Below, one piece after another: positions 1 to 64,000 of a stretch of 64,000 nucleotides of DNA. The notes beneath the pieces are model-generated. The model searched no databases. It was not told where the DNA came from and saw only the letters and a program-made list of their open reading frames with translations. Origin of the DNA: Euonymus europaeus (lineage: Eukaryota; Streptophyta; Magnoliopsida; Celastrales; Celastraceae); the NCBI GenBank assembly GCA_963580455.1, contig OY756958.1:24812501-24876500 (forward strand). The letters run 5' to 3'. Positions within the stretch are counted from its first letter, which is position 1. Each line of letters begins with the position of its first letter. The position numbers and the translations under genes were made by a program.

Positions 1-2232
1 ACACAACTTCTCGATGATACACATTACACAATGTGTGATAAATTCAAAGGAACGAGAGTTTATAATATTGAAAATTAAGGGTTGGACCGAAAACCTCCTA
101 CTCTCCAATTATAACATCTGTATGAGTGCGTTTTTTAGGATGTCTGCCTCATTTTGGGTATGGGATCGATGATTTGAACATTCAACAGAACAAGCACAAT
201 CGACTAGAAGATAGGATTAATATTTTGCTCAAGTGTTTGGCCAGGAATAGTATCACAGCTCATGAACCTTCTATTAATATATAGAGTATGGACAAAACCT
301 CATCGATAGTGAATAGTAATATGTACTGGAATTAGCTAAGAGTGCATGGCAAATGTAAGATGTCGTAGTAAGATAATAATGTAAGAATCGGACATGGGGG
401 AGGTCCGGTGCACTACTCAACTATTTTTATTTTTCTTGAAAAACGACTGGATTTATTAAAGAGAATTGGTAAAAAAATTATGAGCCATAGGATGTGGGCC
501 AGATTTGAAATTGGACATGAGATCCAACCGTCAAAGTTACTTATATATTTTGTTTGCATGTATGACGTTTTGATTGCAAGTATAATGAAAGTTTTTTTTT
601 TTTTTTATTTCAAATTCGCATATTTACATAAAGAGCCACCTACACTTGATTCTCTTGGGTCCCCAAACTTGGACTACGAAAACATTTATTGGGGTTGCAC
701 GGATCAACAACAAAGTAATTACTAATTAGGGTACCCCTAAAGTCAAACGACAAAGTACACAAGTGGTCGCATTCCCTGGTAGTTGGGCGGAGCAAGATTG
801 ACCGGACCCGGCCCATTTACTAGTCTTTAAAAGCCGCATTTGGTTGGCAATATCCGGCCGCAGTCGAGCTGAAAATTTAAAACTCATGTTGACTGTTGAA
901 TTATAGAAATTAAAATATAACTCATTAGTTTAACATTAGCAATTTGGAGTCATATAGTTATTCGTTATAATAATGTAATTACAATTTGAAAGGTTAATTA
1001 ATGTATTAATTAATTGTTATAAAGACATATTTAAATCAAGTGATACATACATATATATATATATATATTGATTTTGAAATATCACGTTCAAAGTTGCATG
1101 AAATCTTGGTCGTTGACAGGGGCCTAGTACATGTTCATATTGGCTCTTCAATCGATTAAAGTGACCAAGACAAACTTCAATATTGACTGAATTTTTTTTT
1201 TGAGAGTAATATTGACTGCAAATTTGCCATATAATTTAAGGTTGATCTACATGCAGCTGAAAGATGCAATATACTTAATTTTTAATTCTCACGTTAAAAC
1301 AAAAAAGAACTTCAAATTCTGAAGTTTATTTTAATTTTTCAATGGGACATGCATTTAATGCAATTCAAATGTACAAAATAATCATACTATTTCAAATTTA
1401 CCCGTATTTATTTAAAATGATATGATAGGAGTTCAACAGTTTACTCCTTAACAAGGATAATTTTGAAATACATCGACGAAATTATTAATTAATGAAGTAA
1501 AGTGACATTAATTTTGAGAAGAAAGATGGACAACCAAAATGGATGGAGGGAGTATATAATATACGACTCCCAATTCTTGTTTTTTTAATTAAAAAGTTTC
1601 ATTAAGAGATTGAACTATCAACAAAAACATCAATAAGTGGTAGCTCGATTAGTCTTCCCTACTGTGTAGAGAGTGAGAGGTATTGCGTTCGAATCTCTTC
1701 TGTTATCAATTTGAATGAGATTTATCATAATTATGACGAGAGTTATAAAAAAAGCACTACCTCGCTCTATATATGGTACACCAACCCATACTATCCACAA
1801 AGACAAATCAATATATATAGTAAACAAATATCGTAAAATCAAACAAGTACATTAATTAATTATTGTATTCAATGGCGTCCAATTGACCATTCACCGATGT
1901 GCTTGAAAGCTCCAACTTTAAAGGGCACATGTCGAACCAACTATCTCCAAACGGACTATAATCTCAAACTTTCTTTAGGTAAGTTTCTTGATTCTTGATT
2001 TAATTGACCACTTTTCTCCACCACACATAAAAACCTAATATTCAACAAATAGTGTGAAATTATTAATTAGACAGCAACATCACTTAAAACCAGATCAAGA
2101 ATATCATCGCGTTCGCAATGCGATAGCCACACGTGGTTGATCTTATCAACTATCAAATGAAAATGCCCCACGGCAATAATAAAGAAGCTAGCCCACAAAA
2201 ATAGATGAAACAAAATATCAAAATTTCGCAAG
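1..2232. other. AT-rich intergenic DNA, no gene seen
   Basis: No reading frame here has convincing codon structure or a recognisable family signature. A short TA-dinucleotide run lies near 1051-1069. Near 1535-1557 the sequence ends in GGATGGAGGGAGTAT, which resembles the terminal inverted repeat of Stowaway-type MITEs; the partner end is not clear. The rest is unassigned. Confidence 0.6.
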
Positions 2233-2576
2233 TGTTGAAAATTACTTATAGTAGTAGTATAATTATACCTAATATAATCATACTCTAAACTTAAAAGGAA
2301 GAGAAAAGAGAGAAGAGAGTTTTCTTAAGTTTAGAGAGTGTTTTCTTCACTTTGTCATATAAATAAAGGTTACATAACATACAAATATATAGAAGACTAA
2401 GATTGATGCATCATCTTCGAAATAATAAATTCGTGTGTCATCCATATTAATGATAATAACTCAGTGGTGGATTATCCATATTAATAGTAATAATTCAGTT
2501 GTGGATTATCCATATTAATCATAATAATTCAGTAGTGGGTCATTTAAATTAATGATTCAATAATTCATTCATAACA
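2233..2576 (-). repeat. 3' LTR of the copia element
   Basis: Read on the minus strand the segment has TGTT...AACA termini typical of LTRs. Inside, near its 5' end, a roughly 34-bp word (TAATATGGATAATCCAC-like) is repeated about three times in tandem (2440-2560). The same word recurs at 6926-6983, which identifies that stretch as the remnant of the other LTR. Confidence 0.8.
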
Positions 2577-2759
2577 CTCTCTTTTGGACAATCATGTATA
2601 CGAAAAATATGTCTTGTTAAACCCTTGCTAAAGAAAAACTTAGTGAGATAAAAACTTTAGTGAAAAAAATAGTACATCATTCTTGTATAGCAACTTAGTG
2701 AGATCAGTGAGAAGATTATCTCATTAAAACCTTTACAAGAAAAATCTCGTGGGGAAAAA

Positions 2760-5700
2760 TCATTGGTCAAAGGAAAATGAGTACAATCCATACCACTGTC
2801 TTCACATCTTTAGTCCCTCTGATTCAATAAGATATTTCAGTTGCCACATACCAATGTCATATACCAACTTCTTGAATGTTGTAGGTGGTAATGCCTTGGT
2901 GAATAAATTTGCCAGATTATCACACAAGAGTGAACATGTTGAACATCTATATCATCACCCTTTTGGAGTTCATGTGCACTGAAGAATTTTGAAAATGTCC
3001 GTTTAGTTTTGCCAACTTTTATGTATCCTTCTCGGAGATGAGTTATACATGCAACATTGTTTTCTTTTAATAATGTTGGAATATTCTTAAAAAATTATAA
3101 TCTACACTTTTTTTTAAATATGAGAAATCATTCTTCTCAGTCAAACACATTCCCAACTAGTTTCGTAAATTGTCACTATCTCTGAATGATTAGATCAGCT
3201 TGTTGTAAGTGTTTGCTTTAAAAAATTTCAAGAAATAGTATTATTTCCAAAAAAAAATACGTAACCAGTCTGAGACTTTGCATTGTAAGAGTCAAATAGA
3301 AAACCAGTATCTACATATCCAATCAACTGAGATTTGGGATAAAACGAGAAGAATAGACCCAAGTTGGTTGTACATCTCAGATAACGCAGAATATGTTTAA
3401 CTTCATTTTATTGTCGTCGAATAGGAGAACTATACATTGTTAATAAATTCACATCAAATACAATATCTGGCCTGGTAAAATTGGCTTGATGCATTAAAGA
3501 TTCAATTACACTCAAATACGGTACTTTAGAACCAAGTAATGCATCCCCTTCATTTTAAGGTCGAAATGGATCTTTCTTAACATCAAGTGAACGAACTAAC
3601 GTAAATGATGAACTTTATCCATGAAGAACTGCTTTAATAGTTTTCAGTATAAGTAGATTGATGAAGAAAGATCTCATAATTCATATGTTCAATCAGAAGA
3701 TCGTGCCAATATTTTATCTTACCCATATCTTTCATCTAAAATTTTGTCTTCAAATAATTAGCAGCTTTTCAGAAGTTTCAACTAAATTTAAATCATCAAC
3801 ATAAACAATGATTATAACAAATGTAAATTCTGAATTTTTAATAAATATGCATGGAAAAATCAAATTGTTTATAAACCCTTCTTCAATAAGGTATTCACTT
3901 AATCCGTCGTACCACATATGTTAGGATTCTTTTAATCCATATAATGAACGCTGAAGTTCGATTGAACACAATCTTATAGGCTTTACTTCTGTCAACCGAA
4001 ATCCTTTAGGGATTTTCATATAAATTTCTCTAACCATCGATTCATATAAATTAGCTATTGCTACGTCCATAAGATGCATAGTCAATTGTTTAGCGACTAT
4101 TAAACTAATTAAGTATCTAAAAGTGATTCCATCAATGACAAAATAATATGTTTCATTATAATTTGTTCTACGACTCTGCTAGAAACCTTGTGCTACAGGT
4201 CTTACTTTATAATTAATAATCTCATTATTCTTATTTCGCTTGCGCAAAAATACCCCTTTGTATCCTAACAGTTGGACACCTTCTACTGTCTAGACTATAA
4301 GACCATTAACTTCTTTTTTTGATAGAAAATTTAATTCTGCAGTCATAACTTCTTTCCATTTAGACCAATGAATTATATAACAACATTCATCAACAGATTT
4401 AGGCTGAAGATCCTCATTACTTCTAGTGATGCTTTTAGTAACTGCATATGCAAATATATTGTCAAGAATAATCTTACTTTTATCCCAACTTCTTTCATAT
4501 GATATTGAGCGCTCATTATTATCATTGTTAGGTACCTGTATTTCTTCAAGAGATTTTTTTTTCAGAAGGTTGAGATTCAATAAGTGCATTCTCTTCAGAA
4601 GTAATCTCTACATGAGAAATATGCTCTTCCGGAGTAGGCTCTAATATAACTTTGGTAGGAATTTATACATTCATCTTTTGAGAAAATCTATATTTAGCTC
4701 CTAGTGGTCTTCCACGTTTCTAACATGAATTTAATTCATCACTTGTTGTTCGTCTTTCAGGGACATTGATACGTGTAGTAGAATTTCTAGCTCGAATATG
4801 TGATTGCAAAAATTTTGAAGTATCATTAAATGCATCAAGTAATTTATTAGTCATACCTTGTAAATGAATAATTTTCTGAACTTCAAGTTCACACTGTTTT
4901 GTTCGTGGATTAAAATGATATTGTAGTATTCCAAGTAATAACATCATGCTTATGATGTTGAGAATTTTTAGCTTCCTAAAGGAGGAAAAGTGGATTCATC
5001 AGAGTAACAATCTTCAAACCTAGCTTTGAAAACATCACCAGTTAATAGTTTAAGACATCTAATAATAGAATTAGAATCAAAACCAACATGAATATCAAGT
5101 TAATGTTGTGGTCCCAAGGTGAAATAGCAATATAAACAACATAACCAAAAATAATAAAATGTGAAAAGTTAGATTGATAACCTAACGCCAATTGTAAATA
5201 TGAATATGAATGATGAGTAGACAAGGTCGAACCTGAGCACGAGCTAGCATAGGCGACCGCTTTGAGCCCCCAATTTCCGGGGGCCCAATTTTTTTATTTT
5301 TAATAGGGTTATACGTAAAATTAATTGGCTGATTACCTAAATACTTCCTTAATTCCCTATAAGCAAATGCAAGAATCATAAAAGTTGAGGGCATGAGGCG
5401 TGAGGCAAGAGGCGAGAGGCGAGAGTCGGAGAGCGATCGACAATTGACGATCAGAACTTTTGAGATGGTTTACGCATACTCGGGAGAACACGATCAAGTT
5501 GTGAGACCAACATGACGACGGAATTAGAGAACAGACGAGGCCCTCTATCCTCCATTGTCGGACATAACTTTTGTCCCTTCTTGAAGCAAGACCAATCCCT
5601 AATCCCTTCATTCTTCAATTGCTTTATTTTTTGTTGTTATGGAAAGTTTTATTTTTTTATTTTTACTGAATATCAATTTTTAGATTTGCTGTGACTGGCT

Positions 5701-6800
5701 TTTGGTGCTTTGAATTTGATGTAATTCAGTTTCTTTAATTGTTTTTAGTCTCTTTTACGCTATCGAATGAACAAATTTTCCTATTGTTTTATAGAGGAAA
5801 CAATACATATTCTTTGTTGTGATTTTTCATATCTAGAATTCTGGATTAGCATTTTTTTCATGTACTTTTATTTTTCTCAGTTGTTGTTCATTGTGTGGGA
5901 TTGTGGGCTAAAACTCATGAGAATTGCTTGTGAAGTGTGGGAAAATATAATTTTTTGTGCTTGATTAGTGGAGGCTAAAATCCATTAGAATTGTTTCCTT
6001 GAAAATCGTGATTATTGCCTTAAAATTAGTCATAAAGCGCTCAAAAAAAATTAGGGCTTTACCCTGATCCCTGCCCCTTGGGGCTTGCACCGAATTTCTC
6101 GCCCAAGGCCAGCCTTATAAAAAAATGGTCTGACTCGAATTAATGGTGCAGCATCCAATATTGCATGTCCCTAAGCATCAAAATGTAATTTCCTTTTCGA
6201 AAACATATGTCTAACAATCAACTGTAGACGCATTATTAGCGACTCTTCTAAACCATTTTGAGTATGAGTGTGTGCAACAGAATATTCAACAGCTATTTCT
6301 AGTGACATGCAATAATCATTGAATGTTTTAGAAGTAAATTCACCAGTAGTATTCAGTCAAACAGACTTAATGAGATAATTCAAAAATTATGCATGTAAAC
6401 AAATAATTTAAACTAAGAACCTAGCAAATGCAAAATTACAAGTAAATAATAAACACACATGTGACTATTTAGATGTTGCATTTATCGAAACCATAAAGTG
6501 ACGAAATGGTTCACATGTGGATGAATAGGTCCACATATATCTCCACCAATACGTTGTAGAAAGTTTGGTGATTCTACATCTACCTTGAAAGTAGATGGTC
6601 TCACAATTAATTTTCCTTGTGAATAAACAACACGCAAGTGATCTTTGTGGAAGAAAAAAAAACTTACGATTTCTTAATAGATTTTCATTTGTATTTTCAG
6701 TTATTCTACGCATCATAGTAGAACCTAGATAACCAAGACAATCATGTCAAAGTATAAAATATTTCAAATTGGGGCACTTCTGGTGCATCAAAATATATGT
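2760..6800 (-). pseudogene. Copia pol relic: pre-integrase, integrase, RT, RNase H
   Basis: The pieces are in the correct copia order on the minus strand. At 6465-6800 a GAG-pre-integrase signature (LGYLGSTMMRRI and a following Cys motif) runs into GDICGPIHPH, an integrase start. At 6200-6370 come EFTSKTFNDYCMS and HTHTQNGLEESLI. The integrase then breaks at a DNA-transposon insertion and resumes near 5224 with YLQLALG and FSHFIIFGYVVYI. Near 4290-4400 the WKEVMTAELNFLSKKEV stretch marks the start of the copia reverse transcriptase. At 3250-3490 the RNase H region reads PDIVFDVNLLT, VKHILRYLRCTTNLGLF and SQLIGYVDTG. Stops and frame changes throughout show it is non-coding. Confidence 0.85.
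5233..6129. mobile_element. hAT-like DNA transposon remnant nested in copia integrase
   Basis: This segment interrupts the copia integrase reading between ...LIRVRP (right flank) and THHSYSYLQLALG (left flank). Its ends are imperfect inverted repeats: inward from each end one reads GGCGA, then GCCCC, GGGG and finally AATTTTTTT. The flanking octamers GGTCGAAC (5225-5232) and GGTCTGAC (6130-6137) match at 6 of 8 positions, as expected for an old hAT target duplication. No transposase was recognised inside. It could be a non-autonomous relative of the TTF-zinc-finger hAT elements. Confidence 0.6.
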
Positions 6801-6925
6801 TTTAATCTATTTTATACTTGCGTGGTATAAACCTAAACAGAAAACCACCAAATTTTCTAGTACAAACTTCTAGGTTGTAATGATAAAAGTAATATATATG
6901 TAATATTTATTGCCTCTCTTCTAAT

Positions 6926-6983
6926 GATGGGTCATCTATATTAATGACAATAATTAAGTGTCGATCATCCATATTAATGACTC
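6926..6983 (-). repeat. Truncated 5' LTR remnant of the copia element
   Basis: This stretch repeats the LTR words seen at 2440-2570 (CATCCATATTAATGA and CTCAATAATTCA). It lies immediately upstream, in element orientation, of the pre-integrase coding region. The leader, gag and protease have therefore been deleted. Confidence 0.65.
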
Positions 6984-9900
6984 AATAATTCAGCTTATTC
7001 GTTTCAATAGTCAAATAGTAGTCATGGCTGGCTGTCTTACTTCACGTATGGATCATCTTTACCTCATCAAACAAAAATTAATGTCATGATCATTAGTGCT
7101 TGGTGCCTAAAAAGAGTGGCAACTCCAATTTGGGAAATTATGATTGATACAATGTGGGAGAAGAATGGGGACTTTGTGCACTAATACTTTGACACTGACA
7201 AAGGTAGAGTAATTCCCAAATCACATGCAGACTACAAAGAAAATTTATTAGTTTATCGAAATTTTAGTCCATGTAAGGCCAAAAAGGTTTCAATCGGCCT
7301 TTGACATTTTCCACGTCCAACGCTTATGCTTGAGCGATGTGATCACCCGTCCTCGCAATCGCACGTTTGAATAATATAAACACACGGACTTCCTTGAGTT
7401 GTTAGGTGCATGCATGTATAGATAATCGAAGAGCTAGTCAGCAGGCTTGAAGTTCAATTAATTTTTTTAAAATAAAACGTTAGAAAATCTAGGGAAAACA
7501 TATCCGAAGTTATATTGTTTGTTTTGTGACTTTGGCCAACACGGATTTCTAATATTGTGCCGTCTCCAAAATATGTAGACCCGGAAAAACCGCGTCATTT
7601 GCATAAGAGAAATTTAATCTTTTTCTTATTTGGAGCATTTCCAAGGGTGAATATATATGAGTGTATCTATCGTTAGAAAATCTAGGGCGAACATAACCAA
7701 AGTTATATTGTCTGCTTTCTGAGTTTGGCCAACAGGAATTTGTTATATTGTGTCGTTTCCGAAATATTTAGACCCCAAAAAAAAATGCATCATTTGTATA
7801 AGAGAAATTGAATCTTTTACTAATTTATACATCGTTTAGTTGGGTTATGTAAATTGGATGTGAGGCTAAGGAGAAAAAAAACTAATTTAAGTAATTAATT
7901 TGTGAAGTCTACAAAGTATTGGTGCTTAAGTAAGAAGCACCAACACTTGACTGTCCTAATGGAGGTTTGATCGACGACCTATTACTACACAATTGTCCAG
8001 TCCACCGCCGTTGAAATGGTCTTAATTAGGCACATGCAGGCTACGAATTAACTTCATTCAGAAAAACGTACAAATTGTATGGAAACGATGATTATTGATT
8101 AGTTTCATTGGAAGTATTAACAATGTATAATACAGATTATGGTGGATTAGTCTGGCCAGTTGACTCGATCTAATTTGGCGGTAATGTTGTAATAGTCACC
8201 GGAATTATTCAATCGGTTTCGCTTGGTCTAACAATCCTTTTATGCATGAAGCGCACGCACACATTTGAGAGAAAGATGGGCCTAAGATTAAAATCTAGTA
8301 CCGATACTGGTCCACTAATGGGTACTTTTAGGGCCTAATTGGTGAGGCCCAAAAACCTTATAATTTAAGATATTGGATACAATACTTATTACAGACTGGG
8401 CCCCTTCTACGAGAATTGGGTTTTGCTCCAGTTAGCTATTAACTTAGCGCATCCGGGCTCAGGTAAGAACAGGTTGGGCCGAAATGTCAAACATCAACCG
8501 CAGTCCGCAGCAACAACATAACATAAATAATTATAGGCCCGGATCAAAATGAAAAGCCTTTGATTTGATGGGCTTGATGGTGCAAAAGGTTCAAATCTCC
8601 TGCAATGATGAACCATTTCACCTAGTGTTTTGCCTAACCTTCTGTTAATTCAAGCATACTGTCCATCAGTCCAGTCCATGGTAGTCGCTGTGTATCGTCT
8701 TGTTCATGTGATTGTATGAAGATTAGGTATTTATTGAAAATGAGCTCTCTTAACAAGCACCAAACAAAACCTAAGAAAATAATAATAATAATAAGGTAAA
8801 AATCAAATCAAAAACTTGTACGCCCAACCAATTAACCTTATATTGCACCCAAATAGAGACTTGGCCCACCAAATAGGTTCATGGCGACCCGCAAGTCGCA
8901 ACCAAGAAAATGAAAGAAAAGAAAAAGAAGAAATGCATTGGCCAGAGTAGAGCCAAAGGCAAGTGATAGAACATCCAGGTCAAAAAGGTTCGGTAGGGGG
9001 TGGGCACAATCACTACTCACCAGTCACTTAGTACAGAGATTTACAGATAATAATGTTCCTTATAAGGAGCATATCTAGAGTCTCTTTTTGCATCCCAAAA
9101 TTTTCTTAGTGGATTTCTCCACAACATGACAAGATCATCCATCCACCACAATCACTACTATAATACTATTACATATGTTGTTTTTAGTAATTGACACCAT
9201 ACACTTGACAAGAGCTTAACTCAGGTCGTCAGTCTCGTATATAACAATTTCTTAGCTAATGATAACGTAAATTAAGTCAAAATCCAGTACACGAATATAA
9301 AAATATTATTCTTGGTGGATGTGGGATCAAAAGAACAAATGTGGCACAAAATTTTCCGAAAGCCCTCTTACATCAATTTATTTATTTTGGGTTGATGACA
9401 TTTTAGGCTTTTATTGCATAATCAGTCCCACGCGACTCAGACAGACAGCCCATTTTCATTGCCAAACTTTTAATATTGCACCCTCATAGACGTTGTAGAG
9501 TGGTTGAGAACGGGTGGGAGACAGCCATCACGTGATTAGCACGTAACAGGGATGGGAGCCAGGGGTACTTTTGGAATTCTGCTTATACTAGTTTTGGCAG
9601 TTTAGGTTTAGCTTGATTTTGATTAGGAGCATCTAAAATACTTTGATAGTGATTGGAGGCAACGTGGATGGACGGCACAGCCCCTACTGGTGCCACGTGA
9701 CCGAATGAGATACCTAACTGCCCAAAGCCAATAATAATAAACTGTCCATTGGTTCGTGAAACAGGGGGATTATCATAATTTAAGTGAGATTATTTGAATT
9801 TTCCGTACAAAGACATGAAGTGACGTGGCATTTGACTTGAAGAGAATACTAAGCTCAGTGGATTTGACATATGGCGTCCACATAGACACATTGTAATCAG

Positions 9901-10725
9901 CGATTCAAATGTCGCTAAAATAAACATAAAACTATCAATTACTCACCGAAGAATCTCAAGGACCTACATTACACTCTACACCATAGCTTAATCGATGTTT
10001 ATGTATTGTTTCCAATTCAAAAAGGTAAAAATTTATCGAGGACATCTATAAGTTCGAACAATAGACTATAGATAATGTGAACTTAAATTCGTGCCGTTAG
10101 ATTTATACATATAAAAAAGATTATCCGACATAAATTTATGAGTTACGTTCACTTCAAAAATGTAATAAAATTGGTGAATGAGAATAATGTCAGACAAGTT
10201 TGCCCTTGGACTAATGCAATATCCTAAATTCTAACAATCATGTTCATGACCATAAAAATATTGTTGTGGGTGAGAATCAAATTCATCACCAAATTTACAG
10301 AGTTTAACCCCGATGTTCCAATTTAAACCCACTACCGAGCATAAGTGTTTTGTTCAAAAATTCAAACTTGCGTTGACATGGATTATGCATTCTAATTCGC
10401 TTCAACTAAAGACTATTTGTAAATGCACTAGCAGTGACTACACTAATTTAATGCTGCATGCATAAACAGTACTCTTTACCCTGTAATAACACCTCACACG
10501 CCACCCCTCTCATAATGTCTTTGCTTTCTAACGGCCACCAAAGAAAAAGGTTGAACGGTTTCATCACACACTCAAAAGGACACTGGCATTGCATCCTATG
10601 CAAAGATATCTAAAGACTTAAAGTACATAATAAATAAATAAAATATCAAATATTAAAATTGAAAGAATAGAAATTAAGTGAAAATGAGAGTACTGTATTA
10701 AAGTCACCCTTAATCGGTTACACAG
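6984..10725. other. Intergenic DNA, no gene seen
   Basis: This is a long AT-rich stretch with no supportable reading frame. It contains one duplicated block (7478-7824, listed separately). Towards the right it becomes the downstream flank of the minus-strand GATA gene. Confidence 0.6.
7478..7824. repeat. Diverged direct duplication of ~150 bp
   Basis: Two copies, about 7478-7630 and 7671-7824, both begin CGTTAGAAAATCTAGGG. They share words such as GAAGTTATATTGT or AAAGTTATATTGT, TTGGCCAACA and CATAAGAGAAATT (or its GTATAAGAGAAATT form) in the same order. Copy-to-copy differences are numerous, so the duplication is not recent. Function unknown. Confidence 0.75.
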
Positions 10726-10870
10726 CTAGAAAAACCTACCGCACCCCCCACGAAAAAGTTTGTACACTAATTGAGCCGAATCTCGGACCACTCTCCAACC
10801 GGATTCAAATAAACCCGGTTCACTTTCCCTATTCTGCCCTAATTGTTCTACTGGTTCTCTTTTAACTTTT

Positions 10871-11963
10871 TCAAAAACTGGGCAAAGCCACACCGGAATC
10901 AACCTGATCCACAACTTCCTTGTTCTTTCTCATCTCCAGCACTTTACGGTGGTGGTTAGAGTGCAATTCGCTTGAGAAAGTCGGGCTGCAAGCGGGTCTG
11001 TATTCTGGTAAGAGCCGGCCTGACTTGTACCGGACCCCACATGCGTTGCACAAAGTCTTGGCCCCAAGTGGACCGGCTCTCCACTGTGGAGTCTTCTGAA
11101 CACCACAATGGCTGCACCGTCGAGGCTGCGAACCGCAACTACCAGCCTCGCCCGCCGGTTTTTTCTTCTGCTTCTTATCCGGAGGATTGGCGAATATCGG
11201 TTCGATAATTGAACCCGGGTTGGTGTATATAAGCCAGGGGCTCGAAGGACACGAAGAAGAGGACGAAGACGACGAATTCGAGGACGAAGATTCTGTCAGT
11301 GAAGATGGGGACGTCAGAGACCATACTCTGACACCGTTCCGCGCGCGTTTGCTCCTCGCTTTGGCTGGAAGAGGGGTCTTGAAACATGTGTCGGTTTCAG
11401 AGACCGGCGGTTTCGTTTCTGGGATACTCTGTTTTCCATCGGGAACTGAAATTTTTGGCTTTTCCGGCAAAATTCCGACGGGGTACAAGGCAGAGGGCTC
11501 CGTGAAAGAGTCCTCCACAAAATGAGACAGCCATTCAAGACTAGCCATATCATCTGCCTGTAAAAATAGCACATTTTCTCATCAATAACCAAACAAACCC
11601 GCAAAGAAACGTTCTTTGAAAGCAGCAGTAGTGAATTAAACGTACCGGAACGCCAAGTTCACTGTCTGTAACAGACCCAAAATCGTAATTGGCACTCTCG
11701 TTGCTCCGAATTTCTTCTGGGTTTTCTCCTTTCGGCGAAACCGAGACGCAAACTTTGTCTTCTTCCTCCTCGTGTTCTTCTTGTTTCTCTACAAGTCCGT
11801 CTTCATTAGAGAAGTCCAAAAGGTCATCCACGAAAAAATCACCACTCGTGGCGCCGTTTTGCGCATTCAAAGCCCACAGGTCATCGAAAAACGCTTGGGG
11901 ACTCGACTTAACCAGAGCCTCTGTCTTAATACTTTTATTCAAAGCGGCTTCGACGCATTCCAT
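10871..11963 (-). CDS. GATA zinc-finger transcription factor, class A (GATA5/12-like)
   Basis: Two coding exons, 11963-11646 and 11557-10871, join in phase 0 across an 88-bp GT..AG intron and give 334 residues. The start, MECVEAAL, is typical of GATA5-like plant proteins. Residues 254-279 form a single type-IV zinc finger, C-x2-C-x18-C-x2-C, with core [20 protein letters not shown] conserved basic tail follows ([14 protein letters not shown]). Before the finger come an acidic N-terminal half, a serine run (around residues 195-210) and a lysine patch (KKQKKK) that could serve as a nuclear signal. The family binds WGATAR DNA in the nucleus and acts in light and developmental programmes. The gene has a 5'-UTR intron upstream. 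Which paralogue of the GATA1-12 class it is remains uncertain. Confidence 0.95.
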
Positions 11964-11966
11964 TTT

Positions 11967-12121
11967 CTAAAAACAAACAGAACAAACACACAAAACTCAA
12001 AATTTTGAGAGTCAGAGATCAACAGGGAAACAAATTTTCGGCTTAATCGTTCTAGGTTTCCAAAAGATTGACTCGCTAGAGTGTTAAAGACTTGAATTTA
12101 TATATTTTTTAAAAAAAGTAC
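11967..12121 (-). other. Probable 5'-UTR intron of the GATA gene
   Basis: On the minus strand CTTCAG|GTACTT at 12121 makes a good donor. The acceptor TTTTTAG lies at 11967, three bases before the ATG. The intervening 155 bp is AT-rich with T runs. This is inferred from splice signals only. Confidence 0.55.
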
Positions 12122-12229
12122 CTGAAGAGGAGAAGGAGAGGAGGTGGGGATGGTTGCAGAGGGAAACGGGTGGAAATGGAAGAAAAAAGGCTGGTGAGTT
12201 CGGTACAGCATTGAATGAGAGATGAAGGC

Positions 12230-12310
12230 GTCCGTGGCTTATACTAAAAGAGAGAGCCCGTTTTTCTTTCTCACTCCAAATTTTAATTCTCTCTCTCTCT
12301 CTCTCACTCT
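12230..12310 (-). promoter_or_regulatory. Putative core promoter of the GATA gene
   Basis: On the minus strand an AGTATAAGCC TATA-like box lies at about 12236-12246. A CT/GA-dinucleotide run (12290-12306) lies just upstream of it. Both are common in plant core promoters, and the distance to the inferred 5'-UTR exon is reasonable. No transcript evidence is available. Confidence 0.4.
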
Positions 12311-12798
12311 CCGCTGGATTATTATTGTATTTACAAACATACTGTCACGGTATATATTCATTTACGATTTACCACATCAAATCTTGTATACGTTTCCGTT
12401 CATAAATATTTAAAAACCGCGTCTCCATGTTTAAAAAAAAAAAAAAAAAAAACAGTGGCTGAATTATCGAGGCCTACCCTTCGCCAGCTTGGAATTTCAG
12501 AATAATTACTGGACTAAATTAACATTGCACTACCATTTACGATAATTTGCATTTTTTAAGATTTTGGGACATATATATATAATGTTGTCCGGCGTATGCC
12601 TAGGAAACCGCAACCTCTTTTGTTTTTTCCTCGATCTTTCACTTTTCCTCTTTTAGTAAACGAAAAATTTTATGTCCATAACTCTGGACTAATTTGGCCC
12701 TCTTCCCGCTCATTGCGTTCCTAGAGCGTGTTTAATTTTCAATGATTAATCCAAACTCCACTCCACACCCGGACACAACTCATTGTTTTACAACTATG

Positions 12799-12890
12799 GG
12801 TCCGTTTGGATCAGAGTATGTTGATAGAGTATAAGCTCTCGTAAAACGTAAAAGCTGAGAGTGTCTGAAAGATATAAACCAAATGACAAA
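12799..12890. mobile_element. MITE family 1, copy 1 (right end decayed)
   Basis: It begins GGTCCGTTTGGATCAGAG and shares with 17427-17550 the internal words GTATAAGCTCTCGTAAAACG and TAAAAGCTGAGA. The right terminal repeat has degenerated. Family placement is unknown. Confidence 0.65.
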
Positions 12891-15800
12891 AAAAATTATG
12901 TTGAATTTAATTTTTATTTCAAACAAAAATACATTGTTGGATTCGTAAAATTCATCAAAATATAAATATAATTTTTCAACTTTTTTCGAACAATTTTTGA
13001 ATACTTCTTAGGGTAGGAGTATCAATCGGTTTATTTTTTATCGATTTTTTGACATAGTTTGGTCAAATCGTTTTATCATCTTTGGATCGATTTTGGTATA
13101 AATATATTTGAAAAAAGGAACAAACGATTCAATTTCTATTGATTTCAATTTTCTCAAAATTCTTTTGAGACTCCTAATTAGAGCTCGAGCAATCGAATAA
13201 CTAGTGAGATTATTAACAAATTTATCCTTTACCACTCAGATATGTATATATGCGAAAAGAAAAGCACGAAAGTACCCTCCAATACCAAATGAGCAAAGTT
13301 TTTGGGACAGGGCATGCCTTGGAAGCAAAGGGAAGAAAAAAAGTAATGCAGAGACCAAAGACGTCGGGCCAGCTTTTGTCCCCATCTAGCTAAACTGCAA
13401 TGATTCCACTCTCTTCCAAGGACGAATCATCATCATCATCGGTAAGGGCAATTTAGGAATAAAATAGTATCTACTTTTTTTCTCCCTATTTTTTTCTTAC
13501 TGAATTAACTTCTTGCCCTTCCCAGCTTTATAATTGTACGTTTACCAACCTGTAATCTCCGGGTTAAAAAGGCAGTTTCGATTTGGTCAGTACCCCAAAA
13601 AAAAAAACGAATTTTAAAATTTGAAGAGAAGGAGCCGGCCCGACGTCGTTTTCAGAGCAGAAGTACAGTGGTTTGGCTCACGTGTTGTGATATTATTGGT
13701 CATGGGGTGATGGATGATGTGATCCACCAGTGTGTTTTCGGGGTTTGGCTTTTAATTTTTTTTCTCTGTTTTTTTTGGATTTCCAAATTTGAACCAAACG
13801 AAAGGCAGTTTAAGATTATTTGGGGCGGTGAAATTACTATAATGGGCTTTGTGTATTTCCATCAGTAAGAGAGACAGTAGTGTGTACGGGGGAAGGGGTC
13901 GAGAAACAAACAGAAAATACGGTCGCTACTGAAATTTCCGAAGAAAAGGTTTCTCTGTGAAGCCATTCTTGAGAATCCTGAGTCTTGAGTCTTGACTGCT
14001 ACCTGCTTTTCTTCAAATTATTCTCAATTTTGTTTTTTTTTAAATCTTATTTGTTAATATCGAAATGAAAAAAGTTGTTTTTATCAATTGAAAGTTTTAA
14101 ACCATAATATATGATTTTATCAATAATTTCAAAACCCTAATTTGTCGGGGAAGGGATGGACATTTCACGATGTACTGGAGGAAGTTTCCGGCCTTGAAGA
14201 AGACAGAACCTCGAAAAATATAGCTTACATCTATATGCAATGATGAATGGTTTAATCAATAATGTTGACAAAAAATGACAAATTAGGTTAATTAAATTAA
14301 CTTAACCCATATTTTATCGATCATCAAGCTTCTTCTACTTGGTCGAAAGATTGATGATGAGTCATGTCAAATCAAAAAATAAAATTACTGACAATAAGTA
14401 AAGTCGTCTATTAATTTATGATCCCTAATGTGAGCTTGATGTTTCAATCGATCATGGAGCAAGAGATGTCATGAAGATCTTTGGGTAAAATGGATGGACG
14501 TGATAGTCGACCATTTATTTTCTAGGCCTCAAAATCTCTTCCCTCAAAGGCTCAAAGTCACCTCATCGTTGAAACTAGTTTCTAACATCAATCTAAACAT
14601 CGCTAATCTTTTGTTAATTCGATAACTAGCTTTCATAAATTTTCGTTAATTAGCGATGATGCTGGATTGTGGTGTTGTGAAGTAGATTGGATACTGGATT
14701 TGGTGGCTCGATCTTCAATGACATCTATGGATACAATTCACTTGGTTCGGACTATTTGCGCCCCAAATTTCCATGCTCATCCCAAATCTATGAAATCGCA
14801 TTTTAAAAAAATTTGAGTCAAAGTATGCCCCTTTTTCAATATTTTTTCTGATTTTTCAAGAAAAATCATTCACACCCCAAATCACTTAGGGAGCAAATTG
14901 GTTTAAAATCTCCGATAAAGAGATCTTGTTGTCGTCGTTGGCATCAAATTGGTTTAAAATCTTCTTGATCGAATTCTTCCATGTCATGGAGGTACGACTT
15001 CTGATTGAAATGAAAGTCGATGGTGTTGCCTACACTGCGTACATTTGGAGCTGCCTAGTGTGCAATTTACTCATTCTTCATGTAACAGTGCTATTGGGTA
15101 TGTAATTCTGATGAACTCTACTACTGCAGCTTGGGTGGGATTTAGTGAATATTTATATGTATCCAAGCCTTATGGAGAGATTCTTCCTCTCCCCTTGGTG
15201 CTGCCATGGTCAAAACATTACTACAAGCTTGGGCTATGTCAAGTCCTTTGGAGGGTCGACCTTCACTTCGAAGTTATTGAACTCGGCCACCAAGTTCTTG
15301 AAACAGAGGATGAGGAGGGAAGGTGAGGATAAGAGGGAAGGATACAAATGTAATAGGGTTGTGTGTTATATGGGGTGTTTAGAGACTTTTATTTTTTGAA
15401 TTAATTTTTAAGAGGTAAACATGGGAAAATTAGAGGCACATATAGTCCAAACCAATATTTTTTTCATGTAAACAAATTACCTCAGGGTCAACCTGAAACA
15501 ATTACAAAATTTTAAAATGTTATCCTAAGTTATGAGACTTAACAATTTCAAACTTTAAATGATTGATCATAAATGTTTGAACTTTGAGTGATTATAATAA
15601 AACATGGGCTATCTTTCAATGATAACATGTTATATTAACACGACAATTTAGCATTGCAAGCAACTCGATATGGACTGCCATACTTTATATACTTCTTGTT
15701 TTCACTTTTCAGCAAACGAACCCTAAAAGCACTGAGCCGGAGGCCCTAATTAATTCGATTGACTTAAGCATCAAATCGATTCGATTGTAAGTATAGTTAG

Positions 15801-17426
15801 GCAGGGCATGCAAGTAAATTACGTAATGAAAATTGATAGATGCATGTATACATTTGTATGTACAGTACATGAGTTGTCTAAAACGTGCAACTAAGCACTT
15901 CCTCCATTCGCATCAGTGGTAGCTAAGCCATTTCGATGTCGCTATACATTGGCAATAAAAAGGTGTTTTGTCATGTTAAAGAAACGTCCTTGCTTGGGTT
16001 GTTCATGACCGAAAGACTTGCCACAAATATATAAAAGGTGGTGCAAAGTCTATTGGCATCTATGGAATGCTAACGTATCCACCTTTGGGAGTGCGTCTTA
16101 GCTCACTTTCACAGTTGGTGCACATTGCGAATGTTCCATCGCAACTATTGTCGAAGTTGGGCTTATGTGCTTTTGTACTCCATCAGTCTTATTTTCATTG
16201 TTCTTTATTCATTTTTGGGATGTCCCAAAATGCAGGCCCATTTCAATTAATGGAAGCTATTTTTTCCCTTTTTCTCATTTTACTTGAAAAACTCAACAAT
16301 TAACTCAATACTCATGCACATTATAAATAAATGTATAAATGTCAAAAAGTGAAGAGGATAATTAAAATAAAACAGAGAGAATATTTGCTATATTATTGTC
16401 CCTAGAGTCAACTCATGATGTTGCGCAGTTGTGCCATCTGTGTATTGGTTGTCTTTTCAATTTCAAATATGATTGCACTAGATTAATTAAGCATACCGTG
16501 TCATACTTCATTATTCAATATGTCTCGACACAAATACGTCATACATTAACGCGGTGCATGAAAATCAACGTGACAATATCAATTCACCCATAGCTGATTG
16601 TTTTGAAAATTTTAAACTACAAATTACTTATTTCAATTCTCTCTATAGTCACCAACAACTCCTGAATTGACAACATCAACATATGAGATAATCTGCCACG
16701 ATTTTAGTGTAATTTTTCCAACTTTCGCGATTCCTTGAATTTGAGCGGGAATAGAGACACGATGAGCATTCGGTATTTAAGTTATTTCAGAATTTGAAAT
16801 CATTCCCGGCACTGGGTTGTAATTCAACTATAAAATAAGTTAAGAACAAAAGGGTGGTTGATGATGGTGGCTGGGAATTGGTTCACAGAGTCATTAAATA
16901 TAGTGCCCCCACTTGCCCCATTTTAAATTTGGGTGAAAGTGATATTGAACACACATAACCACACGTTCACGCATTTGAATTTTTGAACATCAATGTTATC
17001 CCCTCTTCCATTTACTGTCATTATAATAAATAAATAAATAATCCTGGGACCAACTTCCAATTTCCTCCACACACCCCCCTTTATTTTCTTCTCCTCCACA
17101 TATCTAAAAGGTGTACTATAAATTGGGCTTACCAAATTCAACTTCTATTATGCCTAGGACTTAGGTTTGCATACAGATATTGGTTTTCAAGTAGATCAGA
17201 TATGTATTATTGGCCACTTGGACCCAGCCTGATATTTGACAGTTTATCCGCTAGTTTACATGCTTTGAGTTTAAATATATATATTTTTTTAAAAACTAAT
17301 GAATTTTGAGAGATAAGAGGACAAATGTGTAAGAGAGACATATCAATTGAGAAAATTTTCTAATGTGCTTGTTGACATGAGTGGGCAAAACGTTTAAGCT
17401 CATGAGCATAGAAACTAAGTTTATTA
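12891..17426. other. Intergenic DNA, no gene seen
   Basis: No supported gene. Frames around 15045-15400 and 16067-16303 are open for 65-93 codons but match no family I recognise and show no exon context. Poly-T/poly-A runs and scattered AT-rich repeats are present. A regulatory or non-coding RNA role cannot be judged from sequence alone. Confidence 0.5.
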
Positions 17427-17550
17427 GTCCGTTTGGATCAAAGTATGTTGATAAAGTATAAGCTCTCGTAAAACGTAAAAGCTGAGAATGTCTGAGAGTA
17501 TGAGGACAAAGTATAAGAAGCTAGCTTATACTCTCATCCAAACAGGCGCT
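17427..17550. mobile_element. MITE family 1, copy 2 (most complete)
   Basis: This ~124-bp element starts GTCCGTTTGGATCAAAGTAT and ends ATACTCTCATCCAAACAGGC, so the two ends are imperfect inverted repeats. The body matches the copy at 12799. A clear target-site duplication was not found, so the superfamily is open. Confidence 0.7.
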
Positions 17551-17619
17551 ATAAGCCGACAATTTTGAATTGATGTCATAATTGCCAACAAATAGAGCAA
17601 AATTGCAAAGGAGACCATT

Positions 17620-17895
17620 TCACCTTGGAGAGGAGGCGAGGAGGATGAGTTTCACGAAAAGCTTGTGGGGTCTAATCGAGGCGAGGATCTCAATCATGAC
17701 AGAGACGAAATGCCCAACATAGAAGCATCGATCGACTCCAAGAGTGTCGAGAACTACTCGGAAGTATTTTGTGAAGTATGGCAGAATGCGTTGCCAAGCG
17801 GATTGATCAGTTCTAAATCCGTGTGCTAGGAGGAGGATTCTCTCATCAGAACCGATCACTCGTACATTGAGAGCATCGATAATTGTGCTGCCCAA
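17620..17895 (-). pseudogene. D14-type alpha/beta-hydrolase (strigolactone receptor) pseudogene
   Basis: The minus strand reads an N-terminal D14-like block ([20 protein letters not shown], then [19 protein letters not shown]). It jumps straight from ...RVVL to [16 protein letters not shown], so about 40 residues present in D14 proteins are missing. The nucleophile elbow, GHSVS in functional D14 and KAI2 proteins, reads GHFVS, so the catalytic serine is lost. The start position is TTG instead of ATG, and homology stops after ASSPR, leaving about 91 of the family's ~267 residues. The LGVDRC block points to D14 rather than KAI2. This is a dead relic with no functional prediction. Confidence 0.85.
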
Positions 17896-19144
17896 AGATG
17901 TTTCTTCTTTTATTTTAGTTTTGCAACCGGATTACTTGATAATCCGACCGATTATCCGGTAACTCAGAACCCATAGCCCCAAAATTTAAAATCAAGTTAT
18001 TGAATCAGATTTCTTTGTCTGAAAAAGTGATCGGATCAGGTCAAATCTCGTTCAATAACTCAGAATCTGCCCGATATGCAGGCATACCAAGACTGATCAT
18101 TTTTCTAGATTGGTAGGGCAAGGAGAAATGAATATTAAAGTCCAGCCTATGAACAAGTGTTCAGTTTGACTTGGGAATTTAACATGATTAAAAAGTTGAC
18201 CTAGCTGGACACAAATGATAAATTTTATTAATATTATTTTCGTCAAAACAGAGAAATGTAAAAAAGAACTTGGAAGCTAGTAAACTGCTTATTACGGAGC
18301 GTTGCTTTAGACGCAAAGGGCTGTGAGGCTGTCACGTGATTGGCAAGGGAGGAAAAAATGGGTCGGAAATAGACATATTGCCAGTACTGACTCGCAATCT
18401 CCTCACATGCATCGGTCCTTTTTCCTTTCTCTTTTGCCCGGCTCACATGCTTGGTGTTCTTGTGATGCACAATTGCAAACAGAACCCACAGCAATACAAG
18501 CAGGCGGGTCTAACCCAATTTGATTTCCCTTCGTTGCTTATGCTGCTTAGAAGCACAAAAACAAGGTGGTTCCCAGGTAAAATATTTTTATGGCAATGTA
18601 AATACAGTAAGAAAACTGTAATATTAGAACTGTATTCGCATCACTTTTTCACCTGCCATGGTCATCAATCACAATTCATAGGACACCACTTTATACTCGC
18701 AGAGGCATTATCAAAAAGGTCACTAATTTTGCACAGATCGATAAAATACACTCTGATTAAAGTGACTGCAAGTCTAAGAAGCAGAAAAGACAACCCAACA
18801 ATTCCTTTTTTTATTGAGCGTGTAACAAATTAGTAAAGCTAAGACAAAGAGGATTAGGGTAGCAGCAAAACTAAGCAGTCAAAATAGAACAAAAGCTTCT
18901 TCAAGTTTTTGAACTTCCGCCTGCAACTCGTATAATTTGAGGCATCATAAGTGCGCATAATAGGATGTAGATGATCAAATTTCCTTCTTAGGTTGATTCC
19001 TCTTAGCCGCATTAACCTTTTCTACGGGAGGCGTCTACACGCAAAGTTAAAGAACAGTGATACATTTCATCAAACACGTTATGGGCGTCAAACAATGCAC
19101 ATACTTGAGTTCCTGTTGCCTTCCTGCTTGTTCGGAATTTCTTT
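17896..19144. other. Intergenic DNA, no gene seen
   Basis: A 165-codon frame opens at 18336 on the plus strand but has no recognisable domain, no compositional bias typical of coding DNA and no exon-like boundaries. The stretch is otherwise featureless. Confidence 0.5.
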
Positions 19145-20345
19145 AATCAGTCTTCCTCTCTCTAGAGTCTAGACAACTACAACTAGATGACATTGTTTTT
19201 CTTCCTCATACTAATGGGCTGATTTTGAAACCCAAAGAAGAAAGCCCATAGGGTGTCTGCGCAAACCCACTGGGTCACTTAGATCTTGTTGATGGGACGA
19301 TTGTCTAAGCTTAGATAAAGTAGCCCATAATACAAATTCAAAACGGGACATGAGCCTCTGCTGTAAAGATAATTATTCATATTCATGGTGCAATTCCACA
19401 TGACACATACAACGGTGTGAATGACATTCACATAAGAATAATGTTCAGCAAAAATTAAGAGAAAGAACACATGTTGATGTCAATCTTACGATTGGGAGTG
19501 CCATCTCATTCAAACCACAATTTTCTGAAAACCCACTTTTGGTTCTCTTTTTTTTTTTTGAGAAAATAACAATAATATTAAAAAACTCCCGAAGGAGATA
19601 ACACTCCCAAAGGAGATACAACAACTGCAACAAGAAAGAAAAAACAACCAAAGAAAACCACAAAAGATAGCATTAAAAGCAGAAATACATGATCAACACC
19701 ACCACAAAGCCTACAAAGGCCAGATCTAGACACTGCTATCACGCTATGGGTAGTATACAACAAGATGGACGCCGACAGCCGCATGGATACCATAAGAACA
19801 GCCCAAATCCAGATCTGAGAAAAGGGATGCCAGATCTGCACTTTCCGCCACCAATATATATGATCGGTAGAGATCCAAGGAAGCTCCTCCTCCACTTTAT
19901 TGATAACAGAATATGAAAATAAAACACAACATGAAGAGAAGGGTAGGGAGGAGAGGAGAGGAAGATGGAGGGGAAGAAATGGGAAGAGACGGGTCACTAG
20001 AAAGAAAATAAAAAGTGAAAAGAAGGAAGAAGGGAACAAATGGAAGAAAGAAGAGTTGGTGAGGGAGGGGGAGGAGACCGACAGCTCCTCCCCTCCCCAA
20101 AACTTGTTCAGAAGGTGTGAGAGCAGAGAGAAACGGGGGAGAGAGAGAGAGAAGAGAGAGGAATAACCGGATACATCCACTTTTGGTTCTCTTGTGTAGT
20201 GACAAACCATTTAATACTGCATCTCGTCGCGTGCGCCCAGAACCAATTTGTCAGAGGAAAGACGAAAAATCTAGTACTTAATGCACCTTCATCATTCAGA
20301 GAATTAAGTCAATTAACGCAGACAAGAAGATAGCATTCAACTGGG
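19145..20345. repeat. Local duplication, copy A (carries a retroposon insertion)
   Basis: The copy shares ordered blocks with 21325-21745: CTTCCTCTCTCT, ATTTTGAAACCCA, GTAGCCCATAATACAAA, GGGACATG, ATTTTCTGAAAACCCACTTT, AAAATCTAGTACTT and CACCTTCATCA. It is interrupted by the insertion at 19550-20176, which copy B lacks. Divergence is moderate, so the duplication predates the insertion. Confidence 0.8.
19550..20176 (-). mobile_element. LINE-type (non-LTR) retroposon, short or non-autonomous
   Basis: The 627-bp insert is flanked by a perfect 17-bp direct repeat, CCACTTTTGGTTCTCTT (19533-19549 and 20177-20193). On the minus strand it ends in a poly-A tract, the mark of target-primed reverse transcription. 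Its 5' part is pyrimidine-rich (CTCTCT). Its 3' part contains CTCCTTCGGGAGTTTTTTAA, resembling the 3' UTR of plant L1 elements. No endonuclease or reverse transcriptase is present, so it is either a chimeric 5'/3'-UTR derivative or a SINE-like element. The pre-insertion sequence is preserved in copy B near 21594-21610. An open frame of 210 codons running through it is incidental. Confidence 0.85.
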
Positions 20346-21324
20346 AGGTCTGAGCCAAAGAAGGGTCTTTCTGCACAAGGCAACATACTGAATTGACCCT
20401 CGAGGCCTTGACATAAGGCATTTCTCATCGCTGAGCCAGGTATTGTGCATCACACACGAGAGAGCTACGCTGATCATTAATAGCTCGATCATTGTAAATC
20501 AGAGAGAAAAACTGTGACAGACAGAATGTGCACCCCATAGATTATTTTCTAGCAATTGGAATTAATTTCTTAATGGTAACAAGAACAACTAGATTCCATC
20601 CCACGTATTTAATTTGTAGGTGTAGCCTCTTGCATGAGGAATGCGACGAGTCACGAGGATGTCTCTTTTTTTCTCCTTTTATCTGCTTCAATGCATGCTT
20701 AAGAGCAGACATCAAAGCTTCCATGCTTAAGAGCAGGCTCACTTAACTTTACCAATAAACAGATTTCAAAACATATACAACTACAATTCGATGTACAGGA
20801 AGTACTGGAAGAAAGGTGGTGGACTTCGGTATGCATGAATTTCAGGGTGTATGCCTTGGCCCAAAAACAGCTATTGAAAGTGGAGTATCCAGATGCCCCG
20901 AGTTAGGATACAGAAATCCGTCTCTCCTCATAGAAGACATACCACCATAAGATAATCGTCAAAGTTTCTTTTTTTTTTTTCTTTTTTCATCTGAAAGTTC
21001 ACTGAATACGGATGCCCTAATGTTGGCTGTAAATTCTAGCGAAGCAATCACCCACTCCATGCCTAACTTTGATAAGGGGGTACATTAATCCTGCTTTCAC
21101 TTGGCATCCATAAAGTCACCTCTTTGAAGCACCAAATCAAGAAGTCGCGTCCGAATTGAATTTAATATTGAATATAAACCTCCCATCCTCTTCTTCATCA
21201 TGGATACATAACCAAAATGAAGAATTTAGTCAATTATAAAGAGGCGAGATACCTCAAAAAAAATCTTAGTATCCTTCATCCCTTCAGACCACCATGACTC
21301 TAAAGCATAACTAGAATTTATTAA
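20346..21324. other. Spacer between the two duplication copies
   Basis: About 1 kb with no supported gene. The short frames near 20528-20746 oppose one another on both strands and have no recognisable product. Confidence 0.5.
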
Positions 21325-21745
21325 CCATTCTTCCTCTCTCTGGACAACAACTGCAATTACATAAGACATTTTTAACTTCACACTGATGGGCCGATTTTGA
21401 AACCCACGGAAGACAGCCCATAACGTGCCAAATGACATGGTTGGCCCACTCGATATTTAGATCATGTTTATGTGGGTGATTATCTAAGCCCAAAGAAAGT
21501 AGCCCATAATACAAAGTATAATGGGACATGGGCCTAAACATGGGGGAGCGGGACCACTGGACCAGAGTCACCAGGCCACGATTTTCTGACAACCCACTTT
21601 TGGCTCTCTTTCTGTGTGGTTGGGGTCTACACCATGTAGTACTCCATCACGTCACGTGGGCACAAAACAATCTGTCAGAGTAAAAGACAAAAAATCTAGT
21701 ACTTGATTCACCTTCATCACTCCCAGAATTAACGCAGATCAGTAG
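21325..21745. repeat. Local duplication, copy B (unoccupied site)
   Basis: This is the counterpart of 19145-20345. It holds the uninterrupted target CCCACTTTTGGCTCTCTTTC at 21594-21613, where copy A carries the retroposon. It ends about 80 bp from the stop codon of the LRR gene and probably includes part of that gene's 3' flank. Confidence 0.75.
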
Positions 21746-21825
21746 GAAAGCATTTAACATTAAACTGAAAGAAATTGATGTACAAATCAGAACACACACA
21801 GAAATTGAATTTACATTATTGCCAT

Positions 21826-23109
21826 TCATGGAATGTATGGAACAAAACTCTTGCACTCCATTAACGATTTCTGGTCACCGCCTTGACAGAAAAAGTAGGT
21901 GACCGGACACCGGAACAAGCAGTTATCAGTTAATCTCACATTTGCAGAATCCGGTTTGAGCGTCATTAACGGACTAGGTATTGGTCCAAACAAGTAATTC
22001 CCTCCTAACCACAGCCTTGAGAGCTGAGAGAATCCGGATCCGGGTAGAACCGTCTTCCAGGCGTACTGGATCGGAATCACACCCGTAAATTTGTTGTTCT
22101 CGAGAGTTAAAGCTGACAGCTTTGGTAACCGAGCAATAAAGGAAGGTAACAGGCCTTGGAGCTCGTTATCGCTCAAATCAATGGCGATAAGCTGGCTTTG
22201 TGATGCATCAGGCGGTAGTTGTATTGAATTGAAGGAATTGAAGGAGAGAGTGAGTTGTTGCAGAGATGGGTGAGTGAAGAGAAGTGAAGGAACATAGCCA
22301 CTGAGTCTATTGTGACTCAGGTCAAGAACTTGTAAAAAGTATAAATCTTTGAAGGTTTCAGGTATCGTGCCTTCAAGGGTGTTGTTCCTCATCGAGATTT
22401 GAATCAACGATGTTGGCAATTTGGGTTGGATTTGGCCAGAGAAGCTATTGTCACTGGCTTCTATAGAGTTGAGATTTTTGAGCGACCCTAAGTCGGGAAA
22501 CTCACCAGAAAGCTTGTTCGATTGAATTTCGAGCCTTTTTAAGCTAATCAAGCCATTGAAACTGGATGGAACCGCGCCTTGCAGATTGTTGTTATCTAGG
22601 TACAGCTCTTCGAGACTACCGAGTGAGCCAATCGAGGAGGGTATCTCACCGGAGAACGAGTTTCTCGACAGGACGAGTTGCGTCAACCTAGTGAGATTTG
22701 TCAGCGAGTCCGGGATTGAACCGGAGAAGTAATTGTTGGATAAGTCCAGAGTCTGCAAGAAAGGCATGTTCAACGAAGTTGAACCTAGTGAACCCGCATA
22801 ACCCGCCTGGTCAAGAGCGAGCTCGGTCACGCGGCTCATTCCGGACACCACAACGTCGCACCTGAACCCGCACATGAACCGCTCACCGAAGAGATTGTCG
22901 CATGGGTCTACACCGAAGTCCCAAGAGCTTAAACATGAGCCGGAACTCACTGAGTTGGGCTCCACCGCCTCCTTGAACTCCTTCAACGCCTCTATATCCC
23001 TCCACTCAGTCTTTGATTCTCCAATACATAACAGCCCAGCAACCGAAAGCAATACAAGAAGTAAAAACAAAGAGAACTTGAAACTGCCCATTTGTTGATT
23101 CTCCACCAT
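21826..23109 (-). CDS. Secreted leucine-rich-repeat protein (no kinase, no obvious TM anchor)
   Basis: A single exon encodes 427 residues. The ATG at 23109 is the first in frame. A second ATG at 23091 (MGSFKFSLF) has a better context (A at -3, G at +4) and begins directly at the signal peptide (FSLFLLLVLLSVAGLLC). A cysteine-containing N-cap follows (SCLSSWDFGVDPC ... FMCGFRCD). About eleven plant-type repeats then follow pattern LxxLxLxxNxxxGxIP, for example LDLSNNYFSGSIP. The C-terminal cap holds paired cysteines (DNCLFRCPVTYFFC). The chain ends at VPYIP with no membrane span or kinase, so it is likely apoplastic or wall-associated. Ligand and role are unknown. It may be a receptor-like LRR of the type often mis-named as a kinase. 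Confidence 0.9.
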   Translation of the reverse strand: MVENQQMGSFKFSLFLLLVLLSVAGLLCIGESKTEWRDIEALKEFKEAVEPNSVSSGSCLSSWDFGVDPCDNLFGERFMCGFRCDVVVSGMSRVTELALDQAGYAGSLGSTSLNMPFLQTLDLSNNYFSGSIPDSLTNLTRLTQLVLSRNSFSGEIPSSIGSLGSLEELYLDNNNLQGAVPSSFNGLISLKRLEIQSNKLSGEFPDLGSLKNLNSIEASDNSFSGQIQPKLPTSLIQISMRNNTLEGTIPETFKDLYFLQVLDLSHNRLSGYVPSLLFTHPSLQQLTLSFNSFNSIQLPPDASQSQLIAIDLSDNELQGLLPSFIARLPKLSALTLENNKFTGVIPIQYAWKTVLPGSGFSQLSRLWLGGNYLFGPIPSPLMTLKPDSANVRLTDNCLFRCPVTYFFCQGGDQKSLMECKSFVPYIP

Positions 23110-25615
23110 GAGACTGAAATGATGCTGAAATAACCAAGAATATTGCAAGAGGAAGAGAGAAGAAGACAGGACCGTTGCTTGGTGAATCGGAATAATAGCT
23201 ATTTTGATTGTGATGTATGGGTTTCGGGCTCAGTGATTGTTTCCAGTGTGCGTGACCTCATGGGCCTTGTTAGAGCTTGCTGCATTTAACTCTTGTCCTT
23301 GTGTGCAGCTTGATGGAGATATATGATCATCGGGTACATATAAATAAATCCCCTTATTCATACCGCCTATCCCATGTCAGTATTTTTTATATATATAAAA
23401 ATGAATACCCACTGTCAATGTTTTGTTAACAACTCACTTTCTTTCTGGAGGGTAGTTTCGCGATCAAGATAATCCCAAGTGGTTAGGAGCGTTGGACATC
23501 AACGATAAAGATTTATCTTTTGAATCAGTCGGGAAATATCTTCTCCATCGATGGTGAACTTTAAAAAGGAAAAAAAAAAACGATTAAAGGAGTCAAGCAC
23601 CGGGAGGAAATTGAAGTTTGCTAACTGAGAGTGAGGATTCCATAATTATTCCTTTTGATTTAGCAAAAAATAAACCTCACAAGATAGGGGGTTCATAGAG
23701 GAGTTCGTTTATCAAAACCCATGATCATTAGAGCACCCACACAATGGTATCATTAGTGCTTCGTTAGACACCTTGGTTCATGGTATTATGAAGCGGGTTG
23801 ACAAGTTGACTTGCTTGTGTTGAGCTGTCCTAAACCTACTTGTTATAGAATATAACTTCTTGATTTTGCTTCCATAATTTCATCAGGTCAAGGATGAGAG
23901 GGCCGACAAATGTATTGTAAGGGATTTGGTCAAGGATGAGAGGGCTTCAGTTATTCGAAAGTCATTACTGTGTATTTGGTAGTCTCATTGTCTGGATATA
24001 AAAAATGAGGTGCAATTATTGCCCATGATTTGCAATCGATTGGACATTACAATTAGATCAAGAAGTTAGTTGTAAGTTTTGTTCCACTAATTTGCCCTTT
24101 AATTATGTCATGGGGGACTAAAACATTTGACTAATTTGGCCCCATTGTCGCATTCAACAGCAAATGATGCTGCACTCACTAGGAGTGTGATAGTCACTCA
24201 GAGTAGTTAGAATTGCTTTTAGATATACATTGGAAAAGCAAAAAAAACAGAGACTGTCGTGATATAAAAGATGTAGTTGGCCAAAGGAATCAAGTGCCAG
24301 AGCTTCCACAAAGACCATCTTGGTTGGTGGATTGGGCATATTGTCCCTACAGCAAAAGTTTAGTTTGGTTTGATGATTCCTGTATAATAATGCTTCTCTA
24401 TAATATAATGGCTTCATGAAATTCAAAGATTTCTTCAAAGCCACCCTATTCCAGGACATTGATTCTCATTCGGGTATCCACAGCCCACCTTTTCAAACCA
24501 TATCGTTTGAAAGAATCCCTACCGCACAGACTCAATTATATTGATTGTGTGGTGGTCTCCTTGTGGCTGAGCTCCTTGAGTTCTGATCACCCATAAATCA
24601 ACCGGAATAAAGAGGGCTGCAGTAACAAATGCAACCAGCTCAATATATGACCATCTCATTTAATAATATATATTTAATTAAACGGTCATAAAAAAGCCTT
24701 GAGTTTGGACTTTGAGTGATAGCGCAGTTTCAATAACCGTCCAAAACTTAGCCCAGTTCAGGTCATAAGATTTGGACTAATTGGCCCATTTCACTATGGG
24801 CCTTTAGCTGTAGGTTCACAATCATATTTATCCTTGTGTGGAGTTTTTTTGCCCCATATAATTCATTCGCATATATTTATCCAAATATACTCATTTTCTG
24901 CAATTTTATTAATTTTAGAACTTTGAGTTATATACGTAGAAAAATACTACAAAATATTAGGCTGCCTAAGTAATATAAATTTTGATTTTTCTTTTAAAAA
25001 TTTATCTATTTATTTCCATTGTTAGCAACAAAAAAGAAAAGAAAAGATAATATTAACACTAAGTTACAGATGTTAATGGATTAGAAGGTATATTAAATAA
25101 ATATGATAATTCACATGCAATTCAAAAGAGCTAATTGATTAATCACAATGTATGAGGCCAATAATCGATTGAAATCTCAATTTTGTGATCGAGTGCATTT
25201 TTTTTAATATTCGAGAATGATAATAGACAAGTTTGTTTTTTTAACACAAGTCAACGGTGTTGCTTCCTATGAAAATTGAGATCAAAACCTCCCGAAATAC
25301 GAGAGATTAACCCCTAAAGTTTTAAAAGCATGTGTTGTAGGGATATATCCAATAAGCCAGTAGTGCTAGAGATTTCAATGCTAATCATTTCAAAATCAAC
25401 GCAGCGTGTGACACTTATTTATTGATTATAGTGATATTTTTTAGATGATTATTACTGAGATCTCTATTATTTTTTATAACAAACACCTAGATATATTATT
25501 TAAATAAGTCGATTCCTTCATAATAATACCAACGTCACATATGTAGAAATCTATTAGCATATATTCCAAATCTACTTCTCCTTCGATTAGAAATACAACA
25601 TGGGGAGACGAAAGA
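23110..25615. other. Intergenic DNA between LRR gene and TM6
   Basis: The left end holds the LRR gene's 5' flank. No clear TATA box is visible within 100 bp of the ATG. The remainder contains only short frames open on both strands and no recognisable repeats. Confidence 0.5.
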
Positions 25616-27483
25616 CTAAAGACGAAGCTCGTTGAGTCCATATCCTCCATCTTCTCCTCCATGATGAAGAGTGGGCTGGTTATGGTGCAGCCGGAATGCA
25701 TACAAATTTGAAGCTCCATTTGCCAGCGCCATTGCTGATTCATAAACTCCTTCATTGTCCACCAAACCATACTGCGGATCCTCATATTTTGCTTCCTAGA
25801 GAAACCAATTTTGTATTTTAAAAAATCTGAATTAATTAGTCGATTTTTACATATACTAATAAACTAATTATTAATAACTTAAACTTGGAACTTCTTACAT
25901 AATTAAGTAGGAGGTTGTTGTTTATTTGCTCTAAGTTTTTGACCTGCAAAAACGAGCTCAGTGGGTATCAATTAATGGAGAAAATAATATTTGAACTAAT
26001 TTTGTTACGAGGTTACAAACCTTCTTCGTGTAGGTCTGGGTCTGTGTTTTGAGTACATTGTACTGCAAACAACCAATATAGATAATTAACATAAATCAAG
26101 AATGCATGTTATATAGCAAGAAATTTTATTTTATTTTATTTTTTAAATAATATAATATAATATAATATAATATTTTTTGATAAAGAAATAATATAATATG
26201 TGTGTGTATATTTCTGGAACTTTGACGGTGCTTAGAGGACAACCCAAGTTTGGAAAACAACAAAACAAGGGCCCTTGATTCCACATATTCATGATAATTT
26301 TGCTCATAAAAAAACCATGGCCCTAGCTACTCAAACTCAAGTGTTTGGTTGCACAGAAAACAGAAAAGTTGTAGCTATATATGTTTTAAGCATTCATACA
26401 GACGTACATACATATATATATGTGTGTGTGTGTGTACATACAAAGTAAATGAGGCTAAAAGAAACATAGCTAGTTAAATCACAACCCAAAAAACTAAATC
26501 CAATTCTTGTTTTTCATTTTTTATAATCTCCTCTCCCTCAGCAATCGAATAATTATGGCAGTCTGGCAGAAACCGCAAAAAAACGAAGGTTCTTGTCAAA
26601 GGATTTAAGGAAGATAGATGGTGTTTCATTCCACAAATCCCAAATTAATTTTTCCTTGCAATAGTTTGTTTGTTTCTCAGGAAGATAGAAGTAATTAACA
26701 AATTCATTGTGAAAAACCCTAATCTTTACAGTTCCACCACAGATTGTTAAGAGTCACAAATGGTTAATGAATCAAAAGAAGAGAAAGAAACACCAACCTT
26801 TCTCTCGCGCACAAGATGCACAGAAGGAGCCATATTTTGTTCAAGATCACTCAGTTGTTGATAGCTTAGACCGTTCAGATCTTCTCCCATTCTGTGCCTG
26901 TAATTGTAAACTCAAAGAACCATAATTATATATTATACCTTCAAAAGCAACGCCATAGAAAAGCAATAAAGCAAGCAGCTTTAACTGAACCTTATTACAT
27001 ACCTGATCTCTCTCCTTAGCCTATTGTTGGTCTCTTTGAGCTTCCTCAAGTTCTCTTGCATTCTCTGGAAAGAAGAAGAAAAAAAACCATCACCAAAAGA
27101 GTTCATGCAAATCTCTCAAATTGAATACTGAGATATATGTATTTACAACCTCATAATGAGTTTTCCACAGATCTATTCCCAAAGCCTTCTGGTACAGATC
27201 ATATACTTTCTTTGTCCTAATCAAACAAAACCCATAAATCAATACTTTTAATAGACTGAGTACCCATCACAGAATGTAAAAACATGTGTGCATACGTTAT
27301 GTTGGGGCTGATGAACTCATGGAATTTTCCAGTACCGGAGAACATGATGAGAGAAACCTTAGCATCACAGAGGACGGTGAGTTCCTGAGCTTTCTTGAAA
27401 ATACCATTTCTTCTCTTTGAGTAGGTGACCTGCCTGTTTGTTGAGTTCTCAATCCTCTTGATCTCAATCTTCCCACGACCCAT
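25616..27483 (-). CDS. TM6: TM6-type (paleoAP3) B-class MADS-box transcription factor
   Basis: Seven exons join in frame with GT..AG ends: 27483-27296, 27216-27150, 27064-27003, 26897-26798, 26062-26021, 25943-25899 and 25795-25616. Their lengths (188, 67, 62, 100, 42, 45 and 180) follow the standard MIKC pattern. The 227-residue product has a MADS domain ([13 protein letters not shown] to about residue 60). A K domain follows, with [18 protein letters not shown] and MGEDLNGLS. The C-terminal region has a PI-derived motif ([10 protein letters not shown]) and ends with the paleoAP3 motif YGLNELRL. These tails separate TM6 from euAP3 (DEF/AP3) proteins. AP3/TM6 proteins work as heterodimers with PISTILLATA at CArG boxes to specify petals and stamens. 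Intron 4 is 735 bp. The gene appears intact. Confidence 0.96.
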
Positions 27484-27648
27484 TTTGTTTGTTTTCCTCG
27501 CAGTTACTAAGCCCTCTCTCTGTCTCTCTTCAGCTAGTGCTTCAAATGATAAGAATCAAAGAGAAGAGTGAGATAAGAAGATGAAGAAATGGAGTCTCTA
27601 AATGGGGAAAGTGAGATAGAAAGTAGATTGTTGTGTAACCAAGAATGT

Positions 27649-27657
27649 TTTTTATAG
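27649..27657 (-). promoter_or_regulatory. TATA box candidate for TM6
   Basis: On the minus strand CTATAAAAA lies about 165 bp upstream of the TM6 ATG. A CT-rich leader (CTCTCTCTG-like, 27505-27530) lies between them. Spacing and sequence fit a plant core promoter. Confidence 0.5.
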
Positions 27658-29535
27658 TGTATTATTGTTGAAGAAAGAAATTAAAGGCTAGAGTAATAGC
27701 AGTAACGTGTGATGCTGTTTTAAAGATGACAATTACATAAAGAACTATTTTGATAACTTGATAAGGACTTCTCTCGAAACACTTCTGAATTATGGGCAAA
27801 AATGCATTAGGGGGTAATAAATAACTGAACTGCTCGAGTTCTAATATTGTACCTAGTGTTCCACTAATCATCTTTTGCTGATCAACCATTAATGTTCAAG
27901 TTTGAGAAGGCAATTTCAGCAAATAGTTCATGGTGTTTCATTTCCTTTTCTTATGCAGATAAGTAATTTATATATTGAGATATCAAACCCTATACTTTAA
28001 AGACTAAACCTTAAATCCTAACTCAAACACGAACGGATATTGGTTTTATAGATAGAAGATAAATACACAGACAAGGGTATACCAATGTGTATATTAATAT
28101 TTTCCCTTAAGTCAGCTCAGTTTCATCATATTACTGTACAAGAGTAATAGCACAGCCGGAAGAGCGTCACAATAAGCAATACACTACTGTGAAACAATAT
28201 TGTTCCAAGAAGGCCTCTGCACTCCACTGTATTGTCCCTTCTCCATCCATAAATGGCAGGGGGGTCACGCAAGAGCTTTTTGTTTGATGGGAGTCCTTGA
28301 TACCGTCTAAAGCTTGTATAAGCTGTTAGGAACAGTGAAATTTTAGTATTACTTTAGCTTCATCCCCTTAAAATGAAACATTTTGGCGTATACTCTGTCA
28401 TTCATATTGTTAGACACTTTCATTTTTTACGCTTTACGAAAGCGTATACTCTATGAAACATACTCTGATACAAACGGATTTTTGGTTTTTGTTTCTGTAA
28501 AAAAGAACCCTCTGCCAGGCTATAGAGCCCAGCATAGACTTGACTTTTAGCCAACTTACGTTTGACACTGGAGACTTGAGAGTGAAGGGCTAATTGGCGT
28601 GGGTTTCAATTCTACCTAGGTTTCCAGCGATCAATGACGCATTTGATCAAACACTTTGAGGTCAATGGGCGATTTGAAAAGTAGCTAGAGATGGGGAGAT
28701 AGACTGACATTTCGAGGCAAAACACTCTGGTGAACCATTGAAAGACCAGCAAGACCTAACATTCATTTCGTTGTACCTACAAACTAGACATGCATGGATA
28801 CATGCTCAATTCCTACTAGACAAGTGATTTTTTTTCAGAGTTGGAAGATCCTAACGTTGTTGTGTAGCTTAGGTAGGTACTCTGTCTCAAGTACTTTGTC
28901 TACTCACGTTTTAAGGCTAAAAATATTAAGCAAATATAGCAAGCAGCTTATGACATGTCACATTATGACCTTACCTTAGACTTAGAGACTATAAACGCTG
29001 CTTTTAGCTCTCATCAAGCTAGCTTTATCACGTCCCCTCTCTTTCTCTTTCTCTCTCTCTGTGTCTCTAAGACAGAAAAGATCGTGAAAGTTGAAGGCTT
29101 TGAACTTTGAAGCTGATGCATAAGTTTTGACCATTTAACCTTCCTTATGGCCAGATATAGACCTAATTGGCTATCTTAAGTGGAAGTTTAACGTCGATCT
29201 ATTTGTAGGGCGAAATCTTATGGATTCATATAATGTTGTAGCTTCAATTCACACAACAATACAATTATATATGGATCGATGTAAATAGATTGCAGTTAGA
29301 CCATCACAAGTTTATAAAAGATAAAAGACAAGAGAAGAATCCAAGTAAATTTAACAAGATAAATTTAAAAAGAAAGGAAAAGTGTAGTTACGATGAGAAA
29401 GATGATCCGAAATAAGAGTTACCATATTAAAATAAATTTCACGACTCACGAGATAATTAGGAATAAAATGAAGCGAGAGACGCTCATCATAGGAATGAAA
29501 AACTCTAGAAAAATATACAGAGTATTCTTATCGAT
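27658..29535. other. TM6 upstream flank and intergenic DNA
   Basis: No gene is supported. It contains MITE family 1 copy 3 (28385-28480) and a CT-rich run near 29040-29065. It ends at the left border of the large Mutator-like element. Confidence 0.55.
28385..28480. mobile_element. MITE family 1, copy 3 (inverted)
   Basis: Read on the minus strand it begins CCGTTTGTATCAGAGTATG and continues with TAGAGTATACGCTTTCGTAA and GTGTCTAACA. This is the same layout as the copies at 12799 and 17427. Confidence 0.65.
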
Positions 29536-31204
29536 AAACTTTAGGGAGATTTACCCATAGGTCCTTAAGTGATACTATTTATTCCGTTAGAGACCTCAAG
29601 CTTTCCAATATTCCATAAAGTCCTTCAAAAATTTGTGGTCAAAATTGCGCTTATTCCACTAAGCCCTAACCATATTTTTTCCCCCCAAAATCAAACGCAG
29701 AGACAAAAAACCGTAACGATCATCGAACTCGACTTCGACTACAACGGAGAAGAAGTCGCAACAGTAGAATCATTGTAGAGCTAGTACTCGCGGTATGATT
29801 CCGAACTCGTTTCAACTTTCTTGTCTCCAAAACTTGTTTTAGATTTCATGTCTCCAAAACTCGTTTTAGTCAAACTTGAAATCCTCTGAATCGGAGTTCA
29901 TTTTCTGGGCGTGATATGCTATGAAGATCTTGATGCTGTTGTGGATCAATTTCGTTTTTGTTTTTTAAAAATGTTTCTTATATTTCTGATTTGTTCTGCC
30001 TTGGTACGCTGGATTGCATGTATTATACACGACCATTAGTTTAATAGCTGCTTCTGTGATTTGTACACTGCATTCCATTTGAGACAATTAAATTCCCTCT
30101 GAACCACATTGATTACCTCTGAATAATCTAGTTCTAGTTTGAAACAATTAGATTTCCTCTGAAAAATGTAATTTCCTCTGAATCTATTACATTTCCATTT
30201 GAAATAATGAGATTTCATGTGAATCAAGATTCACAGGAAATGGATAGAGATTCTTAATCTTAATAGTATTTTGGGACTTACTATCCTATGAATCTTTGAA
30301 TGAAACAAATTAGGCAAAACGAAGAACTAAAAACACACATTTTAGAGATTTAAGAACTGAAATTATATTCTGTTTAATCCATAGGGTTTCAGATATTAGA
30401 TGTAACTCTAATTTCAATTTATGGGACTTAATATGCTGATTATTGTTCATTTGTATCATGAATTTGAGATATCCTCCTTCTAATCAATGTGACTGTAATT
30501 TTAGCTTCTAACTAACAATTTCCTCTGAATAAATTGATGAAGTTTGGTAATTATTATTTGTTGTTTATTATTTCAATTTAAATTAGTTTCAATTTATTAA
30601 CTTTTTGTACTGATTATGCATTTTCCAGAATCAAGTTATAATTTCATCTGAATTCATATGATTTACTCTGAATCTATACATTTACCTTTGAATCATATGG
30701 ATTTCCTCTGAAACTATAAGATTACCTCTAAATCAGCTAGTAGAACTATAAAGCAAGCATAAATTTCCTCTGAAATATGTCAATTACTCTGAAACCATTA
30801 AATTTGCTCTGAATCATTGTGATTTGTTTTAAACCATGTGAATTCCTCTGAAATCAATAGTTTTTCACTATAAACAATTATATTTCCTCTAAAGTCTGAA
30901 CCATGTAAAATTCCTCTAAAACATAAGGATTTCCTCTGAAACAGTTAGAATCAATCTGAATCTGGATGATTACCTTTGAATGAGATAGATATCCTCTGAA
31001 ACATATTGATTTCCTCTGAATCACCACTGAATCATAAAATTTTGTGGATAACTCTGAATAAATTACTATTATAAATTTGTGGATTTCCTCTAAATAAATT
31101 GCTATTATAATATCCTCATGAATGTTTTTTTATGACTAACTCTGAAATTGTATTATGTTTTTTTTTGCATGTTATACTGCAGGCAAAATTTGACAGAAAA
31201 TATA

Positions 31205-34200
31205 ATGGCAAAAACAAGAGGTAATTTATTCCAAAATCGTAATACATCTTTGATCATTAATGAGACTTATGCTGCCGTATCTTGTTTTAATTCACAGCTG
31301 TCAAGAACATCCCAAAAAAATCAAGGAAAACATCAAGGGAGCAAAGGGAGAAAGGGAACTATACAGTACAATTCCGCTCCAACATTGGTGCAGTTAGGAC
31401 ATTACTGACAAGCCTTGAGCTGAAGGATGCTCACAAAACGTTGCTCAAGAAGACTCCATTCTGGAATTTGATGAAACATTTCATAGGGAAACAACCAGAC
31501 ATTAAGATAAGGAAATCAGATGACGCGACATTGGATATAATCCGCACCTACGATGCAGCAAATGATGCTTTTGTTATCGGAAGAAGCAATTTGAAGCTAA
31601 ATGAGAACGATGTAACTCTGATTTTTGGTGTTTGTTCAGGAGATAAAGAAATTAGTTTGGCTTACAAAAGGAGACCAAATTCAGAATTCGTAAACAGACG
31701 ATTCGCTGACACCAAACTAATCAGAGGTGGACATATAAGGAGAGAAATTGATAAAATCATAGAAAGCGACATTGGGAAAGAAATTATGGATGTGGTTCGT
31801 CTGATAGTACTCTATTTGTGTCAATCTCTTTTCTTCCCAATAAATGGAAACACTGTTGGATGGGGCTTCATGGAGTACATTGAAGATTTGGAAGGAATGA
31901 CAGATTACAATTGGTCAAAAGCCATACTGAACAACCTGATGGAATCAATCAGGAAGCACACACACAATCCTGTAAACGTCACTGGTTGTGTGACACTACT
32001 ATTGGTAAGCAATGCTATTAAACTTTACTATCTACTACTCAATTACAATTATCAAAATTCTTACAATGATTTTTTCCACTTTTCAGTATTGGTTTTGTGA
32101 GCACACCACCACAATAACACCATCGCATCAAGGACAATTCCCAAGGTTCCTAAAATGGGACCTTAATTTCTTTAACAAGAACTTCAAGAGGGAAATCCTG
32201 GATAAACTGAAGAGAGATGAGGTAAAATTTATCTCACTACTCACATACAATATTGTTTTATGATTTCAATAGATTCTCTTTGTTTAAGTAAGATTTTATT
32301 TTAATCATTAACAATTTCCTCTGTTTAAACCAGATTTCCTCTGAATGATACATATTTCATACACTCTAGCTAACTACTTAATTAATCATTCAAGTTATTA
32401 AAGGTGACCTTGTGCCAACTGAGGAAGAGAAGCCACATTTTGAAGACGCACAACAACAAGAAATAAATGAAGAAAAAGGCTCAAGTGAAGAATCAAGAAA
32501 CAATAGTGACAATGAAAATTCAGAAGAAGAAATAAATGAGGTGAAACACTCAGACACAGCTGTCAGTTCCAGCAGGACAATGAGTGACATTGAAGGAGCA
32601 GATGAGTATCAATCATCATTCAATAATGATGGTGAAAGCTACAGAATCACAGTTCGTCCAAATGTCGACAATGAGAATGTTATCATTGATCAAGTGAGTA
32701 ACATGAAGAATATGAACAAGAGCAATGAAGATCAGCTGATGCTTAATTCTGATGATCATACCACATTCATTGATGTGCCAATAGTAGTGAGCACTGAATT
32801 ACAGCCAGACATAAACAATGAGCAAACTGCAAAAGAGAAAGAGGACATCGATGCAATAAACAGAGAAGCTGAAAATACCAGAGAAAGGGTTAAAACCTTG
32901 GAGAAGGAAATAGAGGAATACCAAGCACAGATTCTGAAACTAAAAGAAGAAAACAATGATCTAGTGAACCAGCTGGAGGAAAAGGTCGCAGAACTAGCAG
33001 AAAGAAATGGCAACAACGAGCAAAATGCAAAAAATAAAGATGTCATTGATGCACTTGAAAAAGAACCGGAAATTACAAGAGAAAGGTTTGAAATCATGGA
33101 GAAGGAAATGAAGGGATACCAAACTCAAATTCTGAATCTACAAGAAAACAACAGTGACCTAATAGAACAGCTGGAAGAAAAGATTGCAGCACTGGCAGAA
33201 ATAAATGACAGTAATGTGAAGATTCATGCAAAAAGGGAAAAAACTAAGGAGAAAAAGAAGAAGTTAAAAGCAGAATTAGAAGAATCAAGAGACGATAACG
33301 AAACTCTGAAAATGAAGTTGGAATCAGAAAAGGAGAAAAATAGAAAGTTGAAGGCTGAATTAGCAGCTATGACAGAATCTCCTCCTAAAAAAGAAGAAGC
33401 AACAACAACAAAGGAGGAACTGCATAATCAATCTCCATAACCAAGGGCAAGAACTCGAACACTTGTGAGAAATATAAAAACAAGATCAAGAGTAGGGACT
33501 GAAGATCCTGACTTTGAATATGATCTGAAAAAGAAAAAGAATGAAGGAAGGCAAAAAGGGAAGAAACGAATGTTGAAGGATGGAGATGAAGATGAGGACA
33601 AAATCATTGATGTTGATGATTTCGTCCCAAATCCTGCAAATGTTGCCAAGAAGAGAAAGACAACAGTACTCGAAACAGCTATTGAAGGTGACATTGTTCC
33701 AGTTGTTCTAGATGATAATGCTGCAAAATTGCTCAAAGAAATCGAAGAAAAGACAGGAACGGGGTAATGACACTGAATTTGATATATAGCCATTTAAGTT
33801 TTCATTCGTATAGAATTGCAATTAACTACATTTTTTTTAAATGCAGTGCAATAATCTGGTCAGATATCACAGTAGTAACGCTCCACGACATCAATATGCT
33901 GAGGACAAACGACGAGTTTACAAACAGTGTATGGCAATTTCCTCTGAATCCCATGATTTCCTCTAAATCAAATAATTCCCTCCTACTCATATAATTTATA
34001 CTGAATATTATAAGTTTATATGGTTCTTATGAACAATAATTTTAATAAACATAGTAATTTATTTTTGAGATCATATTTTCCTCTGAATCCCATGATTTCC
34101 TCTGAATCCCATGATTTCCTCTGAATCCAATGATTTCCTTTGAATCCAAAAATTCCTCTGAATCCAAAAATTCCACTGAATCTTAAAAGTTCTCTGATTT

Positions 34201-35092
34201 TTATGACACATATTAATAATCATACTATTTTATTTTCAGATAATTGATGGATATGCCCAGATCTTAACACAAAAGCATAAAGCAGCCCCCGAATTTTCAC
34301 TGTTCAGCAACGGCACGCCACTAGTTATTACAAGTTCAGTTATGGTTAGTATGTAATTACTGTTTCTTATTTGATTTTATTGCTTGTATAATAACAACTA
34401 ATTCACATATATATGATTTGATAAAAGGAATACCTGAGGATGAAAGATGATAAATTCTTGAAAGTGTTTGTGGAACCCAAATTGAGGGAAGACGTGGACG
34501 CTGATAACAGCTTAATCATACCATTACATTCCAGCGGACGCAAAAACTCAGGAAGCCATTGGACACTACTTGTACTAGACCGCGGAGAAGAAATTTGGCG
34601 ACATTATAATTCAATTCTGCCAAGGAACAAAAATAGCAGAGACCCATATAGAAAGGATGCACAAGCAATGGTGAGATGATTAAATAATGTTGCTATATCA
34701 TTAAACCCTACTATTATCTATTTTAAACTTATAATATGAACTGCTTATGCATCTGTAGGTTGATTACTACAATACATTATGGGATTCAACAAAAAGCAAA
34801 AAAAAGAAATTACCTCTGCGAACAATGTGGGAAACACCACAACAGCCTGCATCATCGTAAGTATATTAGTCAAACATTTTAAACAATAACATATAGGCTG
34901 TAAATTATAATACTAATCAATTTCTAAACTGAATTATGCAGAGTTGACTGTGGCACAATCTGCTGCTTAATCATGAAGTGTATTTTCAAAGGCGAAGATA
35001 TCCCAACAAGGGTGACTCCTACAGCATTAAGCACTCAAAGAGCCAAAATTGTGCATGAATTCATGTTGGAAGGTGGAAGAGCATGGATATGA
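31205..35092 (+). pseudogene. Transposon Ulp1-like (C48 peptidase) gene with coiled coil
   Basis: Nine exons can be drawn with GT..AG ends: 31205-31220, 31298-32004, 32087-32221, 32404-33763, 33847-33928, 34240-34344, 34428-34670, 34759-34856 and 34942-35092. The N-terminal domain (FRSNIGAVRTLL, TLLKKTPFWNL, LIFGVCSG) resembles the conserved domain preceding plant transposon Ulp1 modules. The middle is an acidic E/K/N-rich coiled coil (KLKEENNDLVNQLEEKVAEL). The C-terminus is a C48 protease: GSHWTLLVL supplies His, DCGTIC supplies Cys, and the usual YDS Asp position reads HYNS. Two defects are visible: an in-frame TAA at 33438-33440, and a junction between exons 3 and 4 that does not keep phase with the best acceptor. 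Function of the family in transposons is unresolved; a role in transposition or silencing evasion is possible. Confidence 0.85.
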
Positions 35093-35462
35093 TAAAGTTT
35101 TAACCAAATTCATGATGACATATAATTTTGGGGTTGAGTATCTGAATGGTTGAATAGAACTCATTTTGTGGATTTAAACATTTTCAATAAGTCGAATCAT
35201 ACATTACTACTATTTTGTAATGATACCTTACAGGGATGCTATTACTTTACATATGTTGACATGGTATTAGTTCAGTAATTCTATTAATACTCTAGAATTT
35301 ATTACAAATCCTCTGTCAATCACATATATCATTTGAATTTGCAAAAAAATTCTGGAATTGATAGGAATCCTCTGTATTTAATAGAAATACTCTGAATTTA
35401 TTACAAATCCTCTGGATTACATATAAATCCTCTGAATTTCATATAAATCCTCTGAAATATGC

Positions 35463-36320
35463 ACTACCAACCTAAACCCTAAACCCTAAACGGGCTCGAA
35501 TATCGGATTAAGATGTTGTAACCTAAACCCTAAAACTAAAACCCCAAACCCTAAGTGTTAAACCCCAAGGGGAACGGATTCCCTAAACCCTAACGGGCTC
35601 GTGTATCGGATTACGATGCTGTAACCTAAACCCTAAGTGTTAAACCCCAAGGGGAACGGATTCGCTAAACCCTAACGGGCTCGTATATCGGATTACGATA
35701 CCGTAACCTAAACCCTAAAATCTAAACCCTAAACCCTAAAATCTAAACCCCAAGGGGAACGGAATCGCTAAACCCTAACGGACTCGTATATCGGATTACG
35801 ATGCCGTAACCTAAACCCTAAAACTAAAACCCTAAACCCTAAAACTAAAACCCTAAACCCTAAAATCTAAACCCTAAACCCTAAATCTAAACCCTAAACC
35901 CTAAAATCTAAACCCCAAGGGAACGGATTCGCTAAACCCTAACGGGCTCGTATATCGGATTACGATGCCGTAACTAAAACCATAAACCCTAAAATCTAAA
36001 CCCTAAACCCTAAAATCTAAACCCCAAGGGGAACGGATTCGCTAAACCCTAATGGGCTCGTATATCGGATTACCATGTTGTAACCTAAATCCTAAGTGTT
36101 AAACCCCAAGGGGAACGGATTCGCTAAACCCTAACGGGCTCTTATATCGGATTACCATAAAATCTAAATCCTATATAACCTAAACCCTAAACCCTATTTA
36201 ACATATAAACCGTAAACCATAGAATCCTAACAGGTTCATGTATCAGATTTCCTTGTTGTAACTAAAAACATAAATGTTAAACCCTACAAGAAATGAATTC
36301 ACTAAACTGTAATAGACTTG
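35463..36320. repeat. Telomere-like (CCCTAAA) composite tandem array
   Basis: Runs of CCTAAACCCTAAA alternate with a conserved spacer, in fragments CCCCAAGGGGAACGGATTCG, CTAAACCCTAACGGGCTCGT and ATATCGGATTACGATGCCGT. The spacer core starts near 35491, 35594, 35676, 35779, 35943, 36053, 36135 and 36231 (degenerate), giving about eight units of 82-164 bp. The array lies between the convergent 3' ends of the Ulp1 and MURA genes. CCCTAAA is the canonical plant telomere repeat, but the conserved spacer shows that this is an amplified composite unit, not simple telomere DNA. Confidence 0.9.
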
Positions 36321-36822
36321 TGTAATGGATTTATCCTCTGGATTTCTTATAAATCCCATGAACTCTTTGAAGTTGTAATTTTATAATTATCCTCTGTTTT
36401 TTTCTTTTTTTTCGAAACCTCAAGATTTCATAGAAACTTTTGAATTAGAATTTTTTAACATGATGAATTCTGTAATACTGTTATGTATAAAATTCCTATA
36501 GAATTTTTAAAAATCATTTGTAATTCACACAAATAATTTGTACTTGACAGAAATCCTCTGGATTGCACAAAAATCCTCTGAAATATGTAGCTCCAGCCCA
36601 AATGGCATGTCAATGACTTCTACATACACAAATAATAAAAATTGAAATAATTAGCATTTAAATCAGTAAACATCAACATTCCACACAAAAAATTACCTTA
36701 AAAATGATAAAATCATGTAAGAAAAATGTGAAATTACAAATATCCTCTGAAACATAAACAGATCCAATTCATATCCAGAACAATAGTTCACAGTTCTTGA
36801 AAATTAAAGCTAAAAAAATGAG

Positions 36823-39165
36823 TCAAATCTCTACAGTACAAGATCTCCTATTATGATTAGCAAAACAACCACATCTGCCACACCTAATTCTCTTGGAAAT
36901 AACCTCTCCACGTGAAAGAATCCTTTTCTTCCTTGGCCTACCAGGCTGCTTCTTACACAAAGGAGGGAGCACAACATGATTTACAAGTCTAAAATCTGGC
37001 TTGCAAAAAGTTGAGACAGGGCAAATAGGAATGAAGTAACTCAGGATATAAGATTGAGCATGAAAATAGCTGTCTACAAAATCAAAAGGCTTATCAGTGC
37101 TCCTATGTAAAGCTGCTATGGCATGTGAACATGGAAAACCATTGTGTTGCCAATGACCGCAAGAGCATGTATGTAAAGAAATATCAACCACCATAGAAGG
37201 ATGCGAATGAACCTCAAAAATATGATCACTGGATGAACTCACAACCTAAGCACAACTCTCTTTCAAGCCAATGTTATATCTTTTCTCCATTTCAGTACAC
37301 AACACCGATGTCCACTTCAAGGCAGCAGCTTTCCTACTAGACATTTGATTCATAAGCATCAATCTAATTCGATCAATCAAATCAGTGATTGGTAAATGGC
37401 GATAATCTCGAATTTGAGAGTTAAATGACTCAGCAGCATTGGAACACATCTCTCCATAACGCATACCCATAAAATAAGCATTACTCCAATTCTCAAAAGG
37501 AATATCATTCAGAAAATCCTCTACTCTTCTCCCGCCCTCATTCTTCAAATCCACTAACTTCATATGAAACAGCTCCTTTGTTGGCGCATAGGCACATTCA
37601 CGAAACTTATAAACCACCCTCTCCCTAAATACATTGGTCGAACCCCTCAGCTTATCCTTCAAATTATTTTTTAGATGCTGGAGGCAAAATGAATGAAAAC
37701 CAGATGGAAAAACTTTCTTCACCCCTGCAATCAGGCCTTTATTTTGGTCAGAAATGAAAGTAATAACACGGTCCGACCAAACTGCAGCCAATTTTTCAAG
37801 AAACCATGACCAATTTTCCATATCCTCAGAGCGAACAATTGCAAATGCAACAGGAAACAGTCCTACAAAAAAAAATAAAGAAGGGAATCAACTCATAATC
37901 AAAAATCCACTGAAACATACAGAAATCCTCTGAAAACTGCACAAAACAGATTCAAAATGATGACTACTTTGTAAAAAAAGATTAAAAACTTAATAAATAT
38001 AGGAAAAATTATAAAAAACATAAAAAGTACACAATTTAAATAATTTGATGTAAGAAATGAATTACTAACCTTGGTTGCCATCTTTAATGGTAGCAACTAG
38101 AAGGTTACCCTTATACTTGCATTTCAAAAATGTACCATCCAAAAATAGCATTGGACGACAGTAGTTAAAGCCCTTGCAACATGCACCAAATGCAATAAAA
38201 CACCTCTGAAATTGTCCAGTAACACGGTCACAATCAATAGAAAAATGACTTGTCGGATCCATACGAGCTGCTTGGTCAAAATACCAACGCAATTGATCAA
38301 ATGATGAAGCAATATCTCCAAAAATTTCCTTCTTAGCTTTTTCGACAGCAGACCAAGCAACATGATAACTAATTTCAAGACCGTAATTTGTCTTAAAATC
38401 ATGAACAACATCAATCGGACGTATTAAAGGCTTTCCACGAACTTGTTCAAATATTAGTTTAGAAACAACTTCAGAACTCATCCTTGAATTTTTAGATGTC
38501 CTCACAACAACACCACATGTATGAACATTATTCAAAGTCCTAATATATACATATCCATTTGACTTATCAACCGATGCATAAATCCGCCACAAGCACCCTT
38601 TTGATTCTTTAAAACTACATTTTGCAGTGACCCTCTCCTTATCATTCTTGACATATTCATACTTGAAACCAACCTCAACTGCATACTTTGCTAAAGTATT
38701 ACGGAATCCAGAAATGCCATCTTCAAAAGCTTGACCAACCTCCCTAATTGCATTAGCCCAACTAGAACCTAACAAATCCATCTCATGATGCCCACAAAAC
38801 TTCAAAAGTAAGTCATTCTCATTAGGCACTGGATATTGTAAATCAATCATTGAATTTGCATGTATAATTTCAGAACTTGCTGTCTCTTCAAGTAACAATG
38901 GACCACTAGCATTAACAACAACCTCAACACGATCCAAACCACTAGGACGAACCAAATATAACATATTCTGCATATCCTCATCATTCTCCATGATACAACC
39001 AGTATGACCTGGTATAGAATATGAAAATTTCACAATGGAATGAGATAACTCAAACCACTTTTGACGTACAAATTCAACCAACAAATCATACGAAAAAGGT
39101 TCTGGAAGCCTCTTAATGGTAGTTTGATTGCCATATTTACAAATGAATAGGATCACTTCAGACAT
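36823..39165 (-). pseudogene. MURA-type MULE transposase with SWIM finger, one in-frame stop
   Basis: Two exons, 39165-38070 and 37862-36823, join in phase and span 711 codons plus the stop. The N-terminus (MSEVILFICKYG) resembles a PB1-like fold. A MuDR DNA-binding region follows (TAKCSFKESKGCLWRIYAS ... HTC). The catalytic MULE/DDE core includes FLDGTFLKCKYKG and, after the intron, GLFPVAFAIVRSED, then FISDQNKGLIAGV. A SWIM finger reads CSCGHWQHNGFPCSH, and a terminal Cys/His knuckle reads CGRCGCFANHNRRSC. A single TAG at 37246-37248 lies in frame between the core (...GLKESCA) and the SWIM part (VVSSSSDHIFEV). The rest is uninterrupted, so inactivation is recent or depends on that one stop. 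It would bind element ends and excise DNA in the nucleus. Confidence 0.92.
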
Positions 39166-40216
39166 AGCAAAACCTATAAATGAGAAAATTCATTGTAAAA
39201 TCAAAATCAGAAAATATATAAATATAAAATCCTCTGAAACTAAAAAAACAGAGGAAATAAGTAACAGTAGCAATTCCATAAACCATACACAAATCAAACA
39301 GAAAGAGATAACAAAAATCATTAACTAATACTAAAACGAAATAAAATTCATCATTAATGATAACATAAAGTTAACTAACATAATAAGTGAACTAACATAA
39401 ATCATGAACAAAATCATTTGAATTAAACATAAAAATACTCTTAGATCTAAAAAAATAATCCAGAAATAACAAATCAAAACATGTAATGAAAAATTAAGAT
39501 AAATCGAAACTCAAAAAACAATAATCAACAAAAATCCTCTGAAACAGTAACAACAAAACCATTTCATTAAACATATTAAAAAAATACTCCTAGGACTACG
39601 AAAATACTCCAGAAACAAAAATTGAAGACATTAAATGATAAATTATGAAAGCTTCAAACTCAAAAGCTCATAATGAAAACAATCCTCTAAAATAGTATCA
39701 ACAAAATCATTTGAATTAAACATAAAGAATACTCCTAGATCTAAGAAAATACTCTAGAAAAAACAAATCAAAACATCGAATGGTAAATTCAGATAGTTCG
39801 AAGCTGAAAAACTCATGATCAACAAAAATCCTCTAAAAAAGTAACTGAAAATGAGATGCAATCAACAGCTGTAATCGAATGAATAAAATCTTATTATTAC
39901 CTATTTCAACCAAAGAATCAATCAGAAGTTATAGTCGAACAAAATCGAAAGTGTGATAATGATTTTTTTTGAATGAAGAAACGTAAGCTCGGGAGGCTAA
40001 GCTTCACGTGAATAGTATCAGTTCCAAAAACTGAAATCTGTTAATTAGGTATAAGTAAGGGCAAATTTGTCATACTATTAAATGAAATATTAGGTTTGTC
40101 CTTATTGGGTTAAAACACAAAAACTTAAGGATGTATTGGGCCACCAAAAGTATTAAAATACTTTATGGAATAAGAAGCCCATATAAAGGACTTTTCACCA
40201 AAAAAACCTAAACTTT

Positions 40217-40830
40217 AAATGTAATTTTAAGTTATATTTAATACAAAATTTAATCGTTAAAATAATACATTTTTAGTCATTTTGTAAAAAGATATTATTA
40301 TTAAAATCTAAAAAAATAAAGTATTATATTTTTGTATAAAAATGGCTGCCTATTCAATCATTCTCATTATTCATACCAGTACTAATTTATATAAGTATTT
40401 GTTTATTTATATATTTTTAATTACCTTTTTAACAGTACACCTCCATCAAACACGTGCTAAACGGTGCTTATAATGTAATTGGTGAGTGCATTAAAGGCAA
40501 GTACCTATCCTACTAACTAGTAACTACTTAAATTAGTGAAGTGAGACCTGATGAAGACCGAGTTGTCTAGTCCCTTCTTTATCTTTCATGACCCAAGTGA
40601 TGTATTCCATTACATACATGCTCTAGATCCAATTCATTTTTCTTTATTATTACCACGAAATCGATTTTTTAACTGTCAGAAAATTAATAAATGAAGGGTT
40701 TATGTTAGAAATGAATGAGGTTAGCAGTTAGAACCGAAAGTGTTCTACCTCAAACAAGAAGGAAAAAAAAAAGAGTTAAGTTTTTACCATTCCAATTTGG
40801 GTAAACATTACATTACCTCATTTATTGAAG
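40217..40830. other. Short intergenic spacer
   Basis: AT-rich spacer between the large MULE and the long-inverted-repeat element. No gene or repeat was recognised. Its last nine bases (TTATTGAAG, 40822-40830) are the left target duplication of the next element. Confidence 0.6.
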
Positions 40831-41906
40831 GGGAGAGAGTATTTAAACCCCTATAATTGGCAACTAAATCCCCTTTAATTTTTTATTAATTTTTTTATCT
40901 CAAAATCAGTGCTTTAATGTTATTTTATTAAGATTTAGATTAATTTTTTAAAATACCTATTATGCCCTTATCTATTAGTAACCATACCCCCATTTTTAGT
41001 AACCTTACCCCCATACCCACAAAATAATTTTTTTATTCTAATATATGTTTTAGAAAATTTATTTTAATTCTTAGATTTTTTTTTTCAATATATGCTGTAA
41101 AAAAAAATTAAGTTTATTTTGTTTGTATTATATAATATTTGTTAATTTTTTTTTCTACTAAGATATCATTTTGCGCAAATCATTAGTGTTTTTTCTGCAT
41201 TTTTTATTATTATTACTGAATTTTTCCTTTGTATTCCACTATGTTTTTTTACTTTATTTTTTTCTTCTAATTATGATCAAAACCATTATTTTATTGTAAG
41301 ATATAAAATTTATTTTCATTCGTAAAGTATTATTTATTATTTAAAAATAATAAATAAAACTTTGCTTGTTTACAAACTTAACTTATCTGATAAAAGAAGC
41401 ACACATGTATTATTCATTATAGAATTACAAACTTATCTAACAAAAGAAGCACACATGTGGATCACAATTCAATAATAATTGAAAAACAAAAAAAAATACA
41501 GGAAAAAATTTAGTAATAATAAAAAAATGCAGAAAAAAACACTAATAATTTGCGCAAAATGATATTTTAGTAGGAAAAAAAATTAACAAATATTATATAA
41601 TACAAACAAAATAAATTTAAATATTTTCTTTTTTTACAGCATATATTGAAAAAAAGAATAATCTAAGAATTAAAATAAATTTTCTAAAACATATATTAGA
41701 ATAAAAAAATTATTTTGTGGGTATGAGGGTAAGATTATTAAAAATGGGGCTATGATTACTAATAGATAAGGACATAATAGATATTTAAAAAAATTAATCT
41801 AATCTTCATAAAATAACATTAAGACACTGATTTTTAAGATAAAAAAATTAATAAAAAATTAAAGAGAAATTTGGTTATCAATTATGGAGATTAAATACTC
41901 TCTCCC
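40831..41906. mobile_element. Long-inverted-repeat (foldback) MULE-type element
   Basis: This 1,076-bp element is almost entirely two inverted arms of roughly 500 bp. It starts GGGAGAGAGTATTTAA and ends TTAAATACTCTCTCCC. Arm words such as TCTAATATATGTTTTAGAAA and ATTTTGCGCAAAT recur in reverse complement. A perfect 9-bp duplication, TTATTGAAG, flanks it (40822-40830 and 41907-41915), the hallmark of Mutator-superfamily insertion. The loop (about 41380-41455) carries a small direct repeat including AAAGAAGCACACATGT. It has no coding capacity. A transcript would fold into a long hairpin. It sits about 220 bp upstream of the ALDH3 start codon. Confidence 0.9.
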
Positions 41907-42134
41907 TTATTGAAGAGAGCGACGAAGCAAGATTTTGAGTTGGTTGGAGCCATTTAATGCCTATATCAAGCAATGAAGCAAGACACTCGATCTATCATCT
42001 TTCATACGGGTAGAGGTTGGTGGTGGCATTTAGTCATCATGAATATCTGGTAAAGGATACAAATTGTCCAAGAAACCCAAATTTGTATTGCTGGCTCCGA
42101 AAGAGAAAAGAACAGGAAAGGAAAGGAAGCAATA

Positions 42135-44518
<2,384 letters not shown>

Positions 44519-44897
44519 CAATATCTGTAATCAGTCGCAGAAAAGTAAGTATGAGGAGACTCATGGAATGATTTCAGACTGCAGTTTCATCAGACTGGTT
44601 TTAACTTGCAGAAGTATTTATATGTTTTATTCGTATGAATTTGGTTTTTTTATCATCCAATAGTTATTTCCCACGTGAATTTATTATTAATCAATTATTA
44701 AGGATGAGAGAAAATATAAAAGCCCCACAATAATGCATAATCGATGGATCTTGGGCTTCATATTAGCCGAATAATAAGGCCCAAATAATGTATGGGTAAA
44801 ATTGGGCCTGGCCTACTTAGTGTACGGATTCCCGTTCTGTGCTAGGTGTAGGGCCGGTAGGGGTGCCACCCAGGATCTCTAAAAACGTCGAAAACCC

Positions 44898-45063
44898 AAA
44901 TTCGCAAGCTGATCCTAAGTAATCGTTGTTGTTCATTGGATTCCGGAGGAACTACTTCGTTAGGATTGGGGAATTGCTGCGATTCTTCCTGAATAGCCTG
45001 GATTCTCCCGTCGACAGTTTCTTTGAAAGTCTTACTGAAACTCTTCCGACTGAATATGAGACT
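44898..45063 (-). pseudogene. Nuclear copy of mitochondrial atp4 (orf25) fragment
   Basis: On the minus strand the sequence reads IFSRKSFSKTFKETVDGRIQ, then AIQEESQQFPNPNEVV, then PPESNEQQRLLRISLRI. This is the internal part of plant mitochondrial ATP synthase subunit 4 (b subunit, also called orf25). Homology starts and stops abruptly within the gene, with no start codon and no nuclear targeting presequence, so this is a NUMT, not a transferred functional gene. The neighbouring T-loop-like word GGTTCGAATCC (minus strand, near 45105) might be more organellar DNA, but no complete tRNA can be drawn. Confidence 0.85.
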
Positions 45064-45222
45064 CTCCTATTCCGGAGAAAGAAAAAGAAAGAGCCCTTAT
45101 TCGGATTCGAACCGATTAAGCCTATTTCTTAGGGCTTCAAGAGCGTGACTCTCTTTATATAAAAAAATTTTCAGTCTAGTTTGCCACAAGGCATGCAAGC
45201 GAGGCCTATGTGGAATCAAGCT

Positions 45223-45500
45223 AGCATCTCCAATGGCGTTCTCTCTAAATTTTTAAACGCAGTCTCACTTCTATTACAGTAAAATACGACTCTCAATACA
45301 GTCATATCAATAAAACATATATTTCAATATAATTTTTTTTTAATTTTTATTCACAAACACTCTAAATATCAAACATGAACACCATTTTTTTTATATTTTT
45401 CTATCATTTTACACACTTTTCAATATAATTTTTTAAAATCACTCTCTGCACACTCCAAAATTTCCAGAATCACTTTTAAATGCCACATTGAAGTTGCTCT
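45223..45500. mobile_element. MITE family 2, copy 1
   Basis: The ends are imperfect inverted repeats: AGCATCTCCAATGGC at the left, CACATTGAAGTTGCTCT at the right. The body (AATACAGTCATATCAA, AACACTCTAAATATCAAACA, GCACACTCCAAAATTTCCAG) recurs at 61780-62044. Confidence 0.75.
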
Positions 45501-46156
45501 AAACATCAGAAATTTTTAGGATCGCTGAGTATCACCACCCCAATAGTGTGCAAAGCGAAACGAAGGAGGATAGAACTACGTCGTCGGAGTTAGCTCAGGC
45601 CTCGAATTCAGTCTCGGCTTTCGTCATCTTTTCCAAATCATACTGTCCGTAAGTCTCTATCTACCTCCGTGAGCTGTGCCTTTTGACGTGTGATGGTAAG
45701 GAATGACCATGCTCTTTCAAATTGAAGTGGTGTTATTGCTACTAGTGCGCCTTCTGGAGTTAGGAATGGGAAACGTTACGATTTAAGCTCCATTTTATAC
45801 AAGGAGTGCTAAAGTAACTGTAGAAGTAATAGTTGAGTTACATGTAAATAGTTGAACACGAATATGGATATGATGAAAATTTTAGTACTCGTTTTGGAGA
45901 AGTGAAGGTTGAAGAACTTTTAGTTTCGGATTTTGTATTGTATAGCCTGCATGTGGTTTTGCATTTGAACTAATACTTGGGTTTTTTACTAACTTGGGTT
46001 TTCTGAGTCAAAAGAAAAGGCAATGCCAAAAGCCATTCTTCTTGAGTTTTGTGTTGGTGAAGTTGGCATGTTACATTGCTATAACTTGGGTTGCTAAGTT
46101 TTGCATTTTGAATAAAACACATGTTTTAGAAAATCAGGTTATTCACAGAAACATCA

Positions 46157-49100
46157 TCATGAAGAAGCTGCATATGTTTCTGGTCTCCAGTTTCCTTTTT
46201 GTGCGCTCAGTATTCCTTCCTGGTCTTTTGAAAAGGTCAGGTGAACCTCCCAATGCAAAGACTTCAAGAAGTTCTGAACTTCCCCGATTGCATTGGCCTC
46301 ATCTCTGACGATCAATTTACCTCCAGGTCTTACGATTCTGTCAACCTCAGCCATCATAGGGGCAAGGTCACACCTGCAAAACCAGAATTACTCGGAACAA
46401 TCATCGACAATGGAGAAGGAAATGAATTAATGGTATGCTGCTTACAATTCTTTCTTCCTCTTACCTCTTTTTCAGCTTGGAGAAAAGATGATCGGCATGC
46501 AGGAGATCATAAGTTCGAGGATATGTACTGAAGGATTCGCACCAATCATGGTATATTCCAAACAAGCCCCTCTCATATATTATAGGAAGTGTATCCGGAG
46601 AGTCGACGTTCACCACATTAAAGACCCACACCTTGAGGTCCTTCAGAGCCGATGCAAATCTGCATGCATAAATCTGCATTATTTACATATGCCCGGTAGT
46701 AGAGGGAAGGAAGATTAGTTGTATGTAATTACCCTCCATAGACAGCCCTCATGTCCATAACATTTCTCACACTAGACCAACTGATGCCCATTTCATTCAT
46801 GTACAAGTTGGTGACAACTCGCTTCCAGTGCTCATAATCTGTTGCAAAATCCAGAGGAGTCGGTTTCCCGTAAATCCCCATCTGGGAGCTATTGAGCCAG
46901 TAAGGTGGTGTCTGCAGCCTCTGCGGCCAACTCTCTGGCCATGTGGTCCCTCTCTCGTTCACATCAACAGGTACTCGATGCATGCACGCCTGCATAGGTA
47001 CGTACCTGAAAAAAATAAATGCCGAGCCATTAAAAAGATGTAGTTTTCTTGCTTGTGAATGTTGACATAAAAACAAAACCTACCAGGATGCATTCGGATC
47101 ATCATCAGTTTTACACAATGGAGGGCTCTTATGCTTTCTCTTTTCGTAACATTCATTCGTGGTAGGTTTTCTGTAGATGGCAGCACCTATAGAATTCAAC
47201 TTGTCTTTCTGTATGGTTACGAGCTCCCAACACATGGACTTCGTCAATGTTGACATTGCTACAATGATAACCGCATCTCAGCTCAACGAAATTCAAAATT
47301 TAAGTTGGAGGAAGTCAATTGGTAAACCTTCTAGTGTGTGTGATCTTACCGTTCCATATTTCCACATCTTCTTCAAGTTTCTGGTACACAGGAGTAGCTG
47401 ACCATACAAAGTAACCTCCAGGTCTCAGAACTCGGTTCAGCTCCAACAGTAGCATGCCACCTAAGCAAAAAGGTTGAGATTTTGTCAAGTGTGCAGAACC
47501 AGTTAGCAATTAAAAAAAATAAGTGAAACTCTAGGACCTTCTGCGTGCCAAGGGACTCTGCACCGTGCACAATGAACAAGATCAAAGACTCTGCTCGGGA
47601 ATGGCAAGCGCTTGGAGCCCATGACAGCAGAGATTGCAGGTATGCCTCTTTCGAGTGCAAACTGAACTTGTGCTTCGTGTTCATCCTTTGGTGCAAAAGA
47701 CATTGTAATGACATTTCTGTCGAAGAGGAAACCACCAAAGCTTGCAACTCCACAACCAACGTCCAATATTACCCGAGTGTGCTTGCCCCATGCAATGTTA
47801 GGAACTGCCTGCGGCCGTTCACAGTGATAGTCAAATTGAAACCCAATCGAGAGACATTGGTGGATCATGATCATTACGAGATACGACGTTTACATATAAT
47901 CATACATACCTGTTGAACAAAATCAATGTAGTGGAGAGCTCCATGTATGAACTGGGTCCCACCTCCTGGGAATGTCAAGAACTCGCCTGTCACCTTAACC
48001 CAGTTTTGGTGGCCTTTGACCTCGGCCAGCTTTGTGTGAGGCACATTGTGATACCATATCTACCAGGCCATGCAAAAGGCAATTTTACGTCTTAATCAAT
48101 TACAAGATCGACGGTTTAAATTCAATATTATTCTCACCTTGTCGCGGCTATGTGGCCAGGGAATGGGCGTTTTGTAATTCTGGGGAGGTGGGACCAGGCA
48201 AGTGGGTCCCGGTTCAGGGCAATGCCTCTCACGATGCTCGAAGTGCCTAGTGGTGCGGAGCTGCTTGATGGCCTTCTCGTTGTCCAAACATGGTATATAG
48301 TCAGTACCTGCAGTGACATTACATAGTTGCCACGTGTACCTGTTGGTGTTGTCCTGACCGTCCGATTCATCCTTTCGCCTTTCCTTCTGGATCTCAGACT
48401 CGCTCGCCTGCGTTGACCATGACTTTTTTGACTCCTTTGACTCTTTTGGAATCCCGGATGCCCCACCACCCGGGAATGACCCACCCGAGTTCGACACCGC
48501 GGCATGATCCCCCTGAATTGTCGATTCCGGTTTAATTTCCTGAATTGAATCGCTCCTGTTCTCTTGACTGTCAGTTTGGATTTTTGTATGAGATTCTTTG
48601 TCATCTGTTGATCCCTCGTTTTGTTCTATTCCTGAGCTGGTCTTGTCTTCGAACTTTGTTTCTGATGGTTCATGTTGCTGGCCTTCTTGGTCAGAATTCC
48701 CGACTACGGGCTTCTCCGCTTCACTCTGTTGAAGATTCTCTGTACTTGGAATCTGAGTTTTAGGTTGTTCTTGTTGATTTTGATCATCTGTAACTTGGTC
48801 GTTCTGATCAGACGGCTGAGCATTTTCATGGGATTCACTTTCTTGCTGTGGCTGTCCTTGACGTCGATCATCATTTGACATTTGATTTTGAGGCTGTGAA
48901 GTTTCACTGGTTTGATCTGGTACCTCATTTTGCTCTTGAATCTTGTCATTGCTTTCTTCGTTTTTGCTTTCTTGAATTTCTTCTTGTTTCTGAGTCGATG
49001 TGCTTTCTTCAGATACCTGATTCTCATTTTCTGTCTGCTTCCCCTGCTCCTCTGTGGATTCTTTTCCCTTTAATCCGAGTGGGTTCTCATCAACGACTGA

Positions 49101-49523
49101 ACCTTGACCACCACCATCCCCTGTTTTGTCATTGTCGCTGTTACTTTCTTCTGCCTTTGTACTTGTTTCAGACTCTGCTTTCTGTTCTTCAGTCTGCTTT
49201 TGCTTCTCATCGGATTTCACTGCATCTTCAGGAAGATCGCCTTGACTGTCTTCGTAGACCGGTGTGACCTTCTTGTCATTCCCTTCGTTAGTTTGTTGGG
49301 CCTCATTGGAGGAAGAGACTTCTTCTTGGGCAACATTTGAGGAAGAGAGTTCAGCTCTGGCGTCTGCGTTGACGGCATTTCGGGCTGTGGTTTGAGGAGG
49401 TACGACGGAGTTGGAGGTAAGCATCCACACTCCAATAACACACAATGCGATAAACACTATGGTGGTTACTGTCGATGCGTAGGAAGAAGAGGATTGACGT
49501 TGTTTAGTGCGTGACTTTGGCAT
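46157..49523 (-). CDS. PMT27: Probable Golgi methyltransferase PMT27 (DUF248 / QUA2-like family)
   Basis: Eight exons join in phase: 49523-48138, 48059-47910, 47808-47538, 47460-47350, 47258-47084, 47005-46733, 46659-46465 and 46373-46157. The product has 925 residues. It is a type-II membrane protein with a short basic N-terminus, a membrane segment at about residues 19-36 ([18 protein letters not shown]) and a long E/Q/S/N-rich stem to about residue 390. The conserved lumenal methyltransferase follows: [30 protein letters not shown], the SAM motif [54 protein letters not shown] and KLIVRDE. The family is thought to methylate pectic or other wall polysaccharides in the Golgi. The start [20 protein letters not shown] and the end [12 protein letters not shown] match PMT27 best. 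It appears intact, and the acidic stem is long for the family. Confidence 0.95.
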
Positions 49524-52500
49524 TTTTTGGGTTCAAAGAAGCAGCTTTGTTTTTGGTGGAAGGATGTGAAGTGAATTTCTGCAGTATTGGGAAAGAAAAA
49601 GCACGAGCAAAGGAGAGCTTTCAGCTTCATTTGTGGAGTACAATGAGAGACTCTGGGAGAGAGAGAGAGCGAGAGAAACATTCCAAGGTGGAAAGTCTCA
49701 ACGATCCGTTGGAGTCGGAGGGAAATTCGTTGGGAGCGCCAGAGAGGTTTCTCTCTATAAATTTGTGCGAGGATCCAATGGATCTTGATAAGCCTTTTGA
49801 CAATGGGCCTGTCGCGAGAGGAACCCGATCAATCTTTTTACATGATGAATTGTGTGGCCCAATTTTTTCTGATAGGATGGTTCGAATTTGTGTTTAAGCT
49901 TCTCTATGGGCTTAAAGTTTAGACCCATTCAAATGACTCAATACTCCAGATGTTGGGCCAAATATAGGACGTGGCAAGTCAGATATTTGGTGGGGTTTAT
50001 AATTGCTGCTTATAAAGTAGTGAAAATTTTATTATTTTTAATTTAAAAGATAAAATAAAAATTACATGATAGTATGAGAACTGTGAGTTATACTATGTTA
50101 TTTTACAACTTTTTATTTTTAGTAATTTTTTTGTTTTATTATAAATATGTATATTTATATATTACTTAATAAAAATAAATAAAGAAAAAACACGTTTCTT
50201 AATTAAGCTTTAACTCTAAGTTTTTTTTTCTAGACTTCTGGAGTTTAGAGCAACTACAAAAACAAATTTTTGCTTGCCAATAAAATTATATATTGGATAT
50301 CACTCCTATTAGACAAAAAGTCAAGCCACATATTTATCCACATCAATAAAACACGTCTCTTAATACAGTCATATTAGCAAAACACAAATTTCTATACATT
50401 TTTTCTTCTCAATAAAAGTCCAACATTTTACTCTTTCATTCAATTTTTAACAAAATTACACAAAAATTAATATTAGATCTTACATCTCTTACAAAAAATC
50501 AAATCACATATTCACCCACATCAACAAAATATATCTCCCACATCACTGAAACACATTTTTCAACGACAAAAACACATAATCTCATACATTATCTCTTCTC
50601 CAAAATATCAAAAATAGCCACAATTTAAGTGAGCACCAGTAGTAAAAATAATTAATTTATTCATTCGAAAAGGCGTGGTCTTTGTTGTGGAGTGGGAAGC
50701 TTTGCGGATAGAGCGAGTTTTTGTCGGAAACGACGACAAATTTATTAGGCCTTATCCAAAACAGACATGGACCCTAAACGTAACCAACTTGGGCCCCGTA
50801 TTCATTACCAGATTGTACAAAGTAGAAACGTAAATTCAGGAGACAAGACAGCGTTCGGGGATGTGAGTGAGGAATTGATTTTTGTCCAGACAACATCTTG
50901 TTAGCATAAGATGTCAGTCCCCTAAAAGACCCAGTCCCAAACCCAGATTTCCTGCAAAATTGTTGTGTCTGAACCAGTTTTATATGCCGAATAATATTAT
51001 TCTAGCAATGCCACCTTTCACCCCTTTGATCACTGATACACACAGAACTCTATACATAAAGTATAGATTGCAGGGTCCACCATTTCTTCTTCAACAAAAA
51101 AAAAACAACTCTGCCAACAGTAGAGCTACATGAAACAAAACAATTATATATCTACTGACCAACGGAAGAGACAATTCAGAGGGCAGCTTCACTCTTTCAA
51201 AAGTGCACGTTGGAGAAATAAAGACAACAATTTTACGTAACAAAAATAAATAAAACCAATTTTTCTTAAAAGTTCGTCGTCTTCCCCACTCAGATTTTGG
51301 GGCCACCACATTAACATCAATATATCAATATATTTATAGGCAATGCAGACACACGTCTCTTTGCAGTCTCTCAAGTCTCAACACAGACGGGGCTCGCCTC
51401 TCTGCATATATGAGAGACACATTTCACAAAACCAGAAAGCTTGTTGGGTCCACCTAGTTAATAATGCCTACAAAAGAAACTTTACCTTCCTATTTTTGCT
51501 GGCCCTCACTAAATGGTTTTAACGCGACTACTAGTACACCCCAAGAGGCCCTAGCTAACTCCATCCGCAGTGTTCAGAGAGACGGCTAAATAGATCAGAG
51601 ACAAAATGGAAGGTCGGTAATACTAATTAATCTCCCTTCTATGTGATTAGAAATTAAGGTTATTCGAAGACTTGTCATTTGAACTGCTTCTATAAAAAGC
51701 TTAAGAGTCTATATAACAAACAAACATTGCTTTTTTGTCAGTGTTCATGCATGTGTAATGTATACATGTGTATGTGACAAGTAAGATCAAAGATTTCTCC
51801 GTACACGAGGTATTAGAGACATTAGTCTTGGTGGTGGTAAAACATGCATGAGAATCAGGAGAAAAAGATGAAAGTTTCTGAACAAACAACATACGCATGA
51901 GGTCATTCTCACAAATAAAAACATACCTTGTAAACTAGGCAGAAACTACTTTTCTTTTGCATTGGGAAAGAGGGATGATCTAAAATACCTCCTAGTTTTC
52001 ATCTCTGGTTCAGTTTCTGCTATATTGACATGCCTTTTCATGGCGCATAAGACATGTACAGAACAGAAACATCAAATATGGTACTACTTTGGTGAAACAT
52101 TTACAGTAAACTGTAGTTCCAGTACAATCCAGAGAAAGCAAAGCACAAAAATACATGAGACAGATTTTGGAGAATATTGCCAAGTAACTTTTAGCCAATA
52201 CAAGGAATGACTACAAGAAAGCACTTGATCCAGTATTTCATCCATTTTAAGGAAATGACTTGCAAGTTAAAGAAACACTATAGGACATGCAAGAATTTAA
52301 GGTCAAGTTGTTGAGTTATGCCATGGATTTGACTGATGGGGTTTCCACTTAATTTCCAGCTGAATATAACAAAGCAATCACCAATTGGCATCATTGAGGT
52401 ACAAATTAAGGAGAAAACAATAGGCATGCATTATAGAGCTCCTTTGGACACCCATGGCATGAACATCTAGGGCACAATTAAATTAGTTTTAATTGTGTCA

Positions 52501-54709
52501 AAACAAAATATAAGATGAATGGTTTTTTCTGGACAAACTATAACCAATAACAACAGAATATTTGTGCACACAAGACAAGTTTACCTGATAAAGAGTATCT
52601 CACATACGCGGTGCATAAACCGAAATCAATATGAATGCTCATGCATTTTGAATCAAGTAAACACAATATGCATGCCTGTTCTGTGCCGCCCACCTTGTTT
52701 GTGCATGAAGTGAAAGCATACATCTTATTTGTGTATCCGAATGTTTCCTTTAAGGTTGAAAGTAAAATTCTAAAATCAGGTATATGACCCATGAAGATGT
52801 ATGATTTCGAGTGTTGAGCTAGCAAGAAATAACATATCCAAAAAAATAAATGTAACAAAAATGCCAGTGTTTCATTGGATGTATGGCCACACGATAAGAG
52901 ATGATAATAAATGTGCTAAGTAGATCTAAAGTAGGATTAACACAAAACTAAAGATAAGTTGTGAGGATTTTTTTTTATTTTTTTTAGATGCTATGGATAT
53001 GTACAACGTTGAGATAACAGTGCAGCGGTGAGAACAATCGATAAAATTTGTATAGGAGAGTAGAAAACCAAAGTAAAATACCTCAGAAGACACGACTAGA
53101 AATGATAAGAAACAAGGAAAAAAAACAGATAACAGAAAATGATGAATGATGAAAGTACAATCCTAGATAGAAATGATGGAGAAAACAAATATATATAGTC
53201 GATTTCCATTAATTTTCTCATGGACTCATGTAACCAACCCCAAACTTATTAGATAAAGACTTTAATAATGATAATGGTGATGTAAACACGTATGATCTTG
53301 ACAATACTCATTAGTACCCTGACCATTTTGCAGCTCTATTTTTCTCATTTAGAAATCAAAGTTCTGCCTATGTGCATGTAGCATCACATTTAACTTAAGA
53401 ATTCTACGGATGTGCCATCACTTAAAATAGTAGAAAATCTAAATTCAAAAAAACAGATGGATGATAATGCATCATATATATATAAGGTTCTCGGAGTCAT
53501 AAATATTGATATTGTCATGAACATTTTCATGGGTGAAATACATGCCCAAGTTCTTTAATTTCCCTTTTTGTCACCCTTTTCGCATATACATATGGCTATA
53601 TATAAAAAAATGAGTGTGAATTCACGTACATATGTATGTATGTAAGCACGTATACATGCACCTATATATGTAGTAAAAAGGATGCACCTATCCTATAGGT
53701 AATATATTTATAGGCAATAATAAAGCCCAGCCATGTAATAGAGGTTTGTAATATCAAGAATATTCATGCACGTATAAAATTGAATCATTTGGTAATATAT
53801 ATCATTTTCAAACCCAAACCCTTGCTTAAATTTCATTAACAAATCATAATTAAGAAACCCTAGTTGTTTATTGGGAAAAGATAAATCATGAAAGCATAAG
53901 CTATACATGCATTATAAAGAACCAAACATGCCAATGCGTCAGATACATAAGGGGCATGGAGAAGGCAATTTTCTCATGATCTCTCTTCCTACAGAGAAAT
54001 ATCTTGTTGCTCCCGAGTGCATTAAACAAAAGCAGGTGATAAGTTAACTTTCCCATTTTATCATCAAAGTCACATCAGTGGATGACTACTCCACGTAATA
54101 AAAGATGAAGAAATGCAAAATGTGCATTTAATATCCACATGAAATTGCATTGACAATACAGAGGGAAAGAGAGAGAGAGCGCTTTGGGTTTCACCTTTTT
54201 AGCTTGAATTCTCATGCATGCCTAGCTGTCTCGCGCCCCATACCGCGTTCGAGTTAAAAGATGTTCTCTTTGTTGTTGTTAGTCCAACCATAGACGAAAC
54301 ACATTTTCAACAAGCAAACACACGCGGGGCCATACAGGAAAATCAAAACGCCAACTCCCAAAGTCACCCAACCACAATGCGAACAAAATGCAAAATACAA
54401 CACAACAATAACAAAACACAAACTACAGGCTATACACATCTGGGAAGAAAAAAATTAAACAGCTTCTCCATAAACAAACGAGATTATTAGGACCGAACTA
54501 AGCATTGAAAATTTTGCAAGCAAAAGAAGACTTTTTTTCTATTTTTCATGGATAACTTTAACTCCTACTCCAATTGGTTATAAAAATGTACTACAATTAC
54601 AATATTTATTATCACCAATACACCATTAGATATAGCAAATAACTGACTACAAAGTTGGAGAGAGAACGAGAGAGGGAAACGAAGAACAATGTAGGTGGTT
54701 AATTTCATT
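49524..54709. other. Intergenic DNA between PMT27 and the SHI/STY gene
   Basis: The first ~250 bp is the PMT27 leader and promoter; a GA-rich run lies at 49655-49675. A MITE-like block lies at 50246-50640. The rest (to 54709) has no supported gene. Small frames there (for example 51962-52210 and 52538-52858) oppose one another on both strands. TA-rich simple repeats occur near 53470 and 53590-53660. Confidence 0.55.
50246..50640. mobile_element. MITE-like block related to family 2
   Basis: Begins GAGTTTAGAGCAACTAC and contains CACATCAATAAAACACGTCT followed by CTTAATACAGTCATATTAGC. These words also appear in family-2 copies and, inverted, at 62460-62760. The borders are uncertain. Confidence 0.5.
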
Positions 54710-56037
54710 TCATGATCTTGGGTTATTTGGGAAGAACTGCGTACCAGCCATGAAAGTGTTGAGCGGAGCTGGGTACAGGCTAGAAAGATCAAGAAACGGC
54801 GCCGTACTCGGCACACCAGTAGTTGCAACAGTACTCGAGGTGCCGGCTTCGATAAGATTCAGTGGTTGAAGTCCGCCCGAGGAAGTCTCTCCAGCCGGCA
54901 CATAACTACCTTCAGGCCCTTGATCGTAGATGATACCCTTGAAAACATGCCCTCCTATGTTCACAGCTGTCTGATACGCGTACTGATCGTCCGTATCATC
55001 TATGTTGCTCACTCGTACACATTGAAACACCGCAGACGAACTCACCTCAGCCGGAAAATTCCCCAGCTCCAACCCTAACAAACACAAAGTTTTCGATTAA
55101 ACAATAGCGTCCACACACGGTTAGCATGTTAGAGATAGGTGCGTTTTAAAGTAAATATATATATCATGTATATATAGACACGCAAAGAGGGGAAATAGTT
55201 TCTTCCCCGAAAATCGACTGCGTCAGGATACTAAACAACAGTGTTTGTCAAAGTTGAAAAGAAAAGCTGATTGAGGTTGATTTCATAGCACACGCAATTG
55301 ATACGGTGCCACTAAAATTCTTCTGAAGAGTCAAGTCAATGTTATGCTGCTGTGAATGCGACTGAATAATGAAGCAAGTGCAAAAAGAAATGTACACCGC
55401 TACATGACAAGGAGGAATCAAGAAAGGATCGAAAAATAATGGATAGAGTACCAGAAGAACTGGGATTTTCTCTCTGTCGTTTGGAATTTTCTCCGTCGAG
55501 TTGAAGTTGTTGATGGTGGTGTTGCGAGTTTTGAAAAGTTGCGAGTTGTTGTTGCCGTTCGCGGCGTTTAGCGGCAGGAACCCAAGTGCTTCTAAGATGT
55601 GTGTGGCAATCGAATCCGCGACTCTTACAGCAAGTCCTGCACCGCATATGAAGGCAGTCTTTCTTGGCTTGATTTCCGCAATCTTGGCAGCTAATGCCTC
55701 CGCTTCCCGCGGTGCTTCGAATCATCATCAACGCCGATCTCGATGAGGATTCATCAGAGGCGTTGATCGAGGTTCTCCGAGATCCAACGGCTAGAGATGC
55801 GGCTGATGTGTAGAGATCATGTTGGTGTACCGGATTGCTGTTGTGTCCTCCACCTTGCTGTTGCCAAAGTTCGAAACCCTTGTTGTTGAGGTCTTCATGA
55901 TCTCTGTACCAGAACCAGCTCTCTTGAGGAATCTCCGTTGGTGGAGGATTGTTCGGGGTCTCGTCCTCTTCTGCGTCGACACAGGTCGTTCCTCTTCCTC
56001 CTCCTACACCTACACCTAATGAGAAAAAACCTGCCAT
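54710..56037 (-). CDS. SHI/STY (SRS) family RING-like zinc-finger transcription factor
   Basis: Two exons, 56037-55452 and 55074-54710, join in phase across a 377-bp GT..AG intron and encode 316 residues. The N-terminus MAGFFSLG is the SHI/STY signature. The zinc finger at about residues 117-147 reads [12 protein letters not shown], then [16 protein letters not shown], followed by [13 protein letters not shown]. The second exon holds the IGGH dimerisation region ([20 protein letters not shown]). SHI/STY proteins activate auxin-biosynthesis genes such as YUCCA and shape gynoecium, stamens, roots and vegetative growth. The IGGH domain mediates homo- and heterodimers. The leader upstream (56040-56540) is rich in CT runs, a common plant promoter feature. 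The exact paralogue (SHI, STY1, SRS5) is not settled. Confidence 0.95.
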
Positions 56038-57170
56038 TGTAATTGCCCCTCTAAACCTCTCCCGGAACTCAACTGGAGGTCCAATTCCATATCAGAACTC
56101 AAAATCGCGACTGCTTATTTCTCGAATTTTCCTGATGAAATCGCGGTGCACTTGAATTTTTGCTGAAATTGCTGTTTCTTGTAGTGCTTGCCGTACGTAT
56201 ATTATGAGGAGGTATGAGACTATGAGTCGTATGCGAGGTGAGTGCCTTGAATTTGCTTCTCTCTGGTTGCTGTTCACGGTTGTTTTGTTTTAAGCCATTT
56301 AAGAGACAGAATTACAGCACTGTCTGCAACGCCGCCATGCCTCTCTCTATCTCTCTCTGTCCTCTGCAACTCCCATTTATTTCTCACTCACCTTTCATCG
56401 ATCCTAGCTCTCTTTCTAATTTCTTGCAGGTTAGACGCCTTCTTTTAGCTCTGAAGTCTGAACAGCGCCTCTCTCTTGTGCTCTCTCTCACTAATTACTC
56501 TCTCTATCTTTCTCACACGCACACTCTCTCTCTCCCACTCTCTTTCTTTGTTGCTATAAACTGCGTCTATTCGTTATTGGCTATGGATGTCGCGATCTCA
56601 TCGCGCAAATGGGGAGGTTAATCGACCGATGTACCTTCTTATGGTGAAATATCTAATGGTCCATGTTCTGACACGTGGCAACCTAAAAGCTTTTTAGCTA
56701 CTCTCGTCCCTTGGACCGGAAAACCCGCTATTTTTTTATTTTGCGTAGCATTTTATTTAATTTTAATTTAAGCTTTTTTTAAAGGAATTTAAATTTAAGT
56801 TTTTAATGTGCTAATTTGTCACCAATTTTACGGAATTACCTGACCTTTTTATTGCATGGAACATATAAAAAGGCTCGCGTTACCACGAGCAAAGCCAAGT
56901 TTCGCCCATTGCTGAACGGACACCTGTCAGAGTTAGTCGGTTAGGGACATTTTTGTCACATCACATTGTTTGACGCGACTATTGGATTTTTGCAAGTATA
57001 ATCTGACAATAGAATTTTGGGATTTACATGCTAGATTTTAGGGTCTTGGAGAATTCTCATTGGTTTATATCGTGGTGCATAGGACGGATGATTTATTTCT
57101 ACTTCAAGTAGAAGCTCAAACCAGCGAGAGATATGTTTCTTGATTTTGTATGGTTTTGTGAGGGCAAAGG
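56038..57170. other. Promoter/leader of the SHI/STY gene and upstream flank
   Basis: CT-dinucleotide runs at 56341-56362 and 56462-56545 on the plus strand become GA runs on the gene's strand. An ATAATATACG word on the minus strand near 56200 could be a TATA-like element. A 127-codon frame here follows the CT repeats and is not credible as a gene. Confidence 0.45.
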
Positions 57171-57591
57171 TAGGGGTATAAACAAGTCGACTCTTTGAAA
57201 GTTCGAGTAATTCTTAAATGAGTCTTGCTTGAATTTGACTATTTAAAAGTTTGATAAATCACTAAATAAGTCGAGTTTGAGCTTAATAATAATGATGATA
57301 CTTAATGAGTTACTGATTTACACATGAATAGTTTATTACATTCAAACATAAATTGAAAATTAAAGAACTATTATACACACGTATATATAAATATATATTT
57401 ATATATATAATCGAGTTGTATCAACGAACTAGTTAGCGAGTCTTAACGTGCTGAGCTTTGTGATGTTCAAGCTCAGCTCATTTATGAATCGAGCTTTAAA
57501 ATCAAGTATAAATCAATTCGAACACGAACGAGTTTTTTTTCGAGCCGAACACCGAGCCGCTCATGAGCAGCTTAGCTCGTTTGCAGCCCTA
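57171..57591. mobile_element. hAT-type MITE with perfect 8-bp target duplication
   Basis: The 421-bp element begins TAGGGGTATAAACAAG and ends AGCTCGTTTGCAGCCCTA, imperfect inverted repeats of the TAGGG...CCCTA type. It is flanked on both sides by GGCAAAGG (57163-57170 and 57592-57599), the 8-bp duplication diagnostic of hAT insertions. It has no coding capacity. Confidence 0.88.
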
Positions 57592-57822
57592 GGCAAAGGA
57601 CAATGTCATGGACCTGCTTTTTGTGAGGGGTTAAGACTTTAAGAACCTCATTATGCAGTGGGTTTAGACTCGATACAAAATTGATGACATGTTTGTGTGC
57701 GGATTTAGGGGAGGTCCAGTGATAAATATCATTGGACTCAATCGATGTTGCACTTAAGCTGACAAATTAATCTAATGGTTTAAAATATATCTCTTGTTTC
57801 CAATTCTAAAACTTAGACCCTC

Positions 57823-57948
57823 TCCAAGAAACCCAATGTCTCTTTTTTTTTCTGCGTTCGATTACTTCATTGAAAATCCCAAATCCTCTTCAAGAAACCC
57901 AACTTCTCTTCTTTTTTGTTTTCGATTACTTCAAAGAAAACCCAAATC
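57823..57948. repeat. Two-copy tandem repeat (~65 bp)
   Basis: AAGAAACCCAA ... TTCGATTACTTCA ... AAAA(T)CCCAAATC occurs twice in a row (57823-57889 and 57891-57948), with small indels in the T tract. Function unknown. Confidence 0.75.
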
Positions 57949-60172
57949 ACTCGAGAATTCTCTTCATCAAAACCAATTCCAAATCCAAAATGCATCCCTT
58001 GACTATCCCACTTCCGAATCGGCTTAGATTCTATTTTAGTCCCACCAAAAAGGAACTCTTTATTGTTTTATATTACTAAATGGAGGTTTGGGACCAAAAC
58101 CATCAAGGAAGTCAAGCTTTACGGTGAAACAAATATTCAGACCCTGCTCAATATCAGTGCTGGTTTTAAAGAGTGCTACTTCTACGTATTTGTTGAGTTG
58201 AATAAACCCAAAGTTAGGAAATATTTTGATTGAAAGTCAATGATTTACATTTTAAGAGAGAAAATGTGTTATATTTTAAGGCGTCAGATTAATCTAACGA
58301 CTTGAGTGAAACACCGGTTACCACTGTCCTCGTCCAGATCCTTCGTTTTGACAGAGTGTGTTGATCACGAATTAAGATTTGATCCAATATGCGATTTTTG
58401 TGACAACTGAGATGAATTGGTCTCGATCATCCAAAAAAATGTTCATCGAACATTATGATCTTTATGCGGTTCATGTTAGTGTGTGTGCTATTTATACTAA
58501 TTAGTATTACATTGGACTTGATAAATTATTTGGAAAGACGATCGATACAAATATATATATTTGAAATTTATATATGTCAATTAAAGAACCATGATGCTTC
58601 ATTATAAACAACAAAAATAAGATAAATACAGATTAGATCATAGTAATTTGGAATTTTACATCATTTTTTTCATATCGGTGTGGAATCTTTATATTATTAT
58701 TTAATAAAGAGAGCTAGATTTGGAATGAAATATAAAGGCTCTTTTTTTTAATATTCATTTATCCAAAGAGTACTTAAACAATAATCATGCTCAATGGAGG
58801 GGAACACAGCGCCGTCCTGAGAGAACTTCATCCTTTTAATTACTTTTTTATATTCTTTTTATTCCCTCGGAAAAATTTAAATGTGTTTGGTTTGTTTATG
58901 TTTTTTCTTCTGTACTTTTTTTCTCAACTTTATCTTTGTTTCTCCTGTTTTAGGATTTATTTTATGTTTTTCAAAAAAATACATTAAAAAAATTAAACAT
59001 ACCAAACACAATTTATCCTTATAATTATTTTTCATTTTTTTGATTTTTTCATTTGATTCTAAGGTTTTACCAGTCGTTTGTTATGTAGAATGGTTTGAGT
59101 GAGAATGAGAATGAGATTCTGATTTTCACGTTTGATATGTATAAACACTGGGAATGAGGCAAAAAAAAATTATGGAAAAAAACTACAAAAATAAAGGGCA
59201 TTAGAGTCATTTTTGCATCAATTCTATATGGAATGATGTATTCCCATCAAATTAAGATGAAATGGGAATGAAGAGAGAGTGTGAAATGGGAATGGAATCA
59301 GTCATCCCATTCCATCAAAAAATAGCACACCAAATGATAGAATAAAATGAGTCATTCCTTATTCCCTTCTTGTTCCCTCTATATTCTCATAATCAAACAT
59401 CACCGAGTTTTAGGATAACCTTACTAGTTTTCTAATATATAAAAATTGTAAATTTGCACAAATTATTCTAATTTATTATGAAACGGATCCATAATCCAAC
59501 AAAATTAAAAATAAAAGTGTGTTTTTAACACGTGTCTAAGAAATTGTACAACGAAGGAAATAAAATGATGCAGAACATATATTAACCTATGCAATTGATG
59601 AATACATTTTCTTAACCTATGTCATTTGAACATATATTAAAAAAAACTAAAATAAAATACGGAGTCGTTTCAATCCACTTGCATAGAAAGGAGCGTGTTC
59701 ATTGACCTAGCAATCATGTCTGAAGAGATCGAGGAAGTAGGGTACCCTAGAATGTTAATTGTGTGAGGAAGAACGAAGGAAGAGGATTTACAGATTACTG
59801 GCTCGGGAATGTGGTCCCTATGCTTACATGGACATGTGCCACAAAAGGCTACGGAGGGCCCACATGCATGCGTTGGGGTCTAATCTTGGCCTTCATCGAT
59901 CACATTAACCTTTTTGAATGGACGGTGGCTTAGTTGGCATGATATGATTTTTGTTTTGATTGCATCAAGGATTTCTTTGGTTTTTATTTTTAAAAATTGT
60001 TTGGTTCATTTAACCTTGAACGACAACACATACACATATAGTCAAAATGGGTACTATTGGCATCTATAGAAGCACATGGGGCTATATTATTATTACCCAA
60101 TTTCTTTCATTTGTTTATTATGAAAATTTTAATATTGTAGCCCCCTTATATATATATATATATGTATATATA
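57949..60172. other. Intergenic DNA with a probable MITE
   Basis: No gene was recognised. At about 59075-59405 the ends GTTTGTTATGTAGAATGG and CATAATCAAACATCACCGAG are inverted-repeat-like around GAGAATGAGAATGAGATTC and GAATGGGAAT-type words, as in common plant hAT MITEs. That boundary is tentative. Confidence 0.5.
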
Positions 60173-60645
60173 TGAATTCTGATATATATACTTAAAATGT
60201 GCGCTTAATTTTTTAAGTCTAAGATTCTTTTTTTAAAAAACTTAGGAAATTATATCTGTCTTCTGATCGATTTTACGAATTAAATGATATATTTTTTGTT
60301 CGAAACAAAAATTAAAATATAATGTGAAGAGTGTATAAAATGTTTTGTGTTTTATATCTAACGATTTAGAATTATTAATTTTATTTTGAACAAAAAATAT
60401 ATGGTTAGAGTTACAAAAAATCGATCAAAAGATAAATATATTTTTTAATTTTTTTAAAAAAATGTCTTATACTCTAAAAGGTTAAGTGCACATTTTGAAT
60501 ACACATATAAGAATTCCCCCCATAGATATATATAGAATATAGTCAAAATACGTACGATTGGCAATTTGGCATCTATAGAACCACATGGGGCCATATTGCT
60601 CAATCTCTTGATTTGTTTATTATGAAAATTTTCATTGTAGCTACA
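60031..60645. repeat. Direct repeat pair flanking a MITE
   Basis: 60031-60140 and 60542-60645 share GTCAAAATnnGTACnATTGGC, GGCATCTATAGAA, CACATGGGGC and TTTGTTTATTATGAAAATTT in the same order. Between them lies the inverted-repeat element at 60173-60516. Confidence 0.75.
60173..60516. mobile_element. MITE with ~55-bp imperfect terminal inverted repeats
   Basis: The left end reads GAATTCTGATATATATACTT, then AAAATGTGCGCTTAATTTTT. The right end in reverse complement reads GAATTCTTATATGTGTATTC, then AAAATGTGCACTTAACCTTT. The interior is AT-rich and also partly palindromic. No target duplication can be resolved in the surrounding TA repeats. Confidence 0.75.
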
Positions 60646-61779
60646 TACATACATATATATATACACACACACACACACAAACAATATGTGATTTTTTTTA
60701 CAATAATTTATTCATATTTATTGTAGGGTTTTATTTGTATGGTGATTGTTTGTTCCTTATCACTCGCCTAGATAAAAAAATTCAATCCCCACTTCGTCAA
60801 AAATCATCTTATCAATCACACGAGGCTATAGAACAAAATAAATAAATTAAATCCAAACTCTCTGTATTATCGGGATTGGATTCATTTGCTTTTTTAAAAC
60901 TCCTGAATTCAAGTCTGGTTTCATCTGGTTACATAAACATCGATATTCCTAATCATATTTCGTTCTAAACAAAAGATAAGCCCTAAACTAAAGACACATC
61001 ACTCTCACAGTCACAAATGCAGAGAGAGAGAGGGGGGGGGAAGTGGACCACCACGAACACTTAAGAAAGTCTGCATGTGCATTAATGCTATTTCTGGATT
61101 AATAATTAAGTCAATTAATCTGTATATATTGAACCTAAAGACAGCTCCTTAAATGAAAACTATTACTTTATTTTTCTTCGGTGGGAAAAAAATATTTTAA
61201 AGAGAGTTATGTACGATGGTCCTACTACACACAGATATATATAAAATATATGTGTGTAAAACGTATGTGAGCTTGACTTGCATACAGAAGATAATCAGTC
61301 ACACCCGTGACTCACGCATGCAAACCTTTTTATTTCATATATATGTATAAGTTTTAATTGATATATATATATATGCATTTACTGTCACGTGTATAAAAGT
61401 TTTGTTAATACTAGTCAATAATCGTAGTCCATGATCGATTAACCCTAGGATACAATATTGATTGAAATGGGAAGAGGCCAGAAGTCAGAAATTTTCACAC
61501 AATCTAATATCTGTCTAATTTGATTGAAAGTTGTCTGCCACGCGCATCAAGGAAGAGGTGAAGAATGAAGAAAAGAGAGTTTGGTTTGTGCGAGTCCCAA
61601 TAACTCCCTCTCTCCCCTCACTCTCTTTCTGTGATTCTCGAGCCCTGTGTTTGTCTCCATGGTTGACTACCTTCGGGTTGCCCTTTTTACTTTCTATACT
61701 GTTGACACACAGATAGCATAAGAAAACGCGTTTATTAATTATTGAATGTATTTATTATCATTGTCTTCAAATTTTTTTG
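60646..61779. other. Intergenic DNA, no gene seen
   Basis: TA and CA dinucleotide runs lie at about 60655-60678 and a G-run at 61033-61040. There is no supported reading frame. Confidence 0.5.
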
Positions 61780-62044
61780 GTCGGTCCAACTTTTATTATA
61801 GTAAAACACGACTTTTAATACAGTCATATCAACCAAATATATATTTTGATATAATTTTTTTCAATTTTCATTTACAAACACTCTAAATATCAAACATCAA
61901 CACCATTTATCTTATATTTTTCCTATCATATTTCACTTTTTTCTACCATTTTACACTTTTTTCAATACAATTTTTTCAAATCACTCCCTCTGCACACTCC
62001 AAAATTTCCAGCGTCGTCATTTTCAAGTGTCTCATTCTTGCTCT
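61780..62044. mobile_element. MITE family 2, copy 2
   Basis: Shares the ordered words AATACAGTCATATCAA, AACACTCTAAATATCAAACA, CAACACCATTT and GCACACTCCAAAATTTCCAG with 45223-45500. The terminal repeats are less clear than in copy 1. Confidence 0.7.
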
Positions 62045-62199
62045 TACTGTTGCAATTACAATAGTTGCAACCTAATCGCCACCAACCTTGTTTTTCGATT
62101 TTTCTATTAAAAGAAAAATTATCTTTCAATATAATTATATCAACAAAATGTATTTTTTAATAAAATCTTATTAGTCACACTATTAGGCCCTGCAATGGT

Positions 62200-62451
62200 A
62201 CACTCCCTCTGTTTTTAAATAATTATTATTTTAAAAATTTATTTTTATCTCAAAATATATTTCATTTTATAAATTCAAAGCATAATTAATATTTTTTTCT
62301 TCCAAATTTAACACTATTCTTATTTTTCATTAAGAGCTTAATAACTACACACATTAAACATTTATTTTTTACTAATATTATATTTAAGAATTTTCTTAAT
62401 TATTATGTAAAAACTTTAAACGACACTTATTTGAAACGGATAGAGTATTTG
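62200..62451. mobile_element. Stowaway-type MITE
   Basis: The left end reads ACACTCCCTCTGTTTTTAAA. The right end in reverse complement reads AATACTCTATCCGTTTCAAA. CTCCCTCCGTTTC is the classic Stowaway terminus. It sits inside an older MITE-like block that continues to about 62760. Confidence 0.7.
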
Positions 62452-62910
62452 TAGGAAGGATGAATAATATATGACAATGTGTATTTTTGTTGATGTGGTT
62501 GTATTGAAAGACGTATTTTGCTGATGTGGATGACTTGACTTTTTGTTAAAAAATATAGGACCCAATATTGATTTTGGCGTAGTCTTGTTGGGGAAGGGAT
62601 AAAATAATATAAGAGTGTTTTGTTAATGGTTTTGTATTAGAAAATGTGTTTTGTTAATATGACTGTAGATATGTGTTTTGCTGATTTGATTGTATTGAGA
62701 GATGTGTTATGTTGACGTAATTGTATTAAGAGATATATGTTTTTATAATAGAAATGGGATCCATTTTGTGATTTTAATGGGCCACTAAATTGACATTGTT
62801 GCAAAGACTTAACTTTTCATTACTCTCTATTTTTTTGACTAAAATTAATTATGATCTCGTCTATATTATCCAAAAATCAAGCCATATTAATAAAATACGT
62901 TTATCAATAT

Positions 62911-62994
62911 AGTTACATTAATAATTAATGAACTATTAATTTTGACGCCATTAGTTACATTAATAATTAATGAACTATTAATTTTGACGCCATT
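62911..62994. repeat. Perfect 42-bp tandem duplication
   Basis: The 42-bp unit beginning AGTTACATTAATAATTAATG and ending TTTTGACGCCATT occurs twice back to back (62911-62952 and 62953-62994) with no difference. It could be a very recent duplication or an assembly artefact. Confidence 0.9.
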
Positions 62995-64000
62995 GTGTGG
63001 AACAAGGCAGGCAATTAGGAAGATGTTATTGGTGATGGTAACTGCACCGTGCGAGGTGAAGAGTGAAGACAGTAAAATCTCGAGTCAAGACAAAACAGAC
63101 AGGAAAAAAAAAGGATTTGGGTTGGCTTTGCATTGCCTTGACCTACATTCCTAGAACCGCACACTACATTCCCTTCCAAGTTTCCATCACTGATTAAAAA
63201 AAAAAAAAAAAAGAGTTTCCATTACTGATCCTGAATCGGAATACAGTTTCCCTGGCTGTCGAACTTTGGGAAGTCGCACATCGCATCCCATGCACTATTA
63301 TTCTGGGCCCCACTACTCCTCCATATTATATTTTTTTTCCTCATCAATTGGAGTACTAACTAGCTAGGGTTTCGTTATATTTATTTACAACTAGATGTTT
63401 AATTGTTTACCCTTTTTTAATAAATAAAAACGATATCACACAAATTTATCATTTAAACATCTAATCATATATGTATGGTCATTTTTTTTAACTCGATAAC
63501 AAGGTAAGTTAGATCAAAATTCACATCATCATATATAAGTATATTGATCCCAATGAAAATTTTACGTACGTTAATTTATTATTTTCTTTTCTTTTTTAAT
63601 CGCTAAAATCATCAAATAACACTCTTCGATCCTTCAAAAATGCTCGAGCTTGCATGTTCTTTCTTTCTTTTCTTGATAAGGCGAGCTTGTATGTTCTAGT
63701 ACACCTTAAAGTAGGACATTCACTTATGAAGGATAGCATTATTTGAACCGAAATGAGAGCCCTAACTAGACAGCCAGTACAATGACAATCAAATCATCGT
63801 TAATAAAATATTAATAAATTAAACTAAAGAAAAGTAGAAACTTATCAATAATATATTAAAGGTAAACTATCACATTGCATTAAAATCTCCAAAGTGTAAA
63901 AGATCTAAACATCATTTTTTTTTTATAAAAGAAGCCGGTATCTCTAAAATTTATTAAAAGTCTCACTTATGGCGAAGGAATACAGTGATGACAAGAATTA
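62995..64000. other. Intergenic DNA, no gene seen
   Basis: A poly-A run lies at 63196-63212 and AT-rich DNA extends to the end of the window. The 70-codon frame at 62942 begins inside the 42-bp duplication and has no recognisable product. Confidence 0.5.

Follow-up and report, generated by a model that had tools for sequence, protein, structure and literature searches.

A Mutator-Like Element with a Transposase Gene and a VANC-Like Gene

The window (the whole stretch of Euonymus europaeus DNA analyzed, 64,000 nucleotides) contains a Mutator-like element (MULE) with a VANC-like gene and a transposase gene on opposite strands (Table 1). The original prediction had located the element at 29536–40216; its exact ends lie slightly further inside, as judged from the 9-bp target duplication TAAACTTTA on either side (29535–29543 and 40209–40217). 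Three of ten siblings (C7a, C8, C10) have perfect target duplications of their own, and that of C7b matches at 8 of 9 bases. Of 52 inverted pairs, the 25 longest included no long TIR, the best end-to-end inverted match being 26 nt (81%) located 36–65 bp inside the ends.

The transposase matched the profiles DBD_Tnp_Mut (1.2e-13), MULE (6.4e-10) and SWIM (1.4e-10) above the cut-off and PB1 below it. By its transposase, the 9-bp duplication, the VANC-type domain, the Ulp1 domain and the dense one-way words described below, the element is a VANDAL/VANC (KIU-type) MULE. Since in-frame stop codons are present in both the VANC-like gene (TAA, 33438–33440) and the transposase gene (TAG, 37246–37248), the window copy probably serves as a target and not as a supplier of the proteins.

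Table 1. Features of the MULE, with positions in the window.
Feature	Position	Strand	Remarks
Mutator-like element (VANDAL/KIU-type)	29544..40208	.	10,665 bp; ends common to siblings; flanking 9-bp duplication
Upstream/5' non-coding word array	29883..31146	+	12 exact CCTCTGAA and single-mismatch forms, mostly 19-20 or ~40 bp apart
VANC-like gene	31205..35092	+	Manual splice model; cousins match most exons
VANC-like exons 1-5	31205-31220, 31298-32004, 32087-32221, about 32404-33763, 33847-33928	+	Manual model
VANC-like exons 6-9	34240-34344, 34428-34670, 34759-34856, 34942-35092	+	Manual model
N-terminal PMD/DUF1985-like domain, predicted word reader	31300..32004	+	Profile matches and VANC21-DNA fold match
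Lone exact word, intron 3 of VANC-like gene	32338..32345	+	Word count
Coding tandem repeat, coiled-coil region	32814..33207	+	198 bp (66 aa); TRF 2.0 copies, 79% matches
Ulp1 (Peptidase_C48) domain	33847..35092	+	PF02902 25.5 bits, above cut-off 20.7
Intron-5 array, VANC-like gene	33941..34180	+	Exact 33941, 34080, 34099, 34118, 34155; 3 single-mismatch
Array in gap between genes	35369..35456	+	20-bp spacing; exact 35429, 35449; 3 single-mismatch
Words downstream of transposase	36335..36751	+	Exact 36575, 36744; single-mismatch 36335, 36555
Transposase	36823..39165	-	Exons 39165-38070, 37862-36823; manual model
Words in transposase intron, antisense to gene	37907..37934	+	Exact 37927; single-mismatch 37907
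Exact word in transposase exon	38203..38210	+	Only exonic exact copy
Words upstream of transposase	39231..39837	+	Exact 39231, 39536; single-mismatch 39684, 39830

The VANC-Like Protein

Exons 1–3 of the VANC-like gene matched PMD with an E-value of 1e-7 (31.9 bits, below the cut-off of 34.9) and DUF1985 with an E-value of 0.046 (14.1 bits, far below the cut-off of 35.1). When 25 aligned VANC-like members were searched at E ≤ 0.05, PMD was matched by 20 and DUF1985 by 12 of them. The predicted N-terminal structure has the fold of VANC21 on its target DNA (crystal structure 9lnj), at a sequence identity of 16–19%. A PDB sequence search with the N-terminal alignment returned no row for VANC21 at E ≤ 10, the best other match (E 0.01) being unconvincing, and the full VANC-like alignment returned coiled coils. 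In a fuzzy 30-base scan, two unit starts of the coding repeat were found in 7 of 11 elements and one in the other four. The Ulp1 residues His (SHW), Asn (HYNS) and Cys (DCG), compared across subfamilies, are present.

A One-Way Word in the Non-Coding DNA

The window contains 27 exact copies of the word CCTCTGAA on both strands together, compared to a mean of 2.1 and a largest value of 6 in 100 dinucleotide shuffles. Within 29536–40216, 26 copies are located on the plus strand and none on the minus strand, and the rest of the window has none on the plus and one on the minus strand. Under the manual exon models 25 of these 26 are non-coding, the exception being the copy at 38203 in the transposase. 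The original prediction, made by eye, had named about 25 exact copies, all on one strand and only one of them exonic, in introns, in the gap between the genes and in both end regions, and the count and the exon models bear this out. The many single-mismatch forms that it mentioned were found as well: the non-coding DNA of the element has 25 on the plus and one on the minus strand, its coding DNA two and four, and the DNA outside the element 20 on each. The context noted at that stage, ATTTC-CTCTGAA-TC, was recovered as ATTTCCTCTGAAtc, a longer form of the word. With the non-coding DNA represented by a first-order Markov model, 300 runs gave 0.15 exact copies on average and 2 at most. A chance origin of the words is ruled out by the shuffles and this model; the density is above background and the strands are unequal, and sibling elements keep the word.

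Spacing and Variation of the Words

Neighboring sites with at most one mismatch are separated by 33 gaps of less than 60 bp, of which 23 measure 18–20 bp and five 39–42 bp; the remaining five are 11, 27, 27, 36, and 52 bp long. Part of the words upstream of the transposase overlap with a 145-bp tandem repeat (39407–39845). Between neighbors, similarity is 0.89 for words vs. 0.50 for spacers, a contrast that is inflated by the selection of the sites by their word. Neighboring spacers nevertheless resemble each other more than spacers paired at random (0.32), as old tandem units would. The intron-5 segment, in which siblings differ by tandem units gained or lost, varies from 273 to 329 bp in steps of roughly one unit (8 of 11 elements with anchors).

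Among siblings, variation was 0.0273 in the word and 0.0275 in the flank (A/T positions 0.098 vs. 0.0995, CHG 0.355 vs. 0.364), and purifying selection on the word was not seen in this comparison. CHH cytosines are the only class less variable in the word than in the flank (0.117 vs. 0.251), possibly owing to their context. The most mutable word positions are the C and G of the CTG (CHG) site, with C>T in 12 of 16 and G>A in 12 of 18 change types, a pattern that would be expected of methylated cytosines.

Spread of a functionless short unit by slippage and repeat turnover would agree with the gain and loss of units, with the similarity of neighboring spacers and with the absence of a clear word constraint among siblings. 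We nevertheless consider such neutral amplification highly improbable, as the words occupy seven separate non-coding places, are far more alike than the spacers even if the choice of sites inflates this, keep their letters, strand and spacing to cousins at dS about 0.7–1.0, and are replaced by different words in other VANC clades of the same genome. Of the earlier suggestion that the pattern reflects selection or amplification and not chance, the exclusion of chance stands, while selection on the word is moderately supported, though unseen among siblings.

A site for a host factor, or a signal acting at the RNA level such as an intronic enhancer, a splicing signal or a repeat that generates siRNA, would account for the many intronic words, and tandem repeats can draw RdDM (PMC10398659). 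Such a role is exceedingly unlikely, as clades within one host differ in their word. Moreover, the words run sense in the VANC-like introns and antisense in that of the transposase, and they occur outside both genes as well; an RNA signal of one transcript is therefore ruled out.

Words of Other VANC-Like Loci in the Genome

VANC-like matches in the genome number 151, at well over 100 loci; of these, S1, S2, and 15 other representatives were read for words. Clear words were found at 9 of the 15 other loci, none of them being CCTCTGAA, and 6 of 18 subfamily loci had no clear word. Among the words of the VANC-like set of this genome are CCTCTGAA, TATGACATTG, and TATTCCATTGTA. The strand bias is weaker beyond S1 and S2 (29 vs. 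17 sites in S15, 36 vs. 22 in S22), no clear ~20-bp phasing was seen in S8, S11, S7, and S18, and three cousins have 9, 3, and 2 minus-strand single-mismatch forms, partly in flanking DNA. Ulp1 was detected by tblastn at 13 of the 15 other loci (weakly in S22), S11 and S13 being without a match within 5 kb.

The word types broadly track the VANC-like protein tree, with the CCATTG type spread over more than one clade; the labels were assigned after the words had been seen, weak ones (S6, S13, S16) included, and tree pairs of 75–92% identity inflate the word-clade test. Elements descending as whole units could also produce this agreement. The words TTCCTCTGAA, TTTCTCTGTA, TTACATTGTA, TGACATTGT, and TTCCATTGTA fit a frame of roughly TTNCWYTGWA, drawn up after the words had been seen and without statistics. 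We tentatively suggest, as a possibility somewhat short of probable, a VANC-like radiation in which each clade reads its own letters on a common frame, with a word flipped relative to the gene in S7 and S18, and units of ~31 bp holding both forward and reverse words in S5 and S22.

Thirty genome hits of the 14-mer lie away from the listed S1/S2 VANC exons, and four of them, in three regions, were inspected. L001/L032 is an S2-like Ulp1 fragment whose words lie on both strands and whose best stretch is 69% identical to cousin cB, L033, with two hits, is rearranged (transposase 73–85% in the main pieces), and L008 showed no BLAST match to the element. In locus L031 the VANC half is of the cousin type and the transposase half of the window type (93%), and the word has been kept; therefore, the word alone fails to separate the VANC-like protein from the transposase.

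This locus would also suit a reading in which the transposase (MURA) binds the words to recognize copies during transposition, much as some transposons have repeated subterminal sites. The same holds for the words towards both ends and for the fact that transposase and word both follow element descent. However, the words fill introns and the intergenic gap rather than mainly the ends, they point one way at either end instead of being inverted, and the VANC21 fold match belongs to the other protein, which makes transposase sites highly improbable. The original prediction had left the choice between the two proteins; because of the fold match and the change of words between its clades, the Ulp1/coiled-coil protein and not MURA is the candidate reader.

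A Putative Anti-Silencing System and Its Relatives

VANC21 of Arabidopsis binds short repeated words, undoing silencing. KIU-type VANDALs, with VANC genes carrying Ulp1, were reportedly treated by Sasaki et al. in 2022. It is highly likely, in our view, that the MULE carries a VANC-type anti-silencing system and that this system has CCTCTGAA (ATTTCCTCTGAAtc when written at greater length) as its target word. The word is very probably a private landing site of this MULE family, because dozens of one-way words, mostly about 20 letters apart, coincide with an encoded protein predicted to be VANC21-shaped. We infer binding, assembly, demethylation and a role of Ulp1 as follows: the VANC-like protein, with its PMD/DUF1985-like DNA-binding domain, coiled coil and Ulp1, would bind the words, which recur at intervals of about two helical turns in introns, in the intergenic gap and in the direction of either end. 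The dense words of single orientation would let many VANC-like molecules assemble on members of the family and nowhere else; this would strip those members of DNA methylation and of other silent marks, and both genes and the element ends would be able to work.

The proposed analogy to VANDAL elements gains support from the VANC21-like predicted fold and the clade-specific words. VANDAL21 likewise has dense short words of one orientation in its non-coding DNA, with tandem-repeat turnover (PMC5735166), but its word is YAGTATTAY instead of CCTCTGAA and its host is Arabidopsis instead of E. europaeus. The likeness of the N-terminal region to VANC21 is one of predicted fold only, and the MULE protein has Ulp1 attached. 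KIU-type VANDALs, as described in the review PMC13317346, share VANC genes with Ulp1 and family-limited non-coding motifs with the MULE, which differs in its plant genome and in its words (CCTCTGAA, TATGACATTG and others).

The VANC principle, by which a transposon protein finds its own family by a dense short word, would thus be carried to another plant genome. One genome has 151 VANC-like matches and several word types; as the word types broadly track the tree, the change of VANC specificity is testable by domain and word swaps. Targeted epigenome work could also draw on these loci for new candidate pairs of word and protein. If the clade-specific reading is true, protein letters could be set against DNA letters as a natural code for the specificity of this anti-silencing. 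Distinct words of related VANC proteins within a single genome are also known from VANC6/VANDAL6, whose words AGTTGTCC and AGTTGTAC are unlike those found here. An overlap in TTGTA between the VANDAL6 word AGTTGTAC and the CATTGTA words of this genome may be a possible lead.

Strand and Location of the Word

According to the original prediction, CCTCTGAA is a strand-locked word in the non-coding DNA of a VANDAL-like MULE and could serve as landing site for one of the element's own proteins. Counts on both strands confirmed the pattern. The window contains 27 copies of CCTCTGAA, a number reached by none of 100 shuffles, compared to 2.1 expected; the density exceeds the background. Within 29536-40216, all 26 copies are located on the plus strand and none on the minus strand, and the rest of the window has none on the plus and one on the minus strand. 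Based on the exon models, 25 of the 26 copies in the element fall into non-coding DNA, and the remaining copy is part of a transposase exon. Single-mismatch forms in the non-coding DNA of the element number 25 on the plus and 1 on the minus strand, compared to 20 and 20 outside the element.

The consensus of the 50 non-coding plus-strand sites with at most one mismatch is roughly AWWTCCTCTGAAW, and the logo after refinement is ATTTCCTCTGAAtc. Information around the CCTCTGAA sites amounts to 0.1-0.2 bit at -10 to -7 and +11 and to 0.35-0.5 bit at +12 to +14. Among the 33 neighbour gaps below 60 bp, 23 measure 18-20 bp and five 39-42 bp, and the pairwise site distances have a best period of ~20.7, equalling two helix turns, with a smaller peak near 10. 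In the work of Sasaki from 2022, specificity is reportedly set by motif sequence, density and helical periodicity. Neighbouring words show an identity of 0.89 and neighbouring spacers of 0.50 (random spacer pairs 0.32), the word value being subject to caution because the sites were picked by the word itself. With this caution, the arrays are old tandem units whose spacers drifted further than the word.

Organization of the Element

The N-terminal domain of the VANC-like protein matched the Plant mobile domain slightly below the cut-off and DUF1985 weakly; the protein also has a coiled-coil region with a coding tandem repeat of 198 bp and an Ulp1 domain scoring above the cut-off. Since the transposase frame contains an in-frame TAG, the VANC-like frame an in-frame TAA, and the phase is broken across the intron preceding exon 4 of the VANC-like gene as modelled, the copy in the window is probably non-autonomous.

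Features of the element in the window
Feature	Position	Strand	Characteristics
Element	29544-40208 (exact)		9-bp duplication TAAACTTTA at both flanks
Transposase gene		-	DBD, MULE and SWIM domains
VANC-like gene		+	Nine exons in the model
Telomere-like satellite	35470-36230 (about)		CCCTAAA-rich, GGGGAACGG and TATCGGATTACGATGCCG units; between the two genes
Tandem repeat	39407-39845		145 bp, 3 copies; upstream of transposase; contains words and decayed words

Conservation in Sibling Elements and Cousins

Ten close copies of the element (siblings) were fetched. Their main blocks are 88-97% identical to the window element; C11 has an additional block of 80%, identity is lower in the satellite blocks, and the match of C1 is confined to 29517-34088. 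Exact non-coding words were present on the plus strand in all ten (15-28 per element, including that of the window) and absent from the minus strand, which has 0-3 single-mismatch non-coding forms per element; these counts refer to the bounds as called, C14 being without its 5′ end, the 3′ bounds of C1, C2b, C11 and C13 being uncertain and that of C6 a few bases off, and the stretch scanned for C1 taking in unrelated DNA. The intron-5 array is 273-329 bp long in eight of the 11 elements, and copies differ by roughly single units.

The cousins L029, L030 and L031, whose VANC N-terminal matches are 59-75%, contain 12, 12 and 15 exact non-coding words, respectively, every one on the plus strand and spaced as in the window. 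Single-mismatch non-coding forms number 25, 28 and 23 on the plus and 9, 3 and 2 on the minus strand. L031 (G000:C13:8799500-8807500) is a mosaic: its identity to the element in the window is ~74% in the VANC half and 93% in the transposase half, which suggests an exchange of halves between subfamilies.

In the genome of the window (443 Mb, 30 contigs), ATTTCCTCTGAATC has 90 matches and the reversed control two. Sixty of the 90, five of them the window's own, are located at most 9 kb from one of 19 listed VANC exons of the S1/S2 clade, i.e., the subfamilies with CCTCTGAA, and all 60 have the strand of the VANC gene; the other 30 are elsewhere.

Words of Other VANC-Like Subfamilies

A protein search gave at least 151 VANC-like matches (32-100% identity) among the matches listed, with 150 of 572 candidates scored and a few loci counting as two matches. 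In 15 representatives of other subfamilies (~5 kb each), the gene strand is free of exact CCTCTGAA, and a single copy was found on the opposite strand of S13. A word score used blind to CCTCTGAA reached 12.9-58 in 12 of 18 loci, among them S1, S2 and the S2-like fragment L032. Nine chunks of the window served as controls; eight of them scored 3.1-8.3 and the ninth, an AT-rich microsatellite, 38, and shuffles scored at most 10.1. S3, S4, S6, S13, S16 and S24 scored 5.4-9.5; five of these six beat their own 20 shuffles, with the control chunks not clearly beaten, so that no clear word is assigned to these loci.

Words found with the blind word score in other subfamilies
Subfamily	Word	On +	On -	Remark
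S8	TTACATTG	12	2	
S11	ATTACATT	7	1	
S12	TGACATTG	6	0	
S15	GACATTGT	7	0	
S22	TATTCCAT	15	8	
S5	ATTCCATT	7	3	
S28	TTCTCTAT and TTCTCTGT	15	0	Counts for TTCTCTGT
S7 and S18	ATGTAATG			TTACATTG type; strand opposite to gene

Sites of the refined logos on the word strand and the other strand number 38/1 in S1 and 41/2 in S2, compared to 32/7 in S8, 35/10 in S11, 34/4 in S12, 29/17 in S15, 26/7 in S28, 20/5 in S7, 19/8 in S18, 21/17 in S5 and 36/22 in S22. The near-absolute strand lock thus characterizes S1/S2. Words are often spaced by 18-22 bp in S12, S15 and S28 and by ~31 bp in S22; clear phasing of the refined-logo sites was not seen in S8, S11, S7 and S18. At the listed positions (at most 12 per word, with only the VANC exon mapped), the top exact words of S8, S22 and S28 all avoid the VANC exon, and S12 and S15 have one each within it. 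At L046, an S22 locus, TATTCCATTGTA words follow in ~31-bp steps, with reverse-complement words ~16-17 bp past some of them; this is a dyad array, in contrast to the one-strand arrays of S1.

On an 18-row protein tree, the word labels need eight changes (minimum six, shuffled mean 12.0), and none of 200 shuffles was as low; the labels were given after the words had been seen, and pairs of 75-92% identity inflate this result. The CCATTG word type (S5, S22) does not form a single clade, and S4 is 78% identical to S5, yet without a clear word. The chief value of these data is a set of clade-linked words within one genome.

Selection on the Word and the Protein

The evidence for selection on the word is mixed. 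With C1 excluded, variation across the element in the window and its nine other siblings is 0.0273 at word positions, 0.0275 in flanks and 0.0295 in other non-coding DNA, and after splitting by sequence context the word is lower than elsewhere at CHH cytosines only. The main change site is the CTG (CHG) at word positions 4-6. Because it changes at a rate like other CHG sites, mostly by C>T and G>A, the sibling copies were probably methylated, and host methylation may slowly erase the putative landing site via this CHG.

Between subfamily consensuses, identity is 0.88 in the word core and 0.76 in the spacers (Fisher 0.016 and 0.007; 19 and 18 sites), and the proteins have diverged far, with a dS of 0.7-1.0. 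That word, strand and spacing are kept across this divergence is the stronger argument. The dN/dS values between these subfamilies (N-terminal domain 0.19, Ulp1 0.35, variable middle 0.56) show purifying selection on the N-terminal domain and Ulp1 and weaker selection on the variable middle.

Comparison with Known VANC Systems

VANC21 binds YAGTATTAY, which is densely arranged in one orientation within tandem repeats of the non-coding DNA; the VANC6 words differ from these, and tandem peptides are present in VANC variable regions (Hosaka et al., 2017, PMC5735166). Further articles state that the non-coding regions on which VANC acts are also those of RdDM (EMBO Reports 2023, PMC10398659), that Ulp1-carrying VANCs (KIU) recognise motifs of their own kind, and that the Ulp1 capture, dated to the monocot-eudicot separation, is strongly conserved in eudicots (2026 review PMC13317346, after Sasaki et al., 2022). 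The window element has the features of a KIU-type VANDAL that are testable from sequence other than TIR degeneracy, for which the best end-to-end match was 26 nt at 81%, 36-65 bp inside the ends; its VANC domain is recognised via the predicted fold without a sequence match. The proposed analogy to VANDAL/VANC is supported, and the VANC-like Ulp1 protein is likely to be the reader of CCTCTGAA.

Across subfamilies, the His of Ulp1 is mostly kept, as is the Asn of HYNS, where canonical Ulp1 has Asp; exceptions are S3 (HYIS) and L032 (SNRW, RYNL). Where aligned, the Cys stretch reads DCG in S1, S5, S16 and S24 and DSG in S2, and the Cys is lost in S3.

In two proteins of Tripterygium wilfordii, P0097 and P0101, the N-terminal domain is VANC-like, with 48 and 45% identity, respectively, to that encoded in the window, and is joined to an XH domain (PF03469, lowest E-value 5.7e-54), a domain known from the RdDM factors FDM/IDN2; P0101 is annotated as 'factor of DNA methylation 1-like'. 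They could be either an anti-silencing-type protein with a borrowed RdDM-factor domain or a gene-prediction fusion.
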